From positions 1 through 64,000 of the forward strand of contig NZ_QTJU01000016.1 in the NCBI RefSeq assembly GCF_003412455.1: DNA of 64,000 nt, given 5' to 3'. Of the stretch, positions 1 through 64,000 are shown one piece after another (within the stretch, counting starts at the first letter, position 1; every line of letters begins with the position of its first letter). The notes beneath the pieces were generated by a model that was given only the letters and a program-made list of their open reading frames with translations, was not told the origin of the DNA and searched no databases. The translations under genes were made by a program, and so were the position numbers. Origin of the DNA: Deminuibacter soli (GTDB lineage Bacteria; Bacteroidota; Bacteroidia; Chitinophagales; Chitinophagaceae).

Positions 1-53
1 ACTGCTGCAACGAAAAAATATCCAGATCAGGTGTATAACTATAAAAACAAAAT

Positions 54-128
54 GAGGCTGCCTCTTTCTTGAAGTGCCCCCTAAAAGCGTCTAACTTTAA
101 GGGGGCACTTCATCTTTTGAGACAGCCC
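54..128. repeat. Large imperfect palindrome (bidirectional terminator or remnant of a mobile-element end)
   Basis: The arms at about 56-87 and 96-127 are inverted copies. An outer block of GGCTGYCTC type is followed by 5-6 unmatched bases and then a perfect 13-base block (TGAAGTGCCCCCT). The inner perfect stem is 71-82 with 100-111. The element lies downstream of the minus-strand gene at 151-411, so it can act as its terminator. The outer GAGGCTG/TGAGACAGCC ends resemble ends I associate with Bacteroidota insertion sequences, but no transposase is present, so a MITE or IS scar is only a possibility. Confidence 0.6.
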
Positions 129-150
129 GCATTTTTTATAAACTTGTTCT

Positions 151-411
151 CTATCCTTTTTTCTTTGCTGCGTCTTTATTGGCCTTGTAACGCATATCTG
201 CGGTGCCGTCTTTCTTGGTAGGGCCTGCAGGTTTAGCGGCTGCTTTGGATGCGTCTTTGTTTTCTTTGTAACGCATGTCGGGCGTGCCGTCTTTTTTGGT
301 CTTGGCCGTTTGCGCAGTGGCAGCCTTATCTTTTTTGGGTGCTGTTGTTTGCGCGAAATTGGCCACTGTTAACAGGCAGGAGGCGATTACGGCAAGTAAT
401 AACTTTTTCAT
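151..411 (-). CDS. Small secreted repeat protein
   Basis: This encodes 86 residues. An N-terminal signal peptide of about 20 residues (hydrophobic LLLAVIASCLLTVANFAQ) is followed by a Lys/Ala-rich, highly charged mature part. The mature part contains two near-identical 16-residue units, KKDGTPDMRYKENKDA and KKDGTADMRYKANKDA, separated by an Ala/Pro linker. No enzyme motif is visible. The protein is probably exported to the periplasm or beyond. Short secreted proteins carrying DGTPDMRYK-type units occur in Bacteroidota, but I know of no assigned function. It is monocistronic, with the palindrome at 54-128 as its likely terminator. Confidence 0.75.
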   Translation of the reverse strand: MKKLLLAVIASCLLTVANFAQTTAPKKDKAATAQTAKTKKDGTPDMRYKENKDASKAAAKPAGPTKKDGTADMRYKANKDAAKKKG

Positions 412-578
412 AATTGGGATGGTTTTGAAGCAATTAAGATACAGCTTCGGGATGCAAAAAACTGTTAATGCCCGGCTTAAATTTCTGTTTAAGGGAATAC
501 TTGTTTTAATGTTTGGGCCGGCAGTGGCATTAGCACGTTGAATGCGGCGGAAACGTAGGAAAATCGCGGAATAATTTG

Positions 579-586
579 TATTTTTG
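579..586 (+). promoter_or_regulatory. Putative -7 promoter element (TATTTTTG) of rpsA
   Basis: TATTTTTG matches the Bacteroidota -7 consensus TAnnTTTG exactly. No TTTG -33 box is seen at the usual spacing. The element lies inside the longest possible rpsA reading frame (TTG at 576), which argues that translation starts downstream at 615 or 621. Confidence 0.5.
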
Positions 587-614
587 CACCCCCGAAATTA
601 AATCCCTTCGGGAA

Positions 615-2513
615 ATGGTTATGTTTCAAAATTTGTTTGTTAAACAATTAAACGCAGATGCACAGGAGAGTGCCGCGCCCCAGGCCGAGCCTACTGCGAC
701 AACAAATGCACCTGTGGCAGCAGCACCTGCTACTGCGCATGATGATTTTGACTGGAGCATTGATAAACGCAATGTTTCTCATTACGCTCCGGCTGAAAAA
801 GTTAAATATGACAAGGTTTATGATGACACTTTCATCACAATCGGTGATGGTGAAATCGTTACCGGTGGTGTTGTGGCTTTAACTAAAACAGACGTTGTCA
901 TCAACATCGGTTTTAAAAGCGACGGTTTGATTTCTTTGAATGAATTCCGTGACTTACCTACACTGAACATCGGCGACGAAGTTGAAGTAATGGTAGTTGA
1001 GAAAGAAGACAGGCAAGGTCATCTGCACCTGAGCCGCAAACAGGCACGTATTCACCGCGCATGGGAAAGAATCGTTGAGGTTCATAAAACAGGCGAAGTG
1101 GTTACCGGTACTGTTACCAGCAAAACCAAAGGTGGCTTGATCGTTGACGTATTTGGCATGGAAACCTTCCTGCCAGGTTCTCAGATCGATGTTAAACCTG
1201 TTACCGATTACGATCAGTTCGTAAACAAAACAATGGAGTTCAAAGTGGTGAAGATCAACGAAGCCATCAAGAATGCCGTTGTATCACACAAAGCTTTGAT
1301 CGAAAGCGATATCGAAGCACAGCGTGCAGAAATCATCAGCAAACTGGAGAAAGGCCAGGTACTGGAAGGTACTGTGAAAAACATCACAGACTTCGGTGCT
1401 TTCATGGATCTGGGTGGCCTCGATGGTTTGTTGTACATCACAGATATCAGCTGGGGTCGTATCTCGCACCCAAGCGAAGTACTGAAACTGGATCAGAAAT
1501 TACAAGTGGTGGTACTGGATTTCGACGACGACAAACGCCGTATCAGCCTTGGTCTGAAACAATTAACTCCTCACCCATGGGATGTGCTGCCTGAGTGGAT
1601 CCACGAAGGTGCTACTGTGAAAGGTAAAGTAGTGAACATTGAAGACTACGGTGCATTCCTCGAAATTCAGCCTGGTGTTGAAGGCCTGGTACACGTAAGT
1701 GAAATTACCTGGGCTAACACACCAATCAATGCAAAAGAATTCTTCAAGCTGGGCAACGAGCACGAAGCGAAAGTGGTAACACTGGACAAAGATGCGCGTA
1801 AAATGAGCCTGTCTATCAAACAGCTGTCTGAAGATCCCTGGAGCACTATCGAAACTAAATTCCCTGAAGGAAGCAAACACAAAGGCCTGGTTAAAAACAT
1901 CACTCCTTACGGTGTGTTTGTAGAACTGGAAGCTGGTATCGGTGGTATGATCCACATCAGCGACCTGAGCTGGCTGAAACGTTTCAACCATCCTTCTGAA
2001 TACACTAAAGTTGGCGAGCAGATCGATGTGGTTATCCTGAGCATCGACAAAGAAAACCGCAAACTGCAGTTGGGACACAAACAGCTGGAAGAAGATCCCT
2101 GGAATGCCCTGGAAGATACTTTCGCTGTAGGTACTATCCATGAAGGAACTGTTACCCGCAAAGATGACAAAGGTGCTATTGTTCAGCTGCCTTACGGCCT
2201 GGAAGGATTTGCTCCTAACCGTCACCTGGGTAAAGAAGACGGCAAAAGCATCGGCGCCGACGAAACTGCACAGTTCATGGTGATCGAATTCGATCGCAAT
2301 GAAAAACGCATCGTTGTTAGCCATGCACGTATCTGGGAACAGCAGGCTATTGAAGAGAAAGAAGCTGCGAAGAAAGAAGCACGTGCTGAAGCAGATAAAA
2401 CCAAGAAAGCTGTTAAAACCATCCAGGGTAAAGTTGAAAAAGCAACTTTGGGTGACTTAGGTGCACTGGCTGAAATCAAAGAAAAACTGAAAAAAGAAGA
2501 AGGCAACGGTTAA
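615..2513 (+). CDS. rpsA: 30S ribosomal protein S1
   Basis: The protein is about 632 residues and binds mRNA at the 30S platform to help translation initiation. This is especially relevant in Bacteroidota, which rarely use Shine-Dalgarno pairing. Six S1/OB-fold repeats run through the protein. The third to fifth are the most canonical (for example GTVKNITDFGAFMDLGG, GKVVNIEDYGAFLEI and GLVKNITPYGVFVELEAG). An acidic/Ala-rich N-terminus and a Lys/Glu-rich C-terminal tail flank them. The frame is open back to TTG 576, but a -7 promoter element lies at 579-586, so ATG 615 (or ATG 621) is preferred. It is monocistronic, with a strong terminator at 2548. Confidence 0.95.
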   Translation: MVMFQNLFVKQLNADAQESAAPQAEPTATTNAPVAAAPATAHDDFDWSIDKRNVSHYAPAEKVKYDKVYDDTFITIGDGEIVTGGVVALTKTDVVINIGFKSDGLISLNEFRDLPTLNIGDEVEVMVVEKEDRQGHLHLSRKQARIHRAWERIVEVHKTGEVVTGTVTSKTKGGLIVDVFGMETFLPGSQIDVKPVTDYDQFVNKTMEFKVVKINEAIKNAVVSHKALIESDIEAQRAEIISKLEKGQVLEGTVKNITDFGAFMDLGGLDGLLYITDISWGRISHPSEVLKLDQKLQVVVLDFDDDKRRISLGLKQLTPHPWDVLPEWIHEGATVKGKVVNIEDYGAFLEIQPGVEGLVHVSEITWANTPINAKEFFKLGNEHEAKVVTLDKDARKMSLSIKQLSEDPWSTIETKFPEGSKHKGLVKNITPYGVFVELEAGIGGMIHISDLSWLKRFNHPSEYTKVGEQIDVVILSIDKENRKLQLGHKQLEEDPWNALEDTFAVGTIHEGTVTRKDDKGAIVQLPYGLEGFAPNRHLGKEDGKSIGADETAQFMVIEFDRNEKRIVVSHARIWEQQAIEEKEAAKKEARAEADKTKKAVKTIQGKVEKATLGDLGALAEIKEKLKKEEGNG

Positions 2514-2547
2514 TTCCGGAACCACTGATTTTTTCAAACTATAAAGG

Positions 2548-2584
2548 CGGTGATGCTCTGCAAAGAGTGTCACCGTTTTTTTGT
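2548..2584 (+). terminator. Rho-independent terminator of rpsA
   Basis: A 12-bp stem (CGGTGATGCTCT with AGAGTGTCACCG, two non-Watson-Crick positions) has a GCAA loop and is followed by a run of seven T. Confidence 0.85.
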
Positions 2585-2610
2585 TTGGGCGATACCCTGC
2601 GGGATGATGG

Positions 2611-2638
2611 GTGAATAGTGAGTAGTGAGTAGTGAATT
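2611..2638 (+). repeat. Heptad array, family A (GTGARTA x4)
   Basis: There are four consecutive 7-bp units in register: GTGAATA, GTGAGTA, GTGAGTA, GTGAATT. Related arrays occur at 29719, 30464, 33127, 41855 and 41902, always between genes or at a stop codon. Confidence 0.7.
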
Positions 2639-2699
2639 TTTTAGAAGCAGGAAATGTAGTTATGCGGAAAGTTTGTAATTTAACTGCAATTCATTTGTT

Positions 2700-2954
2700 A
2701 TGACCAGCTGGCTGCTACGAACTGCGATTTACTTACTTGATTCTGCTGCTGTGATAGTAGTATTGTTTACTATCCCTAGTACTTTTCACTACAATAGCCA
2801 AACGTTGCTGGATGCTGCCTGGGGCTGGCGCGTACTTTATTTTACAGCGGCATTTGTATACAGTTTTGTTTGCCTTTTTAATATGTATGCCATAGATGTG
2901 GTGCGCTTTGTTGTGCGTTTTATAGCGTTTAGCGTTGCGAAAAGCAAACGGTGA
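2700..2954 (+). CDS. Small two-helix membrane protein, unknown
   Basis: This encodes 84 residues with an ATG start and two hydrophobic segments (about residues 5-27 and 45-78). There are no recognisable motifs, and the tail is basic (SVAKSKR). It precedes the photolyase gene. Its last codons overlap an open, strongly hydrophobic extension of the photolyase frame (2935-3054, +1 relative frame), so the true C-terminus could be altered by a frameshift. It is a plausible but unconfirmed gene. Confidence 0.5.
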   Translation: MTSWLLRTAIYLLDSAAVIVVLFTIPSTFHYNSQTLLDAAWGWRVLYFTAAFVYSFVCLFNMYAIDVVRFVVRFIAFSVAKSKR

Positions 2955-3054
2955 GTACCTTTACCTTATAGTTGTATTGCTGCTTCTGTTTAGCCTGTTG
3001 GCTGTGATCTTAAACATTTACATTCGCGGCTTGTTAAGTATTCAAACTGAACTG

Positions 3055-4365
3055 ATGAAGCCAAAAGTAAATGTAATGTGGTTTAGGCGCGATTTGCGTT
3101 TGCATGATAATGCCGCGCTGTACCGCGCATTGAAAGGCAATAATCCTGTGCTGCCGGTATTTATTTTTGATACGCATATTCTCAGCGACCTGGAAGAAAA
3201 AAAAGATGCACGCGTTACGTTTATCTACGACGCCATTGCGCATATGCAACAACAGCTTGAAAAGCTGGGCAGCGGTATGGAAGTGTTGTACGATACACCC
3301 ATAGAGGCTTTCAAACATTTATTGCAGCATTACGATGTTGAAAAGATATACACTAACCGCGACTATGAGCAATATGCTATTGACCGCGACAAATCTATCG
3401 CAGCGTTAATTAAAGAACATGGCGGCAGCTTTCATCATTACAAAGACCAGGTAATATTCGACGGTAATGAAGTGTTGAAAGATAACGGTGAACCATACAC
3501 GGTATTTACCCCTTACAGTAAAAAGTGGAAAGCGCAGCTCACCGATTTTCACCTGCGTTCCTACCCAGCTAAAAAATACTACTCCCATTTTTACCAACAC
3601 AAGGCAAAGAAGCTGCCCAGCCTGCACAGCATGGGTTTTGAACGTACGGAAGATGATTTCCCGGCAGCTCATGTGAGTGATAACCTGATTAAACAATACA
3701 AAGACCAGCGCGATTTTCCCGGTATTGCAGGCACGTCGCGTATGGGCGTGCACCTGCGTTTTGGTACGGTAAGCATACGTGAGCTGGCCAGGCAAGCCAT
3801 GGAGAACAGCGAAGTATATTTAAATGAACTGGTATGGCGCGAGTTTTATCACATGATACTGGCACATTTTGAGCATGTGCGCAAAGGGCATTCGTTCAGG
3901 AAGGAATATGACCATATTAAATGGCGCAATAACGAAAAGGAATTTGACCGCTGGTGCAGGGGCGAAACCGGTTATCCTATTGTAGATGCAGGCATGCGTG
4001 AATTAAATACCACGGGTTTTATGCACAACCGGGTACGTATGATTGTAGCCTCTTTCCTGGCCAAACATTTACTGATTGACTGGCGCTGGGGCGAAGCCTA
4101 TTTTGCTAAAAAACTGCTGGATTATGATTATGCTGCGAACAACGGCGGCTGGCAATGGGCTGCGGGCTGCGGCTGTGATGCTGCGCCTTATTTCAGGGTG
4201 TTTAATCCCTCGTTGCAAACCCAACGGTTTGATAAGGATTTACAATATGTGCGCAAGTGGGTGCCTGAGTTTGAAAGCTTCAATTATCCCGAACCCATTG
4301 TTCCGCATGAGCTGGGACGCAACAGGGCTTTGGATGAATACAAAAAGGCACTAAAAAAGGGATGA
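3055..4365 (+). CDS. Deoxyribodipyrimidine photolyase / cryptochrome family
   Basis: The protein is 436 residues and repairs UV-induced pyrimidine dimers using blue light and FADH-. The N-terminal alpha/beta antenna domain begins VNVMWFRRDLRLHDN, and the C-terminal FAD-binding domain follows. It carries ELVWREFYHMIL, FDRWCRGETGYPIVDAGMRE, FMHNRVRM and the Trp-rich NNGGWQWAAG segment typical of class I CPD photolyases. ATG 3055 is chosen because the photolyase fold begins there. The frame is open upstream to TTG 2935 and would add a 40-residue hydrophobic stretch not found in the family. Its 3' end overlaps the terminator stem of the convergent mqnD. Class I CPD versus (6-4) or cryptochrome-like specificity cannot be settled by eye. 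Confidence 0.9.
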   Translation: MKPKVNVMWFRRDLRLHDNAALYRALKGNNPVLPVFIFDTHILSDLEEKKDARVTFIYDAIAHMQQQLEKLGSGMEVLYDTPIEAFKHLLQHYDVEKIYTNRDYEQYAIDRDKSIAALIKEHGGSFHHYKDQVIFDGNEVLKDNGEPYTVFTPYSKKWKAQLTDFHLRSYPAKKYYSHFYQHKAKKLPSLHSMGFERTEDDFPAAHVSDNLIKQYKDQRDFPGIAGTSRMGVHLRFGTVSIRELARQAMENSEVYLNELVWREFYHMILAHFEHVRKGHSFRKEYDHIKWRNNEKEFDRWCRGETGYPIVDAGMRELNTTGFMHNRVRMIVASFLAKHLLIDWRWGEAYFAKKLLDYDYAANNGGWQWAAGCGCDAAPYFRVFNPSLQTQRFDKDLQYVRKWVPEFESFNYPEPIVPHELGRNRALDEYKKALKKG

Positions 4366-4386
4366 AGCTTTGCAGCCATCATCCCT
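4356..4386 (-). terminator. Terminator of mqnD, overlapping the photolyase 3' end
   Basis: The 8-bp stem AGGGATGA (4358-4365) and TCATCCCT (4379-4386) is preceded on the plus strand by an A-tract, which is a T-tract for minus-strand transcripts. The left arm includes the last codons and the TGA stop of the photolyase gene. Confidence 0.65.
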
Positions 4387-4405
4387 GTATCATGATTAAG
4401 TGTAT

Positions 4406-5239
4406 TTATGCAAATACCGGTGCTGTTGGCGCAGGCTGACCGGGGTGCAGCTGTTTGTATACTTCCATTAAACGGTGTATGGCATCGCGGCCGGGCTGCT
4501 CCAGGTCGATAGAGAAATTGTTTACATACAAATCGATGTGCTGGCGCATCACATCTTCACTCATTTCCTGTGCATGACTGCGCACATATTCCGATACATC
4601 GGGATAATACGCGAAGGAATTACCAACACTCACGCGGATTAATTCATCTACCTGCTGAATCAATGACAGGGGCAGGCTTCTTTTGGCTACAATGCCACCG
4701 AGGGGGATGGGCACCCCTGTTTCTTTTTCCCAGAAATCACCGAGATCCATCCATTTTACCAGTCCGCGCTGCTGGTAAGTAAAACGGTTTTCATGAATGA
4801 TGACACCGGCATCTGCTTCACCGCTCAATACCGCATCTTCTATTTCGTTAAACACCTTGAACTTTTTAGTCTTAATGCCGGGGTAGGCCAGCGAGAACAG
4901 CATGTGCGCCGTGGTGTTTTCGCCGGGAATGGCAATCGTGAGCTGTGATACATCGGTACCGGGCTGCAATGGCTCACGGGCAATAAGCAGGGGGCCTACA
5001 CCTTTACCAAGTGCACTGCCGCTGTTAAGTACAATATAGTTGGGCAATATAAGGGGCAGCACGCCATAACTTATTTTGGAGAAATCGAGTTTGCCTTCGA
5101 GCGCCCATTTGTTGAGGGTTTGCACATCTTCGAGCACTACGTCGAATTCGAGGTCACCGGTATCAATTTTTTTGTTAACCAGTGCGTCGAAAATAAAGGT
5201 ATCGTTTGGACAGGGACTAAAGCCGAGCGTAAGTTTCAT
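4406..5239 (-). CDS. mqnD: 1,4-dihydroxy-6-naphthoate synthase
   Basis: The protein is 277 residues. It converts cyclic dehypoxanthine futalosine to 1,4-dihydroxy-6-naphthoate in the futalosine route to menaquinone. It has the periplasmic-binding-protein-like MqnD/MqnA fold with the family opening LGFSPCPNDTFIFDAL and the conserved SKISYGVLPLI segment. The start is taken at 5239 (MKLTLGFSPC). The frame extends 18 codons further, but that extension is a translated 8-bp intergenic repeat (5243-5282) and is not family sequence. It lies 62 bp downstream of mqnB, another step of the same pathway, and is probably co-transcribed with it. mqnA and mqnC are not in the window. Confidence 0.92.
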   Translation of the reverse strand: MKLTLGFSPCPNDTFIFDALVNKKIDTGDLEFDVVLEDVQTLNKWALEGKLDFSKISYGVLPLILPNYIVLNSGSALGKGVGPLLIAREPLQPGTDVSQLTIAIPGENTTAHMLFSLAYPGIKTKKFKVFNEIEDAVLSGEADAGVIIHENRFTYQQRGLVKWMDLGDFWEKETGVPIPLGGIVAKRSLPLSLIQQVDELIRVSVGNSFAYYPDVSEYVRSHAQEMSEDVMRQHIDLYVNNFSIDLEQPGRDAIHRLMEVYKQLHPGQPAPTAPVFA

Positions 5240-5242
5240 ATC

Positions 5243-5282
5243 GTACTGTTTGATGGTTCCGTTGTTGAATGGTTTGATGGTT
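5243..5282 (-). repeat. Octad array, family D (AACCATCA-type)
   Basis: Reading on the minus strand there are five 8-bp units in register, including AACCATCA twice and AACCATTC. Two perfect copies of the same octad recur at 30484-30499. The array fills the mqnB-mqnD spacer and is open in the mqnD frame, which inflates the apparent N-terminus. Confidence 0.65.
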
Positions 5283-5301
5283 AAAACAGCCATAAAGCCA
5301 T

Positions 5302-5970
5302 TTAACCATTTTTATCAATTGCTTCTATTAGCTGCAGCAGGCACTGGTTCAGGTTAATGATGGCGTCTTTTATTTTCCACTTTGATTTGTCGCGTTCGCC
5401 GATGTAGTTGCTTACGCTTCTCAGCTGGATAAAAGGTGTCCGGGCCATTCTGCATACATAATGCAGCGCGGCGCCTTCCATGCTTTCGAGGGTGGGGCGG
5501 TAGTGTTGCTGCAGCTGTTGTATACGTTCGGGCCGGGTGGTGATGGTATTGATGGTAACCGCATGGGCCTGGGGCAGGTGCAGCAGGTTGTACTGTTGAA
5601 GCCAGGGGTTGGGCAGTTCCCGGTTTTCGAAGGGGGGGGTATCGGGGCCATCGAGCTGCAGGCTGAACAAATCGCGCCACTGGCCGTTTTCTTCTACACC
5701 GGTATCACCAAAGTGTTCGCTGCTGATGGCCATAACTGCGCCAAGCGGCACCTGGTGGTCAAAGCAACCGGCAATACCCGCCTGGATAACCAGTTGTGGT
5801 TGCTGTTCGCTGAGCAGGCGCGTAAGCGACCAGGTGGTGGCCACCATGCCTACGCCTGCAGTATGAAATTGCACAGAAACAGGGGCATCTGCACCGGAAT
5901 AACGGGCGGGGAGGGTTTCTTTAACCGGGGCAATTTCGCCTGCTGTGGCAGCTGTAATTACAACACGCAT
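5302..5970 (-). CDS. mqnB: Futalosine hydrolase
   Basis: The protein is 222 residues of the PNP/UDP nucleoside phosphorylase superfamily. It releases hypoxanthine from futalosine to give dehypoxanthine futalosine in menaquinone synthesis. Visible signatures are the nucleosidase core around VIQAGIAGCFDHQVPLGAV, then SMEGAALHYVC (nucleoside-binding Met-Glu), then IQLRSVSNYIGERD. ATG 5970 is preferred over the TTG at 5982. It is upstream of mqnD and divergent from the pterin genes; the two adjacent futalosine genes support both calls. Confidence 0.9.
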   Translation of the reverse strand: MRVVITAATAGEIAPVKETLPARYSGADAPVSVQFHTAGVGMVATTWSLTRLLSEQQPQLVIQAGIAGCFDHQVPLGAVMAISSEHFGDTGVEENGQWRDLFSLQLDGPDTPPFENRELPNPWLQQYNLLHLPQAHAVTINTITTRPERIQQLQQHYRPTLESMEGAALHYVCRMARTPFIQLRSVSNYIGERDKSKWKIKDAIINLNQCLLQLIEAIDKNG

Positions 5971-6027
5971 AAGTGTGGGCAAAGGTCGGGTAAAAAAGGA
6001 AAACTACCAGCTTTGCCTGCTATCTGT

Positions 6028-6035
6028 TAACTTTG
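6028..6035 (+). promoter_or_regulatory. Putative -7 element (TAACTTTG) for the pterin gene cluster
   Basis: There is an exact TAnnTTTG match 20 bp before the ATG of the first PTPS gene. A TTTG at 6012-6015 is only 12 bp away, shorter than the usual -33/-7 spacing. Confidence 0.45.
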
Positions 6036-6054
6036 CAAAAATTTTTGGAGCGGA

Positions 6055-6462
6055 ATGGTTTATCTCACGAGACTGGAGCATTTTAATGCAGCACACAAAT
6101 TATACAACCCCGCCTGGAGCAAGGAAAAGAACGAAAGTGTATTCGGGGTTTGTGCCAATGAAAACTGGCATGGGCATAACTTTGACCTGTTTGTAACCAT
6201 TAAGGGTGAAGTGGACGAGGACACCGGTTTTTTGATGGACGTTAAGAAACTGAGCAAGCTGATCAGGGAGAAAGTGATTGCCAAAGTAGATCACAAGAAC
6301 CTGAACTTAGATGTTGATTTTTTGCAGGGCAAAATATGCAGCACCGAGAACCTGGCTATGGGTATTTGGCACCAGCTGGCACCTCATTTGCCGGAGAATG
6401 TGCAGTTACATTGCATTAAGCTTTACGAAACGGCCCGTATTTATGTAGAGTATTTCGGGTAA
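6055..6462 (+). CDS. 6-pyruvoyl-tetrahydropterin synthase family protein (copy 1)
   Basis: The protein is 135 residues of the PTPS/QueD T-fold family, a zinc enzyme acting on 7,8-dihydroneopterin triphosphate. The HFNAAH motif and WHGHN supply zinc-binding histidines. The Cys of VFGVCANENWHGHN is the catalytic position. DHKNLNLD and YETARIYVEY carry the conserved Asp-His and Glu. The CSTENLAMGIW stretch is closer to the eukaryotic biopterin-type PTPS pattern (STTENVAVYIW) than to typical QueD, which is a judgement from memory. It is followed at 26 bp by a paralogue and then by folE, so the three probably form an operon making a pterin. Product assignment (tetrahydrobiopterin-like versus queuosine precursor) is open. 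Confidence 0.88.
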   Translation: MVYLTRLEHFNAAHKLYNPAWSKEKNESVFGVCANENWHGHNFDLFVTIKGEVDEDTGFLMDVKKLSKLIREKVIAKVDHKNLNLDVDFLQGKICSTENLAMGIWHQLAPHLPENVQLHCIKLYETARIYVEYFG

Positions 6463-6488
6463 TACATCAACGTTAAAAACATTCAACG

Positions 6489-6908
6489 ATGCCCGGCTAT
6501 AAAACAGCGGTTTACAGGAAAGAACATTTTAATGCGGCGCACCGTTTGCATGTACCTGCTTTTTCTGACGAGAAGAACCAGCAGGTGTTTGGTAAGTGTA
6601 ACAATGCCAATTTCCACGGGCATAACTATGAGCTGGTAGTAAAAGTTACCGGCATGCCCGATGCTGCTACCGGTTATGTAATTGACCTGAAATTGCTGAG
6701 CGATATTGTAAGGGAAGAAGTGCTGGACAGGTTTGATCACAAAAACCTGAACCTCGATACGGTGGAATTCCGTGAGCTGAACCCCACGGCAGAAAATATT
6801 GCCCGGGTAATTTACGACCTGCTGCGGCCGCGGATTAATGCTGCGCTCGACCTGCAGGTACGCCTGTATGAAACAGAAAGAAACTTCGTGGAATACCCGG
6901 CATTGTAG
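6489..6908 (+). CDS. 6-pyruvoyl-tetrahydropterin synthase family protein (copy 2)
   Basis: This 139-residue protein is a tandem paralogue of the preceding gene, clearly diverged. It has HFNAAHRLH, VFGKCNNANFHGHNYE (catalytic Cys plus zinc His), FDHKNLNLD and LYETERNFVEY. FGKCNNxNxHGHNY closely matches the active-site segment of animal PTPS. Keeping two non-identical copies side by side suggests different reactions or hetero-oligomers, but that is inference. A short inverted repeat (AAATGCCA/TGGCATTT, 6916-6939) lies between it and folE. Confidence 0.88.
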   Translation: MPGYKTAVYRKEHFNAAHRLHVPAFSDEKNQQVFGKCNNANFHGHNYELVVKVTGMPDAATGYVIDLKLLSDIVREEVLDRFDHKNLNLDTVEFRELNPTAENIARVIYDLLRPRINAALDLQVRLYETERNFVEYPAL

Positions 6909-6968
6909 CCGGAGAAAATGCCATTATACATTGGCATTTGTTGTTGATAACAGATTAAATATGTAGCA

Positions 6969-7565
6969 ATGGCCTATACCAAAACAGAACATTACGACGA
7001 GGATGTAACCAACGATATGATGGGCAGTTACCGCAAGGTAATTGAATTGATAGGTGAAAATCCCAACAGGGAAGGATTGCAGAAAACGCCCGAGCGTATT
7101 GCCAAAGCAATGCAGTTTTTAACGCAGGGATACCAGCTTGATGCGGTGGATATACTCAACTCCGCCAAGTTTCACGAAACCGTGAGCGAGATGGTAATTG
7201 TAAAAGATATTGAATTGTACAGCATGTGCGAGCACCATATGCTGCCTTTTATAGGTAAGGCTCATATAGCCTACATCCCCAACGGGTGGATCACCGGCTT
7301 AAGCAAAATAGCCCGCGTGGTAGATGTGTATTCCCGCCGCCTGCAGGTGCAGGAACGGTTAACCACCGAAATACTCGGCGCCATTAAAGAAGCGCTGAAT
7401 CCCATTGGGGTGGCTGTGGTAATTGAGGCCCAACACCTGTGCATGATGATGCGTGGTGTGCAGAAACAAAATTCTGTTACCACTACCTCTGCTTTTTTTG
7501 GTGAGTTTGAAAAAGAAACCACCCGCAGTGAATTTATGAAGCTCATCAGTGCCACACTGAGTTAA
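6969..7565 (+). CDS. folE: GTP cyclohydrolase I
   Basis: The protein is 198 residues and converts GTP to 7,8-dihydroneopterin triphosphate, the substrate of the PTPS enzymes encoded just upstream and of folate synthesis. Zinc ligands are visible in [10 protein letters not shown] (Cys87, His90) and in [11 protein letters not shown]. The signatures [22 protein letters not shown] and [14 protein letters not shown] are intact. The length is normal for a bacterial type IA enzyme. The gene order PTPS-PTPS-folE links first and second pterin steps. Confidence 0.95.
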
Positions 7566-7578
7566 TTGCTTTTACTAT

Positions 7579-7586
7579 TATTTTTG
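7579..7586 (+). promoter_or_regulatory. Putative -7 element (TATTTTTG) of fabD
   Basis: There is an exact TAnnTTTG match 38 bp before the fabD ATG and just after the folE stop, suggesting fabD has its own promoter. No -33 TTTG is seen at standard spacing. Confidence 0.5.
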
Positions 7587-7624
7587 CGCCCTGTTACCAA
7601 AACCCCCAAACAAATCAACAAACT

Positions 7625-8518
7625 ATGGGCAAACACGCGTACGTATTTCCAGGCCAGGGAAGCCAGTTCAGTGGAATGGGCAAAAACCTGTACGAATCCA
7701 ATACCGCTGCCAAACAATTATTTGAGCAGGCCAATGATAGCCTGGGTTTTAAAATAAGCGACGTCATGTTCACCGGCACCGAAGAGGCACTGAAACAGAC
7801 TGCAGTTACGCAACCTGCTGTTTTCCTGCACTCCGTAGCTGCCTATCAAACCATTGAAAACGCGGTACCTGATATGGTAGCCGGTCATTCGCTGGGTGAA
7901 TTTTCTGCACTGGTAGCCAACGGCACACTACTGTTTACCGATGCATTGAAACTGGTGAGCCTGCGCGCAAAAGCCATGCAGAAGGCCTGTGAAATAACGC
8001 CTTCAACCATGGCTGCCGTACTGGCCCTGGATGACGCGAAAGTAGAAGAAATATGCGCCGCTGTTCAGCAGGAAACCGGTGAAATAGTGGTGGCTGCCAA
8101 CTATAACTGCCCTGGCCAGCTGGTAATCAGCGGTACGGTAAAAGGGGTTGAAATTGCCTGCGAACGCATGAAAGCTGCAGGTGCCAAACGCGCGCTGGTG
8201 CTGCCTGTGGGCGGTGCTTTTCACTCACCCCTGATGGAACCTGCACGTGAAGAACTGGCTGCTGCTATTGAAGCAACCACGTTTAACACGCCTAAATGCC
8301 CGGTTTACCAGAATGTGGTGGCCAAAGCCGTAACAGACGCGGCTTCCATTAAGCAAAACCTGATTAACCAGTTAACCGGCGCCGTGCGCTGGACACAAAG
8401 TGTACAGGCAATGCTGGCTGATGGCGCAACTGAATTTACAGAGGCTGGTCCTGGTAAAGTATTACAGGGACTGGTTGCGAAGATTGATAAGAATGCCGTG
8501 GTAAATGGTGTAAACTAG
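7625..8518 (+). CDS. fabD: Malonyl-CoA:ACP transacylase
   Basis: The protein is 297 residues and transfers malonyl from CoA to acyl carrier protein for fatty acid synthesis in the cytoplasm. It has the N-terminal VFPGQGSQFSGMG, the nucleophile elbow GHSLGEFSAL (Ser89) and the catalytic-His segment GGAFHSPLM. It is full length. It is monocistronic between folE and a clear terminator, and fabH of the same pathway lies 1.2 kb further on. Confidence 0.95.
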   Translation: MGKHAYVFPGQGSQFSGMGKNLYESNTAAKQLFEQANDSLGFKISDVMFTGTEEALKQTAVTQPAVFLHSVAAYQTIENAVPDMVAGHSLGEFSALVANGTLLFTDALKLVSLRAKAMQKACEITPSTMAAVLALDDAKVEEICAAVQQETGEIVVAANYNCPGQLVISGTVKGVEIACERMKAAGAKRALVLPVGGAFHSPLMEPAREELAAAIEATTFNTPKCPVYQNVVAKAVTDAASIKQNLINQLTGAVRWTQSVQAMLADGATEFTEAGPGKVLQGLVAKIDKNAVVNGVN

Positions 8519-8530
8519 AGCGCAGCTTTT

Positions 8531-8554
8531 AGCGGATAGCGGATAGCGATTAGC
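8531..8554 (+). repeat. Heptad array, family B (AGCGGAT-type)
   Basis: Three 7-bp units (AGCGGAT, AGCGGAT, AGCGATT) and the start of a fourth lie directly after fabD. A second array of this family is at 38166-38186. Confidence 0.6.
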
Positions 8555-8578
8555 TTTCCCAAAGCGGATTTTATAAGA

Positions 8579-8617
8579 AACGGATGATCTACCTAGCGGG
8601 ATCATCCGTTTTATTTT
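8579..8617. terminator. Terminator between fabD and the GNAT gene
   Basis: A perfect 10-bp stem (AACGGATGAT 8579-8588, ATCATCCGTT 8601-8610) is followed by TTATTTT. The genes are convergent, so it may serve both. Confidence 0.8.
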
Positions 8618-8630
8618 ATAATATATTATA

Positions 8631-9083
8631 CTAAGCCACGGTAAGTGCGCAATTCACCCATTCGGGATCGAGGGTGGCATTGAGTTTTTTGTAGAAGCGG
8701 ATGGCGGGCTCATTCCATTCGAGTACCTGCCAGGCAATGCCATTGTAGTGTTGTTTTTTAGCTTCTTCAATCAGGGCATCAAACAGCAGGGAGCCGATGC
8801 CTTTGCCGCGCCATGCTTCGGTTACCAGCAGGTCTTCGAGGTACATGCGCTGCCCTTTCCAGGTAGAGTAGCGGATGTAATAGAGTGCGAAACCGACTAC
8901 CTGGTTACCGGCTTCGGCTACAAAGGCCCACCATACCGGTTTGCTGCCAAAGCCGCTTTCTTCAAAATGTTCCTGGGAAACGGTGACTTCCTGCGGGGCT
9001 TTTTCAAAAACGGCGAGTTCGTGCACCAGTTCCATCATGCGGGCGCAATCTTTTCGCTCTGCTTTGCGTATGGTTATGCTCAT
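8631..9083 (-). CDS. GNAT-family N-acetyltransferase (SSAT-like)
   Basis: The 150-residue protein has a single GNAT domain that transfers acetyl from acetyl-CoA to an amine. The acetyl-CoA loop is RGKGIGSLLF, preceded by the MYLEDLLVTEAWRG strand, which is characteristic of the diamine/thialysine acetyltransferase (SSAT) branch. WNEPAIRFYKKLNA is the usual C-terminal signature. Substrate (polyamine, thialysine or other small amine) is inferred only from that similarity. Confidence 0.85.
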   Translation of the reverse strand: MSITIRKAERKDCARMMELVHELAVFEKAPQEVTVSQEHFEESGFGSKPVWWAFVAEAGNQVVGFALYYIRYSTWKGQRMYLEDLLVTEAWRGKGIGSLLFDALIEEAKKQHYNGIAWQVLEWNEPAIRFYKKLNATLDPEWVNCALTVA

Positions 9084-9125
9084 GTTTGGTAAAAATACTT
9101 TCCACGAAGTTAAAAGAACAGCGGC

Positions 9126-9569
9126 TTATGGCGCCACCGTCCATACAGAAGTGCGGCCCAGCATAGAGAAACTACAGATATATCCTTTCAGTTTTAATTC
9201 ATTACCACCTGCCTGCAGGGTAAGTTTGCCGCAATAGGTTTTACCGGTCTTGGGGTCGTACACAGTGCCGCCTTCATACACGCCTTCTGTTTTGCCTTTG
9301 GTGAAGCCTTTGAGAATGGGATAGTTCATGAGCGGGGTATTGCGGAGGCTTTCGTTGGGATTTTTGCTATCTGTTCGTGGTTTGCCATTTGCGTCGGTGG
9401 CATCCTGCATCCACACCAGTTTGCCGTATAATTTGCCATCTACCGCTTTGTATACTTCAATTTTGGCGGTCTTTTCCTCGTTAAACCAGGTTTTTTCAAT
9501 GGGCTCTTTCTGGGCAAATGCAGCAAGTGTGCACAGGCAGAGCAAGGCAGCTAACAGGTAATTTTTCAT
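9126..9569 (-). CDS. Secreted DUF2147 family protein
   Basis: This encodes 147 residues. A signal peptide (hydrophobic core LLAALLCLCTLAAFAQ) is followed by a single small beta-rich domain. The features YDPKTGKTYCGKLTLQ, LKLKGYI and LGRTSVWT fit the DUF2147 family as I remember it. The function of the family is not known to me; it is probably a periplasmic ligand-binding or lipocalin-like protein. It is 42 bp downstream of the GNAT gene start on the same strand. Confidence 0.8.
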   Translation of the reverse strand: MKNYLLAALLCLCTLAAFAQKEPIEKTWFNEEKTAKIEVYKAVDGKLYGKLVWMQDATDANGKPRTDSKNPNESLRNTPLMNYPILKGFTKGKTEGVYEGGTVYDPKTGKTYCGKLTLQAGGNELKLKGYICSFSMLGRTSVWTVAP

Positions 9570-9610
9570 GTATATATAAAACGTAATGTACGTGCAAAAG
9601 TTGCCCGCTC

Positions 9611-9650
9611 AATTTGAAAATTTGAAAGTGCGCTAATTTGAAAATGGCAT
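9611..9650 (+). repeat. Octad array, family C (AATTTGAA-type)
   Basis: The 8-bp register has AATTTGAA, AATTTGAA, one unrelated unit, AATTTGAA, then AATGGCAT. An oppositely oriented array of the same family is at 9731-9763, with the terminator at 9694 between them. Confidence 0.6.
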
Positions 9651-9693
9651 ACAACTGCCTGATAGGTAGATTACTAAATGGCTATTAACAAGC

Positions 9694-9725
9694 AAAGCGC
9701 CGGGCAGGGCCGGCGCTTTTTTTAT
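9694..9725. terminator. Strong intrinsic terminator in the fabH-DUF2147 spacer
   Basis: The 10-bp perfect stem AAAGCGCCGG (9694-9703) / CCGGCGCTTT (9710-9719) is followed by seven T. For minus-strand fabH transcripts the A run on the other side is short, so polarity best fits the plus strand, but it may work both ways. Confidence 0.75.
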
Positions 9726-9730
9726 TTTGT

Positions 9731-9763
9731 ATTGCATTTTCAAATTGTCACATTGTCAAATTA
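9731..9763 (-). repeat. Octad array, family C, inverted, starting at the fabH stop codon
   Basis: On the minus strand the units AATTTGAC, AATGTGAC, AATTTGAA and AATGCAAT follow in register, beginning within the TAA stop codon of fabH. Confidence 0.6.
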
Positions 9764-10756
9764 GCCGTTGTAGGCCCATTTGATCCAGGCGGCGCCCCAG
9801 GTGAAACCGCCGCCGAAGGCTGCGAGTACCAGGTTGTCGCCTTTTTTGAGCTGGTTTTCCCATTCCCACAGGCAAAGGGGGATGGTACCTGCAGTGGTAT
9901 TGCCAAAGCGATGGATGTTGATCATCACCTTTTCTTTAGGCAGTCCCATGCGGTTGGCAGTTGCGTCGATAATGCGCAGGTTGGCCTGGTGGGGTACCAG
10001 CCAGGAAATATCATCGGCAGAGAGGTTATTGCGTTCCATAAGCTGAGCGCTTACATCGGCCATGCCGGTTACGGCAAATTTAAACACGGTTTTACCTTCC
10101 TGGTAAGCATAGTGTTCGCGGGCGGTAACGGTTTCAATAGTGGCTGGTTTTAAAGAACCGCCTGCTTTCATGTGCAGGAAATCGCGGCCGCTGCCGTCGC
10201 TTTTGAGGATAGAATCCAGTAGGCCTTCGCCTTCGTTATTGGCTTCGAGCAGCACAGCGCCGGCGCCGTCGCCGAAAATAATGCAGGTAGTACGGTCGGT
10301 GTAATCGATAATAGAGCTCATTTTATCTACCCCAACCACGATTACCTTTTTATAGCGGCCACTTTCGATAAAGCTGGCACCTGTGGTAAGGCCATATAAA
10401 AAGCCGCTGCAGGCGGCACTCATGTCAAAACCCCAGGCGTTGGTAGCGCCTATTTTGTCGGAAATTATATTGGCAGTGGCAGGAAACACCATATCGGGCG
10501 TTACCGTGGCACAAATGATACAGTCAATTTCTTTGGGGTCGAGGTTTCTTTTGCGGAGGATTTCCTGGATGGCTGGAACGGCCATATCGCTGCTGGCCTT
10601 GCCTTCTCCTTTTAATATTCTGCGTTCTTCTATACCCGTACGGCTCTTAATCCATTCGTCTGAGGTTTCTACAATCTTTTCAAGTTCAGCGTTGGTAAGC
10701 CTGTATTCCGGCACATACCCGCCTACGGCGGTAATGGCTGCTGTTATTTTATTCAT
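9761..10756 (-). CDS. fabH: 3-oxoacyl-ACP synthase III
   Basis: The 331-residue thiolase-fold enzyme condenses acyl-CoA with malonyl-ACP to start fatty acid chains. The catalytic triad is visible as Cys116 ([10 protein letters not shown]), His256 (VPHQANLRI) and Asn286 ([10 protein letters not shown]). The C-terminal [13 protein letters not shown] is typical. The start is set at ATG 10756 ([17 protein letters not shown]), five codons inside the longest frame, because a -7 element lies just upstream and the family begins there. In this phylum FabH often prefers branched primers; specificity here is not readable. Confidence 0.93.
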
Positions 10757-10781
10757 GCGAAAATAATTCAAATGAGGTGGG

Positions 10782-10789
10782 CAAAGGTA
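10782..10789 (-). promoter_or_regulatory. Putative -7 element (TACCTTTG) of fabH
   Basis: There is an exact TAnnTTTG match on the minus strand 26 bp upstream of the fabH start. No clear -33 TTTG is present. Confidence 0.5.
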
Positions 10790-10891
10790 GTTGATTTACG
10801 AATTGCTTGCAGGTTTCAGGGTTCCAAGTTTCCTTTGCGTTAAGGCCTGCACACTGGCTGGGATGAATATTGGTTTTGTGGGGAAATACCC

Positions 10892-10899
10892 TATTTTTG
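10892..10899 (+). promoter_or_regulatory. Putative -7 element (TATTTTTG) of ruvA-sprA
   Basis: There is an exact TAnnTTTG match 12 bp before the ruvA ATG, which would give a nearly leaderless transcript. The nearest TTTG (10875-10878) is 13 bp away, closer than standard. Confidence 0.45.
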
Positions 10900-10911
10900 A
10901 GTTTCCAGTAT

Positions 10912-11505
10912 ATGATAGCATTTGTAAGAGGTAATTTTGTGCACAAAACACCGGCACAGGTGGTGGTAGATGTAAATGGCGTTGGGTATGACCTGCATAT
11001 AAGTCTGCATACCTATTCATCGATCAGTAATATTGACAAAGGTCAGCTGTTTACCTATCTTCACATTACTGAAAATGCGCAAACCCTGTATGGCTTTTTT
11101 GAACAGTCTGAGAAGGAATTGTTTTTACAGTTGATCAGTGTATCCGGAATAGGGGCTTCTACAGCCAGAATGATGCTGTCGGGTATGAAACCAGAGGAAA
11201 TTGTAAAAGCCATTGTACAGGGAAATGCCAAACTGCTTGAAAGCATCAAGGGTATTGGCCGGAAAACAGCCGAAAGGCTGATACTGGAACTGAGGGAGAA
11301 ACTGGCCAAACAGCATATGGACAGCCCGCTGACCACCACCACTGCTGCACATCAACCCGTTGAAAACGACGCACTGCAGGCCCTGGTAGCGTTGGGGATA
11401 GCTCGTAATGCCGCTGAAACAGCCGTACAGAAGGTTTTAAAACAACACGGGGATAATGCACCCGGACTGGAGCAATTAATCAAATCAGCACTTAAAAACC
11501 TGTAA
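10912..11505 (+). CDS. ruvA: Holliday junction branch migration protein RuvA
   Basis: The 197-residue protein tetramerises on Holliday junctions and recruits RuvB for branch migration. The N-terminal OB domain begins MIAFVRGNFVHKTPAQVVVDVNGVGYDLHI. The helix-hairpin-helix pair shows SVSGIGASTARMML and SIKGIGRKTAERLILELREKL. The C-terminal three-helix RuvB-binding domain follows (ALQALVALGIARNAAETAV). ATG 10912 matches the family start; the frame extends 14 codons upstream without support. Only 40 bp separate it from sprA, so co-transcription is likely. Confidence 0.95.
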   Translation: MIAFVRGNFVHKTPAQVVVDVNGVGYDLHISLHTYSSISNIDKGQLFTYLHITENAQTLYGFFEQSEKELFLQLISVSGIGASTARMMLSGMKPEEIVKAIVQGNAKLLESIKGIGRKTAERLILELREKLAKQHMDSPLTTTTAAHQPVENDALQALVALGIARNAAETAVQKVLKQHGDNAPGLEQLIKSALKNL

Positions 11506-11545
11506 GCTATAGCGAGAATTCTACTTAAACAGAGCTAACTAGAAA

Positions 11546-14500
11546 TTGACTCAGCAATCTTGTTTTACCCGTATACTCCTTTTAACAGCAGTTACCTGGC
11601 TATGCTGTGCCGTACCCGCTTTTTCCCAGAAGAAAGACAGTACTGCGCGCAGGTCAGACTCGTTGCATTTTCCATTACAAGACCGCCGCGGCGACCCTTT
11701 TACCTGGAAAAACAGGAACCCTTTTGACCTCAAAGATACCAGTTACCTGAAACGCACCATCGAGTACGACCCTGTTACCAAACAATACTATATTATTGAA
11801 AAAGTAGGCAACCAGTACTTCCGCAAGCCTACTTATCTCAGCTTCGAAGAATTCTGGAAACTGCAGAGCCGGCAGGCAGAAGATGATTATTTTAACCAGC
11901 GCGCGAATACCCTCTATGATCTGAATAAAAAGGTGGCAAGGCCCAGGATGCAGATGTACAATAAACTGTTCGATCGCATTTTTGGCGCTGATTCCAATGG
12001 ATTGAAGATAGATATCCGCCCTTCCGGTACAGTAGATCTTTCGCTTGGTTACCAGGGGCAGAATATTAAAAACCCCACACTACCTGAAAACGCACGCAGA
12101 ACAGGCGGCCTGGATTTTAACATGAACGCCAACGTGCAGGTAATTGGCAATATCGGTAACAAACTGAAGCTGCCGATTAATTATAATACCCTCGCCAACT
12201 TTGATTACGAAAACCAGCTGAAGCTTGATTACCGCGGTATGGATGATGAAATCATCAAATCCATTGAAGCAGGTAATATTTCGTTTCAAAGCAAGGGTAC
12301 ACTGGTGAGCAGCGTGCAAAGCCTGTTTGGTATAAAAACCCAGTTGCAGTTCGGTCGGTTGCTGATAACAGCCGCGCTGGCCAACCAGCGGTCGCAAAAA
12401 CAATCCGTGGCATTGAAAGGCGGGGGGCTTACCCAAACGCTGAACAAGAAGCTGGACGATTACGAAGAGAACAAACACTTTTTGCTGGCGCAGTACTTCC
12501 GCAACAACTATAATAAAACCATGAGCAAACTGCCCGTGGTAAACAGCCAGGTACAGATACTGCGTATGGAAGTATGGGTAACCAACCGTACCGGTACGGC
12601 TACGGATGCGCGCTATGTGGCAGGTTTGATGGACCTTGGTGAAGCACATCCGTACAACCCCATTAACACACCTACTACCACCAACGAACTGCCGCAGAAT
12701 GGCGCCAACACATTATACAGTTACCTGGTAAGCAACCCCAATAACCGCAACCCGAATTTTGTAAACAGCCTGTTGCAGTCAAGGGGATTAACACCGGTAA
12801 ACGAATACGAGAAAACATTTGCGCGCAAGCTGAATACCACCGAATATTACTTTAACCCGCAGGTGGGCTTTTTGTCACTGAACCAGCAGCTGCAGCCGGA
12901 TGATGTTTTAGGTGTAGCCTATCAATATACCTATAACGGCCGCACCTACCAGGTGGGTGAGTTTTCGCAGGACGTAACCGTTGATTCAACACAGGGAGTG
13001 CAGAAAGTACTGTTCCTGAAATTGCTGAAAGCTACATCACAGCGCACCAACCTGCCTATCTGGGACCTGATGATGAAAAACGTTTACTCGCTGGATGTAA
13101 ACAACCTGCAACAGCAGGACTTCAAACTCAATATCCTGTACCAGGACCCCAGCGGCGGTACCAAACCATACCTGCCTGAAAGTGCGCCCGCTGTTCAGGG
13201 TAAAACACTGCTGAACGTATTGAACCTTGACCGGTTAAACAACCGCAATGATCCATTGCCTGATGGTGTGTACGATTACGTGGAAGGATTTACTGTTTTA
13301 TCACAGCAGGGCAAAATCATCTTCCCCGTACTGGAACCATTTGGCCGTGACCTGGATTCACTTGCCTTCCAGGGGCAGCCGCAGGCATTGAAAGATAAAT
13401 ATGTGTTTTACGCTTTGTACGATTCTATCAAAGCCATTGCGCAAACACATGCTAACCTCAACCGCTTTGTGGCACAGGGTACAGCCAAGGGCAGCACCAC
13501 GAATGAAATATCGCTGAATGCCATTAACGTACCGCCGGGATCAGTGACGGTAACAGCAGGCGGGCAACTGTTGCGGGAGAACGTGGATTATGTAATTGAT
13601 TACAGCATCGGCTCACTCAAAATAATTAACCAGGCCATTCTTAACTCGGGCGTGCCGGTAAATGTGCAGTACGAAAACAACGCAGGCTTTGGGTTGCAGC
13701 AACGCAACTTTATGGGATTGCGCCTGGACTATAAGGCCAGCAGTAAACTGAACATCGGTGCCACCATTGAACATTTGGGCGAACGCCCGTTTTTTACAAA
13801 GATGGATATTGGTGATGACCCCATCAGCAATACCATTTATGGTGTTGACTTCAACTACCGCTCTGAATGGCCGGGCCTTACGAGGTTGCTGAATAAACTG
13901 CCGTTTTATAAAAGCAATGCCATGAGTAGCATCAATGCTTATGGTGAAGCAGCGGCGTTAAAACCCGGTCACGCTTCACAGATAGGTAAGGGCAACCAGG
14001 GAGCTGTGTACATTGATGACTTTGAAGGAACGAGCACCAACATCGATCTGCGTTACCCGTTTGTAAACTGGACGCTGGCCTCTACACCGGCAGGTAATGG
14101 CCTGTTCCCGGAAGCAACGCTGGTAGATTCATTGCCCTATGGTAAAAACAGGGCCAAGCTGGCATGGTACAGCATTGAACCGGTACTGCAGGATAAAAAC
14201 AATGCCAACAACCCGCTGCGTAAAGACCTGGATGCATTGAGTGACCCGCGCACGCGTGCGGTGTTTACCAACGAACTGTTTCCGCAGCGTACCACCAACA
14301 TTACTGACGTACAGACTTCCACATTTGACCTTGCTTATTATCCAACAGAAAAAGGTCCGTACAACTTTGAAACCGCCACTTCAGAACTGGATGCCAATGG
14401 CCGTTTCCGTTTTCCGAAAAGAAAATGGGGTGGTATTATGCGCAGCATTGACCAGACAGACTTTGAAACAGCGAACATAGCCTTTGTTGAATTCTGGATG

Positions 14501-17500
14501 CAGGATCCGTTTGTGCTGAACCAGGCGAGCACCGGCGGTAAGCTGATGATTGACCTGGGTAATATCAGCGAAGACATCCTGAAAGATGGCCGCCGCTTTT
14601 ATGAAAACGGGTTGATTACACCGTCACAACCCGCGGCCGTTGACAGCACCGGTGTTTGGGGTGTTACACCTGTTAACCCGATACAGATTACACAGGCATT
14701 CAGCAATGACCCGGCAGAACGCCCCTACCAGGACGTTGGTTTTGATGGTATGAACGATGCGCAGGAAAGAAACAAACGCAGCCAGTACCTGAGTGATCTT
14801 TCTGTGAACTTCCCACAGGGCTCATCGGTTTACCAGGGTGCATTAAACGACCCCTCGAACGATAACTACAAATGGTACCGTGATGCCAGCTTTGATGCTG
14901 CCAACACCGGAATACTCGGTCGTTATAAAAGTTACAATAACCCGCAGGGCAACTCACCTGTGGCAGACCAGAACAACTCACAGTTTTCACCTGCTGCAAC
15001 CCTGTATCCTGATAACGAAGACCTGAACCGCGACAACACCCTCAACGAAACAGAAGAATACTACGAATACCAGATTGACCTGAAACCCGGTATGGATGTG
15101 GGTTTAACGCGTTATATCACTGACAAGCGTGTGATTACCCCGAACGTACCCAATGGCCAGCCAAGACCGGAGAACTGGTATTTGTTCCGCATACCGGTTG
15201 AGAACTTTACTACCAAAGTGGGCCAGATACCTGACTTTAAATCTATCCGTTTTGTAAGAATGTATCTCACGGGTTTTGAAGATTCGGTGGTTACACGTTT
15301 TGCCACCCTGAACCTGGTACGTAACCAGTGGCGTGGTTTTACCTACGACCTTGACACAACCGGAAGCTATACACCCATTGCCACCAATACAGCCACCACG
15401 CTGGATGTGCTGGCTGTTAACGTGGAAGAAAACAGCAGCCGTCAGCCGATTCCTTACGTAATCCCCCCGGGCATTGAACGTGTACAGGTGCTGAGCAACA
15501 ACGGCGTAAACCTGTTGCAGAACGAACAATCGATGAGCCTGCGTATTAAAAACCTGGCAGACGGCGATTCAAGGGCTGTGTTCAAAACCATGAACCTCGA
15601 CTTCAGGCAATATGGTAAACTGTCGATGTTTATACATGCCGAAGCATCGGGTACGCAGCTGCGCGATAATGACCTGAATGCAGTTATCCGCATTGGCCAG
15701 GACTTCCTGAACAACTATTATGAAATTAAGATACCACTGAAAGTAACTGTTCCGGGTAATGCACTTACAGCAGACCAGGTATGGCCTGCAGACAACAATC
15801 TTGACTTCTCGCTGCAGCAGCTGGTGAATCTTAAATTAACGCGCAATGAAAGTGGCGCAGCGGTGAGCCAGATATACCGGCAAATTATCGGTAACAGAAC
15901 GTACTCTATTATGGGTAACCCGAACCTGGGGCAGGTAACCAGCTTTTTGATTGGCGTGGAGAATCCGAAAGACCAATCGGGCATGCCGCTGAACACGGAA
16001 GTATGGGTTAACGAACTGCGTTTATCAGAAATTGATGAACAGGGCGGATGGGCTGCACTGGGCCGTGTGGATGCGCAGCTGGCAGACCTGGGAACCGTAT
16101 CAGTATCGGCCAATACCTACACCGCGGGGTTTGGTAGTATTGACCAGCGTGTAACCGAACGCGCCATGAACGACATGTTCCAGTTTGATGCGGCTACACA
16201 GCTCGACCTTGGTAAACTGGTACCACGCAAAGCAGGCTTCAGCATACCCGTATATGCGAGCATTAACCGCACTGTATCTACACCCAAATACGACCCTTAT
16301 AACCTTGACGTAAAACTGAAAACAGAACTGGGCAGGGTGAGGGATAAGCATGTGCGTGATTCTATTAAAAGCACGGCGCAGGATATAACCACCATTAAAA
16401 CACTGAACTTTACCAACGTGCGGTTTGCGAAACCCACCATGCGACCAAAGTTGTGGAGCCTGAGCAATTTTGACTTTACTTATTCCTATACCAAGTTTGA
16501 ACAGGTGAATCCTGTTATTTTAAAGAACGATGTAACCAAGCAGCGGTTTGGGCTGGGCTATACCTATAACGGGCAGGCTAAATTTATAACACCGTTTACG
16601 AAACTCATCAAAAACAAAAGTAGCTGGCTGGCCTTTCTGCGCGACTTTAACTTTAACCTGAACCCGGCATTACTGGGCTTCAGGGCAGATGTAAACCGGC
16701 AGTTTGGCATGTACATACCACGTATTGTAAACTCTTACGATAACAAGGTAGAACGTGTAGATACTACATACGACAAGTATTTCACCTTTGACCGTTATTA
16801 TAACCTGCGCTGGGATTTGTCGCGCTCACTGAACCTTGACTTCAGCGCCATTAACAATGCCCGTGTAGACGAACCTTATGGCAGGCTGGATACCAAGGCC
16901 AAACGCGATTCGGTATGGAAGAACTTTTTTAAAGGCGGCCGCAACACCATGTACCAGCAAAAAGGAACCTTAACCTATAACCTGCCTTTACAGAAGTTCC
17001 CGTTTGCAGACTGGATACAGGCACACTACAGTTACTCAACCAACTACGATTGGGTAGGCGCAAGCCTGCTAGCCACCAACCTGGGCAATACCATTGAAAA
17101 CGGCCAGCAGAACAGCTTTACGGGTGAATTTGATTTCAGCAGGCTGTATGCAAAATCAAAACTGCTGCGCAGTATAGACATGCCTGCTACACCCAAACCG
17201 AAAGCACCGGCCAACAACAACCCTGCAGCAAAACCACAGCAGGTAAACCCGCTGGATACGCTGCCTACACGCGAGCAGGTAATCAAAGGATTGAAAGGAA
17301 AACAGAAAAGAGAAGCATTGCGCAAATGGCGCAGGCAACGCCGTGAAGCCAAACGGGCAGCGCGACTGATGCGTGCCAACCAGCCGCAGGAAGTAAATGG
17401 CTTTGTACGTACTGCGGGCGGATTGTTGCTGATGGTGAAACGGGTATCTATTAACTACACGGCCAACCTTGCCAGCCGTGTGCCGGGTTATATGGACAGT

Positions 17501-18829
17501 ACCAAATTTATTGGCCAAAACTGGCACAGCATGCAACCGGGACTGGGTTACGTATTTGGTAAACAGCCCGATACTGCCTGGCTGAATGATAAGGCCCGCA
17601 GAGGATTGATTACGCGCGATTCAACTTTCAACCTGCTGTACAGGCAAAACTTTGACCAGCGCTTAAACCTTACTGCGAGCCTGCAACCTATCCGTGAACT
17701 GAACATTGACCTGAACATTGAGAAATCTTATTCAAAAGAATACACCGAGTTGTTTAAAGACACCACGGGAACAGGCGACCACTTCGGGCATTTAAGTCCG
17801 TATGCGAGCGGTGGCTTCACTGTATCGTATATTAGTTTGGGCACCTTGTTCCGGAAATACGATCCCAACCAGGTATCGCAAACGTTCACCGAGTTCCAGA
17901 ATAACCGTTTGATCATATCACAACGTGTGGCTGCCAAAAACCCTTATCAAAGCGGGAACAAAACACCGGATGGTTATTACGAGGGTTATGGCCGTTACTC
18001 ACAGGATGTACTGATACCGGCCTTCCTGGCGGCATATGGCAAACGTGATCCGAATAAAATTGCGCTGATTGGCGAATCTAACGGAAATATTAAATCCAAT
18101 CCATTCAGCGGGATCAAGCCGCTGCCTAACTGGCGTTTAACCTACACCGGTTTAAGTCATGTGCCTGCGCTGAGTTCTATTTTCAGCAGCGTAACCTTAA
18201 CGCATGGTTATACCGGAAGCCTGAGCATGAACAGCTTTACCAGTGCACTCAACTATTATGATCCGCTGCACCTGGGCACGCCTGGTTTTATAGATACCAT
18301 ATCAGGCAACTTTGTTCCGTTCTTCCTGGTGCCGAACCTTACCGTGCAGGAACAGTTTGCCCCGTTGATTGGTATTGATGTAACCACGCTCAATATGCTG
18401 AACGTGAAGTTCGAGTTCCTGAAAAGCCGCCAGCTCAGTTTAAGCTTAAGCGATTACCAGCTGAGTGAGGTACGCAGCACAGAATGGCATATGGGATTGA
18501 GCTGGCGCAAACGCGGGTTAAACCTGCCGTTCTCTTTGCCGGGTATGAAAAAAGGAGCGAAGAAACTACAGAACGATCTCAACTTTACCATTGACCTCGG
18601 CGTTCGTGACGATACGCAAAGCAACAGCCGTTTAGACCAGGCAACAGCCTATGCTACCGGCGGACAAAAGGTAGTGAAAATACAACCGTCTATCGACTAT
18701 GTACTGAACAACCGCATTAACATAAAACTGTTCTTCGACCAGCAAAAAACCATCCCGTACATATCGAGTACGGCCCCTGTAACCAATACCAGGGCGGGGG
18801 TACAGGTGAGGATATCACTTGCACCATAA
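11546..18829 (+). CDS. sprA: SprA, type IX secretion outer-membrane translocon / gliding motility
   Basis: The 2427-residue protein is similar in size to the known Flavobacterium protein. SprA forms a giant beta-barrel in the outer membrane through which T9SS cargo (adhesins, hydrolases) passes. The N-terminus has a signal peptide (LLLTAVTWLCCAVPAFSQ) followed by long Asn/Tyr/Asp-rich beta-strand sequence with many aromatic-terminated strands and a C-terminal strand ending VRISLAP. A strongly basic stretch (KGKQKREALRKWRRQRREAK) near residue 1920 sits between barrel segments and is presumably a loop. The only start that keeps the signal peptide is TTG 11546; no ATG precedes the hydrophobic core. 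Other T9SS genes are absent from the window. Confidence 0.93.
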   Translation: MTQQSCFTRILLLTAVTWLCCAVPAFSQKKDSTARRSDSLHFPLQDRRGDPFTWKNRNPFDLKDTSYLKRTIEYDPVTKQYYIIEKVGNQYFRKPTYLSFEEFWKLQSRQAEDDYFNQRANTLYDLNKKVARPRMQMYNKLFDRIFGADSNGLKIDIRPSGTVDLSLGYQGQNIKNPTLPENARRTGGLDFNMNANVQVIGNIGNKLKLPINYNTLANFDYENQLKLDYRGMDDEIIKSIEAGNISFQSKGTLVSSVQSLFGIKTQLQFGRLLITAALANQRSQKQSVALKGGGLTQTLNKKLDDYEENKHFLLAQYFRNNYNKTMSKLPVVNSQVQILRMEVWVTNRTGTATDARYVAGLMDLGEAHPYNPINTPTTTNELPQNGANTLYSYLVSNPNNRNPNFVNSLLQSRGLTPVNEYEKTFARKLNTTEYYFNPQVGFLSLNQQLQPDDVLGVAYQYTYNGRTYQVGEFSQDVTVDSTQGVQKVLFLKLLKATSQRTNLPIWDLMMKNVYSLDVNNLQQQDFKLNILYQDPSGGTKPYLPESAPAVQGKTLLNVLNLDRLNNRNDPLPDGVYDYVEGFTVLSQQGKIIFPVLEPFGRDLDSLAFQGQPQALKDKYVFYALYDSIKAIAQTHANLNRFVAQGTAKGSTTNEISLNAINVPPGSVTVTAGGQLLRENVDYVIDYSIGSLKIINQAILNSGVPVNVQYENNAGFGLQQRNFMGLRLDYKASSKLNIGATIEHLGERPFFTKMDIGDDPISNTIYGVDFNYRSEWPGLTRLLNKLPFYKSNAMSSINAYGEAAALKPGHASQIGKGNQGAVYIDDFEGTSTNIDLRYPFVNWTLASTPAGNGLFPEATLVDSLPYGKNRAKLAWYSIEPVLQDKNNANNPLRKDLDALSDPRTRAVFTNELFPQRTTNITDVQTSTFDLAYYPTEKGPYNFETATSELDANGRFRFPKRKWGGIMRSIDQTDFETANIAFVEFWMQDPFVLNQASTGGKLMIDLGNISEDILKDGRRFYENGLITPSQPAAVDSTGVWGVTPVNPIQITQAFSNDPAERPYQDVGFDGMNDAQERNKRSQYLSDLSVNFPQGSSVYQGALNDPSNDNYKWYRDASFDAANTGILGRYKSYNNPQGNSPVADQNNSQFSPAATLYPDNEDLNRDNTLNETEEYYEYQIDLKPGMDVGLTRYITDKRVITPNVPNGQPRPENWYLFRIPVENFTTKVGQIPDFKSIRFVRMYLTGFEDSVVTRFATLNLVRNQWRGFTYDLDTTGSYTPIATNTATTLDVLAVNVEENSSRQPIPYVIPPGIERVQVLSNNGVNLLQNEQSMSLRIKNLADGDSRAVFKTMNLDFRQYGKLSMFIHAEASGTQLRDNDLNAVIRIGQDFLNNYYEIKIPLKVTVPGNALTADQVWPADNNLDFSLQQLVNLKLTRNESGAAVSQIYRQIIGNRTYSIMGNPNLGQVTSFLIGVENPKDQSGMPLNTEVWVNELRLSEIDEQGGWAALGRVDAQLADLGTVSVSANTYTAGFGSIDQRVTERAMNDMFQFDAATQLDLGKLVPRKAGFSIPVYASINRTVSTPKYDPYNLDVKLKTELGRVRDKHVRDSIKSTAQDITTIKTLNFTNVRFAKPTMRPKLWSLSNFDFTYSYTKFEQVNPVILKNDVTKQRFGLGYTYNGQAKFITPFTKLIKNKSSWLAFLRDFNFNLNPALLGFRADVNRQFGMYIPRIVNSYDNKVERVDTTYDKYFTFDRYYNLRWDLSRSLNLDFSAINNARVDEPYGRLDTKAKRDSVWKNFFKGGRNTMYQQKGTLTYNLPLQKFPFADWIQAHYSYSTNYDWVGASLLATNLGNTIENGQQNSFTGEFDFSRLYAKSKLLRSIDMPATPKPKAPANNNPAAKPQQVNPLDTLPTREQVIKGLKGKQKREALRKWRRQRREAKRAARLMRANQPQEVNGFVRTAGGLLLMVKRVSINYTANLASRVPGYMDSTKFIGQNWHSMQPGLGYVFGKQPDTAWLNDKARRGLITRDSTFNLLYRQNFDQRLNLTASLQPIRELNIDLNIEKSYSKEYTELFKDTTGTGDHFGHLSPYASGGFTVSYISLGTLFRKYDPNQVSQTFTEFQNNRLIISQRVAAKNPYQSGNKTPDGYYEGYGRYSQDVLIPAFLAAYGKRDPNKIALIGESNGNIKSNPFSGIKPLPNWRLTYTGLSHVPALSSIFSSVTLTHGYTGSLSMNSFTSALNYYDPLHLGTPGFIDTISGNFVPFFLVPNLTVQEQFAPLIGIDVTTLNMLNVKFEFLKSRQLSLSLSDYQLSEVRSTEWHMGLSWRKRGLNLPFSLPGMKKGAKKLQNDLNFTIDLGVRDDTQSNSRLDQATAYATGGQKVVKIQPSIDYVLNNRINIKLFFDQQKTIPYISSTAPVTNTRAGVQVRISLAP

Positions 18830-18833
18830 ACAA

Positions 18834-18864
18834 AAACGCCGCTCAGTTGCTGAGCGGCGTTTGG
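18834..18864. terminator. Hairpin terminator of sprA
   Basis: The perfect 13-bp stem AAACGCCGCTCAG (18834-18846) / CTGAGCGGCGTTT (18850-18862) has a 3-nt loop. The T-tract is short, so efficiency is uncertain. Confidence 0.7.
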
Positions 18865-18921
18865 CTGTGTCCCCATAGCCAGTACATTGAGCCCGCGGCT
18901 GTGAGGACACAGCCGCGGGCT
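18863..18921. repeat. Palindromic element with GTGTCCTCAC core (copy 1 plus degenerate neighbour)
   Basis: 18890-18921 is a perfect 14-bp stem (AGCCCGCGGCTGTG / CACAGCCGCGGGCT) with an AGGA loop; its centre is GTGTCCTCAC on the minus strand. 18863-18880 (GGCTGTGTCCCCATAGCC) is a degenerate shorter copy in the opposite orientation. Related elements are at 29749, 38248 and 42011. Lying between the convergent sprA and methyltransferase genes, it could also end minus-strand transcripts. Confidence 0.7.
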
Positions 18922-18938
18922 ACAAAATTGATTCCCGA

Positions 18939-19727
18939 TCACGGTTTCACCTGGATAAGGTAATACACACAGGTGGTAACAAAATTGCGTAATACGGGCA
19001 CCTTGCTGATGACTGCATATTGTTTCTTAGCCTTCCAGCCAAACTTCCATTCATAAATGGGATTAATAAGATAGTGCAGCTTATTAACAATCGTATAGCC
19101 TTCTTTTTTTACGATGCGTTCAAAACGTTCAATGCTGATGCGTGTGTCGCGTATTTCGAGCAGTTCGCGTACCGGTTCTTTGTAATGGGTGAGAATACCG
19201 CGGTACATAAAACGTGGCAGCAGGTGGTACCAGGGTAATTTGCCCAGCCACTTGTTGTGACACAGTTGCTGGTGACCACCAAAGGGCATTTGCCATGGCG
19301 GAAAACCAAAGAAAATGGTGCCGCCCTGACGCAGGTAGCTTTTCATCCAGCTGATGAGTTTGGGCTGGTCGTATATGTGTTCAATAACATCTTTCAGGAT
19401 AATAATGTCGAACGCGCCTTCCAGGTCAGTGTCAACATCGGCGTCATAGATGTTTTTGGAGATGAATTTGGCTTTGCCCGCTGCAATTTCTTCTTTTAAC
19501 CAGATGGCGGCATTTACCAGGCGTGTTTCATCGAGATCGATGCCTACGCCAGTGCAGCCGGCATCAATAAATGCCTTGAGCACACCGCCTTCGCCACAGC
19601 CTATTTCCAGTACACGCATGCCTGGTTGTATGGGTTTAACAGCATTGATAAAGGGTATAACATGCTGCTCCGCATTAATCACCTGAATATCAAAATATCG
19701 TTTGCGGTCGCCGTGAAATTCAAACAT
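18939..19727 (-). CDS. Class I SAM-dependent methyltransferase
   Basis: The 262-residue protein has a Rossmann-fold methyltransferase. The SAM motif I is VLEIGCGEGGVLKAF (about residues 40-55), motif II acidic is GVGIDLDETR, and the motif IV region is DIIILKDVIEHIYD. A C-terminal half of about 120 residues is rich in aromatic and basic residues (FGFPPWQMPFGGHQQLCHNKWLGKLPW in part) and ends in a hydrophobic helix, suggesting membrane association. The acceptor is unknown; it could be a lipid, quinone-like or polysaccharide substrate. It is monocistronic and convergent with sprA. Confidence 0.8.
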   Translation of the reverse strand: MFEFHGDRKRYFDIQVINAEQHVIPFINAVKPIQPGMRVLEIGCGEGGVLKAFIDAGCTGVGIDLDETRLVNAAIWLKEEIAAGKAKFISKNIYDADVDTDLEGAFDIIILKDVIEHIYDQPKLISWMKSYLRQGGTIFFGFPPWQMPFGGHQQLCHNKWLGKLPWYHLLPRFMYRGILTHYKEPVRELLEIRDTRISIERFERIVKKEGYTIVNKLHYLINPIYEWKFGWKAKKQYAVISKVPVLRNFVTTCVYYLIQVKP

Positions 19728-19917
19728 GCTGTAAATGTACTTTTTTTAATAAAACGCCGGTTTGGGGCCGGGAAGGCGCAAATTAAGTAAAAAGATCATC
19801 GCCGGAGCGTGCACCATTACCTGTAAACCGGTATTTTCCATTATTTCAGTCGTAATTGCTTGGTAGTGTAGGCGGTTGGTGCCTATATTTAACGATAACC
19901 CAACAATCCCCGCACAT

Positions 19918-21291
19918 ATGAATGTATTTAACCCAAATCAACAAAAAACGATCACCACCCTGTGGATTCCCGCGCTGGTACTTGTAGCGCTACGTTTCAT
20001 CAGCGCAGCTTATTTCGATTCATTGGATAAAATGACGGCGCACCGTATGTTGTACGAACTACTGCGGTATGGCGGCATGTTGTTTTTGATAGGATGGGAT
20101 TTGCTGCTCACCAAAAAATGGATGCGTTACGGCATATATGCTGCCGGCAGCGTGGCAGTTACACTGGCTGGTGTTTTCCTGCAAAAAGGCGGAATGATCG
20201 ATGAGTTCGACCTGCTGCTTGTTTCAGGTGCGGCATTGTTACTGCGATCGTACCTGTTGTATGGAAACAGCAAACTGAATGCTTTGCCTGCTACCATCGC
20301 CGCATACTTTATTGGTGCAACGGCCTGCTATTTTATTTATTTTCTGCCTACACTACCATACGGTTTAAGGGAAACAGTGGGGAACAATTATACCATACAC
20401 CTGTTGATGATCTTTGTTCCGTTTGTTGCTTACCCGGTTATATACCTGGTTGAAAATATTGTTGCCGACAAGGAGTATCACCGTTCGCTGATAAGCAAAA
20501 CAACTGTATTCAGCAAATGGGCTTTTGCGCTTATCCTGTTTTCGGCATGCAATGTATTCTGGAACAGTACAAAGGATATTGCTTTTTTCCTGGAAGTATT
20601 TGTATTCGGCCACATACCTGCACATATGCCGTTTTTCCTGCTGGCGTGTTTAGTGAAATGCGGCCTGGGTATCTGGCTTGTTACGCAAACACTGCCCGTG
20701 TTGTGGAATGTACTGGTGGCGCGTATGTTAACCACTCACCGTACCAATTATTTATTGCTGGTACTATGCCTGTTTCCGGTTATTAATTTGATTGGTATAG
20801 CCGTATTGTTTTTTGCGAAAGAGCAAAATACAAATGCAGCTGAAAACACGGCATGGTATATTGGCCGCAACCGTAGCCTGGCAGTTAAATTACTGAAGGG
20901 TTTTGTAGCGCTGATATCGCTGTGGGGCGTGTATGAAGCCTTGCAGCCACTCATGGGCTATACACCGCCTATGCCCTACGTCTTGTTTGTTATATTATCG
21001 CTGGCGGTGAGTGCAGGGCGCATTATTGCATTGCTGGCGGCAGACCAGCACAAATTGCCCAAGATACTGTACCTGCTGAATTTTGGTGTGCTGTTGTGCA
21101 ACCTGCTGCTCAATTTTTCAGATGAACGTTTACTGCTTGAAATAAACCTTGGGCTGGCTGTGCTGAATATCATACTGCTGACCGAAGTATTTGCACCTGC
21201 CATAAACGGGCAATCGGTACATGAGTTAACAGCTACGCAAATGGAAGCAGAGAGCGGGCAGCTGGCAGATGATGCGGCACCTGCAGTGTAG
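19918..21291 (+). CDS. Polytopic inner-membrane protein, unknown
   Basis: The protein is 457 residues from ATG 19918 (MNVFNPNQQKT). The frame is open 14 codons further upstream, but a TATATTTA near-match to the -7 element at 19884-19891 would make that part untranslated. About ten hydrophobic helices cover the protein, with an acidic Ala/Glu-rich cytoplasmic tail. I do not recognise a family. There are no transporter signature motifs, no conserved charged residues in helices that stand out, and no linked gene that suggests a role. Confidence 0.75.
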   Translation: MNVFNPNQQKTITTLWIPALVLVALRFISAAYFDSLDKMTAHRMLYELLRYGGMLFLIGWDLLLTKKWMRYGIYAAGSVAVTLAGVFLQKGGMIDEFDLLLVSGAALLLRSYLLYGNSKLNALPATIAAYFIGATACYFIYFLPTLPYGLRETVGNNYTIHLLMIFVPFVAYPVIYLVENIVADKEYHRSLISKTTVFSKWAFALILFSACNVFWNSTKDIAFFLEVFVFGHIPAHMPFFLLACLVKCGLGIWLVTQTLPVLWNVLVARMLTTHRTNYLLLVLCLFPVINLIGIAVLFFAKEQNTNAAENTAWYIGRNRSLAVKLLKGFVALISLWGVYEALQPLMGYTPPMPYVLFVILSLAVSAGRIIALLAADQHKLPKILYLLNFGVLLCNLLLNFSDERLLLEINLGLAVLNIILLTEVFAPAINGQSVHELTATQMEAESGQLADDAAPAV

Positions 21292-21322
21292 TTGTATTTG
21301 CACGTTACTGCAGTAATCTTAT

Positions 21323-21360
21323 AAAAATGGCGTACACCAATGATTGTACGCCATTTTTTT
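21323..21360. terminator. Bidirectional terminator
   Basis: The perfect 14-bp stem AAAAATGGCGTACA (21323-21336) / TGTACGCCATTTTT (21345-21358) ends in a T7 run and is preceded by an A run. It sits between the convergent membrane protein gene and the DUF4442 gene. Confidence 0.88.
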
Positions 21361-21856
21361 ATGACTGTCGTGGTTGTTTGGCTTTAAAGCTCCAGGTGAA
21401 TAAGAAGCTTGCTACCAGTTCACCTGCTTCGTTGTGTGCTTCGCTGAGGCAGGTAATGGTTTGTCCCTCGCCGGTGCTGATAGCTGTGGCAACAGTTTGG
21501 GCAATGGCCTCACCGGCCTTGCAGGTGAAGCGGATGGTGCCGGTGGCTTTCTTAAAAAACTGTGCTTCATTTTTTACGATGAGCATACTCACCGGCGGAT
21601 TGTTTTTGTAAATCATTGCCATGCCCAGTATGCCGGTGCTTATTTCCCCGGCAATACTCAATATGCCGAAGTACATCGAATGAAAAGGGTTTTTGTTAAA
21701 CCATTGCTGTTTTACTGTAACAATGGCACTCTTCTCATCTATATGAACTATACGCACACCTGCAAACCAGGCAGAAGGCAGTTGCGTAAACAAAAACAAC
21801 CGGAAACGCAGCGGGTGCATAACCAGTTGTTTGAATGATTGCATATTTTGCGGCAT
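21359..21856 (-). CDS. DUF4442 / hot-dog-fold protein
   Basis: This encodes 165 residues. The pattern of a long helix and strand around NPFHSMYFGILSIAGEISTGILGMAM, followed by beta strands ending SFLFTWSFKAK, fits the DUF4442 hot-dog proteins related to acyl-CoA thioesterases. No activity is proven for the family to my knowledge. It is the third gene of a compact minus-strand operon (gap of 3 bp from the thioredoxin gene). ATG 21844 is an alternative start. Confidence 0.75.
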   Translation of the reverse strand: MPQNMQSFKQLVMHPLRFRLFLFTQLPSAWFAGVRIVHIDEKSAIVTVKQQWFNKNPFHSMYFGILSIAGEISTGILGMAMIYKNNPPVSMLIVKNEAQFFKKATGTIRFTCKAGEAIAQTVATAISTGEGQTITCLSEAHNEAGELVASFLFTWSFKAKQPRQS

Positions 21857-21859
21857 GGG

Positions 21860-22363
21860 CTATTGTTTGTAGTGCGAAGGATTCAGCGCATCGGGGCTCC
21901 ATGATTGCAGGAAGTCGAGAACCTTTGTTTTGCTGTATCCTTTTCCTTCTTCAAGATACGCAGAGTTTTGCGTATGCAGGCGGTTGCCGTTTTCATCCAG
22001 GATAATAAATACCGGGAACCCGAAACGCTGTGCATAACCATATTGCGCAAACACCGGCAGGTTCTTGTTCTCTTTGCTGTAGTTTAAATGATATACCACA
22101 TAACCTGCTTTAATGGCAGAATCAAGTTGTGCATCCTGCGTAGTGAGTGCATTGAAGCGCATACACCAGCTGCACCAGTTGCCGCCTGCCTGTATCAACA
22201 CATTCTTGTGTGTTGCTTTGGCTTCGGCAACAGCGCGGGCTATATCGGCAGCAGCACTGGCTTCCGGGTGATAGATGTGTGCGGTTGTGTCGCCTGCATG
22301 TACTTTGGTGAGCAGGCTGAATAAAATTGCGGCGGTCAGCAGCAGTTGTTTTGTTTTTCTCAT
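21860..22363 (-). CDS. Periplasmic thioredoxin-like protein
   Basis: This encodes 167 residues. A signal peptide (LLLTAAILFSLLTKVHA) precedes a thioredoxin fold with the redox motif WCSWC (after IQAGGNWCSWCMRF) and the cis-Pro loop FGFPVFIILDENG. The WCxWC active site resembles the thioredoxin_7/DUF255-like group. It likely reduces or isomerises disulphides outside the cytoplasm. It sits 3 bp after the papain-like protease gene, whose catalytic Cys might be kept reduced by it; that partnership is inference. Confidence 0.85.
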   Translation of the reverse strand: MRKTKQLLLTAAILFSLLTKVHAGDTTAHIYHPEASAAADIARAVAEAKATHKNVLIQAGGNWCSWCMRFNALTTQDAQLDSAIKAGYVVYHLNYSKENKNLPVFAQYGYAQRFGFPVFIILDENGNRLHTQNSAYLEEGKGYSKTKVLDFLQSWSPDALNPSHYKQ

Positions 22364-22366
22364 GTA

Positions 22367-23953
22367 TTACTGTTTATCAATTTCTACTACGCAACCCACA
22401 GCCACCCTGTCTTGCACGGGTGTTTTAAAGCTGATGGTACCTTCGGCTGTGTTGCTGAAAGGTACATCTGTTACACTTCTTCTTTTAATGGCCGAGGCCA
22501 CTGCTGCAGGGAAACCCATATTCCTGTTGCGGTTAATGGCCTCGTTCAGCTGAAACACGTTCAGTGAATCTTTGCTTATAATTACTGCCATATAATCCTT
22601 GGTGCCGATACTGTCTGCCGCCATGCTCATACCACGCGGGAACAACCGGTAACCGGTAATGCCGCAATAGGGTGAGAACTTGGTTTTAGTGGGATCGTTT
22701 TTAAGCGGGTAAGGAAACAGCACATAACTGCTGTTATCTGTTTCGAGGCCTACCACGTACACATAACAGGCTGCGCTGTTTCTTACTTCCATCTTAAAGG
22801 TAGTGCCTTTCCTGATGGGTGCATTGGTTTGAAATACGTTACCGGCTGTAAAATGCAGCGGGATGTATTTCTTTGTTTTGGCCTCTACCAGGCCGATGGA
22901 ACAATCCAGCTCCTGCGAAGCAGCAGCGCCTTTCAGCGGCATGGCGTTTAAACCGTACGCCTCGCGCACAAAGCGTTTGAAATCGTTGTAACGCACCCAG
23001 GCCACACCATTGCTGCCCCATTCCGGTCCCCAGCTGTTCATTATCTGGAAAGCGCCTCCTTCCCTGCGGTCGTCGTAGCCAATTACACACATGGCATGGC
23101 CACCAAAGCCCATTTGTGAATAGTCATCATCAGTGGGGTGCCACATATCGCGACCCATCATATCGTGCATAAAACTGCCGCCTACCATCATGCCGATAAC
23201 AACCGGCACGTCTTTAGACAAATGTTCCTTGATGGCATGCAGGTCGATATTGTTGATCTGGTCGCCTTCGGTTAAACGGGTAAAGCCAAGCATGCGGTAC
23301 TGTGTGGCTTCCTGTTTTAATGAACCGGGGGGCTGGCGGCTGCAGTCCTGGTCATCGTAAGGGAAATCGTTGAAAGGAACAGCGCCAACGCGCGTCATGT
23401 TTTCCATGGCGCGGATAATATAACTGCCCTGGCAGCCGTCGAGTTTAATCTGGTTATACAGGAACGAGGGACTGAATGCAAGCTGGTTGGGATTAGCGCC
23501 TGTACTGGCGGCTTCCAGCACGGTGCGGGCGCCATAGGCACTGCTCCATGCCACGCAGCTGCCCTGCTGGCCCTGGTTTTTGCGGTCTGGCGCAAACTTC
23601 AGCAGGGATACTGCTTCGGGTAAATCTGTCTTGCTGGGGTCGAGGCCCTCGTAAATCTGTGCCTTGTCAAATTGCTTGGGGTCAAGCACGCCGCCGGTTC
23701 TGAAGTCTTCGGCAGATGCCTGCTGGCTGCCGCCCTGCAAACCGCTGAAATTGCACCCGCCTTTGAAATACAATACGGCGCCAACGGCCAGTACTACCAG
23801 CAGCAGGATAGGTTTGCGGATAAGGAGGCCGATAAGGAGCGGCAGAAACTGGAACAGGCCACCACCGCCGCCTGGTCCGCGGCCGCCGCCACCACTATTG
23901 TCATCTGAATTGTCCTGCTGATCATCGGGATCGTCTACCATGCGTATGGGCAT
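22367..23953 (-). CDS. Membrane-anchored papain-family (C1) cysteine protease with DUF4384-like C-terminus
   Basis: This encodes 528 residues. An acidic, Gly-rich N-terminus (to about 32) leads to a membrane segment (34-63), then a C1A protease domain (about 112-345). The catalytic set is complete: oxyanion Gln127, Cys133 (QGSCVAWSSA), His286 (GFGGHAMCVIGYDD) and Asn306 (QIMNSWGPEWG). The C-terminal domain (about 360-525), with YVYVVGLETDNSSYVLFPYP, resembles DUF4384. There is no long inhibitory propeptide; only about 50 residues separate the membrane helix from the core. The Gly-rich acidic start followed by a helix recalls the N-terminus of YpfJ-type zinc metallopeptidases. It is the first gene of a three-gene operon. 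MPIRM allows ATG 23941 as an alternative start. Confidence 0.87.
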   Translation of the reverse strand: MPIRMVDDPDDQQDNSDDNSGGGGRGPGGGGGLFQFLPLLIGLLIRKPILLLVVLAVGAVLYFKGGCNFSGLQGGSQQASAEDFRTGGVLDPKQFDKAQIYEGLDPSKTDLPEAVSLLKFAPDRKNQGQQGSCVAWSSAYGARTVLEAASTGANPNQLAFSPSFLYNQIKLDGCQGSYIIRAMENMTRVGAVPFNDFPYDDQDCSRQPPGSLKQEATQYRMLGFTRLTEGDQINNIDLHAIKEHLSKDVPVVIGMMVGGSFMHDMMGRDMWHPTDDDYSQMGFGGHAMCVIGYDDRREGGAFQIMNSWGPEWGSNGVAWVRYNDFKRFVREAYGLNAMPLKGAAASQELDCSIGLVEAKTKKYIPLHFTAGNVFQTNAPIRKGTTFKMEVRNSAACYVYVVGLETDNSSYVLFPYPLKNDPTKTKFSPYCGITGYRLFPRGMSMAADSIGTKDYMAVIISKDSLNVFQLNEAINRNRNMGFPAAVASAIKRRSVTDVPFSNTAEGTISFKTPVQDRVAVGCVVEIDKQ

Positions 23954-24146
23954 ACAAGGGAAGTTTTGATTACGCTACTAATATAATAAAAAGCGGGCGT
24001 CCATTTAAAACAGCCCGCAAGGTGGCCTCAGCGCAGCGCCTGCTGTTTACACCATGTTCCGTTAAAACACCGGCTGCCTTGCAGCGAAAAAAAGCAATGG
24101 CAAGTCACGGGGTTTGAGTATTTTTCACTTTATAAATTGCAACCAC

Positions 24147-27100
24147 ATGTTGACGCCAGTATGGCCCTCCCTTTTCAACAGGTACCTGTTATGGGTATTG
24201 TGTGCAGGTATTTTATTTGCCTGTAACAAAAGCCGCAAGGTAATTGCGGTAGATCCTGCCTTTAGTCAGTATATCAGCGCTTACAGTTCGGGCGTGGTAT
24301 CTAAAAAAAGTACCATCCGCATACAGCTTGCCGCAGATGCCGGTGTAACCCATGCGCTTAACGAAACGGTAAAAGAAAACCTGTTTGACATTTCGCCGGG
24401 TGTTAAAGGAAAAGCATACTGGACAGATGCCCGCACCATCGAGTTTAAGCCTGAAGAAGACCTTAAACCCGACGAGTTGTATGAAGTGCAATTCAAGCTG
24501 GGAAAGGTAATGAATGTGCCCTCCAAATTCAGTGATTTTACTTTTAGCCTGCAAACAATTAGGCCTTCTTTTGAAGTGCAGGATAATGGTCTGCGTGCGT
24601 TTAACAAGGAACGCATGAGCCTGAGCGGGCAAATTGTAACTGCCGATGTGGAAACCTCCGCCAATATTGAAAAAATACTGCAGGCATCATTCAACGGCAG
24701 CGGTATAAAAATAAGCTGGCAGCACAACGAAGCCAACAAAACACATGCATTCGTAATCGACAGCATTAGCCGCACCCATAGTGCAGGCAAATTGTTGCTG
24801 CAATGGAGCGGTGCTGCACTGGGTATGCAGCAGCAGGATAAAAAGGAAATTGAAGTGCCTGCCATCGGTGATTTTAAAGTAATGCAGGTGCGTGCTGTGC
24901 AGGAAGAAGAACAATACGCGCTGGTACAATTCAGCGAACCGCTTGCTGTGGGGCAAACACTCGACGGACTGATCGCTATCAGCAACCAGGAGCAACTGAG
25001 TTATACCATACTGGGCAGTGAAGTAAAAGTATACGCCTCTAACAGGCTGGAAGGTGATTACACGGCAACCGTACATGCAGGTATTGAAGACCAGTATGGC
25101 GAAAAGCTTCCTGGTTCTTTTTCTGCCAACCTGTTTTTTGAGAACAGGCTGCCAGCTGTAAAAATTCATGGCCGTGGTGAAATACTGCCCAACAGCAGCG
25201 GCAAACTGGTACTGCCTTTTGATGCAACGAACCTGAAGGCAGTAGATGTGGCCATCATCAAAATTTATGAGAACAATGTAGCGCAGTTTTTACAGGACAA
25301 TAACCTGGGCGGCGATCAAAACCTGCGCCGTGTAGCCAAACCACTCGTAGAAGCCACGTTAAAGCTGGATGATGACAAAACACTGAACCTGCACAAGAAA
25401 AACCGCTTTTCGCTGGATATAGACAAATACATCCGCACAGAGCCGGGCGCTATTTACCGCGTGTTTATCGGTTTCAAACCTGAATATTCCCTGTATACCT
25501 GCACCACAACAGTTGATGCGAAAGACGGGGAAGAAGGTGAATATTATGAGGATGATAATAACAACGGCGTTGATGATGACGATGCATTCTGGAAACGTTA
25601 TGATACGTATTACCCTTATGGCTATAACTGGGAGCAGCGCGACAATCCCTGCTCAAAATCGTACTTCAACAAAGAACGTTTTGCCAGCCGCAACATTATC
25701 GCAACCAATATCGGTTTAACTGCCAAACGCAGCAATAACAACAACCTGTTCGTATCAGTTAACAATATCATTACCACCGAGCCCATGGGTAACGTGGAAC
25801 TGCAGGTGCTCGATTACCAGCAGCAGGTTATTGCCAAAGCATCGAGCGATAAAGATGGCTGGGCGCTGATACCTTTTAAACGCAAGCCTTATTTGCTGGT
25901 AGCCAAAAGCGGTACGGAGAAAAGTTACCTGAAACTGGATGACGGCAGCAGCCTGCCATTGGGCCGTTTTGATGTGAGTGGTGATGAAGTATCGGGCGGT
26001 ATCAAGGGCTTTATATTTGGTGAGCGTGGTGTATGGCGGCCTGGTGATAGTTTGTACCTGGGCTGTATTGTAGAGGACAAAGACAACACATTGCCCAAAG
26101 ATCATCCCATAGAAATGGATTTGATTTCACCCCGCGGCCAGCTGTATAAGCGTATGGTGCAAACCAATGCGGCCAATGGCTTTAATATCTTTAAAACAGT
26201 AACCGATGCAGATGCGCCTACCGGCAACTGGTTATGTAAAGTGAAAATAGGTGGCGCCAGTTTTGAGAAGAAACTGAAGATAGAAACCGTGATGCCCAAC
26301 AGGCTGAAGATTGATCTTAATTTTAACGGGCTGGATGCATTGGGTAAAAATGCAGCGGTAACCGGAGCGCTCAGTGCACGCTGGTTGTTTGGCGCTACGG
26401 CAGAAAACCTGAAAGCAAGGGTAGATGCGCAGCTGTATAAAAGAACCACCACTTTTCCCAAGTTTAAAGACTATGTATTTGATGACCCTACGGCCGGTTT
26501 CACGGGAGAATCAAAAACCATATTTGATGGTGCGCTGAGTGCAACGGGCACTGCATCTATCAGCCCTGCATTTGAAGCGGGTGACCATGCACCGGGGCAG
26601 CTGCTGGCCAACCTGGTAGTAAAAGTATTTGAGCCGGGAGGTAATTTCAGCATTGATAATATCGCCATGCCGTTTAACCCGTTCAGCAGTTATGCAGGTT
26701 TGCATATGCCTGAGGGAGATAAAACCTGGGGCTATCTTGCAGCAGGTAAAACCCATCGCTTTGATTTGGCTGATGTAGATACCAGGGGTAACCCGCTCAG
26801 TGGCAGCAGCGAACTGAAAATAGAACTATACAAAATACAATGGCGCTGGTGGTGGGATAACAGCGGCGAGGGGCTCAGCAATTTTACACAGAATGAATAC
26901 AACAAGCTGGTGAAAGAAGCAACTGTTACCATCAGCAATGGCCGCGGCAGTTACGATGTAAAACTGGATGATAGTTGGGGCCGTTACCTGCTGCTGGTAA
27001 AAGATACCCACAGCGGGCATGTAACCGGTAAAACATTTTACGTGGATGATGACAGCTGGCAAAGCCGTGCAGGTAATACCGATGCGTCTGCTGCAGCCAT

Positions 27101-29705
27101 GTTGTCTTTTACTTCCGATAAAGAGAAATACAATGTGGGTGATGAAGTAAAACTCACCATACCCAGTAGTAAAGATGCACGTGCATTGATCAGCATTGAA
27201 AATGGCAGCAAGGTGATTAAAACCTACTGGGTTAAAACGGAGCAGGGACAAACCCGCTTTTCATTTAAGGCAACAGCCGATATGGCCCCGAATGTATATG
27301 TAAACGTAAGCCTGATACAGCCACATGCACAAACCGTGAACGACCTGCCGATACGCATGTATGGTGTAATACCTGTTGCAGTAGAAGATAAAAACACGGT
27401 GCTGCACCCGGTAATACAGATGGCGAATGTGATAAGACCTGAGCAGCCAACCAATATCACGGTTTCTGAAAGCAATGGTAAAAGCATGACTTATGTAATT
27501 GCCCTTGTAGATGAAGGCTTGCTCGATCTCACCCACTTTAAAACACCCAACCCGCACGATGGCTTTTTTGCCAAAGAAGCGCTGGGCGTAAAGAGCTGGG
27601 ATTTGTATGACGATGTAATCGGTGCGTGGGGTGGTGAGCTGGAACGCATTCTTACCATTGGCGGTGACGGTGAAGCCACGCTGGCATCCAAAACACGCAG
27701 GGCCAACCGCTTTAAACCGGTGGTACGTTTTATGGGGCCGTTTACCACAGGCGGCGGCAGTAAAACACACCAGTTTACTTTACCGCAATATATGGGCAGT
27801 GTGCGTGCTATGGTAATTGCAGCAGGTGAACATGCATATGGTATGGCAGAGAAAAGTGTGCAGGTGAAAAAGCCGCTGCTATTGCTGGCTACCTTGCCGC
27901 GTGTACTGGGCCCCGGTGAAGAACTGAAGATACCGGTAACGGTGTTTGCTACTGAAAACAATATCCGCACGGTGAACCTGGGTATACAAACCAATCCGTT
28001 TATTGAAGCGAGCGGCACACAAACCGTAAGCTTTACCAAAACAGGTGAACAGCAAACCTATTTCACAGCAAAGGTAAAACCGAACACCGGCATCGGTACT
28101 GTGCACATTACTGCTACCAGCGGTAATGAAAAAGCAGCCTATGATGTGGAGCTGGATATACGCAATGCGAACCCTTACATTACACAGGTAACTGAAGCCA
28201 CGCTGCGTGCAGGGCAAAGCTGGAACACCAATATCGGGATGATTGGCGAGGGCAGCAGCAGTAAGGCTGTACTGGAAGTATCCAGCATACCTGCCATGAA
28301 CCTGGAGAAGCGGCTTAGCTACCTTATTGAGTACCCGCACGGGTGTATTGAACAAACCACTTCAGCGGTTTTCCCGCAGCTGGTGCTGAACAGGCTAACT
28401 GATTTGAGCGATAAGCGCAAAGGCGAGGTAGAACGCAACATTAAAGCAGGTATTCAAAAGATACAGAACTTCCAGACCAGTGACGGCGGGTTCAGCTACT
28501 GGCCAGGCATGGGCACCAGCGATGAATGGGGTACCAGCTATGCCGGTAACTTTTTGCTGGAAGCATCTGCAGCAGGCTACAATGTGCCGGCAGCATTGTT
28601 ACAGCAGTGGCGTGCATACCAGCGCAGCAAGGCATTGGCCTGGAATGTAACAGAAGCACCCTGGTATGGTACAGACTTATTACAGGCTTACCGCCTGTAC
28701 CTGCTGGCACTGGCTAAAGCTCCGGAGCTTGCTGCCATGAACCGTTTGAAAGAATTTAAGTTCCTGTCGCCCGAAGGTAAATGGCGCCTCGCGGCTGCGT
28801 ACCAGCTGATGGGGCAGCAGCAGGTTGCATTACAATTAATCAGCGGGCAGCCAACTACATTCCAGCCGCGACCATATACAGGTGTCACCTTCGGCAGTGA
28901 CCTGCGTGATGAAGCCATGGTGCTGGAGACCTTGACGTTGATGGGGCGCAAGACAGAAGCTGATCAGCTGGTGCGTACCGTGGCAGCCAGTCTGTCGCAG
29001 GAAAGCTGGTACAGCACGCAAACCACGGCCTATGCGTTAATCGCGATCGCTAAATACAGCGGCATTAATGGTAATGGTGAAAAAATTACGGCAGCTGTCA
29101 ACGCCGGTTCTGCGTCTGCAAGCATTAACAGTAAAACGGCTTTGTCTCAAACAACGGTTGGCTGGCAAAACGGGAAGGCCGGTATAAAGGTTACCAACAA
29201 GGGCAACAACATTTTGTATGTACGCGTGATTAACCAGGGGCAGCCGCTAATGGGTGATACAACACCGGTAAATAATAACCCTGCGGTGTTGCAGGTTACT
29301 GTGAACTATACTGCCACCAATGGCCAGCCTATTAATCCTGCCAGTATTAAACAGGGAACTGATTTTGTTGCGAAGGTAACAGTACGTAACCCGGGAGCAC
29401 GTGGGGCTTATTCACAAATGGCTTTGTCGCAGTTGTTCCCCGGCGGATGGGAGATTCTCAATACCCGTTTGTACAACAGTGAAGGTGCCTTTAAATCATC
29501 TCCCAGCGATTATATGGATATCCGAGATGACCGGGTGTACCAGTATTTCAATATTAAAGCCGGTGAAACACTTACGTATTATGTGCAGCTCAATGCGGCT
29601 TACCCGGGTAAGTTTTTCTGGCCGGGTGTTTATTGTGAAGCTATGTACGATCATACCATTAGTGGTGGCGTGAGCGGCAGGTGGGTGGAGGTGCTGGCGC
29701 AGTGA
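24147..29705 (+). CDS. Alpha-2-macroglobulin family lipoprotein with thioester
   Basis: The 1852-residue protein has a lipoprotein signal (LLWVLCAGILFAC, acylated Cys26), giving a periplasmic lipid-anchored bacterial alpha-2-macroglobulin that traps attacking proteases. It has successive MG/BRD-like beta domains, the A2M central segment near LFTATENNIRT-type strands, and a thioester motif in YPHGCIEQTTSAV (Cys1400, Gln1403) followed by the alpha-toroid TED domain (GGFSYWPG). An unusual acidic insertion (DDNNNGVDDDDAFWKRYD, near residue 480) interrupts an early domain. The usual partner PBP1C is not adjacent. ATG 24147 is chosen so the signal peptide is N-terminal; TTG 24114 also lies in frame. 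Confidence 0.9.
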   Translation: MLTPVWPSLFNRYLLWVLCAGILFACNKSRKVIAVDPAFSQYISAYSSGVVSKKSTIRIQLAADAGVTHALNETVKENLFDISPGVKGKAYWTDARTIEFKPEEDLKPDELYEVQFKLGKVMNVPSKFSDFTFSLQTIRPSFEVQDNGLRAFNKERMSLSGQIVTADVETSANIEKILQASFNGSGIKISWQHNEANKTHAFVIDSISRTHSAGKLLLQWSGAALGMQQQDKKEIEVPAIGDFKVMQVRAVQEEEQYALVQFSEPLAVGQTLDGLIAISNQEQLSYTILGSEVKVYASNRLEGDYTATVHAGIEDQYGEKLPGSFSANLFFENRLPAVKIHGRGEILPNSSGKLVLPFDATNLKAVDVAIIKIYENNVAQFLQDNNLGGDQNLRRVAKPLVEATLKLDDDKTLNLHKKNRFSLDIDKYIRTEPGAIYRVFIGFKPEYSLYTCTTTVDAKDGEEGEYYEDDNNNGVDDDDAFWKRYDTYYPYGYNWEQRDNPCSKSYFNKERFASRNIIATNIGLTAKRSNNNNLFVSVNNIITTEPMGNVELQVLDYQQQVIAKASSDKDGWALIPFKRKPYLLVAKSGTEKSYLKLDDGSSLPLGRFDVSGDEVSGGIKGFIFGERGVWRPGDSLYLGCIVEDKDNTLPKDHPIEMDLISPRGQLYKRMVQTNAANGFNIFKTVTDADAPTGNWLCKVKIGGASFEKKLKIETVMPNRLKIDLNFNGLDALGKNAAVTGALSARWLFGATAENLKARVDAQLYKRTTTFPKFKDYVFDDPTAGFTGESKTIFDGALSATGTASISPAFEAGDHAPGQLLANLVVKVFEPGGNFSIDNIAMPFNPFSSYAGLHMPEGDKTWGYLAAGKTHRFDLADVDTRGNPLSGSSELKIELYKIQWRWWWDNSGEGLSNFTQNEYNKLVKEATVTISNGRGSYDVKLDDSWGRYLLLVKDTHSGHVTGKTFYVDDDSWQSRAGNTDASAAAMLSFTSDKEKYNVGDEVKLTIPSSKDARALISIENGSKVIKTYWVKTEQGQTRFSFKATADMAPNVYVNVSLIQPHAQTVNDLPIRMYGVIPVAVEDKNTVLHPVIQMANVIRPEQPTNITVSESNGKSMTYVIALVDEGLLDLTHFKTPNPHDGFFAKEALGVKSWDLYDDVIGAWGGELERILTIGGDGEATLASKTRRANRFKPVVRFMGPFTTGGGSKTHQFTLPQYMGSVRAMVIAAGEHAYGMAEKSVQVKKPLLLLATLPRVLGPGEELKIPVTVFATENNIRTVNLGIQTNPFIEASGTQTVSFTKTGEQQTYFTAKVKPNTGIGTVHITATSGNEKAAYDVELDIRNANPYITQVTEATLRAGQSWNTNIGMIGEGSSSKAVLEVSSIPAMNLEKRLSYLIEYPHGCIEQTTSAVFPQLVLNRLTDLSDKRKGEVERNIKAGIQKIQNFQTSDGGFSYWPGMGTSDEWGTSYAGNFLLEASAAGYNVPAALLQQWRAYQRSKALAWNVTEAPWYGTDLLQAYRLYLLALAKAPELAAMNRLKEFKFLSPEGKWRLAAAYQLMGQQQVALQLISGQPTTFQPRPYTGVTFGSDLRDEAMVLETLTLMGRKTEADQLVRTVAASLSQESWYSTQTTAYALIAIAKYSGINGNGEKITAAVNAGSASASINSKTALSQTTVGWQNGKAGIKVTNKGNNILYVRVINQGQPLMGDTTPVNNNPAVLQVTVNYTATNGQPINPASIKQGTDFVAKVTVRNPGARGAYSQMALSQLFPGGWEILNTRLYNSEGAFKSSPSDYMDIRDDRVYQYFNIKAGETLTYYVQLNAAYPGKFFWPGVYCEAMYDHTISGGVSGRWVEVLAQ

Positions 29706-29718
29706 GGGGCGTGAGCCG

Positions 29719-29732
29719 GTGAATAGTGAATA
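29719..29732 (+). repeat. Heptad array, family A (GTGAATA x2)
   Basis: Two perfect units lie 14 bp after the A2M stop codon and upstream of the palindrome at 29749 and the terminator at 29802. Confidence 0.55.
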
Positions 29733-29748
29733 GGCAAAATATCCTGCC

Positions 29749-29772
29749 CATGCCGGTGTCCTCACCGGTATG
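29749..29772. repeat. Palindromic element with GTGTCCTCAC core (copy 2)
   Basis: The stem CATGCCGGTG / CACCGGTATG flanks TCCT; one position is G-T. The core GGTGTCCTCACC is shared with 42011. Confidence 0.7.
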
Positions 29773-29801
29773 TTCTTCCGGCACAAGAAACAAGACATAA
29801 C

Positions 29802-29839
29802 AAAGAGCGTAGCGGGCATGCCCACTGCGCTCTTTTTAT
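29802..29839 (+). terminator. Terminator of the A2M gene
   Basis: The stem AAAGAGCG / CGCTCTTT encloses a GGGCATGCCC inner palindrome and is followed by T5. Confidence 0.75.
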
Positions 29840-29988
29840 TTCCTGGTTACATAGATGTTTGTGAATTTAGCAGCAGTAAATAGCGGGCGGTGAGGAAATA
29901 TCTCCCGGCAGGCGCTATTCAACAGCCAGAAATTGAATGCGATAACTTGTGGCAGGAGATTTGGCACTCATCCGTAAAGCAATTAACT

Positions 29989-30471
29989 ATGTTCAGGAAT
30001 CTGCATATCTTATCTTATCTCAAATATTCAGTGGTAGCAGCGCTATTGTATTGCATACCGATGTTCTTCTTCCTAATGAAAGCCGATTACGAAAAGGCAT
30101 GGTTGCTCTATCTTGGCAATGCTTTGTTCATGGCGTATATGTTTGTATTTGCTATGATGTATAATATCAGCAAACGCGATCCACAAGCTATCAGCTCCAT
30201 CGCCGCAGCGCATGTTGTTACGTTCCTGGCCATTGCAGTTATTTTTGTTGTTTCACTGCTGCTGGTATTTATCATGGTGCCGGGATTGGTATCTGCTGGT
30301 CCGGCGGACAGAACTATGTCAGATACACCTGTCAATATGGTGCATGGCAAAACCAATGGAATGCTGTTTATCCTGTACATTGATATGTTGCTGGGTAACT
30401 TTGCAGCGGGTTCGTTCGTGGCGATTATTACTTCGTATATGGCGAAGAAGGGCCGACCCCAAAGTGAGTAG
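29989..30471 (+). CDS. Small integral membrane protein, unknown
   Basis: The protein is 160 residues from ATG 29989 (MFRNLHILSYLKYSVV). Four hydrophobic helices lie near 10-30, 38-58, 68-95 and 128-150. I do not recognise the family. Its last codons (AGT GAG TAG) are the first unit of a family A heptad array, so the C-terminal Ser-Glu and the stop come from the repeat. Upstream codons to 29890 are open but lack support. Confidence 0.7.
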   Translation: MFRNLHILSYLKYSVVAALLYCIPMFFFLMKADYEKAWLLYLGNALFMAYMFVFAMMYNISKRDPQAISSIAAAHVVTFLAIAVIFVVSLLLVFIMVPGLVSAGPADRTMSDTPVNMVHGKTNGMLFILYIDMLLGNFAAGSFVAIITSYMAKKGRPQSE

Positions 30472-30499
30472 TGAGTGGTCATAAACCATCAAACCATCA
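30464..30499 (+). repeat. Mixed array: heptad family A then octad family D
   Basis: GTGAGTA and GTGAGTG run through the stop codon of the preceding gene. Two perfect AACCATCA octads follow at 30484-30499. Confidence 0.6.
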
Positions 30500-30508
30500 T
30501 CTCTGCTA

Positions 30509-31633
30509 TTATTCGAGGTGAATGCCGGGTAACTGATCTAACCGCGCTACAATGCCCCATCCGTAGAAGTTGTTTGCTACACCTATGAGTAACGTATTAT
30601 CGCCTGCCTTTAACGGAACGCTGAAACTGGTATTGTCGATGGTGCAGCGGCCTTCGGGTTCTTTCATAATGGGAGAGCCATAGGTGTTCCTGTCTACATA
30701 TAAAAACCTGCCGTTGAGCAAAATCCATACATCATCACTGAAGCCCAGCTGCATTTTGCGCGTTTGCGCAGAATCTGCGTGTATATTGGTTTGCAGCCAT
30801 ACCAGCCTGCGTTGTTTGCTGCCGCCAAACTGGCGGGTAAGGTTAATTAATCCGCGGCGTTCTGCCCAAATGGTATCCCAGGCAGCATTGGCTGCGGGAA
30901 TATAATGCTGGCTGAACTCTACCGAATCGGGCACTACAATGGGTTTGCCGAGCAACCATTTGCGCAGGTATTGGGGATCGTTGGCAGTAGGGTCTGGTCC
31001 GGGGAAGGCGGGTAAATTGCCTGTTGCACCGGGCTGTATTACCAGGTTGGCGATGTTTACGGTACCCTGAAAGGCAAGCGCGCCGTGCGGACTATCACCT
31101 TCCAGTATGGGTATATTAAGGGTGGGTGTGGTGCTGTTTACATAAACCTGCATCTGCCTGCCGTTGATCACCAGTTTTACGTGGTTCCACTCATTGGCGG
31201 CAAAGCGGGCATTGCCCTGGTAATGAAATAGCATATCCCATAAATTCACACCTTTTATTGTGGGTGTATATTGTATGGCATCAATGGCGCTGTTATTGCC
31301 TGCACGCTGGGTGCGGAAATAGAAACACTCATTGTTGTCTTTCCCGGCATAGCGGAAATAAAACGAACTGAAATACCTGTCAGACGGCTCTATGTCGAAC
31401 TCGATGGTGCCGTCGGTGAAATCAACATCTTTTAACACGGCCGTAGTGGCACCGCCCTGTAGCTGCATGGCTTGCTTCGATTTGTATTCGCCAAAGGTGA
31501 CTACGCCATGGGCCGTATCCCAATTGCCGGCAGTTAAGGCAACGTTAATAACGGAAGGCTGGGCTTTGTTTTTCTGGGCAATGGCCTGCAGGGATAAAAA
31601 CAATAAGAAAACTGCGGTTAATTTTTGGAACAT
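30509..31633 (-). CDS. Secreted LamG/concanavalin-like protein
   Basis: The protein is 374 residues from ATG 31633, with a signal peptide (FLLFLSLQAIAQ). The N-terminal half (about 25-215) reads as a beta-sandwich of the LamG / 3-keto-disaccharide-hydrolase type (GTIEFDIEPSDRYFSSFYFRY, NEWNHVKLVINGRQMQVYVN). The C-terminal part (about 235-374) is a second beta domain with DVWILLNGRFLYVDRN and LKAGDNTLLIGVANNFYGWG, resembling a jelly-roll carbohydrate-binding module. No catalytic residues are identified. It is divergently transcribed from a membrane sensor with a similar C-terminal domain (31818). The frame is open to 31840, but that would bury the signal peptide. Confidence 0.75.
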   Translation of the reverse strand: MFQKLTAVFLLFLSLQAIAQKNKAQPSVINVALTAGNWDTAHGVVTFGEYKSKQAMQLQGGATTAVLKDVDFTDGTIEFDIEPSDRYFSSFYFRYAGKDNNECFYFRTQRAGNNSAIDAIQYTPTIKGVNLWDMLFHYQGNARFAANEWNHVKLVINGRQMQVYVNSTTPTLNIPILEGDSPHGALAFQGTVNIANLVIQPGATGNLPAFPGPDPTANDPQYLRKWLLGKPIVVPDSVEFSQHYIPAANAAWDTIWAERRGLINLTRQFGGSKQRRLVWLQTNIHADSAQTRKMQLGFSDDVWILLNGRFLYVDRNTYGSPIMKEPEGRCTIDNTSFSVPLKAGDNTLLIGVANNFYGWGIVARLDQLPGIHLE

Positions 31634-31670
31634 GAGAAGTAAGGTTTGAACTTTAGAGAATGATACGTAC

Positions 31671-31684
31671 TTCACAAAAGTGAA
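31671..31684. promoter_or_regulatory. Small palindrome upstream of the LamG-like gene
   Basis: TTCAC-AAAA-GTGAA lies 37 bp before the start codon of the 30509-31633 gene, in the divergent promoter region. It is a candidate operator only. Confidence 0.3.
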
Positions 31685-31720
31685 AAACCTGCACAGCAAT
31701 GCGGCAACAAGGCCGCGCCA

Positions 31721-31740
31721 AGTTGATGCAAGTTGATGCA
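31721..31740 (+). repeat. Tandem direct repeat AGTTGATGCA x2 in divergent promoter region
   Basis: Two perfect adjacent 10-bp copies lie between the divergent LamG-like and sensor genes. Helical-turn spacing makes them a plausible binding site for the sensor's N-terminal domain. Confidence 0.4.
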
Positions 31741-31797
31741 ACACCGTAACCGGTTGATTTGCAAACGGGTATCTCGCTTTCACATGCACACCAGGGG

Positions 31798-31816
31798 AAA
31801 CAAACAATGTTTGTTT
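31798..31816. promoter_or_regulatory. Perfect 8-bp inverted repeat abutting the sensor start codon
   Basis: AAACAAAC-AAT-GTTTGTTT ends one base before ATG 31818. It could be an autoregulatory operator or an RNA hairpin that limits translation. Confidence 0.45.
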
Positions 31817-31817
31817 T

Positions 31818-33116
31818 ATGACGCAATATGCCGATGACATTTGCCTGCCTTATTGTTTGCAGGCGGTTGAAGTCAAATTGGGCCGCGGTGACAGCACCGG
31901 TTGGTCAGGTTATGACTTTGAAAAACTGGGCGAAGCCATTCTCGCCGATACCGGTGTGAACCTCAGCATTACCACACTCAAACGGTTGTGGGGAAAACTG
32001 AAGTATGATAACCTGCCCACCGTTAACACGTTGAATACGCTGGCACGTTATGCAGGGCATGCAGACTGGCAGGCTTTTAAGCAACAGTGTGCAGTAGAAG
32101 CTGCCACCGTGCCCCCACCTGTACCGGCAATGGATAGGCCATTGCCTGGCCCGCGCGCGGCGAAGCTTGTTAAAAAGCGCTGGCTGTACCTGCTGCCGGG
32201 ATTAACAGGTTTGTTACTCGTGGTGTATGTAAGCATTGCGTATAAAAGTCATGCACCTGCCGGCACACTGGTAAACACGGCCGGCTATAGTTTCAGCAGC
32301 AAAACAACGGTGGCATCCGGAGTACCCAGCTCGGTGGTGTTTAGTTATAATGCCAGTGAAAGCCCGAGCGATTCGGTGTTTATTGCCCAAAGCTGGGATG
32401 TAAGCCGTAAGGTGGCGGTGCCTAAAAATCAAACCCGTTATTCTACTATTTATTACTACCCCGGTTATTTCAGGGCCAAGCTGATGATTGGTGCACAGAT
32501 TGTTAAAGAACATGATCTTTTTATCAACTCCGGCGGCTGGATGGCGTTGGTGCATCGTGATCCCATTCCCTTGTATCTTAAACAGGAAGAATACCTGCGC
32601 AGCGATCGCCTCGAGGTAAATGCTGCAACGCTTCAATCGCACAACCTGGATATGCAGCCATTGCCACCGCAGCTGCAGTTTATTAATGTAAAAGATATGG
32701 GGCCGCTGCGCACAGACAATTTTGTTTTTGAAACTGCTGTTAAGAGCGATTATAAGGAAGGAGCAGCTGCCTGCCAGTATGTGCGCGTTTTGTTGCTGTG
32801 TAAGAATGATGTGTTTATTATCCCCTTGTGTGCAAAGGGATGCGTGGGTGATATTGGTCTGGCTGCAGCAGGTGTCCAGGTAACCAGTGCCAATGCTGAT
32901 TTGTCGGGCTTTGGCTGCGACTTAAGCAACTGGGTAAAGCTGCGCGTAGAAGCACACAATAAGCAGGTGCATTTTTATGTGAATGATCACGAGGCTTATA
33001 GTTTAACCTTTCCCAATGCACCCTGTGATATTGTGGGGGTGCAATACCGGTTTAATGGTACGGGGGCGATAAAGGATACGAGATTTATAGATGGGAAGCG
33101 GGTGGTGCAGTTGTGA
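31818..33116 (+). CDS. Putative one-protein transmembrane sensor (HTH-like N-terminus, extracytoplasmic LamG-like C-terminus)
   Basis: This encodes 432 residues. Residues about 30-90 form an all-helical domain (FEKLGEAILADTGVNLSITT, then TLNTLARYAGHADWQAF) that looks like a repressor-type DNA-binding or adaptor domain. A Pro-rich linker and one transmembrane helix (about 121-141) follow. The rest is extracytoplasmic: an Ig-like segment (SSVVFSYNASESPSDSVF, YYYPGYFRAKLM) and then a concanavalin-like domain (NWVKLRVEAHNKQVHFYVND). The layout, DNA-binding-like domain inside and ligand domain outside, suggests direct transmembrane signalling to DNA. I recall similar proteins as common in Bacteroidota but without a defined function. 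The divergent secreted LamG-like protein may be its target or partner. Confidence 0.7.
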   Translation: MTQYADDICLPYCLQAVEVKLGRGDSTGWSGYDFEKLGEAILADTGVNLSITTLKRLWGKLKYDNLPTVNTLNTLARYAGHADWQAFKQQCAVEAATVPPPVPAMDRPLPGPRAAKLVKKRWLYLLPGLTGLLLVVYVSIAYKSHAPAGTLVNTAGYSFSSKTTVASGVPSSVVFSYNASESPSDSVFIAQSWDVSRKVAVPKNQTRYSTIYYYPGYFRAKLMIGAQIVKEHDLFINSGGWMALVHRDPIPLYLKQEEYLRSDRLEVNAATLQSHNLDMQPLPPQLQFINVKDMGPLRTDNFVFETAVKSDYKEGAAACQYVRVLLLCKNDVFIIPLCAKGCVGDIGLAAAGVQVTSANADLSGFGCDLSNWVKLRVEAHNKQVHFYVNDHEAYSLTFPNAPCDIVGVQYRFNGTGAIKDTRFIDGKRVVQL

Positions 33117-33126
33117 GGAAAAGCGG

Positions 33127-33154
33127 GTGAATAGTGAATGGTCAGTAGTGAAAT
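33127..33154 (+). repeat. Heptad array, family A (four units)
   Basis: GTGAATA, GTGAATG, GTCAGTA and GTGAAAT lie in register, 10 bp after the sensor stop codon. The remaining bases to 33361 show no further gene. Confidence 0.6.
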
Positions 33155-33361
33155 ACAAAGCAAATGTGAATTGGAATCGGTGCAGAAATTTAAGAATCGG
33201 CAGTATGATAAAGAATTAGTTATGAATGAATGATGCGATCACTATAACCTGGCCTATTAGCCTGGGGTGCCTGTACTGTTAGCGTTACGTTATAATGAAA
33301 CCTGCCATGTAATTTCTGCCTTGTGTTTGCGTCTCATATATAAGAACAAAAAGCACGAGAT

Positions 33362-33754
33362 ATGAAAAAGATGATGATAGTATTGCTTTCCCTGGCATTG
33401 GTTACAGGCGCTTCTGCCCAACGCGGCGGTCATTTTTCAGGCGGATACCACGGCGGTGGTTTTGTGGGTCCGCGCACAACTGTGGTGGTAGGGGCTGGTT
33501 ATTACAGTCCGTTTTACTCACCCTGGGGCTTTTATTATGGCTACCCCCTGTACCCTTACGGAGAAGCATACCACAGGCCAACCAGGCTTGACATACAGGT
33601 ATCGGATATTAAAAATGATTATGCCGATAAGATTTCTTCGGTAAAACTGGATAACACTTTATCAGGCAAGGAAAGAAGGCAAAAAGTAAGACAGTTGAGG
33701 CGCGAACGCGACGAAACTATTTTACAGGCGAGAAAAGATTATTACAAGTCATAG
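33362..33754 (+). CDS. Small secreted Gly/Tyr-rich protein
   Basis: This encodes 130 residues. A signal peptide (MMIVLLSLALVTGASAQ) is followed by a Gly/His/Tyr/Pro-rich region (about 20-75; HFSGGYHGGGFVGP, YGYPLYPYGEAY). A charged, probably helical C-terminus follows (about 78-130; LSGKERRQKVRQLRRERDE). No family is named. It has the look of a surface or periplasmic structural protein. It is monocistronic, with a terminator 38 bp downstream. Confidence 0.75.
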   Translation: MKKMMIVLLSLALVTGASAQRGGHFSGGYHGGGFVGPRTTVVVGAGYYSPFYSPWGFYYGYPLYPYGEAYHRPTRLDIQVSDIKNDYADKISSVKLDNTLSGKERRQKVRQLRRERDETILQARKDYYKS

Positions 33755-33792
33755 GTATAGTTTGAATAGGTTTTGGTTTAATGCACAGTTTG

Positions 33793-33824
33793 CACCGCAG
33801 TCGTTTGGCTGCGGTGTTTTTGTT
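33793..33824 (+). terminator. Terminator of the Gly/Tyr-rich protein gene
   Basis: The stem CACCGCAG (33793-33800) / CTGCGGTG (33809-33816) is followed by TTTTTGTTTT. Confidence 0.8.
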
Positions 33825-33931
33825 TTAATTGGAGTGTTATCTCAATTTTATTATTTTGCCCATCTGTTCCCCCCAATTAACCAATGGCCTGCGTTGATGT
33901 CGCCGGCTGTGTAAATGTTTTATAGCTATCA

Positions 33932-34429
33932 ATGGAACAGTACCTTGCCGATTATTTATTAAAACTACCCAAGCAGCTGGCGTCTTCTTCAAGTACTATT
34001 AATCCACGGGATGAGAAAATCAGGTTACAGTTAATAAGTCCTGATGATGATCAATGGCGTTTTATAGTAGACATAACGAACAACCAAAAGAAAGTCTTTA
34101 AAATTTCGTTGCATCACCAGGAGGATACAATGAAGAGTGGATTAATCCGTGTTGATTTTAACAGCTCTCACCGGAACCCGGAAGAGATAAACCCGTTTGT
34201 TCCTGCAAAGCTTTTGCCTTATGCGGGACGTACTTTTATAAATGAACCTCACATTCATTTTCATGTGCAGGGATATAAAGACCTGGTATGGGCTGCTCCA
34301 CTTGACGGGTATGACGGCTTTAAGGTGAAAAGCATTGCATCTCACGAGCAATACTGCGGTGCAATAGTTGAATTTACGAGGTATATAAACTTAAATGGTA
34401 AATTTGTAATACAACAGCGTTTGTTATGA
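33932..34429 (+). CDS. DUF6978-like protein (first gene of two-gene module)
   Basis: The 165-residue soluble protein has no signal peptide. A helical start (MEQYLADYLLKLP) leads to beta-rich sequence (LQLISPDDDQWRFIVDITNN, SGLIRVDFNSSHRNP) and the His-rich EPHIHFHVQGYKD. It fits what I remember of the DUF6978 family, which often accompanies DUF1828/DUF1829 proteins. The EPHIHFHV cluster could bind a metal, but this is speculative. It overlaps the next gene by 4 bp (ATGA), indicating translational coupling. The module is clearly AT-richer than its surroundings, a sign of transfer. Confidence 0.7.
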   Translation: MEQYLADYLLKLPKQLASSSSTINPRDEKIRLQLISPDDDQWRFIVDITNNQKKVFKISLHHQEDTMKSGLIRVDFNSSHRNPEEINPFVPAKLLPYAGRTFINEPHIHFHVQGYKDLVWAAPLDGYDGFKVKSIASHEQYCGAIVEFTRYINLNGKFVIQQRLL

Positions 34430-35205
34430 ATTGGATTAATCCATTGATAGACGACTATCACAATTGGTTGCGTTCTAAAACGGCAGTTGCTGCAGATAGC
34501 GGAACTGGCTGGGCTGCTATAAGTACGCCCTTCACTGGGTTATTCAATGATCTGATTGAAATATATGTTCAAAAAAATCAGAACAAAATTACTTTATCTG
34601 ATAACGGGGAAACCGTTCACAACCTGGAGTTAACGGGCACTAAGCTAAACCGTGGTGAAAGGCAGGAGATTGCGAATAAGATACTGCAGACGTATGGCGT
34701 ATTCCTCAAAAATGATGAGCTACTGATTGAAGCTAACGAACAAAACTTCCCTCAGCGAAAGCATAACTTTATTTCTGCTATCATTGAGCTGAATGATATG
34801 GCAATGCTGTCGTCTCACCAGGTATCAACGGTTTTTAAAGAAGATGTAAGAGATTTTCTGAATGAGAAGCAAATCATCTTCACCCCTGATTTTATTTCGA
34901 AGGGAGTAACCGGTTTAGAGTTTACGTTTGATTTCCAGATTGCTCATAAAAATGAAGAGATTGTTTTAAAATCGTTTAACAGCTTAAACACCATGAATCT
35001 TCCCAGCTTTCTTTTTTCCTGGCAGGATATTAAGCCAGTGAGAGAACGAATTAGTAAGAAAGAAGTAAAAGCTGTGGCTATTATAAATGATACGGAAAAA
35101 GAGATAAAGCCTGAATTTTTAGAAGCCATTACTTCAAAGAGTGCCGAGTTTATATTATGGTCTGGAAGAAATGAGCAGGAAGCATTTGATAAGCTTGTTG
35201 CCTGA
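34426..35205 (+). CDS. DUF1828/DUF1829 domain protein (second gene of two-gene module)
   Basis: The 259-residue protein has an N-terminal DUF1828-like domain (about 25-122; ISTPFTGLFNDLIEIYVQ, ITLSDNGETVHNLEL, NFPQRKHNFISAIIELND). A DUF1829-like domain follows (about 130-255; FKEDVRDFLNEKQIIFTPDF, GLEFTFDFQIAH). Both families are uncharacterised as far as I know and occur in mobile regions and prophages. There is no signal peptide. It is translationally coupled to the DUF6978-like gene. Bases 34561-34620 hold only 18 G/C of 60, far below the flanking genes. A role in defence or as a toxin-antitoxin-like pair is possible but not shown by any residue I can point to. Confidence 0.8.
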   Translation: MNWINPLIDDYHNWLRSKTAVAADSGTGWAAISTPFTGLFNDLIEIYVQKNQNKITLSDNGETVHNLELTGTKLNRGERQEIANKILQTYGVFLKNDELLIEANEQNFPQRKHNFISAIIELNDMAMLSSHQVSTVFKEDVRDFLNEKQIIFTPDFISKGVTGLEFTFDFQIAHKNEEIVLKSFNSLNTMNLPSFLFSWQDIKPVRERISKKEVKAVAIINDTEKEIKPEFLEAITSKSAEFILWSGRNEQEAFDKLVA

Positions 35206-35218
35206 TATAGCATCTTCA

Positions 35219-35262
35219 TAACCAAACAGCCCCGCTTCAGCTGAAGCGGGGCTGTTTGGTTA
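35219..35262. terminator. Perfect 22-bp-arm palindromic bidirectional terminator
   Basis: Arms 35219-35240 and 35241-35262 are exact inverted copies (core AGCCCCGCTTCAG / CTGAAGCGGGGCT) with no spacer. It sits between the DUF1828 gene and the convergent VOC gene. Confidence 0.85.
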
Positions 35263-35271
35263 GTTGGCCAC

Positions 35272-35652
35272 TTAGTCGAGGGTGGCGGTGTGTTGTTCTT
35301 CGAGGGACTGGCCAAACTGGAGTATGTAGCCGTTGTTGTCGTAAATGGCGAACTCGCGCATGCCGTAAGGGAAATCTTCTATGGGGTATACGACTTGTGT
35401 GGTGTCTTTCAATTGCTCCCACAAGGCATCCACATCATGCAGCCGAAAATAAAAAGACCCGGTAAAATGTGCTTTTTCAAAAGGCAGGTGGGCATTGGGC
35501 AGGGAGAGCATGATCGCTGTTTCGCCGTGATGTATGGTGGCCCGGTTGTCGTCGGGGAAGGGGCAGCTGAAGCCCAGTACACCCACATAAAGATCGATGG
35601 TTGATCTTACATCGGCAGTATATAAAACCGGTGTGAGGCTGATAATTTTCAT
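35272..35652 (-). CDS. VOC-family (glyoxalase/bleomycin-resistance-like) protein
   Basis: The 126-residue protein is a single vicinal-oxygen-chelate unit with paired beta-alpha-beta modules (SLTPVLYTADVRSTIDLYVG; FYFRLHDVDALWEQL; FAIYDNNGYILQFGQS). The ends TPVLYTADV and ILQFGQ are typical of small Bacteroidota VOC proteins. Metal ligands expected for glyoxalase I are not all obvious, so enzymatic activity is uncertain. Confidence 0.83.
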   Translation of the reverse strand: MKIISLTPVLYTADVRSTIDLYVGVLGFSCPFPDDNRATIHHGETAIMLSLPNAHLPFEKAHFTGSFYFRLHDVDALWEQLKDTTQVVYPIEDFPYGMREFAIYDNNGYILQFGQSLEEQHTATLD

Positions 35653-35789
35653 ATGCGTTGTACCAAAACAGGCAATTGGTGTGCGTTAGTGTACACCCTG
35701 TATGGTTATTACTAAGTTACGTAATTGATAGTCAGGATGCTGTGATATGGCATTGTATTTAGTGTTTTTCTGCTGACTAAATCTGTTAC

Positions 35790-38162
35790 ATGTACCAGAA
35801 CTACCTCAAAATTGCCTGGCGTAACCTGCTGAAGGATCGCCAGTCTACGATGTTAAACCTTGCCGGACTGGCTACAGGGCTGGCCTGTGTGCTGTTTATT
35901 TACCTGTGGGTGATAGATGAGCTGCATGTTGACCGCTTTTACGATAACAGCGACCGGCTGATGCAATTGATGGAGAAAAGAAACTACAACGGGAAAATTG
36001 GTGTATCAGAAGAATCATCGGGCTTGCTGGCAGCTGCGGTTGCCAGGGATGTGCCGGGTGTACAATATGCGGTAACAGTGATACCTGCGGGCTGGTTTCC
36101 CAAATCAACTTTGACTGAAGGAGAACATAATTTCAATGCCAGCGGACAGTATGCAGGCAAGGATTATTTCCGGGTATTTTCCCTCCCCCTGCTGGAAGGG
36201 CAGAAAGACCAGGTGCTTGCAAGCCCGGACAGGATTGTTATTTCCGATGAGCTGGCACAGCGCCTGTTTAACACCACCAGCAATATTACGGGTAAAACCA
36301 TACAGCTGCAACATACGCATACGTTCACAGTTTCAGGTGTGTTTAAACGCATGCCTGCAAATGCCACCGAACAGTTTGATTATATCTTATCGCTCGAATA
36401 CTTTGCCGCACAATCACCCTGGATAACCTATTGGGGCAATACTGGTCCGCACAATTTTGTACTGCTGAAAGCAAGGATGCAACCGGCTGCATTCAATAAA
36501 AAGCTGGCAGATATTGTTACACGCAATACCGGTGATTCTTCGCGCAGCGTAATGGCCACGCCTTATGCAGACCACTACCTGTACGGAAAATATACAGACG
36601 GTGTGCGCAGTGGCGGCCGTATTGAGTATGTGCGTTTGTTTTCGCTGATCGCATTGTTTATACTTTTAATCGCGTGCATCAACTTCATGAACCTGAGCAC
36701 GGCCAGGGCTTCGCGGCGTTTGAAAGAAGTGGGCATCAAGAAGGTGGCCGGTGCTACCCGTACCAACCTGGTGTGCCAGTTTCTGTGTGAATCAGTGATG
36801 CTGAGCATGCTTGCAATGGGTTTTGCCTTTGTGCTGGTATTGTTGCTGATGCCGCAGTTTAACCATTTAACGGGTAAGCAAATTACATTGCGGTTAAGTA
36901 CCGGCATTGTATTGCCTGCTGTGTTGATTGCAGTGGTTACCGGCGTGCTGGCGGGCAGTTACCCTGCTTTTTATTTGTCACGCTTTAAACCGGTGGCCGT
37001 ACTTAAAGGCAAGCTGCGTACCTCAATGGGCGAGTTGTTTGCGCGCAAGGGTTTGGTGGTATTCCAGTTTACCTTATCGGTGGTGTTTATTGTTGCGGTA
37101 GTGGTAGTATACCAGCAAATGAAATACATACAATCAGGCAACCTGGGTTATAACAAAGACAATGTGCTTGTAATTGCTTCTGATGGCAAGCTGAATGGCA
37201 ACCAGGCGCGTTTTACGGAAGCATTGCGCCGCATTCGGGGTGTGATAGATGCCGGTGGCACTTCGCACAATATCGTGGGACACAATTTTGCAATCGGCGG
37301 AGTGCAATGGCGTGGTATGACTGCCGATGATGGGAATATTTATTTTGAAGCGGCAGGGGTAGATTACAACCTGCTGCATACGCTGAATATTCAAATGGCT
37401 GAAGGCCGTAATTTTTCAAGGGAGTACGGTACAGACAGCACGGGTATTATTTTAAATGAAGCGGCGGTAAAAACAATGGGTTTTAAAAATCCGCTTGGCG
37501 AAACAGTGCGTGTAAGCAATGAGAACAAGCATGTGGTTGGTGTGGTAAAAGATTTTCATTTTGAATCGTTTCATGAAGTAGTGAAGCCGATGTTCCTGTC
37601 GCTGCAAACGGGTGATTCTGCCGGTAATTTTAAAATGATGGTGCGTGTGCAACAGGGCAAAGAAGCTGCTGTAATAGAACAGATACGTGCCTTGTACCAG
37701 CAGGTGAATCCGGGCTTTGTATTTGATTATCATTTCCTGGATGAGGCTTTTCAACGGCAGTACCAAGCCGAAATGCAGGTGGCTTCCTTGTCTAAATACT
37801 TTGCGGCTTTGGCGATTATTATTTCCTGCCTGGGTTTGTTTGGCCTGGCTGCTTTTACTGCCCGCCGCAGGCAAAAAGAAATCGGTATCCGCAAAGTGGT
37901 GGGTGCAACTGTGCAGCAGATTGCCTTGTTATTGTCAGTTGAGTTTTTGCAATTGGTGGCAGTGGCTATTTGTATTGCATTCCCGCTTGCATGGTGGATG
38001 ATGAGCCGCTGGCTGCATTCGTTTGCTTACCAGGTGCACATGGGAGCGGGGATATTTATCGGTGCAGGTGTGGCAGTTATATTCATCACATTGTGTACGG
38101 TGAGTGTGCAATCTATTAAGGCTGCGATTACCAATCCGGTGAAGAGTTTGAAAAGTGAATAG
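35790..38162 (+). CDS. FtsX/MacB-type ABC transporter permease (1)
   Basis: The 790-residue protein has two MacB-like halves: a TM helix (about 20-42), a periplasmic domain, a three-helix FtsX block (about 285-400), then a second periplasmic domain and a second FtsX block (about 670-785). The conserved ACINFMNLSTARASRRLKEVGIKK and RRRQKEIGIRKVVGA segments mark the FtsX blocks. It probably couples to a separately encoded ATPase for mechanotransmission or export across the envelope; no ATPase gene is near. It is followed by a small PH-like membrane protein and a second permease. The CDS ends SE-stop directly into a family B array. Confidence 0.88.
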   Translation: MYQNYLKIAWRNLLKDRQSTMLNLAGLATGLACVLFIYLWVIDELHVDRFYDNSDRLMQLMEKRNYNGKIGVSEESSGLLAAAVARDVPGVQYAVTVIPAGWFPKSTLTEGEHNFNASGQYAGKDYFRVFSLPLLEGQKDQVLASPDRIVISDELAQRLFNTTSNITGKTIQLQHTHTFTVSGVFKRMPANATEQFDYILSLEYFAAQSPWITYWGNTGPHNFVLLKARMQPAAFNKKLADIVTRNTGDSSRSVMATPYADHYLYGKYTDGVRSGGRIEYVRLFSLIALFILLIACINFMNLSTARASRRLKEVGIKKVAGATRTNLVCQFLCESVMLSMLAMGFAFVLVLLLMPQFNHLTGKQITLRLSTGIVLPAVLIAVVTGVLAGSYPAFYLSRFKPVAVLKGKLRTSMGELFARKGLVVFQFTLSVVFIVAVVVVYQQMKYIQSGNLGYNKDNVLVIASDGKLNGNQARFTEALRRIRGVIDAGGTSHNIVGHNFAIGGVQWRGMTADDGNIYFEAAGVDYNLLHTLNIQMAEGRNFSREYGTDSTGIILNEAAVKTMGFKNPLGETVRVSNENKHVVGVVKDFHFESFHEVVKPMFLSLQTGDSAGNFKMMVRVQQGKEAAVIEQIRALYQQVNPGFVFDYHFLDEAFQRQYQAEMQVASLSKYFAALAIIISCLGLFGLAAFTARRRQKEIGIRKVVGATVQQIALLLSVEFLQLVAVAICIAFPLAWWMMSRWLHSFAYQVHMGAGIFIGAGVAVIFITLCTVSVQSIKAAITNPVKSLKSE

Positions 38163-38165
38163 CAC

Positions 38166-38186
38166 AGCGAATAGCTGATAGCGGTA
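38166..38186 (+). repeat. Heptad array, family B (AGCGAAT, AGCTGAT, AGCGGTA)
   Basis: Three degenerate 7-bp units lie immediately downstream of the permease stop codon. Confidence 0.5.
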
Positions 38187-38247
38187 GTTTATGCTTGTTT
38201 GTGTTAATCGCCTGCGGCAGTGCATTGGTTACAAATAAAAGGCGAAT

Positions 38248-38272
38248 CATGCCGGGTGGAGACACCGGCATG
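38248..38272. repeat. Palindromic element (copy 3, variant core)
   Basis: CATGCCGG and CCGGCATG arms surround GTGGAGACA. The minus strand reads GGTGTCTCCACC, a variant of the GGTGTCCTCACC core. Confidence 0.65.
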
Positions 38273-38280
38273 GGCATCTT

Positions 38281-38316
38281 AAACAAAAAAGGGCATCATG
38301 CCCTTTTTTGTTTTTT
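38281..38316. terminator. Bidirectional terminator downstream of permease 1
   Basis: A perfect 16-bp inverted repeat (38281-38296 / 38298-38313) has its GC core at GGGCAT/ATGCCC and is flanked by A6 and T6 runs. Confidence 0.88.
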
Positions 38317-38366
38317 ACTATTGCTGCATGCATATTCCATTTGATAGCCCGGTGTAACGGTGGAAG

Positions 38367-38401
38367 TTTGCCGGGGAATATGGCGGCATTTGTTATATTT
38401 G
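38367..38401 (+). promoter_or_regulatory. Complete Bacteroidota promoter (TTTG-N23-TATATTTG)
   Basis: TTTG at 38367-38370 and TATATTTG at 38394-38401 are 23 bp apart, matching the -33/-7 consensus and spacing. It precedes the gene at 38524. Confidence 0.65.
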
Positions 38402-38523
38402 CCGCATTGCCGGTGAAGGAATAAACGATTGCGGGTTATGCAAATGGCCCTTTTACTGAAGCGAAAGCACAGGATATCATCAACCTTATTTTTCATTTTA
38501 TACAATCTTGCTCTACTGTTGCC

Positions 38524-39231
38524 ATGGATGAACAGCTTGTGCATACCAAACGATATTACCCGTTAAGGGGAACGCTTTTCTTTCTGTCGATGTTTATTTT
38601 CAGCGGATTACTGGCGGTGATAATCCCGGGCGTAGCGGGGCATAGCGAGCTGGTGCGTTTTATTACCACCATCCAGTTTTTCGTGGTGCCTATGCTGGCT
38701 TTCGTGGTGATGAAACATAAATTCATCAAATCGGTTGATCTTGAGTTAAAGCCGGAAGGTTTTACGGTAACAGGTTCCGGCAGGCCGTCGCGGGTGTTGT
38801 GGGAAAAGGTAGACAGCTTCAAAATCATTTTCTCCCGCGATGGTTATATCCTTATACTGATTGATGACTACGGTAAAAAACGCCAGTTTTCTTTTGTGGA
38901 GCACGGTGTTAGAAACAAGGCAAAAGAAGTAACCGAAACATCTTCCCTGTACCATGTGTGCAGCGGTATTCAGCAATACAACCAGCATACCGCCAAGAAA
39001 AAATTAGTATTGCTGCCGAGCCTGTTTGCAGCAGGATCGGTGAAAATATTTACCGGTGTTCTGCTCTCCCTCATTCTTATTGATATGGGTATACATATGG
39101 TGCACCCGCTGCGTATCAGGGATGAATTTGCCCTGTTTTTCCTCACGCTCGGCTCAACCATTACCTTGCTCGCCTTTAAGAAAAACCGGGAGCATGCCTG
39201 CCAGAAATTGTTGCAACTGCAGGAAACATAG
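38524..39231 (+). CDS. Membrane protein with PH-like domain, unknown
   Basis: The 235-residue protein has two N-terminal TM helices (about 16-36 and 44-62), a soluble beta segment (about 68-140; LELKPEGFTVTGSGRPSRVLWEKVDSFKI) resembling bacterial PH/YcxB-like domains, and two more TM helices (about 160-185 and 195-217). No function is assignable. It has its own promoter (38367) and lies between two permease genes, but association with them is unproven. Confidence 0.75.
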   Translation: MDEQLVHTKRYYPLRGTLFFLSMFIFSGLLAVIIPGVAGHSELVRFITTIQFFVVPMLAFVVMKHKFIKSVDLELKPEGFTVTGSGRPSRVLWEKVDSFKIIFSRDGYILILIDDYGKKRQFSFVEHGVRNKAKEVTETSSLYHVCSGIQQYNQHTAKKKLVLLPSLFAAGSVKIFTGVLLSLILIDMGIHMVHPLRIRDEFALFFLTLGSTITLLAFKKNREHACQKLLQLQET

Positions 39232-39359
39232 CCCTGCCCCGGAGATGATAAAACGTACACCGGGCGTATCGAAAGCGGACAGTTATTCCTTTTTTATTCA
39301 TCTTAAATGACTGATAAATAATTAATTATCAGCTGGTATTGTATTGGGCACACCATGTG

Positions 39360-39375
39360 CTGCTATACATAGCAG
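39360..39375. promoter_or_regulatory. Operator-like palindrome upstream of permease 2
   Basis: CTGCTAT-AC-ATAGCAG is a perfect 7-bp inverted repeat ending 20 bp before ATG 39396. The binding factor is unknown. Confidence 0.4.
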
Positions 39376-39395
39376 TAACCTAATATTCAGCGCGT

Positions 39396-41846
39396 ATGAT
39401 CAGGAATTATTTGCGGGTGGCGTTCCGCAATCTCAAAAAGAACAAGGCTTTTGCATTTATTAACGGCATTGGTCTCACGGTAGGGCTCACCTGCTGTATG
39501 CTTATTACGCTGTACCTGTTGCATGAAACCAGTTACGATACACAGCATGTGCATGGCGACCGATTGTACCAGGTAGGTACTGTTTTTACTTTAAACGGGG
39601 CTGATCAGCGTACCGGCAACACGCCTTCACCAATGGCCAATGTGTTGCAGCAGGTGTATCCGCAAATTGAAGGCACAGCCCGTATAATGCGTTTGTTTTC
39701 GGAAGATAAAACCCTGTTTCAATACCAGGCACCCGGTGGCGAGCGCAAAGCCTGGTACGAGCAGAAGGGGTTTACGGCAGATTCTGGTTTCTTTAAACTG
39801 TTTACTTACCAGTTTACAGAAGGGAATGCTTACACGGCGATAACAGGTCCGTACGATATTGTGATCTCAGAAGACATTGCACGCAAAATATTCGGCAACC
39901 AGCCTGCGCTGCATAAAGTGATTCATATAGGCAGCAATACCAACGGTGATCACGATTACCTGGTAACCGGCGTGTTTAAACCTGCTGCCACACCTTCGCA
40001 TATTGATGCACGTTTCTTTTTGTCGATGTACGGCGGTTCATACGGCGATTTTGTGCGCAACACTACGAACCTTGCCAACAACAACATGTTTTATACATAC
40101 CTGTTGCTGAAACCGGGTGCCAATGCAAAACAGCTGGAAAGCCAGTTGCCGCGGTTTGTAGAGGAATACGAAGGTAAAGACCTGCAGGCTGCGGGCTTTT
40201 CCAAAAAACATTTTCTTACGCAGGTAAAAGATATTCACCTGCACGCCAATATGCCCGATGATGTAACACCCTGCGGCAGCACGATGTATTTGTATATACT
40301 GGCATCTATCGCATTGTTTACCCTGCTTATTGCCTGTATCAATTTTATGAACCTCGCTACGGCGCGTTCTACCAAACGTTCGGCCGAAGTAGGCATCCGC
40401 AAAACATTGGGCGCTGCAAGATCCTCGCTGGTGGCGCAGTTTCTTGGTGAGGCTGTGTTAATGGCATTTATGTCGTACGTGCTGGCCTTGCTGTTTACGT
40501 ACATGTTGCTGCCTTTGTTTGAAAAAGTATCCGGTCAGCACATTGTGTTAACCAATGGCCGCATGATTGCGCTGTGTGCGGGATTCCTGGTGCTTGCGGT
40601 GATCACCGGTGTACTGGCTGGCAGTTATCCTGCTTTTTACCTGTCGTCGTTTAAACCTGTAAAGGTACTGAAAGGCAAGCTGGCCAATTCATTTGCTGCG
40701 GTTACGCTGCGCAGGGGGCTGGTAGTATTTCAGTTTGTGATATCCATTATACTCATCATTGCATCGGCCGTTATTTTTAAACAAATGCGTTACCTGCGCC
40801 AGGCAGACCTGGGTTTTGATAAAGACCAGCAGGTGATTCTTTCGCTGCGCAGTGATGAATCAAGGCGTATGTTCCCTGCGCTAAAAGAAGCGCTGGAGAA
40901 AAATTCGCATATACTGTCTGTAGGCGGTTCTGCTTTTTATCCTGGCATTAACAATGTAACAGATCAGAATTTTTATGCTGAAGGAAAAAGCATACGCGAC
41001 GGGAAAGAAATAAAACTGAATTTTATTGATTTTGATTATCTCAAAACACTGGGTATCCGCTCCATTGCAGGCCGCATCTATTCCGCACAATTCCCGGCAG
41101 ATAGCACGGATGGTATTGTACTGAATGAAAAGGCCATCAGCCTGCTGGGTTATACTACCGGTAATGCTGTTGGCAAGCGGGTGTATACGGAATTCCAGGG
41201 CAGCAAAACCACGCTGCAGATTGTGGGGGTGGTAAAAGACTTTCATTACGAAGACCTGCATGTGCCGATTGGTCCGTACGGGTTCAGGTTAAATGACCGG
41301 TTTGATGATTTCAGTTATGCGGTAGTACACATTAATTCACAAGACGTGCAGCATACCATTGCTTCTATTCAGCAAACCTGGCGCCGCTTAAACAACAATG
41401 ATCCATTTGAATTTAATTTCCTTGACGAGCAGTTCCAGAAAAATTATGAAGCGGAAAACCGGTTGTCTGCTATCGTTGGTTATTTCACTGGTGTGGCTAT
41501 TTTGATCTCCTGCCTGGGCCTGTTTGGTTTATCTGCTTTCAGTGCAGAACAGCGTACCAAGGAAATCGGCATCCGCAAGGTATTGGGTGCAAGTGAAAAA
41601 TCAATTGTTGCGTTGTTATCCATCGACTTCCTGAAGCTGGTTGCGCTGGCGGTGGTGATTGGTTCACCCATTGCCTGGTGGTTAATGAACCGCTGGCTGC
41701 AGGACTTTACTTATAAAACCAGCATCGGCTGGATCATCTTTATTTACACTACGCTGGCCACAATGTTAATTGCCTTTTTCACCATCAGCCTGCAAGCCGT
41801 GCGTGCGGCGATAGCCAACCCGGTGAAGAGTTTGCGGGCGGAATGA
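39396..41846 (+). CDS. FtsX/MacB-type ABC transporter permease (2)
   Basis: The 816-residue protein has the same two-half layout as the 35790 gene. It has an N-terminal TM (AFINGIGLTVGLTCCMLITLY), a first FtsX block with ACINFMNLATARSTKRSAEVGIRK, and a second block with SAEQRTKEIGIRKVLGASEK, ending IANPVKSLRAE. It is a paralogue of the other three permeases rather than a recent duplicate, since identity is confined mostly to the FtsX motifs. It is downstream of an operator-like palindrome and is convergent with permeases 3 and 4. Confidence 0.88.
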   Translation: MIRNYLRVAFRNLKKNKAFAFINGIGLTVGLTCCMLITLYLLHETSYDTQHVHGDRLYQVGTVFTLNGADQRTGNTPSPMANVLQQVYPQIEGTARIMRLFSEDKTLFQYQAPGGERKAWYEQKGFTADSGFFKLFTYQFTEGNAYTAITGPYDIVISEDIARKIFGNQPALHKVIHIGSNTNGDHDYLVTGVFKPAATPSHIDARFFLSMYGGSYGDFVRNTTNLANNNMFYTYLLLKPGANAKQLESQLPRFVEEYEGKDLQAAGFSKKHFLTQVKDIHLHANMPDDVTPCGSTMYLYILASIALFTLLIACINFMNLATARSTKRSAEVGIRKTLGAARSSLVAQFLGEAVLMAFMSYVLALLFTYMLLPLFEKVSGQHIVLTNGRMIALCAGFLVLAVITGVLAGSYPAFYLSSFKPVKVLKGKLANSFAAVTLRRGLVVFQFVISIILIIASAVIFKQMRYLRQADLGFDKDQQVILSLRSDESRRMFPALKEALEKNSHILSVGGSAFYPGINNVTDQNFYAEGKSIRDGKEIKLNFIDFDYLKTLGIRSIAGRIYSAQFPADSTDGIVLNEKAISLLGYTTGNAVGKRVYTEFQGSKTTLQIVGVVKDFHYEDLHVPIGPYGFRLNDRFDDFSYAVVHINSQDVQHTIASIQQTWRRLNNNDPFEFNFLDEQFQKNYEAENRLSAIVGYFTGVAILISCLGLFGLSAFSAEQRTKEIGIRKVLGASEKSIVALLSIDFLKLVALAVVIGSPIAWWLMNRWLQDFTYKTSIGWIIFIYTTLATMLIAFFTISLQAVRAAIANPVKSLRAE

Positions 41847-41854
41847 GGAGGATT

Positions 41855-41929
41855 GTGCGTGGTGAGTGGTCAGTGGTGAGTGATCCAAGCGGGTACGATT
41901 CGTGAATCGTCAGTCGTCAGTCGTGAGTG
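41855..41929 (+). repeat. Two heptad arrays, family A (GTGAGTG/GTCAGTC variants)
   Basis: 41855-41882 has four units and 41902-41929 has four units, all fitting GT[GC]A[AG]T[N] apart from one GTGCGTG. They are separated by 19 bp and lie directly after the permease 2 stop. Confidence 0.65.
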
Positions 41930-41968
41930 ATCTTAGCGAGTTTGTGACCAGAGCGAATTTTATACAGC

Positions 41969-42004
41969 AAAAGCCCCGCAGTAGTGATTGCGGGGCTTTT
42001 TTAT
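41969..42004. terminator. Terminator of permease 2
   Basis: AAAAGCCCCGCA (41969-41980) / TGCGGGGCTTTT (41989-42000) is a perfect 12-bp stem followed by further T. Confidence 0.88.
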
Positions 42005-42010
42005 GATGCT

Positions 42011-42033
42011 CATGCCGGTGTCCTCACCGGCAT
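42011..42033. repeat. Palindromic element with GTGTCCTCAC core (copy 4)
   Basis: ATGCCGGTG-TCCT-CACCGGCAT is a perfect 9-bp stem, 7 bp after the terminator of permease 2. Confidence 0.7.
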
Positions 42034-42105
42034 TTGTATTTGTGAAGTTATTGTTGCGGGCTTTAATGGCTTTAATGCCCAACAAACCCGTAGCCCGGGG
42101 GCGCT

Positions 42106-42153
42106 CTACTCCGTTCTCAGGCTTTTAATGGGATTGGCAATGGGGAAGGAGAT
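42106..42153 (-). pseudogene. C-terminal remnant of a fifth FtsX-type permease
   Basis: On the minus strand the frame reads [16 protein letters not shown] and then a TAG stop. The final [12 protein letters not shown] matches the conserved permease ending (IANPVKSLRAE, SNPVKALRTE). About 25 codons upstream an in-frame stop interrupts it, and no FtsX helices remain. It sits 160 bp downstream of permease 3 on the same strand and looks like what was left after deletion of a tandem copy. Confidence 0.55.
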
Positions 42154-42161
42154 GAAACAGG

Positions 42162-42218
42162 AAACTCCCCTGTACACCAGGGTCCGTTAAACCAAGCCTG
42201 GGGCACAAGGGAGTTTTA
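42162..42218. terminator. Long imperfect hairpin with T-tract
   Basis: Outer arms AAACTCCC (42162-42169) / GGGAGTTT (42209-42216) continue into a further stem with 9 of 11 pairs (TGTACACCAGG / CCTGGGGCACA) around a loop of about 15 nt and end in TTTT. Confidence 0.5.
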
Positions 42219-42244
42219 TGTATGTGATGCGGACGGATTTTTTA

Positions 42245-42290
42245 CCGCAAAGAAACACAAAGGTAAAACCCGCAAAGGTCACAAAGAGAC
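42245..42290 (+). repeat. Degenerate CRCAAAGR repeat array
   Basis: Four CGCAAAG/CACAAAG units lie within 46 bp, upstream of the stop of permease 3. The spacing is 7-10 bp. Confidence 0.45.
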
Positions 42291-42310
42291 TGTTTACTAA
42301 CTCACATTTG

Positions 42311-44659
42311 CTATTCTGTCCGCAATGCTTTAACCGGGTTTGACAGTGCGGCTTTAATACCCTGGTAGCTTACGGTTGCAAGTGCAATCACTACTGCGAT
42401 AACGCCTGCCAGTGCAAACATCCACCATTGCAGGAAGATACGGTACTCTACCATGCGCAATAGCTGTTCCATGGCAAGACCGGCCAATGGTGCGGCAATT
42501 AAAAATGCAATGAGCACCGGCTGCAGGAACTCGCGCGACAAGGTATACCATACACGCACACTGCCTGCACCGAGTACTTTACGGATACCGATTTCTTTGG
42601 TGCGGCGTTCGGCTATAAAGGCAGATAATCCGAATAACCCAAGGCACGAAATAAGAATGGCCATACAGCCCATGGCATTGGCAAACTGGCCTGTTGAGCG
42701 GATGCCGGTAAACCTTTTCTGGAACTCGGCATCTGCGAAGTAGAAGAAGAAAGGAAATGCCGGTTCAATGTTTTTAACAGTATGCTCAATTTTATTGAGT
42801 GTTGTTTGCCAGTGCTCATCGTTTTGAATACGCACCAGTATATTGCTTAAGCCTGCTTTGCTTAAGGAAGCCATCATTGGTCGGGGGGCATTGAATGGGT
42901 TGTTGTACAGGAAATCTTTCACTACACCAATCACTGTTTGTGTACCTATTTTAACGCCCACATAAGGTTTGCTGAGACCCATGCGTTTGGCCAGTGCTTC
43001 GTTGATAATGCAGTTGGCTGTATCGCTGCCATAGGCTTTGCTGAAGTCGCGGCCTTCTATTAAAGTGAGGCCGGTGGTATTAATCCAGTTATAGGATACC
43101 GATGTGACTGATACGGAGAAATCATCACCCGGCTTTTTGCCTGCCCATTCAATACTGCTAACAGCGCCGTTAAAGTTCACCAGGTTGTCTGAGCCTGATG
43201 ATACCTGTGTAACACCGGAAATTTGAGACAGGGCATTTTGCAGCAACTCTGCCCTTGACAGCATGTTGCCGCGTGCGGGTATTACCAGCAGGTTCTGTTG
43301 GTTATAACCGATGGGCCTTGCTTCTGAATAAGCCACCTGCTTGTATAAAACGATGGTGCTTATAATAAGAAATATAGAAATAACAAACTGGAAGGTAACC
43401 AGCACTTTGCGTAAGCGGCCGCTGCCCTTGGCGCCACCTGTCAATCCTTTCAATACCAGTACCGGTTTAAAGCTGCTGAGGAAGAAGGCCGGGTAGCTGC
43501 CTGCCACAACGGCCGTGAACAGGGCAATGCCCAGCAATAATAACCAGGTTTGTATATCCCCCAGGTTAAACACCAGTTGTTTGCCGGCAATTTTGTTAAT
43601 GAAGGGAATGCTCATCCAGGCAAGCAATATGCTTAGTGCCAGTGCCAGCAACGTCATTAGCAGGGCTTCACTTAAGAATTGGAAGATCACTTGTTTCCTG
43701 GCGGCACCCAATACCTTACGCACACCCACTTCACGCGACCGGCGTTCTGAGCGGGCTGTAGACAGGTTCATGAAATTGATACAGGCAATGAGTAACACAA
43801 ACAAGCCAATGGCACTCATGAGTTGCACCACGGTAATACGGCCGCCGCTTGGTTTGCCATTTCTGAAATCGCCATGCAGCCATAGCCGCGTAAAGGGATA
43901 AGCGAAAATGCTGCCCGTAGTGTCTGCCGTTTTCTGTATGAATATTTTATTGATCTTGTTGTTGAACGCGGCATTATCTGTACCTGGTTTTGTTTGCACC
44001 CAGGTCATCAGCCGGTTGTCGTCCCATTTGTACAGCCAGTTTTTATTATCCTGCTCAAAAATTACAAAGGGCAGTACCACATCAAACTGCCTGCTGCTGT
44101 TGGCTGGTATATTTTTAAGAATGGCTGCTACTTTTAGCTGGTGCTGCTGGTTGTGCACCAGGGTTTTGCCAATAGCATGCGGTGTGCCGAATAAACGCAT
44201 GGCAGCCTGCTCGGTTAGTACGATGGAGCCTGCGTCTTTCATGGCTTCTGCAGGGTTGCCTTCCAATGCAGGGAAGGTAAGCATCTTGAAATAATCGGGG
44301 TCTGCATACAGGCCCTGTTCGTAAAAGGTTTTATCGCCGCTCTGCAGCAGGTGATTGTCTGCAAAGGTTTCACGGGTGGCATACTGCACTTCGGGTACTT
44401 CTGCACGCAGTACGCCTGCCAGCTGGCCGGGTACTACATCGCCTGAATATAGTTCACCATGCTCTTTGTGCATGGTCATTATTTTATAGATATTGTCTTT
44501 GTTGGTGTGAAAATTATCATAGCTCACCAGGTCGCGCAGCCACAACAAAATAATAACGGCTGTTGCGAGGCCCAGTGCCAGTCCGCACACATTGATAACA
44601 GAGGCCATCCGGTTTTTCAGGATTCCGCGCCACGCAGTTTTTAAATAGTTTCTCAGCAT
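42311..44659 (-). CDS. FtsX/MacB-type ABC transporter permease (3)
   Basis: This encodes 782 residues. The N-terminal TM (NVCGLALGLATAVIILLWL), first periplasmic domain, FtsX block (ACINFMNLSTARSERRSREVGVRKVLGAARK), second periplasmic domain and second FtsX block (AERRTKEIGIRKVLGAGSVR) follow the usual order. The ending is SNPVKALRTE. Only 22 bp separate it from the upstream permease 4, so the two are one operon. No ATPase or membrane-fusion gene adjoins. Confidence 0.88.
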   Translation of the reverse strand: MLRNYLKTAWRGILKNRMASVINVCGLALGLATAVIILLWLRDLVSYDNFHTNKDNIYKIMTMHKEHGELYSGDVVPGQLAGVLRAEVPEVQYATRETFADNHLLQSGDKTFYEQGLYADPDYFKMLTFPALEGNPAEAMKDAGSIVLTEQAAMRLFGTPHAIGKTLVHNQQHQLKVAAILKNIPANSSRQFDVVLPFVIFEQDNKNWLYKWDDNRLMTWVQTKPGTDNAAFNNKINKIFIQKTADTTGSIFAYPFTRLWLHGDFRNGKPSGGRITVVQLMSAIGLFVLLIACINFMNLSTARSERRSREVGVRKVLGAARKQVIFQFLSEALLMTLLALALSILLAWMSIPFINKIAGKQLVFNLGDIQTWLLLLGIALFTAVVAGSYPAFFLSSFKPVLVLKGLTGGAKGSGRLRKVLVTFQFVISIFLIISTIVLYKQVAYSEARPIGYNQQNLLVIPARGNMLSRAELLQNALSQISGVTQVSSGSDNLVNFNGAVSSIEWAGKKPGDDFSVSVTSVSYNWINTTGLTLIEGRDFSKAYGSDTANCIINEALAKRMGLSKPYVGVKIGTQTVIGVVKDFLYNNPFNAPRPMMASLSKAGLSNILVRIQNDEHWQTTLNKIEHTVKNIEPAFPFFFYFADAEFQKRFTGIRSTGQFANAMGCMAILISCLGLFGLSAFIAERRTKEIGIRKVLGAGSVRVWYTLSREFLQPVLIAFLIAAPLAGLAMEQLLRMVEYRIFLQWWMFALAGVIAVVIALATVSYQGIKAALSNPVKALRTE

Positions 44660-44681
44660 AAAATGGTTTTGTTCATGGATG

Positions 44682-47060
44682 TTATTCTGATTTCAGACTT
44701 TTAACCGGGTTGGCCACGGCTGCACGCACGGCTTGTATGCTCACGGTGAAAACCGTAATCAGCAATGCCAGCGCAGCGGCAACAACAAATACCAGGGGGC
44801 CAATGCTGATGCGGTAGCTGTATTTGTGCAGCCAGTTGTTCAAAAAATACCAGGATACGGGCGATGCAATCACGCAGCTTAACAGTACCATCAGCACAAA
44901 ATCTTTCGACAGCAATAACCAGATATTACTTACGGATGCACCCAGCACCTTGCGTATGCCCATTTCCCGGGTGCGCTTGTGTGCTACATATGCAGCCAGG
45001 CCAAACAAACCAATGCACGAAATAAAAATTGCCAGTGCTGCAAACAGGGCAGACAATTTGCCGATGAGCACTTCTGTCCTGAACTTGCGTGCATAGCTTT
45101 CATCAGTAAAAGTATAGTTGTACGGGTAAGCTGCGTTGTATTTATTAAACAATTTGCCCAGTTTGGCGAGGGCTTCTGCAGTGGGCATTTTATCATTCAA
45201 CCGGTACAGGATATTACCGCTTTCCTGTGGATTGTAGACAAAGAAGGTAGGCTCTGCGGCAGAGAATGGGGAGGCCATCAGTGCATCTTTTACCACACCG
45301 ATGATGCGAACAGGTTTTTTGCCATTCCAGATTACCTGTTGGTTAATGCCAGATTTGAAGCGCATCCGTTTTACGGCTGCTTCATTGGCTATTACATCTA
45401 CGGTATCTATGTGCAGGCCGGGCGTAAAGTTCCTGCCTTCCAGCAACTGCATGCCTACGGTTTTAAAGTAGTCATCTGAAATATCTACGGCTGCCAGGTT
45501 TACTACTTCGTTGGGGTACATGCCTTCAAAATTATCAACACCTACCCACGATCCCAAACCTGTTATGGTAGAAGAAGAAGAGGCAACGTCGCTAACAGCA
45601 CCACTCGCCAGCATGTCTTGCTTTAAGGCTGTGAAGTTGCGCTGCAGGTCGCGGCTGTCTGGCGTGCTTACCAGTCTTTCGGAATTATATCCCGTAGGCC
45701 TGTCTTTCACATATTGAATCTGCTGGTAAATAATAATGGTGCTAATGATGAGCGCAACAGAACTGCTGAACTGCAATACCACCAGCACCTGTCTTGTAAA
45801 GGCTGCAGGTTTGCCTGCCTGGAATGTGCCTTTCAATACTTTCATCGGTTGAAAGGAAGAGAAATAAAATGCAGGTCTGCCGCCTGCAAGCAAGGTAGTG
45901 ATTACTACAAAAGCTGCGAGACATGCCCAGAATGCAGGCTGTTGCCAGGGTATTTGAATGGTACTGCCCGTAAGTGTGTTAAATGCAGGCAGTGCAAGTT
46001 GTACCAGCAATAAGGCAAGAATAAGGCCACAACAGGTAATGACCAGCGTTTCCATTAAAAACTGGTACACCAGGCTGCCGGTGCCTGAGCCAATGGCTTT
46101 GCGCACACCTACTTCACGGGCGCGTTTTTCTGATTGCGCGATAGATAAGTTGGTGAAGTTGATACAGGCAATCAATATTACCAGCGCGCCGATAATGGCA
46201 AACATGCGCACGTACTCAATAAAACCGCCAGAATAACTGCCATTGCTGAAGCTGGAATAAAGATGCCAGTTTTTCATGGGATGCAGTTTCACAGAAGGCT
46301 GCACTACTTTCCAGTTATCGGGAAAATGGCTGTTGATTAGTTTCAGTTTGGGTTGTACCTGTTCAAAGGTAGTAGCAGGTTTCAGTGAAAGGAAGGTTTG
46401 AAACGAGTTGTTGTTCCAGGTAGTGGAGGCGATTTTGATCCATTCGGCATTCAGTATATTATAACTGAAGGGAATGAGGTAATGAAATGAAAAAGAAGAA
46501 TTACCGGGTAAATCTTCCATCACGCCGGTTACTTTCATGTCATGTGTGTTATCGAGGCGTACTGTTTGGTTAACCGGGTTTTCTTTTCCAAACAATGCGG
46601 TGGCTGTGCTGCGGGAAAGTACGATGGAGTAGGGATCGTGCAGTACGCTGCCGGCTGTACCGCTGAGTAAGTTGAATGGAAAAACATGAAAGAAGTCTTT
46701 CCCGGCTGCCATGCCTTCCTGGTAAATTTTTTTGTCGCCCCGCATCAGGCTGTGGTCATTGCCCCAATCGGTTTGAACGGTATAGGCTATTTCAGGAATT
46801 TCTGATTTCATTACATCTGCCAGTAACAAAGAGGTGGCGGTTTGCCCGGCAATTTCGCCGTTCCGGTTCACTACATAATAAGCCTGGTACACGCTCTGGT
46901 AGCCTGGTACAAAGCGGTCGTACGAAAACTGGAAGTAAATCCACAGGCCTATCAGCAGGCCAACAGCCATACCGGTTGCCAGGCCCAGTATGTTCAGCAG
47001 GCTGTAGCTTTTGTATTTTACAATATTGCGCCAGGCTGTTTTGAAGTAGTTTTTAAACAT
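44682..47060 (-). CDS. FtsX/MacB-type ABC transporter permease (4)
   Basis: The protein is 792 residues from ATG 47060 (MFKNYFKTAWRNIVKYKS, the standard family opening); the nine codons upstream to 47087 lack family similarity. It has the same double MacB_PCD/FtsX architecture. The motifs are ACINFTNLSIAQSEKRAREVGVRKAIG and AHKRTREMGIRKVLGASVSN, ending ANPVKSLKSE. It is the first gene of a two-permease operon with 42311-44659. Confidence 0.88.
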   Translation of the reverse strand: MFKNYFKTAWRNIVKYKSYSLLNILGLATGMAVGLLIGLWIYFQFSYDRFVPGYQSVYQAYYVVNRNGEIAGQTATSLLLADVMKSEIPEIAYTVQTDWGNDHSLMRGDKKIYQEGMAAGKDFFHVFPFNLLSGTAGSVLHDPYSIVLSRSTATALFGKENPVNQTVRLDNTHDMKVTGVMEDLPGNSSFSFHYLIPFSYNILNAEWIKIASTTWNNNSFQTFLSLKPATTFEQVQPKLKLINSHFPDNWKVVQPSVKLHPMKNWHLYSSFSNGSYSGGFIEYVRMFAIIGALVILIACINFTNLSIAQSEKRAREVGVRKAIGSGTGSLVYQFLMETLVITCCGLILALLLVQLALPAFNTLTGSTIQIPWQQPAFWACLAAFVVITTLLAGGRPAFYFSSFQPMKVLKGTFQAGKPAAFTRQVLVVLQFSSSVALIISTIIIYQQIQYVKDRPTGYNSERLVSTPDSRDLQRNFTALKQDMLASGAVSDVASSSSTITGLGSWVGVDNFEGMYPNEVVNLAAVDISDDYFKTVGMQLLEGRNFTPGLHIDTVDVIANEAAVKRMRFKSGINQQVIWNGKKPVRIIGVVKDALMASPFSAAEPTFFVYNPQESGNILYRLNDKMPTAEALAKLGKLFNKYNAAYPYNYTFTDESYARKFRTEVLIGKLSALFAALAIFISCIGLFGLAAYVAHKRTREMGIRKVLGASVSNIWLLLSKDFVLMVLLSCVIASPVSWYFLNNWLHKYSYRISIGPLVFVVAAALALLITVFTVSIQAVRAAVANPVKSLKSE

Positions 47061-47412
47061 AGCGGCTGTTTTAAAGTGATGCACCAAAAGTCAGCAGTAG
47101 TTCTTATATGCCCGCGCGCAGCCACACTGCAGGGCAGGGGCTGTAGCACAAGCATATATATACCGGAACCAATGCGGTGCCGGAAATGTATACGATTAGT
47201 AATCAACTAATTAATATATATATGAAAGCAGGGAATTGTCCGGTTTTGATACGCAGCATGTGTCACTAGCGTACTCCTGTAAAATAGGTTCTCACAAGCG
47301 ATGCCCATGCAAAGGGGTTGCCGGAACGGCGTGTTAAATCAGTAAGAGGGAGAAGGGAAACTGGGGTTAAAACGTAAGCCTGGGGCGGCTTTTGAAGGGT
47401 AGGGAAAACCGG
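47061..47412. other. Intergenic region, no gene seen
   Basis: These 352 bp lie upstream of the permease 4-3 operon. They contain a hairpin CCGGAACC-AATGC-GGTGCCGG (47163-47183, one mismatch) flanked by TATA-rich sequence, which could be regulatory for permease 4. An AT-rich stretch follows at about 47195-47225. No convincing ORF or promoter consensus was found. Confidence 0.4.
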
Positions 47413-47676
47413 TTAGTCAAACTGTTCTGAAATGTAGCGGTAAATATCGCGGGATATAAACTTGCTGACGCCTTCCAGCATATTGCGTTTGATGTTGAAG
47501 CCGCCTTCGAGCGTTTCAACGATTTCTAATACGCCGCACGGGTAATGCGGGGAGCGGAATATTTCCACATCATAACGGGCGTCGCGATGTGTACCCTGCT
47601 CCCTGATGACATCGGCTTTTACCCTGGCAAAATACTTTTCGCCCTGGTAAAAAAACTCGGGTACGTTAAAATTCAT
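47413..47676 (-). CDS. Small cytoplasmic protein, unknown
   Basis: The 87-residue protein (MNFNVPEFFYQGEKYFARVK) has mixed alpha/beta composition, no signal peptide and no membrane segment. The sequence contains YDVEIFRSPHYPCGVLEI and the C-terminal helix SKFISRDIYRYISEQFD. I do not recognise the family. The codon composition looks like that of neighbouring real genes. It stands alone with AT-rich DNA upstream. Confidence 0.65.
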   Translation of the reverse strand: MNFNVPEFFYQGEKYFARVKADVIREQGTHRDARYDVEIFRSPHYPCGVLEIVETLEGGFNIKRNMLEGVSKFISRDIYRYISEQFD

Positions 47677-48090
47677 GGCAATGGATTAATAACAGCAAAT
47701 TAAAAAAACACTGCGCTATTTCAATAAATATCGCGGTGCTATTAAGCCGTATTTAATGATATTTATTATTTATATATGAATTAATCATATTATTCAGCTT
47801 AATACTTGGTGCGCAGAAAAATATTATTTAAATTCATTCATCGACCGAGACAATTTCCCTGAAAACCCTACTTTAATGAAACCGATAGTCCAATCCTGTT
47901 CAGTACACATTGTGAAAAACAATAGCTCCAGTCGTATAGGTAATTATGCTGTGCCCGCGTCTGACAAAGCTTATCCGTATTTATCTGTATCATTGCGCCC
48001 CTGTGTGCAAAAATGCGTTGTACCGGCATTATAGATATGGTGGCCTTGCAAAACAAGATCAATTGCCATGCATTTACCTAAAATATACTT
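47677..48090. other. AT-rich intergenic region with one hairpin
   Basis: In this 414-bp stretch, a 13-bp imperfect inverted repeat (CACTGCGCTATTT / AAATATCGCGGTG, 11 of 13 paired) lies at 47709-47738, upstream of the small gene at 47413-47676. The following bases to about 47850 are very AT-rich. No RNA gene or ORF with coding character was recognised; short minus-strand ORFs here look random. Confidence 0.4.
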
Positions 48091-48450
48091 ATGCGTGAGT
48101 GGAACATAACTTGTGACCTGAACTATATTGACCAACATGGGAGAAAGCAAATCATACACGTTTCGGGGTGTGCCGTACCCGCGGCTTCTGCATCTGATGA
48201 ATACCCGCCTATTGATTCGCTGTATGTAATTTACTGGGCCAACGATCCGTTTTCAGCCAATTCAACACACCGGCCTACCTTTAATTCCTTTCTTACCAAA
48301 GATTCAGGAGACTGGCAAATCGGCTATATACTGCACCGGAACTTTACTCCGCAGAAAAGTCATTTTTTTGACTGGCTGAAAGATGAAATCATTGCGTTAT
48401 ATGAACGCGAAATGGTTATTAACGAAGAGGTATTGCAGGGTTTGATGTAA
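48091..48450 (+). CDS. Small protein, unknown
   Basis: The 119-residue protein (MREWNITCDLNYIDQHGRKQ) has no signal peptide. It is beta-rich for the first 95 residues and ends in an amphipathic helix (DWLKDEIIALYEREM). There is no recognised family. It precedes another unknown small gene by 42 bp on the same strand; the two may be co-transcribed. Confidence 0.6.
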   Translation: MREWNITCDLNYIDQHGRKQIIHVSGCAVPAASASDEYPPIDSLYVIYWANDPFSANSTHRPTFNSFLTKDSGDWQIGYILHRNFTPQKSHFFDWLKDEIIALYEREMVINEEVLQGLM

Positions 48451-48492
48451 ATGTTTTAATTTACAGCACACGTTTATACTAAACCCTGAACC

Positions 48493-48816
48493 ATGAATAC
48501 TGAATATAGCCGTACTTCTTCCATGAAGTATCATATAATGGGTGTTGATATTGTTCTCAAATCAATAGCCCTTCCTGTTGCGGGCAACAACAGCGTATAC
48601 GAATTTACCGGCAGCTCCAGTCTCCGCGAAATAGGCCTTGCAGAAAAATTTTACTTCCAGGCGCCTGATAAATTTGCCGTAATGTTATCCAGTTTTGGTT
48701 TCCATACTTCGCTGAAACCCACGCAGCAGCCGCACCAGCGCGCATTGGCCGCATACCTTTGCCGCAGCATAGAACTGGGCAGACTGGTGGAACCATCTGC
48801 CATGGCCATAAAATAA
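48493..48816 (+). CDS. Small protein, unknown
   Basis: The 107-residue protein (MNTEYSRTSSMKYHIMGVDI) is soluble, with a Pro/Gln stretch (SLKPTQQPHQRALAAYLCRS). There is no recognised family. Its TAA stop is immediately adjacent to the TTA (reverse stop) of the convergent racemase gene, leaving no room for a terminator. Confidence 0.55.
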   Translation: MNTEYSRTSSMKYHIMGVDIVLKSIALPVAGNNSVYEFTGSSSLREIGLAEKFYFQAPDKFAVMLSSFGFHTSLKPTQQPHQRALAAYLCRSIELGRLVEPSAMAIK

Positions 48817-49506
48817 TTACTGCAGCATAAACTGTACGGCTGCCTGCACATGCAGCTCCAGCGTGTTAAAAACAGGAATGCTTACATCTCCCGGTTTTAT
48901 CAGCATCGGTATTTCTGTGCAACCGAGTATCACGCCCTGTGCGCCTTGTTCAGCCAGTTCGTTAATGAGCCGGATATATTTTTCTTTAGTGGAAGGCAGC
49001 AGCACATTACGTCCCAGCTCCTCATAAATCGTATACTGTACAAATTCGCGGTCTGCATCGCCGGGTATAATGGTGCGTATACCGTGTTGTGCCAGGCGGC
49101 CGGTAAAAAAATCTTCTTCCATGGTAAAGCGTGTGCCTAACAGGGCCACGGTGTGTAATTGCTGCTGTACAATGGCCTGCGCCGTAGCTTCGGCAATATG
49201 AATCAGGGGCAGCTGAACATTTTCCTGCACCGCGTCGGCAATCAGGTGCATGGTGTTGGCACAAAGCACGATGGCCTCTGCACCACCCTGTTTCAGCTTT
49301 TGGGCAGCAGCGCTTAGCATTTGCGTAGTGCTTGCCCAGTTGTTGGTATCGTTGTTACGTTTAATATCTGCATAGTTAAAAGAATACACCAGGCATTCTG
49401 CAAAATTCAGCCCGCCCAGTTGCGCGTTCACGCCTTCATTCAGTAAACGGTAATAATCCTGTGTAGATACCCAGCTGGTACCGCCCACCAATCCAATGAT
49501 CCGCAT
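48817..49506 (-). CDS. Aspartate/glutamate racemase family protein
   Basis: The protein is 229 residues from ATG 49506 (MRIIGLVGGTSWVSTQDYY). It is of the Asp/Glu racemase superfamily, in which two cysteines on opposite faces of the substrate exchange the alpha proton. Both are present: VLCANTMHL and ILGCTEIPML. The opening GLVGGTSW and the CTE/CANT motifs resemble the YgeA-like amino-acid racemase branch. Substrate is unknown. A -7 element is at 49537-49544. The upstream codons to 49539 lie in the leader. Confidence 0.87.
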   Translation of the reverse strand: MRIIGLVGGTSWVSTQDYYRLLNEGVNAQLGGLNFAECLVYSFNYADIKRNNDTNNWASTTQMLSAAAQKLKQGGAEAIVLCANTMHLIADAVQENVQLPLIHIAEATAQAIVQQQLHTVALLGTRFTMEEDFFTGRLAQHGIRTIIPGDADREFVQYTIYEELGRNVLLPSTKEKYIRLINELAEQGAQGVILGCTEIPMLIKPGDVSIPVFNTLELHVQAAVQFMLQ

Positions 49507-49536
49507 AGCTAAAACGTTTGATTTAATAATGGTCCG

Positions 49537-49544
49537 CAAATGTA
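49537..49544 (-). promoter_or_regulatory. Putative -7 element (TACATTTG) of the racemase gene
   Basis: There is an exact TAnnTTTG match on the minus strand 31 bp upstream of the chosen ATG. No -33 TTTG is seen. Confidence 0.45.
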
Positions 49545-49601
49545 CCCATAGCAGGTGCTATTTATTTTACCGCTGGTACTATTTCTTATCATACATCAAG
49601 T

Positions 49602-49622
49602 GGCAGTTTCGCCAAAACTGCC
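49602..49622. promoter_or_regulatory. Operator-like palindrome upstream of the yceI-type gene
   Basis: GGCAGTTT and AAACTGCC are perfect 8-bp arms with a 5-nt spacer. A CATTTTTG near-match to the -7 element follows directly at 49623-49630. Confidence 0.4.
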
Positions 49623-49685
49623 CATTTTTGTGGCCGATTCCGCAAATAGAAAACCAGTCATGCGGGCCCGATAAAACACACTACA

Positions 49686-50255
49686 ATGAAAAAGGCAGTA
49701 CTTTTTTTTGCAGCCGCATTAATTACGCTGAGCAGTTTTGCACAAACCTGGAAAGCAGATCCTGCGCATTCCAAACTGGCATTTACCGTTACCCATATGG
49801 GTATTAGCGATATTTCCGGCATCTTCGGAAAATTCGATGTTACTATTATTGCTGCCAAAGCTGATTTCAGCGATGCAGTTGTTGAACTGAGCACTGATGT
49901 AAGTTCTATCAACACCAACGTTGACATGCGCGACAACCACCTGAAATCTCCTGATTTTTTTGATGTGGCCCAGTTCAGCACCCTAACTTTCAAAAGCACT
50001 TCACTGAAAGCAAACGGTAACAATCAATACACCATCTCCGGCAACCTTACCCTGCATGGTGTAACCAAACCTGTAAGCCTTACCCTGGTATACAGGGGCA
50101 CTACCACTAACCCGATGAGCAAGGCTACTACAGCCGGCGTACAGGTTACCGGTACCATCAAACGTTCTGATTTCAACATCGGCGCCAAATTCCCAAGCGC
50201 AATGGTAAGCGACGAAGTGCGTATCAAGGCAGACGGTGAATTTATCAAACAATAA
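49686..50255 (+). CDS. YceI family periplasmic protein
   Basis: The 189-residue protein has a signal peptide (VLFFAAALITLSSFAQ) and a YceI-like lipocalin fold that binds polyisoprenoid or similar hydrophobic ligands. It begins WKADPAHSKLAFTVTHMGIS, with MRDNHLKSPDFFDVAQFSTLTF, GNLTLHGVTKPVSL and FNIGAKFPSAMVSDEV all in family positions. It is monocistronic, with a strong terminator. Confidence 0.93.
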   Translation: MKKAVLFFAAALITLSSFAQTWKADPAHSKLAFTVTHMGISDISGIFGKFDVTIIAAKADFSDAVVELSTDVSSINTNVDMRDNHLKSPDFFDVAQFSTLTFKSTSLKANGNNQYTISGNLTLHGVTKPVSLTLVYRGTTTNPMSKATTAGVQVTGTIKRSDFNIGAKFPSAMVSDEVRIKADGEFIKQ

Positions 50256-50289
50256 TAGTCCGTTTTATTCTCAATCCGTACGGAATAAC

Positions 50290-50324
50290 ATGCATGCAGT
50301 GGTTTCACTGCATGCATTTTTTTT
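50290..50324 (+). terminator. Terminator of the YceI gene
   Basis: The 12-bp stem ATGCATGCAGTG (50290-50301) / CACTGCATGCAT (50306-50317) has a GTTT loop and is followed by T8. Confidence 0.9.
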
Positions 50325-50430
50325 GCTGCCACAGTTTTTTGCTAACAGCTGTTATTGTGTGGTAACAATCAGTTAACACATACGTTTGTAGCAAGCGCTG
50401 TAATTTGGCTGCCTATTATAACCCCTGTGA

Positions 50431-50985
50431 ATGAACAGTAACAGTATTTCTGCGCTTCGTGATGGTTGTGAAAGCACATTCGAGGAAGCATACTATGCTT
50501 TTCATCAAAAGCTGTATGCCTACTTCGTAAAGAAAACAGGCTCTGTTACGGTGAGCGAAGAACTTGTGCAGGTAACTTTCATCAAACTGTGGCAATTCAG
50601 GTCTGGTTTGAATACAGAACTGCCATTGTCTGTTCAGCTTTTCCGCATTGCCAAAACCAGTGTCATCGATATACTGCGCAAAGAAGCCCGCAACAGGGTA
50701 GTTGCTGCCATTGATGAAGAAGCGCATAATATACCCGTGAATGCAGCTGATGAACTGGTGCACGACCGGTTATTGCTGGTAAAACAGGGCATGCGGCATT
50801 TATCTCCCATGCGCCGCAAAATTATTGAAAGCAGGCTCGAAGGTTTAAGCAACCACGAAATTGCCGTAAGCCTGTCTGTATCGAAAAAGACGGTTGAAAA
50901 CCAGATCAACAAGGCAGTGCGTGATATCCGCAAAAATATGGATGTACCGCTGATCGTGATCAGTGTTACCTTACATCTCCTTTAA
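50431..50985 (+). CDS. ECF-type RNA polymerase sigma factor
   Basis: The 184-residue protein has sigma region 2 (about 15-90; FEEAYYAFHQKLYAYFVKKT, FIKLWQFR) and region 4 (about 118-172; LSPMRRKIIESRLEGLSNHE, VSKKTVENQINKAVRDIRK). The C-terminal hydrophobic tail VPLIVISVTLHLL is typical of Bacteroidota SusC-linked ECF sigmas. It is the first gene of a sigma/anti-sigma/SusC/SusD arrangement and presumably drives the susC promoter when released by FecR. Confidence 0.92.
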   Translation: MNSNSISALRDGCESTFEEAYYAFHQKLYAYFVKKTGSVTVSEELVQVTFIKLWQFRSGLNTELPLSVQLFRIAKTSVIDILRKEARNRVVAAIDEEAHNIPVNAADELVHDRLLLVKQGMRHLSPMRRKIIESRLEGLSNHEIAVSLSVSKKTVENQINKAVRDIRKNMDVPLIVISVTLHLL

Positions 50986-51063
50986 TCTTCATCCATTTTC
51001 CTTCCTGTATTAACGAATTGTTAAGCGTAGGTGTAAATGTTTTCTGCAGCGTATTACTGGTGA

Positions 51064-52101
51064 ATGGAAATCTCTACATCACAGATACGTGCATTTTTAG
51101 AAAACAGGTGTTCAGCTGAAGAGGCTGAAATAATTCATCGCTGGCTGCAGCAGCATCCTCATGCGCTCGATGCGCTGCTGGATGAAAACGAGTGGCTGCA
51201 GTTTGAGGATGATGATCTGCTGCCGGCCCGGCGCTCGCAGCAATTGTTTGCCTCCATACAACAACGGAAGAAAGCGCGGGTGTTGCGTTTACACCGCATG
51301 CGTGTGGCTTTGCGCGTAGCGGCTATAGTTGCGGTGATGGTAACAGCAGCCGGTTTTTTGTATGGTATAATGCAGCGTACTGCCGATACAACTGCACCTA
51401 CCCTTGCTGCTGCCACAGCAACACGCGATTCAGTAGTAATGAATTATTCCGCAAAGCAGTTGCAGATACGGCTTGAGGACAGTTCTGAAATTACCCTGCA
51501 ACCCAACAGCGCAGTGCGTTACAACTGGCCTTTTGGTAAAAACGACCGCAACATCAGTTTAAACGGTGCAGCAGCTTTTGTGGTGCACCATGCCGAAAAG
51601 CAGCCCTTCACGGTATATACACCGGGCTTTTCTACCACGGCCCTGGGCACTGTGTTCCAGGTAAATGCTTTTAAAGGAGAACATACTGCTTCCGTAAAAC
51701 TGTTGCAGGGAAAAGTGCTGGTGCGCAACCTGGTACACCGGCAGCAACAGGCTTATCTTAAACCAGGTGAACAGTATGTATTCAGCAATACTTCTTTCAA
51801 CCTTACCCCTGTAAATGCTAACCCTTCCGCGCCAGACCAGGGTGCTGTTGCAGCACACAGGAAGGATGTTGATACAGGACTAACGTTCAGCAACATGCCG
51901 GTACCGGTAATTATGCAGCAACTCACTGCAGCTTACCATGTGCATATTATGTGTGCAGATACCACGCTGGTCAGGAGAAAATTCACAGGCCATTTCAGCA
52001 GAAATGATTCGCTGGAAGACATCCTGCAAACCATTGCCCAGTTAAACGATTTAACGGTGAACAAAAAGGGAAGTGGTTACGAAATAAAACCCATGCCGTA
52101 A
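51064..52101 (+). CDS. FecR-type anti-sigma factor (with DUF4974)
   Basis: The 345-residue protein has a cytoplasmic N-terminus (1-80) that would bind the sigma factor, one TM helix (81-103), a FecR domain (about 115-230; VYTPGFSTTALGTVFQVNAF, VKLLQGKVLVRN) and a C-terminal DUF4974 (about 268-345; GLTFSNMPVPVIMQQL, LEDILQTIAQLNDLTV). It lies 78 bp after the sigma gene. It should transmit an occupancy signal from the outer-membrane receptor. Confidence 0.92.
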   Translation: MEISTSQIRAFLENRCSAEEAEIIHRWLQQHPHALDALLDENEWLQFEDDDLLPARRSQQLFASIQQRKKARVLRLHRMRVALRVAAIVAVMVTAAGFLYGIMQRTADTTAPTLAAATATRDSVVMNYSAKQLQIRLEDSSEITLQPNSAVRYNWPFGKNDRNISLNGAAAFVVHHAEKQPFTVYTPGFSTTALGTVFQVNAFKGEHTASVKLLQGKVLVRNLVHRQQQAYLKPGEQYVFSNTSFNLTPVNANPSAPDQGAVAAHRKDVDTGLTFSNMPVPVIMQQLTAAYHVHIMCADTTLVRRKFTGHFSRNDSLEDILQTIAQLNDLTVNKKGSGYEIKPMP

Positions 52102-52125
52102 AGCCTGCTGGTTCATATGAAAAAA

Positions 52126-52141
52126 CTCATTGAAAAATGAG
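52126..52141 (+). promoter_or_regulatory. GNRA-loop hairpin in the susC leader
   Basis: CTCATT-GAAA-AATGAG is a 6-bp stem with a GAAA tetraloop, between fecR and susC. It is short and has no T-tract, so it may be a 5'-UTR structure or chance. Confidence 0.3.
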
Positions 52142-52174
52142 ATGGAAATGTATTGTCCATAACTACCAATAAAA

Positions 52175-55100
52175 ATGAAAAAAAGAATGCACTGCAAATT
52201 GCTTACGCTGCTGCTCTGTTCAGTTCTGCTGGCCTTTACGGCCGGGGCGCAGACTGTGAAAGAAGCTGTAAGAGGCGTAGTAAAAAATGAGAAAAACCAG
52301 CCCATGGGGCAGGTGTCGGTTATTGTAAAAGACAAGAATGGTTTGTTCAGTAAGGCAACACAAACCAACGATGCAGGGATGTTCAGCTTTCGACAGCTGG
52401 AAAATGGACATACCTACAATTTCACCTTCAGCTATTTAGGCTACCAGTCAAAAACCATGGACGGTTATTTGTACAATGAAGGTGATATGATTACACTGGC
52501 CGTTAAAATGGACAGTGCACAAACAAGTTCATTGAATGAAGTGGTGGTAGTAGGTTATGGCACACAACGCAGGGCCAATGTTACCGGTGCGGTAACACAG
52601 GTTGGTGGCGAAGTGCTTGACAACAGGTCTATCCCCAACATTACACAGGGGCTGCAGGGTGTTGTACCCAACCTGAACCTGGTAATGGGTGATGGTAAAC
52701 CTATTCAGTCGCCCGCATACAATGTACGCGGTACTACCTCAATTGGCCAGGGCGGTAATGCACTGGTGTTGATTGATGGTGTGGAAGGTAACCCTACATT
52801 AATCAACCCCAACGATGTGGCAAGCATTACAGTATTGAAAGATGCATCTTCTGCTGCCATTTATGGTGCAAGAGCTGCATTTGGTGTGGTATTGATAACA
52901 ACCAAAACGCCGGCCAAACAAAAAACGACTATCAGCTATTCATCCAACTACTCTTTCAAAAAACCTACAACTGTACCGGATGTAGTAACCAACGGCTACC
53001 AGTATGCATCTATGTTTAATGAAGCCTGGAGTGCGTGGAATGATTATTCACAAACGCCGCAGAACATCAATAAAACACAGCCTTTCTCCCCAACCTATCT
53101 TGCTGAACTGAAAAGAAGAGACGCAGATCCCAGCCTGCCGAAAGTAGAAGTTGGTGCCAACGGCAACTATGTATATTATGGCAATACCGATTGGTATCAC
53201 CTGCTGTATAAGGATCATACCTTTTCTACTGATCAGAACCTGTCTGTTTCAGGCAGCTCAGACAAAGCGGGTTATTATATCACCGGCCGCTATTTTGGCC
53301 AGGATGGTATCTTCCGTTACAATTCTGATGATTTTAAAATGTATAACTTCAGGGCTAAAGGTTTTATCAACCTCACTTCCTGGTTACAGATCAACAACAA
53401 CACAGATTTCTCTTACCGCTCGTATCACAACCCGCTGAACGTAGGTGAAGGCGGCAGCATCTGGAGAAATATGGCAGATGAAGGTCATCCTTCTTCTATG
53501 CTGTACAACCCGGACGGCACTTTCACACAGTCTGCAGCATATACGGTGGGTGATTTTGTATACGGTAAAAATGGTATTGATACCACCAACCAGCTTATTC
53601 GCAATACAACCGGTTTTACCGCGAAGTTTATGCATGATCACCTGCGCATTAAAGGTGATTTCACTTTCCAGAAATCAAACAACACAGAAAAGCAACGCAG
53701 GGTACAGGTGCCTTACAGCGTTACTCCAGGTGTAATTGCCTATGTAGGTACAGGTACCAACGACCTGCAGCAGCGCAGCGCGCAAACACAGTACCTCGCA
53801 TCGAATATCTATGCAGAGTATGAAACACGTTTTGGCGCGGATCATTACTTTAAGGCACTGGCTGGTTATAACTATGAGCAGTCAACCTTTCAAACATTTC
53901 TTGCTGCACGCAATGGTATTGTGTACAGCGATGCCAACAATATCAATCTTGCGCTTGGACAAAATATCAATACTTCAGGCGGTTATGAAAAATGGGCCAT
54001 ACTCGGCGGCTTCAGCAGGTTGAACTATGCTTATAAAGACCGTTACCTGGTTGAAGTGGACGGCCGTTATGATGGTTCATCGAAATTTCCTGCAGATCAG
54101 CGTTATGCCTTTTTCCCATCAGTATCAGCCGGCTGGCGGGTTTCCAAAGAAGCTTTCTGGCATGTACCGGCAAGCGTGATCACCGATGTTAAAATCCGTG
54201 GTTCTTATGGTTCACTGGGTAACGGTAATGTGGCTTCTTATACTTACCAGGAAAAATTCGGCATCACGCAGCTGGGCCGTGTAATTAATGGTGTGTTGCC
54301 ACAGCAAACAAGTCAGCCCAACGTACTGCCTGATGGCCTTACCTGGGAAACAGCTACTACAAAAGACCTGGGACTTGACCTGGTGTTACTCTCTAACCGC
54401 TTTACCATTACAGGCGATGTGTACAAACGCAATACCACCAATATGTTTACCGTTGGTCAAACCTTGCCTGCGGTGTTTGGAACAGACGTGCCCAAAGGCA
54501 ACTATGCTGATTTGAAAACAACAGGCTGGGAATTGTCGCTTGCATGGAAAGACCTGTTTATGCTGGGTGGCAAACCTTTCCACTACGGCATTTCAGCCTG
54601 GATGTCTGACTACCAGAGCACCATTACCAAATACAACAATGCTACCAATTCTTTGACCGGCGTAAACGATGGCACCAATTATTATGCAGGTCAGAAAGTA
54701 GGAGAGATATGGGGTTATACCAACGATGGTTACTGGACTGCAGATAACGTTGCCGGTGCTAAAGCTGCGCAGGCTTTGTTCAAGGCATCTACCAGCGGAC
54801 AGTACCTGCCCGGCGATATCAAACTGAAGGATCTTAACAAAGATGGCGTGATCAACAACGGTGACAATACCGTAAGCAAACCCGGCGACCTGCGCGTAAT
54901 TGGCAACAGCACACCGCGCTACAGCTATGGTTTTAACCTGAGCGGTGACTGGAACAATTTCTTTATCGGCGCATTTTTCCAGGGCGTAGGCAAACAAGAC
55001 TGGTGGCCTGGTGGTGAAGCTGATGTGTTCTGGGGCCAATACAACAGGCCTTACAACTATGCCATGAAATCACAGCTGGGTAAAATATGGTCAGAATCTA

Positions 55101-55456
55101 ACCCGGATGCCTACTTCCCGAGGTACCGCGGTTATATTGCACAGGGTGGCAATATCCTGAACCAGCAGCAGAGCAAGTACCTGCAGAATGTACGTTATAT
55201 CCGGTTGAAAAATATCCAGATTGGCTACAACCTGCCGCAGTCACTGCTTGCCAAAGCACATATCACCGGTGCACGTGTGTATGTTTCAGGTGAAAACCTG
55301 TGGTCACATTCACCGCTGTATAAAATTACCAAAGACCTGGATGTGGAGAACATTGGTAAATCAGACGTACTGCTCACCGGCAATTCCAACAATGGTAATG
55401 GTAACAACTATCCTATCCTGAAAAGTGTGACCGTTGGTTTATCTATCAATTTATAA
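52175..55456 (+). CDS. SusC/RagA-family TonB-dependent outer-membrane transporter
   Basis: This encodes 1093 residues. A signal peptide (to about 27) is followed by a CarboxypepD_reg-like domain (about 30-110; VRGVVKNEKNQPMGQVSVIV), a plug (about 118-235; LNEVVVVGYGTQRR, NVRGTTSIGQGGNALVLIDG, VLKDASSAAIYGARAAFGV) and the barrel, ending SVTGLSINL-like (KSVTVGLSINL). There is no STN secretin-like domain between signal and carboxypeptidase-like domain, although the upstream sigma/FecR pair would normally read such a domain. It is paired with SusD at 55474. The substrate is inferred only from the phosphoesterase genes downstream. Confidence 0.93.
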   Translation: MKKRMHCKLLTLLLCSVLLAFTAGAQTVKEAVRGVVKNEKNQPMGQVSVIVKDKNGLFSKATQTNDAGMFSFRQLENGHTYNFTFSYLGYQSKTMDGYLYNEGDMITLAVKMDSAQTSSLNEVVVVGYGTQRRANVTGAVTQVGGEVLDNRSIPNITQGLQGVVPNLNLVMGDGKPIQSPAYNVRGTTSIGQGGNALVLIDGVEGNPTLINPNDVASITVLKDASSAAIYGARAAFGVVLITTKTPAKQKTTISYSSNYSFKKPTTVPDVVTNGYQYASMFNEAWSAWNDYSQTPQNINKTQPFSPTYLAELKRRDADPSLPKVEVGANGNYVYYGNTDWYHLLYKDHTFSTDQNLSVSGSSDKAGYYITGRYFGQDGIFRYNSDDFKMYNFRAKGFINLTSWLQINNNTDFSYRSYHNPLNVGEGGSIWRNMADEGHPSSMLYNPDGTFTQSAAYTVGDFVYGKNGIDTTNQLIRNTTGFTAKFMHDHLRIKGDFTFQKSNNTEKQRRVQVPYSVTPGVIAYVGTGTNDLQQRSAQTQYLASNIYAEYETRFGADHYFKALAGYNYEQSTFQTFLAARNGIVYSDANNINLALGQNINTSGGYEKWAILGGFSRLNYAYKDRYLVEVDGRYDGSSKFPADQRYAFFPSVSAGWRVSKEAFWHVPASVITDVKIRGSYGSLGNGNVASYTYQEKFGITQLGRVINGVLPQQTSQPNVLPDGLTWETATTKDLGLDLVLLSNRFTITGDVYKRNTTNMFTVGQTLPAVFGTDVPKGNYADLKTTGWELSLAWKDLFMLGGKPFHYGISAWMSDYQSTITKYNNATNSLTGVNDGTNYYAGQKVGEIWGYTNDGYWTADNVAGAKAAQALFKASTSGQYLPGDIKLKDLNKDGVINNGDNTVSKPGDLRVIGNSTPRYSYGFNLSGDWNNFFIGAFFQGVGKQDWWPGGEADVFWGQYNRPYNYAMKSQLGKIWSESNPDAYFPRYRGYIAQGGNILNQQQSKYLQNVRYIRLKNIQIGYNLPQSLLAKAHITGARVYVSGENLWSHSPLYKITKDLDVENIGKSDVLLTGNSNNGNGNNYPILKSVTVGLSINL

Positions 55457-55473
55457 CAGTTAAAGTTTCAGTC

Positions 55474-57258
55474 ATGTACATACAGTTGAAGAAACAGATT
55501 TTAATCCTGCTGCTGGGCTTTACAGCGCTGGTAGCGTGCAAAAAGAACCTTGACCAGCTGCCGCAGGACACTGCTACCAATGCCGCCATATTCGGCAGTG
55601 TAGACGGTATGAAATTATATACCAATTCATTTTATAACATTCTGCCTGATATTAGCACGCCTTATAAAACAGACTGCGACCTGTCTGACTATGGCGCGCG
55701 TAATGCGGTGAGTGATTTCCTGCGCAGCGGCGCCTACACCTCACGCCAGGAAACAGGCTGGAAGTGGAACGACCTGCGTAATATCAACTACTTTATTGCG
55801 AACTGCAATAACCCCGCTGTTCCGCAGGCCGCACGTGAAAACTATGTCGGTCTGGCGCGCTTTTTCAGGGCCTGGTTTTATTTTGAAAAAGTAAAGCGCT
55901 ATGGTGATGTACCCTGGATCAGCAAACCGCTGGCTGTTGGTGACAGTGCATTGTACAGTGGCCGCACGCCGCGTGCACAGGTAATGGATTCTGTGATGGC
56001 AGACCTGAACTATGCCTGTGAGCATATTTCAACCGCTGATGATGCAACCCGCAGCACCATTACCAAATGGGTAGCTTATGGGTATAAATCAAGGGTGTGT
56101 TTGTTTGAAGGAACATTCCGCAAATACCAGAAAGATTTTGGCTTAAGCGGTTCGGCCGAACTGTGGCTGCAAAGCGCTTCAGACGCTGCAAAGAAAGTAA
56201 TGGACAGCGCAAAGCTTAGCCTGAACCAGGGCGGCGATCTCGCTTACCGCAACCTGTTTATCAGCAACTCACCTGTTACAAGTGAAATAATGCTCGCAGA
56301 TGTAAGCAGTTCTTCACTGGCTAAATTCAACGATGCCAACTGGTATTTTACCAGTGCAACCTATGGTGTGCGATTCAGCTTTACCAGGACGTTTATCAAT
56401 ACTTATCTTACCATTAACGGTACACCTTTTACTGATATTGCCGGGCATGATACCATCACGTTTGCCAATGAAGTAAAGAACCGTGACAAAAGATTGCAGC
56501 AGACCATCCGCATGGGCGACTATAAGCGCGTGAACAGCGGTGCCCCTGTTGCGGCACCGCCTGTATTCTCTTATACCTATACCGGTTACCAGCCAATAAA
56601 ATGGTGCCTGGATGATACGTATAACGACAATGGTACTACCAATACCAATTCCATCAGCCTGATGCGTTATGCAGAAATACTGCTGAACTATGCAGAGGCC
56701 CAGGCAGAATTGGGTAAGCTGTCTGCCGGCGACTGGACAAAAACCATTGCTGCATTGCGTACACGCGCAGGTATCTCCGCCAATCTTGGCCTGCCTGCCG
56801 CTGCTGATACTTACCTGCAGCAGAATTACTATCCTGAAATTGCTGATGCCGCATTGCTGGAGATCAGGCGTGAAAGAGGTATTGAGCTGGCGCTGGAAGG
56901 TTTCAGGTATGCTGACCTGGTGCGCTGGAAACATGGCGATTTGCTTACCAAACAATGGAATGGTTTGTATGTACCTGAGCTGAACAAGCCGATGGACTTA
57001 AACGGTGATGGTGTGCTGGATGTATGCTTTTATAAAGGCACAGCTCCCACTGCAGTTCCGGGTGTTACTTATGTGAACGTATCTGAAACAGTAGGTGGTG
57101 TTACCAACCCGCAGCGTCTCAGCAACGATACTTATGGTGAATTGCATTGGCTGGATAACGTGCCGCGTGAATGGAAAGATTATAAATATCTTTACCCCGT
57201 TCCGTATAACGAATACCAGCTGAACCCGAAACTGGGACAAAACCCGGGCTGGAACTAA
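55474..57258 (+). CDS. SusD/RagB-family surface lipoprotein
   Basis: The 594-residue protein has a lipoprotein signal with Cys22 (LLGFTALVACKKN) and surface attachment expected. It has TPR-like N-terminal helices (FFRAWFYFEKVKRYGDVPWI is the classical SusD segment) and C-terminal RYAEILLNYAEAQAELG and EIRRERGIELALEGFRYADLVRWK, ending NPKLGQNPGWN. It binds substrate and closes over SusC. It lies 17 bp downstream of susC. Confidence 0.94.
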   Translation: MYIQLKKQILILLLGFTALVACKKNLDQLPQDTATNAAIFGSVDGMKLYTNSFYNILPDISTPYKTDCDLSDYGARNAVSDFLRSGAYTSRQETGWKWNDLRNINYFIANCNNPAVPQAARENYVGLARFFRAWFYFEKVKRYGDVPWISKPLAVGDSALYSGRTPRAQVMDSVMADLNYACEHISTADDATRSTITKWVAYGYKSRVCLFEGTFRKYQKDFGLSGSAELWLQSASDAAKKVMDSAKLSLNQGGDLAYRNLFISNSPVTSEIMLADVSSSSLAKFNDANWYFTSATYGVRFSFTRTFINTYLTINGTPFTDIAGHDTITFANEVKNRDKRLQQTIRMGDYKRVNSGAPVAAPPVFSYTYTGYQPIKWCLDDTYNDNGTTNTNSISLMRYAEILLNYAEAQAELGKLSAGDWTKTIAALRTRAGISANLGLPAAADTYLQQNYYPEIADAALLEIRRERGIELALEGFRYADLVRWKHGDLLTKQWNGLYVPELNKPMDLNGDGVLDVCFYKGTAPTAVPGVTYVNVSETVGGVTNPQRLSNDTYGELHWLDNVPREWKDYKYLYPVPYNEYQLNPKLGQNPGWN

Positions 57259-57298
57259 ACGTCCGGTATCGTGCGCATAAACATAAACTCACAACAGC

Positions 57299-58135
57299 AT
57301 GAAGAAACATTTAGCATTATGGATGGCAGCCCTGCTGCTGGTTGTTGCGGCGCAGGCGCAGCAATATACTTTCGGCACATACAACCTGCGTTACGATAAT
57401 CCCGGTGATACCGGTAACCGCTGGGTAAACAGGGCGCCTGTTGTTGCAGCACTGATACAGTTTCACGATTTTGACGTACTGGGCACACAGGAAGGTTTGT
57501 TAAACCAGCTGGATGATCTCAGCAAAGCCCTGCCTGCTTACAACCGCTACGGGTTAGGCCGTGATGATGGTAAAGATGCAGGTGAACATTCTGCGATCTT
57601 CTATAAAAAAGACAAGTTTGAATTACTGCAGAAAGGCGATTTCTGGTTGTCTGAAACACCTGACCAGCCTACGCTCGGTTGGGATGCTACCTGTTGTAAG
57701 CGCATCTGCTCATGGGTGCAGCTGAAAGATAAAAAAAGCGGCAAAAGCTTTTTCTTCTTCAATGCGCATTACGATCACCAGGGTGTAAAAGCCCGTATTG
57801 AAAGCAGCAAACTGGTGCTGGCGCGTATTAAAGCAATCGCAGGCAGTAAGCCCGTGGTGTTTACCGGTGATTTAAATGGCGGTCATGAAACAGACTGTTA
57901 TAAAATTATCGCCACCTCCACACTGCTGCAAGACAGCTACACACTGGTCAGCAATCCTTATGTGAATAACGGCAGCTTTAACGGCTTTGGCCACAACCTC
58001 CAAAGCAATGAGCTGATTGATCATGTGTTTGTAACCAAACAGTTTTCTGTTACCAGGTACGGCGTGCTTACAGATACTTACCGCGGTAAGTTTTCTTCCG
58101 ATCATTGTCCCGTGCTGGTGAATGCGGGCTTGTAA
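57299..58135 (+). CDS. Secreted endonuclease/exonuclease/phosphatase (EEP) family enzyme
   Basis: The 278-residue protein has a signal peptide (LWMAALLLVVAAQAQ). It has the metal-dependent EEP fold of DNase I, sphingomyelinase and inositol phosphatases. The motifs are FGTYNLRYDNPGD (Asn), GTQEGLL (Glu), NAHYDHQG (His), VFTGDLNGG (Asp/Asn) and SSDHCPV (Asp-His). It is 40 bp after susD and is closed by a terminator, so it is part of the SusCD transcript. It likely cleaves a phosphodiester or phosphomonoester in the periplasm; nuclease versus lipid or sugar phosphate cannot be told. The Cys-rich ATCCKRICSW segment is uncommon. Confidence 0.87.
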   Translation: MKKHLALWMAALLLVVAAQAQQYTFGTYNLRYDNPGDTGNRWVNRAPVVAALIQFHDFDVLGTQEGLLNQLDDLSKALPAYNRYGLGRDDGKDAGEHSAIFYKKDKFELLQKGDFWLSETPDQPTLGWDATCCKRICSWVQLKDKKSGKSFFFFNAHYDHQGVKARIESSKLVLARIKAIAGSKPVVFTGDLNGGHETDCYKIIATSTLLQDSYTLVSNPYVNNGSFNGFGHNLQSNELIDHVFVTKQFSVTRYGVLTDTYRGKFSSDHCPVLVNAGL

Positions 58136-58161
58136 ACAATACCCATATTTATACTCTCGCG

Positions 58162-58194
58162 TCCCCGCTGTGTTTAACGGCGGGGATTTTTATT
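58162..58194 (+). terminator. Terminator after the SusCD-EEP unit
   Basis: The stem TCCCCGC (58162-58168) / GCGGGGA (58180-58186) is followed by TTTTTATTTA. It separates the EEP gene from the purple-phosphatase unit. Confidence 0.78.
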
Positions 58195-58280
58195 TACCGG
58201 TGCCGGAAAATTAATAATGATATAATACGGCTAGCGCCTGCTCCCGCACATAAAACAATTTCTTCGTGCAAAAGAACAGC

Positions 58281-59846
58281 ATGAAGAAAATACCGGCGCT
58301 GCTGATGGCAGGCTTATTATCTTGTGGTTTATTGCATGCCCAGGATAAATCAACGGCAGGCACAGTAGGCGTGAATGTAATACGCGGCCCTTACCTGCAA
58401 CAGGCCAGCAGCAATGCCATTACCATCCGCTGGCGCACAGATGTGGCGGCCCGCAGCCGGGTTCGCTATGGTAATACAGCCGGCGCACTCAGCAATATGG
58501 CAGATGATTCTTCACTTACTACCGAGCATATTGTTCACTTAACCAACCTGCAACCCCATACGCGCTATTATTATGCATTGAGCAGTTTTGCGCAGGTGTA
58601 CCAGGGCGATTCTTCTTTTTATTTTTACACGCTGCCCAAGCCAGGCACTACAGGCAGCTACCGTATTGGCGTGTTTGGCGATTGTGGCAATAACTCCGTT
58701 AACCAGCAAAAAGTAAAACAGTCCTTCCTGCAATACCTGGGCAATAATTATATGGATGCATGGGTGCTGCTGGGCGACAATGCGTATACCAACGGCACCG
58801 ATGCGGAGTTTCAGGCCAAGTTTTTCAATATTTATAAAAATGACCTGCTGAAAAACTACCCGCTGTATCCTGCACCGGGCAACCATGATTATAACGATAA
58901 AGAATTTCCCGGCGTGAATGAACTGGTACAGCGCACGCACCAGGTTGCATATTACCAGAATTTCTCTATGCCAAAGGACGGCGAATGTGGCGGTGTGCCC
59001 TCGCACACGCCGGCTTTTTATTCTTTTGACATCGGCAATGTGCATTTTCTTTCACTCGATTCCTATGGCAAAGAAGACAACCAGTACCGTTTGTACGATA
59101 CAGCCGGTCCGCAGGTACAATGGGTAAAAAAAGACCTTGAGGCCAACCAGAACAAGCAATGGGTAGTAGCTTACTGGCATCATCCGCCCTATACCATGGG
59201 CTCGCATAACTCCGATACAGAAACCGAACTGGTTAAAATACGCGAGAATTTTATTGGTATACTTGAACGCTATGGGGTAGACCTGGTTTTATGCGGGCAC
59301 AGCCATGTTTATGAAAGAACAAGACTGATACAGGGACATTATGGCATGGAGCCGACTTTCGACGCAGCCAAACACAATCTCAGCAGCGCTTCGGGCCTGT
59401 ATAACGGCGACCAGAACAGTTGCCCGTATATTAAAGATGCCGGCAACAAAGGAACGGTGTACGTGGTAAGCGGCTCGGCAGGGCAGCTCGGTGGGCGGCA
59501 GCAGGCATTCCCGCACAATGCAATGTTCTATTCTAATGATACAGACGGTGGTGCCATGATGCTGGAAGTAAACAACAACCGCCTCGACGCGAAATGGATT
59601 TGTGCAGATGGCGCTATTCGCGATCACTTCACCATGATGAAAGAAGTGAACCAGGTAAAACAGGTAAAGGTTAAAAAGGGTGAAGCTGTTACATTAACGG
59701 CCTCTTACGAAGGCAATTACCACTGGAACAAAAGCAGTGAAACAACCCGCAGCATTACGGTTAAACCAACGGCAGCCACAGTGTATACTGTGGAAGATAA
59801 AATGGGTTGTGTGAAAGACCGTTTTGAAATAGCCATTGTCCGTTAA
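58281..59846 (+). CDS. Purple-acid-phosphatase-like metallophosphoesterase
   Basis: The protein is 521 residues from ATG 58281 with a signal peptide (LLMAGLLSCGLLHAQ). It has a fibronectin-like N-terminal domain (about 35-125; RGPYLQQASSNAITIRWRTD) and a metallophosphoesterase domain. All five metal-binding motifs are present: GVFGDCGNN, LLGDNAYTNG, PAPGNHDYN, VVAYWHHPPY and LVLCGHSHVYERT. A short C-terminal Ig-like domain (about 460-521) follows. It releases phosphate from organic esters outside the cytoplasm. It is 11 bp upstream of the peroxidase gene; the two form a second unit of the locus. Confidence 0.9.
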   Translation: MKKIPALLMAGLLSCGLLHAQDKSTAGTVGVNVIRGPYLQQASSNAITIRWRTDVAARSRVRYGNTAGALSNMADDSSLTTEHIVHLTNLQPHTRYYYALSSFAQVYQGDSSFYFYTLPKPGTTGSYRIGVFGDCGNNSVNQQKVKQSFLQYLGNNYMDAWVLLGDNAYTNGTDAEFQAKFFNIYKNDLLKNYPLYPAPGNHDYNDKEFPGVNELVQRTHQVAYYQNFSMPKDGECGGVPSHTPAFYSFDIGNVHFLSLDSYGKEDNQYRLYDTAGPQVQWVKKDLEANQNKQWVVAYWHHPPYTMGSHNSDTETELVKIRENFIGILERYGVDLVLCGHSHVYERTRLIQGHYGMEPTFDAAKHNLSSASGLYNGDQNSCPYIKDAGNKGTVYVVSGSAGQLGGRQQAFPHNAMFYSNDTDGGAMMLEVNNNRLDAKWICADGAIRDHFTMMKEVNQVKQVKVKKGEAVTLTASYEGNYHWNKSSETTRSITVKPTAATVYTVEDKMGCVKDRFEIAIVR

Positions 59847-59857
59847 GTTTTACTGTT

Positions 59858-61672
59858 ATGCGCCTTGTACTCCGTTTTTTTGTAACCGCCGCCTGTTTAC
59901 TGGCTATTACAGCCGGTATTACGGTGCAACAAAAGTCTGCCGCGGTAGAGCGCGTGGAGGCATATGTTACGGAGCAATCGCACGGCTTTGCCGCGGCTGC
60001 CCGGCAGCTGCATGCAGCAATCGCGGCAATGAACGGGAGCAGGGCATCTGTTGTGCAGGCGCAGCAGGCTTTGTACAACTGCAGGCTGCATTACCAGCGC
60101 ATCGGTTTTTTTCTGCAGTATTTTTTCAGCAGCGCAGCCAGTGAATTTGACATGCCTGCGAAATACGAAATTGAAGAACCTTATATGGAGTACCAGCACC
60201 CGGTGGGCATGCAGGTAATAGAAGCAGGATTGTTTGATAAAAAACCGCTGGCACAAAAACAGGATTTACTGCAACAGGCTGCACTGATTGAACAATCTGC
60301 TGCAGACTTACCTTCCCTGCTTTATCAATTCACCGCAACAGATGCGCAGCTACTCGAAAGCATACGGCTGGAGGTAATACGTATAATGACGTTGCATATT
60401 ACCGGCTATAATGCACCCTTGCTCAAAAGCGGTGTTGCTGAAGCAAGGGAAGCATTGAGTGCACTGCAGTATACTTTACAGCCTTATCTTGAAGCGCAAC
60501 CTGCCGGCAAAACAGCAGCGTGTATCGGATCTGCTTTGCAATACCTGCAACAGCACGCAGATTTCGATTCGTTTAACCGGCTTGTTTTTCTGCGCAGCTA
60601 CGCACTTCCGCTGCAACAACAAATTGGTTTGCTTGCCGGTTCTCTGCATACACATATCCAAACAGCCACCGTATTAAACTATGATGCAGCCGGTTTATTC
60701 AGCAACAATGCTTTTCGTATGCAGGCATTTCCCGGCGGGGCAGATAGTGTAACCGAAACGCTGGTGCGGCTTGGTAAACAATTGTTTTACGATACACGGT
60801 TATCAGGTAACAATAGCCGAAGTTGCGCTACCTGTCACCAGCCGGATAAATATTTTACCGATGCCTTGCCGCAGAGCAAGCCCATGAGTGCGCGTTATCA
60901 CATTAGCCGCAACGCACCAACACTGTTATATGGCAGCTACCAGTTTGCTTTTTTCTGGGAAGGCCGTGCTGCATCGCCGGTGCAGCAAATTGCTGCTGTG
61001 GTAACCAATGCAGCAGAGATGCAGGGTGATACCTCGCAGGTGGTACGGGTGCTGCAGTGTGATACTGTTTACAGGCATGCATTTGCCAATGTCTTTTCGC
61101 AAACAAAACAATGCTTCAGCTTTCAGCAAATAGCAGAAGCAATTACGGCCTACCTGCAAAGCCTGCATCCGTTTACTTCGCCGTACGACCGGTTTATGCA
61201 GGGAGATACGGCAGCATTAACTGCTTTGCAGCAAACAGGCGGCAATTTATTTATGGGTAAGGCACAATGCGGTACCTGCCATTTTACGCCGCTGTTTAAC
61301 GGGTTAACACCGCCTTATTACAACAGAACGGAGTTTGAAGTGCTGGGTGTGCCGCAAAACAACACAGCAGCGCAACTGCATATTGACAAGGATAGCGGCC
61401 GTTATAAAGTACTGCCCATCCCGTTTTACCTGCATGCATTTAAAACGCCTACCGTACGCAACAGTGCTGTTACTGCGCCGTATATGCACAACGGTGTGTA
61501 TAAAACGCTGGATGAGGTGATGGATTTTTACAATGCCGGCGGCGGTGCCGGTAAAGGAATAGTGGTAAGCAATCAAACGCTGGGCACAACGACGCTGCAA
61601 TTAACCGTGGGGGAACAAAAGGCAGTGATTGCTTTTCTGCAATCATTAACGGATATACAACCAACCCGCTGA
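59858..61672 (+). CDS. Di-haem cytochrome c peroxidase / MauG-like with N-terminal imelysin-like region
   Basis: This encodes 604 residues. An N-terminal hydrophobic signal is followed by about 260 helical residues (HPVGMQVIEAGLFDKKPL) resembling the imelysin-like extension seen in Bacteroidota peroxidases. The C-terminal CCP domain has two c-type haem sites, CATCH (323-327) and CGTCH (471-475), plus SRNAPTLLYGSYQFAFFWEG and FKTPTVRNSAVTAPYMHNG, which carries a possible distal Met ligand. It reduces H2O2 or oxidises a protein partner in the periplasm. It is probably co-transcribed with the phosphatase gene. Confidence 0.9.
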   Translation: MRLVLRFFVTAACLLAITAGITVQQKSAAVERVEAYVTEQSHGFAAAARQLHAAIAAMNGSRASVVQAQQALYNCRLHYQRIGFFLQYFFSSAASEFDMPAKYEIEEPYMEYQHPVGMQVIEAGLFDKKPLAQKQDLLQQAALIEQSAADLPSLLYQFTATDAQLLESIRLEVIRIMTLHITGYNAPLLKSGVAEAREALSALQYTLQPYLEAQPAGKTAACIGSALQYLQQHADFDSFNRLVFLRSYALPLQQQIGLLAGSLHTHIQTATVLNYDAAGLFSNNAFRMQAFPGGADSVTETLVRLGKQLFYDTRLSGNNSRSCATCHQPDKYFTDALPQSKPMSARYHISRNAPTLLYGSYQFAFFWEGRAASPVQQIAAVVTNAAEMQGDTSQVVRVLQCDTVYRHAFANVFSQTKQCFSFQQIAEAITAYLQSLHPFTSPYDRFMQGDTAALTALQQTGGNLFMGKAQCGTCHFTPLFNGLTPPYYNRTEFEVLGVPQNNTAAQLHIDKDSGRYKVLPIPFYLHAFKTPTVRNSAVTAPYMHNGVYKTLDEVMDFYNAGGGAGKGIVVSNQTLGTTTLQLTVGEQKAVIAFLQSLTDIQPTR

Positions 61673-61690
61673 AAGCTTGGTATAAAATGC

Positions 61691-61711
61691 AACCGTGCTA
61701 AAAGCACGGTT
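61691..61711. terminator. Hairpin after the peroxidase gene
   Basis: AACCGTGCT / AGCACGGTT is a perfect 9-bp stem with an AAA loop. No T-tract follows, so termination is uncertain. Confidence 0.45.
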
Positions 61712-61825
61712 CAGGCGCCCGGTGTGATAAATACCCGTGCGCCGTGTGAAAAATAACACGTGAAATAAAGCCGGTCGCGGTTAGGTTTACAGCCGTTTAT
61801 ACAATTTCACTTAAAAGCCAGTCAA

Positions 61826-63046
61826 ATGGAGCCGAGTATTGCGATTATAGGTGGGGGAGTTGCCGGTTTGCTTACTGCTGTTGCCTTGCAGCGCAAAGGA
61901 ATTGAAGCCACTGTATTTGAACAGCAACCTGCCGGTTTGCTGCACAACTGCATAACACTGCGTACCACGGCCATTGACCGGCTGCACCAGCTGGGTGTTT
62001 TACGGCCGTTGCTTCCTTATATCACCACCATTAATTATACCGAAACCTATACTGCACAAGGTTTTTTGCGTTCCAGGCGAACTGTTACCGGTAAAACCTT
62101 TGTGCTGGAGCAGCAATTCCTGCAACAGGTGTTGCGCCAGTCGCTGCAGCCCGGGCAGTTGCAAACAGGCAAACAATGTGTGCACATTAACCGTATCAGC
62201 GGCAAACCCGCTTCGCTTTATTTTACAGATGGCAGTTATGCGGCGGCAGGTGCGGTTATTGGGGCAGACGGGTTGAATTCTTTTGTACGCAAAAACTATT
62301 TCACCGGCAATGCCTCCCTGTATGCAGGCTATGTTTGCTGGAAAGGGTATGCCGAAATGCCCAATAGCTTTTTTGTACCAGGCACCAATTATTGTTTTGA
62401 ACAAAACGACTGGTATTTTAAAGTAACTGTATTGCCCGGCAACAAGCTGCACTGGCAGGCTGTTGCTGCTGTGGCCGAAGCAGCCGCAAGCGGACTGGAT
62501 GCATCGTGCCACCATGTGCTGGCTTATTTTGGCAACTGGTGCCCGGAGGTAAAAGCAGTGATTGCCGCAACAGCAGGCGAGTGCATAAAGCTTTGCGATT
62601 ACTGTTACCCGCAGGAAGTGAAAAACATTGTGCAGTACCCGCTTGCATTGTCGGGCGATGCGGCACATCCCATGCTGCAGCAGCAGGACTGTATGGGTGT
62701 AACCCAGGCCATTGAAGATGCCGTATGCCTGCAATATATGATTGCCCGTTATGGCATAACCAGCAAAGCCTTTGCCGGTTATGAAAAGAGCAGGGTTGGG
62801 CAATGCAGGCGCAGCATAGGCTTGCAGAAAATAAAAAATGCCGAAACAAAAGTTTATTCTTCCATACGAACCGTGCTGGAACGCGTATGGCGTCCCGGCA
62901 TGGTATTCCACGAAACCATAGAGTATGATTGTGAAAGCCGCTCTGCCGCACGTGCCACCCGGCAGCCTGCCGGCGGCGCGCGTAATACAGGCCATCTCCC
63001 CGGCCACCTGCAACAGGATGCACGGCCTGTGCAGTGGCTGCAATAA
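61826..63046 (+). CDS. FAD-dependent monooxygenase (PHBH fold)
   Basis: The 406-residue protein has the ADP-binding motif IAIIGGGVAGLLTAVALQRKG at the N-terminus (GxGxxG), a second FAD region GAVIGADGLNSFVRK (DG motif) and LALSGDAAHPM (GD motif). It resembles salicylate- or kynurenine-hydroxylase-like aromatic hydroxylases that use NAD(P)H, FAD and O2. After GDAAHPM the usual Pro and GQG loop reads LQQQDCMGVTQAIEDA, which is atypical. The C-terminal 30 residues are low-complexity Ala/Arg/Gly. It is monocistronic and convergent with the next gene at 6 bp. Confidence 0.85.
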   Translation: MEPSIAIIGGGVAGLLTAVALQRKGIEATVFEQQPAGLLHNCITLRTTAIDRLHQLGVLRPLLPYITTINYTETYTAQGFLRSRRTVTGKTFVLEQQFLQQVLRQSLQPGQLQTGKQCVHINRISGKPASLYFTDGSYAAAGAVIGADGLNSFVRKNYFTGNASLYAGYVCWKGYAEMPNSFFVPGTNYCFEQNDWYFKVTVLPGNKLHWQAVAAVAEAAASGLDASCHHVLAYFGNWCPEVKAVIAATAGECIKLCDYCYPQEVKNIVQYPLALSGDAAHPMLQQQDCMGVTQAIEDAVCLQYMIARYGITSKAFAGYEKSRVGQCRRSIGLQKIKNAETKVYSSIRTVLERVWRPGMVFHETIEYDCESRSAARATRQPAGGARNTGHLPGHLQQDARPVQWLQ

Positions 63047-63052
63047 ATTTCC

Positions 63053-63880
63053 TTACTGTTTGATGTATTCAAAACTGGCGAACTTTACGCCATTCACATA
63101 TTGTGTAATCGCAAATCCTTCTTTGTTCTTCTCGTAAGTAAAATTTACAGGTGTGGATGCTGCTCCCGCTATTCCGCTGGTGGTATCTACCGCAGCCGCT
63201 GAAGTGGCTTTGAACGCATAGGTTTTCCCGTTAACATAATTGCGGCCCATGGTGTTTGCCTGGTCTCCCGGGTTTTCCGTAAAAATGCCTTCCGGTAACA
63301 GCTGTACCGTTGTGTCGTAGCTGAAATATTGTTGAGCCGACGCTTTGCCCGATAGCGTGTACCGGGTTACGGTAGTAATAAGATTATCGTTGTAGCTGAA
63401 TTGCTCCCTGCGGGTGGCAGTATCAAAACTGGTATTTTGAAATGCCTGTAGTACCGGCCTGTCGTTATTGTATGTGAAGCTGGTTACATAAATACCGGTG
63501 ATGGTGTATTGGTGTAACCGGTTTTTATCATCAAAAACATACACACCGTCTGCTGTACCGCTGTTTTGGCGGTAGGCGATGTGTTTGGCATCATCATAAG
63601 TGTAGGTGAAAAACACGTTGGTGCCGCCCGGTGCAATACGGGTAAATGCGGTTACACGGCCTTGTTTATCGTAGGCAAACGTATCGGTATTGGTAATGCC
63701 GCCACTGCCGTTGTAGATAATTTCTTTCTTCAGCAGGGTGTTGAATTTGCTGCTGTCTGTGCCCGCAGGTGCCGTAGTATCAGGGCCTGCAGTGGATGGC
63801 GTTGTAGGGTCCGGCGGATTGTTCTTTTTACAGGCACTCAAAAACAGTGTAAGCAATACGATCCAGGCAAATGGTTTCAT
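63053..63880 (-). CDS. Lipoprotein with YD-like repeats (DUF4595-like)
   Basis: The 275-residue protein has lipoprotein signal LLTLFLSACKKNNPPD (acylated Cys17) followed by a Thr/Pro/Asp-rich linker (about 20-45) and beta-strand repeats of the type DTFAYDKQGRVTAFTRI, YVFDDKNRLHQYTITG and REQFSYNDNLITTVTRY. These resemble RHS/YD units and the DUF4595 family. It is probably a periplasmic or surface protein of unknown role. It is convergent with the monooxygenase. The final 120 bp of the window hold nothing recognised. Confidence 0.8.
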   Translation of the reverse strand: MKPFAWIVLLTLFLSACKKNNPPDPTTPSTAGPDTTAPAGTDSSKFNTLLKKEIIYNGSGGITNTDTFAYDKQGRVTAFTRIAPGGTNVFFTYTYDDAKHIAYRQNSGTADGVYVFDDKNRLHQYTITGIYVTSFTYNNDRPVLQAFQNTSFDTATRREQFSYNDNLITTVTRYTLSGKASAQQYFSYDTTVQLLPEGIFTENPGDQANTMGRNYVNGKTYAFKATSAAAVDTTSGIAGAASTPVNFTYEKNKEGFAITQYVNGVKFASFEYIKQ

Positions 63881-64000
63881 GCAGGTTCAGTTAACAGGGT
63901 AAAACAATACTGTAAAACTGCACCAGCCTATGCAGGCGGAATAGTAAAAAAGCGACAATCAATATAGTGGGTTACCTGTAATGATCAAACTTGTAATGGC

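Follow-up and report, generated by a model that had tools for sequence, protein, structure and literature searches.

PDC-M24 in Deminuibacter soli: a mobile DUF6978 and DUF1828-DUF1829 gene pair that may act as a toxin-antitoxin-like anti-phage module

Introduction

PDC systems are putative defence systems, proposed as candidates by guilt-by-embedding, and most of them await validation (PMC10855318, PMC12988326). A system that has been validated is DS-6/HipAD, in which two genes encode a HipA-like kinase and a DUF3037-DUF1829 protein; its authors hypothesise that it is a toxin-antitoxin system (PMC13092281). A third point of comparison is the anticodon nuclease PrrC, which is encoded within a type IC restriction-modification (R-M) locus and is activated when T4 Stp inhibits EcoprrI (PMC12707154).

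The gene pair described here comes from a stretch of 64,000 nucleotides of Deminuibacter soli, referred to below as the window. Both proteins match components of the candidate system PDC-M24 over nearly their full length, their genes are adjacent, and relatives are found in or beside known defence genes. PDC candidates are, however, defined by their embedding, whereas the window copy lies outside any defence locus. As in HipAD, the second protein carries a DUF1829 domain, but the partners differ, being a kinase and DUF3037 in HipAD and DUF6978 and DUF1828 here, with no kinase partner. The likeness to PrrC-EcoprrI is one of setting, with no sequence relation claimed: pair genes lie among hsd genes at some loci of the same phylum, although no R-M neighbour was found for the window copy.

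An initial annotation, made from the DNA alone, put the pair forward as an undescribed system. This does not hold, because the pair is already present in PADLOC-DB 2.0 as the candidate PDC-M24, of which it is a member by its profile matches. Literature searches found no published mechanism for PDC-M24; in the texts available to them DUF1828 and DUF6978 are mentioned only in passing, and the toxicity and phage-plating phenotypes of homologues that the initial annotation hoped to draw on did not come to light for this pair. What is new here is the sporadic and mobile distribution, the predicted structures, the one-sided decay of the pair, and the IMG/VR contigs that carry DUF1828 only. We hypothesise that the pair is a horizontally moving two-gene anti-phage module, which would act in a toxin-antitoxin-like manner by abortive infection or growth arrest, with DUF6978 as the toxin. 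We give this reading a probability of about 0.5.

Genetic organisation of the locus

ORF1 (33932..34429, forward strand, 165 aa) is the candidate toxin. Its residues 1-153 match DUF6978 (PF22398, E 2.7e-21) in Pfam, and its residues 2-165 match the PADLOC profile PDLC04537 of PDC-M24A (E 9.8e-63). ORF2 (34426..35205, forward strand, 259 aa), the candidate antidote and sensor, matches DUF1828 (PF08861, E 3.7e-25) followed by DUF1829 (PF08862, E 8.8e-21), and over residues 1-256 it matches PDLC04539 of PDC-M24B (E 8.9e-96), so that the two PDC-M24 components are encoded side by side. The assignment of both proteins to uncharacterised families in the initial annotation is thus confirmed by Pfam; among the NCBIfam matches listed there was none for the pair. 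AlphaFold2 (AF2) models of both proteins are discussed below.

The base-level features noted in the initial annotation are likewise all present. Stop and start codons overlap by 4 bp as ATGA (34426..34429, forward strand), which suggests translational coupling, and the same overlap occurs in many relatives. The DNA is AT-richer than its surroundings: a count on the sequence gives 18 G/C in 34561-34620, and of the 64 one-kb blocks in the window the one with the lowest GC content is 34001-35000, at 0.390, the next lowest being 0.421. Downstream of ORF2 there is a palindrome (35219..35262, on neither strand in particular) with exact 22-bp arms and zero spacer, which is the longest perfect palindrome in the window. 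RNA folding of the 81-nt palindrome stretch gives -42.3 kcal/mol (z -7.4), far better than for shuffled sequences, and a long T-run after the palindrome is absent. Because it lies between convergent genes, namely ORF2 on the forward strand and a glyoxalase-type gene (35272-35652) on the reverse strand, the simplest reading is that it is a probable two-way terminator. Further perfect hairpins of the same kind are found in the window at 38281-38313 and 18834-18862. The palindrome is therefore not peculiar to the pair, and these examples suggest that palindromic terminators of this type are usual in this window. On the upstream side, a consensus scan gives a terminator-like hairpin with a T-tail (33792..33817, forward strand) 3' of the preceding gene, from which it would set the pair apart.

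The window copy is surrounded by housekeeping genes and is outside any defence island. A PADLOC search of the 39 window proteins returned, besides M24, only one mad2 and one CARF3 match. Among the best 25 of the 63 Pfam families listed for the window, those other than the families of the pair have ordinary chromosomal functions, and a search for tRNA genes around the window copy found none. The genome contains a single copy of ORF2.

A glyoxalase-type gene also lies directly 3' of the pair at two loci of the same class, L068 (10588-10944) and L069 (10507-10863); there it is on the same strand as the pair and in the window on the opposite one, and its recurrence may be due to chance. Homologues of the left neighbour are present in 39 of 147 genomes of the family, and homologues of the glyoxalase-type gene in 68 of 147, both counts including G000. 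Flanks were fetched from other genomes, 9 around the left neighbour and 11 around the glyoxalase-type gene, and in none of them was the pair or the second neighbour gene present. An exact empty site is not demonstrable, because the junction is not conserved in these flanks.

The ordinary chromosomal genes around the window copy, and the glyoxalase-type neighbour shared with L068 and L069, are what one would expect of a chromosomal pair with a metabolic or stress function and no part in defence. We consider this very improbable in view of the distribution described below, that is, presence over the cut-off in a single genome of the family, carriage by prophages, a satellite and plasmids, and the R-M setting.

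Species distribution and mobility

Only one of the 195 genomes of the window's family contains DUF6978 above the family cut-off, and this is the window's own. A weaker match in the same family (L003) is in a 228-aa ORF, which is read as another kind of protein. Across 395 genomes of the phylum, 24 match DUF1829 and 25 match DUF6978 (22 over the cut-off), with 19 matching both. The five genomes with DUF1829 only comprise three truncated at contig ends (G284, G364, G490), one with no more than the start of DUF6978 (G416), and one with none of it (G484). In four of the six with DUF6978 only (G209, G235, G408, G497) it adjoins a distant DUF1828-type gene; G288 has broken or contig-edge copies, one of them (L067) again with a distant DUF1828-type gene, and G232 has a weak match that is unconfirmed by profile. 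With the contig-edge cases and G232 set aside, every intact DUF6978 seen when the 395 genomes were examined both ways has a DUF1828-type neighbour.

A scan of genome contigs with ORF1 gave one locus, L004, and a viral scan with ORF2 alone gave no match. Relatives of ORF2 are present in 18 of 50,697 phage records. Seven of these regions were fetched, one of them from a satellite phage. In six the pair is flanked on one side by a repressor or helix-turn-helix (HTH) gene and on the other by an integrase or recombinase gene, and in the seventh it directly follows an S24-type repressor. In Lj965 the second gene downstream of the pair is annotated as a superinfection exclusion gene. There are nine matching plasmid records, of which four were fetched: one carries phage genes and has the pair adjoining an integrase, one is IncP, and in one (L011) DUF6978 is present as a remnant only.

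The position beside a repressor, mostly with an integrase on the other side, and the superinfection exclusion gene of Lj965 raise the question of whether the pair serves temperate phages and satellites in superinfection immunity or in the control of lysogeny, contains no toxin and became chromosomal only later. Such an origin appears improbable to us, since the R-M settings, the plasmids and the one-sided decay would demand extra assumptions.

The tree built from the DUF1828 region places the window protein with L068-L070, from the same class, and near L004 from Acidaminococcus, a Firmicute, while L071, also from the same class, is far away. This placement is as expected if the pair has spread horizontally. 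Judged from the records in which it occurs, the pair is sporadic and mobile, being carried by temperate phages, a satellite phage and plasmids. The initial annotation regarded strict vertical inheritance beside housekeeping genes as an argument against a mobile defence system; the window copy does sit among housekeeping genes, but the family as a whole is not inherited in this way. The proposal of a compact mobile unit of the defence or toxin-antitoxin kind is partly supported: it fits PDC-M24 membership, the prophage, satellite and plasmid homologues, the type I R-M settings and the patchy presence.

Restriction-modification setting

Around the pair, 21 same-phylum loci were fetched (L068-L087 and L089), and nine of them (L078-L086) have type I R-M genes at the pair or close to it. 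By similarity, hsdS is found at all nine, hsdM at six and hsdR at seven, several of the loci being cut by contig ends; Pfam confirms hsdM, hsdS or hsdR in L078, L079 and L085. One genus supplies six of the nine, and the remaining three are from two further families. L086, among R-M genes, has the second gene of the pair without DUF6978. In three more loci (L073, L075 and L076) a DNA methylase sequence adjoins the pair. At L075 a 336-aa ORF (8892-9902) runs from methylase-like sequence into the initial part of DUF6978, the latter half of DUF1828, and DUF1829; it looks like a product of deletions and not a working fusion.

These loci, together with the precedent of PrrC embedded in its type IC locus (PMC12707154), suggest that the pair might be silenced by the host R-M complex in the manner of PrrC and EcoprrI, and freed when a phage blocks restriction. 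The weight of the nine loci is reduced by the six that come from one genus. Furthermore, R-M cannot be the general partner, because the pair is found in other places, the window included, without an adjoining R-M gene. As an account of the pair this is quite unlikely, and it may apply to the embedded copies only.

Linkage and loss of domains

The three domains were matched by profile separately and overlapping loci were counted once, which gave 75 loci in total. Coverage of at least 80% for all three domains was found at 51 of them; removal of L058 (DUF1829 in another frame) and L072 (DUF6978 shortened by a stop) and addition of the window leaves 50 intact places. In all 50, two small adjacent genes are inherited together, as in systems of the toxin-antitoxin type. 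Both genes are on the same strand in 48 and on opposite strands in two, L106 (1510-2732) and L112 (1254-2430), where DUF6978 is convergent with, and downstream of, DUF1828-DUF1829; the pair therefore remains linked even without an operon. The layout is also the same in distant pairs (L060, L062, L063, L065 and L066). In toxin-antitoxin operons it is less usual for the putative toxin to come first, and the order seen here therefore counts against a toxin-antitoxin reading.

The way in which the pair decays is one-sided. DUF6978 is broken, reduced to a remnant or missing, with DUF1828 intact, at five loci (L011, L038, L085, L086 and L095), to which L072 can be added as a sixth and milder case, the end of DUF6978 being shortened and its motif kept. 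The reverse, a broken DUF1828 with an intact DUF6978, is found at none. At L058 and L119 it is DUF1829 that is lost from the frame, DUF6978 and DUF1828 being kept, and at L075 both genes are damaged. L122 (RHph_N28_2), which a partial match had pointed to as a case of stand-alone DUF1828, was rejected as such, since the gene is full length and has a DUF6978-like gene upstream, with DUF1829 undetected by profile. L003, L033, L056, L059, L064, L067, L087, L089 and L094 were excluded because they lie at contig edges, are partial or are doubtful.

This pattern is suggestive, in that it matches the traces to be expected if DUF6978 is a toxin and DUF1828 its antidote. The five or six cases are few and the places are not all independent; in addition, most of the viral loci were fetched with DUF1828 queries, and the sample therefore favours intact DUF1828. 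In the best-sampled genus dN/dS is 0.03-0.11 for DUF1828 and 0.11-0.19 for DUF6978, and by this measure both genes are under purifying selection there.

The DUF6978 protein

Conservation was assessed in three alignments of DUF6978, A1 (20 sequences), A7 (18) and A9 (27, including the distant pairs). The initial annotation stated that no catalytic motif is visible. There is, however, a strongly conserved HxN...HxH motif, for which a catalytic role is putative. The HxN half (H80 and N82; 34169..34177, forward strand) has a histidine that is invariant in all three alignments and an asparagine that is invariant in A1 and at least 90% conserved in A7 and A9. In the HxH half (H107 and H109; 34250..34258, forward strand) both residues are at least 90% conserved in A1 and A9 and invariant in A7. 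K14 and R73 are likewise invariant in the 20 sequences of A1. Two streptococcal phage lineages, L008 (DUF6978 at 3455-3925) and L009 (3414-3887), retain HxN and have HxH replaced, with the partner gene intact.

The AF2 model of ORF1 has pLDDT 93.8 and pTM 0.88, and from its strand list the HxN and HxH residues probably meet on neighbouring strands. Comparison of the model with known folds gave no match that can be used (Foldseek against the PDB, best E 0.36; VIA-align, best Z 5.0 over 66 residues; BFVD, best E 0.27), which does not establish a new fold. Sequence searches for solved relatives, made with A1 and with a further alignment, A2, gave best E values of 1.5 and 0.36 respectively, none of them credible, and 27 DUF6978 members compared with Pfam gave no convincing match to a toxin family. 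Kinship with TumE/DUF6516, an idea that arose from a likeness of motif, was rejected: PF20126 is not among the 19 families listed for the 27 members at E <=10 with speed filters on. For comparison, TumE was searched for in 60 genomes of the family and none was found. Since DUF6978 matches neither a toxin family nor a solved fold, its description as a toxin rests on the decay asymmetry and the motif.

The DUF1828-DUF1829 protein

The AF2 model of ORF2 (pLDDT 91.3) splits into two halves, whose mutual arrangement is uncertain in view of the pTM of 0.54. The halves were compared with known structures as separate regions using VIA-align. With this tool, models that lack a clear match typically reach a best Z of 7 to 8, a level that is common by chance arrangement.

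The DUF1828 region (residues 11-131; 34456..34818, forward strand) gives Z 9.1 with 8q8o (3.6 Å over 108 residues), 8.8 with 1xkp, 8.0 with 3kxy and 7.9 with 5z38. In all there are six rows for chaperones or regulators, at Z 7.4-9.1 over 92-108 residues, not much higher than the tool background of 7 to 8. The predicted fold thus resembles that of class I type III secretion chaperones (CesT, SycN/YscB and ExsC) with modest scores, and the match is only a lead because scores at that background level are so common by chance.

The DUF1829 region (residues 130-259; 34813..35202, forward strand) scores higher. Its four best rows are PD-(D/E)XK nucleases at Z 10.7-11.5, with 1y88 at 11.5 (3.1 Å over 110 residues), 9ibq at 11.1, 7bdv at 11.1 and 3bm3 at 10.7; the enzymes concerned are AF1548, BstEII (11.1), Can2 (11.1) and PspGI (10.7). 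In its predicted structure DUF1829 has the alpha-beta-beta-beta-alpha-beta fold of the PD-(D/E)XK core. The canonical (D/E)xK motif of these nucleases is, however, not present in 49 full-length DUF1829 sequences, in a register taken from the strand list and not from superposition: all 49 have a hydrophobic residue at position 180, and position 182 is K in 19, Q in 11, R in 10, N in 5 and other residues in the rest. An active PD-(D/E)XK nuclease was accordingly rejected as a description of DUF1829, the fold being present and the (D/E)xK motif missing.

The strongest rival to DUF6978 as toxin arises at this point, namely that the roles are reversed, so that DUF1828-DUF1829 is the effector, a nuclease whose PD-(D/E)XK site is a variant one, and DUF6978 is its inhibitor, sensor or specificity partner. 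It draws on the clear predicted fold near Can2, BstEII and PspGI, and on the conservation of D169 (41/49), E178 (42/49), D201 (47/49), R206 (46/49) and N221 (45/49). Apart from the missing (D/E)xK motif and the replacement of D169 by N in 5/49, the pattern of decay is difficult to reconcile with it: the five losses of DUF6978 with ORF2 intact, and the one shortening, would be harmful if DUF6978 were the inhibitor, and DUF1829 itself has dropped out at two loci that retain the rest of the pair (L058 and L119). We therefore regard reversed roles as unlikely.

Stand-alone DUF1828 in phage contigs

Seven IMG/VR records contain the DUF1828 domain alone: L093 (5001-5447), L113 (2943-3371), L115 (4992-5387), L116 (4954-5388), L117 (5001-5450), L118 (4992-5369) and L103 (4692-5381). 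Six of the ORFs are 125-149 aa long as called and end shortly past DUF1828. The seventh, in L103, has 229 aa with extra leading sequence and adjoins a recombinase-like ORF, and whether this record comes from a phage is doubtful. Searches of the seven records, which may be fragments, gave no DUF6978 and no DUF1829, nor did any positive control match in these searches. A PHROGs search of 29 neighbour proteins from L093, L115, L117 and L118 gave, among the best 25 of 54 families listed, tape measure protein, exonuclease, a Mu Gam-like protein, HNH and DNA methyltransferase.

In the tree the seven proteins occupy four positions: L093 is beside L085; L113, L115, L116 and L118 are beside L014; L103 is beside L079 and L086; and L117 is beside the group of L095 and L074. 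The three that were scanned with PADLOC profiles (L093, L115 and L117) score as PDC-M24B with E 6.7e-47 or better. One stand-alone DUF1828 searched against the 50,697 phage records matched eight, and as all eight are already known as carriers of the pair, this added no further stand-alone case. For L113, L115, L116 and L118, dN/dS is 0.41-0.78 in five of the six pairs, with few changes, and undefined in the other.

Given the toxin-antitoxin model, the natural reading of the stand-alone proteins is one of anti-defence. We put forward tentatively, as a possibility that the contigs and the tree hint at, that on repeated occasions phages acquired only the DUF1828 half of the second protein and retained it as a counter-defence antidote, which would bind the DUF6978 of the host.

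Conclusions

The pair is real, conserved and mobile. The pairing of the two genes, their mobility, the resemblances of the predicted folds, the conservation of the motif and the one-sided decay are all observed, and the model that we favour, with DUF6978 as toxin, builds on them as follows. DUF6978 would be the harmful protein, probably acting through its HxN...HxH cluster, either as a nuclease or by other histidine-dependent chemistry. The chaperone-like DUF1828 half would bind DUF6978 and silence it, and the DUF1829 half would bind DNA or RNA and so either repress the operon or sense infection. Infection would then free DUF6978; where a copy is surrounded by type I R-M genes, the trigger would be the inhibition of restriction.

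With the predicted folds, the His/Asn motif, the one-sided decay and the DUF1828 proteins of phages in hand, the mechanism of PDC-M24 can be tested directly and cheaply. If the model is true, phages would have copied a chaperone-like antidote, DUF1828, and DUF1829, known from HipAD, would be a nucleic-acid-binding or sensing part common to several defence systems.
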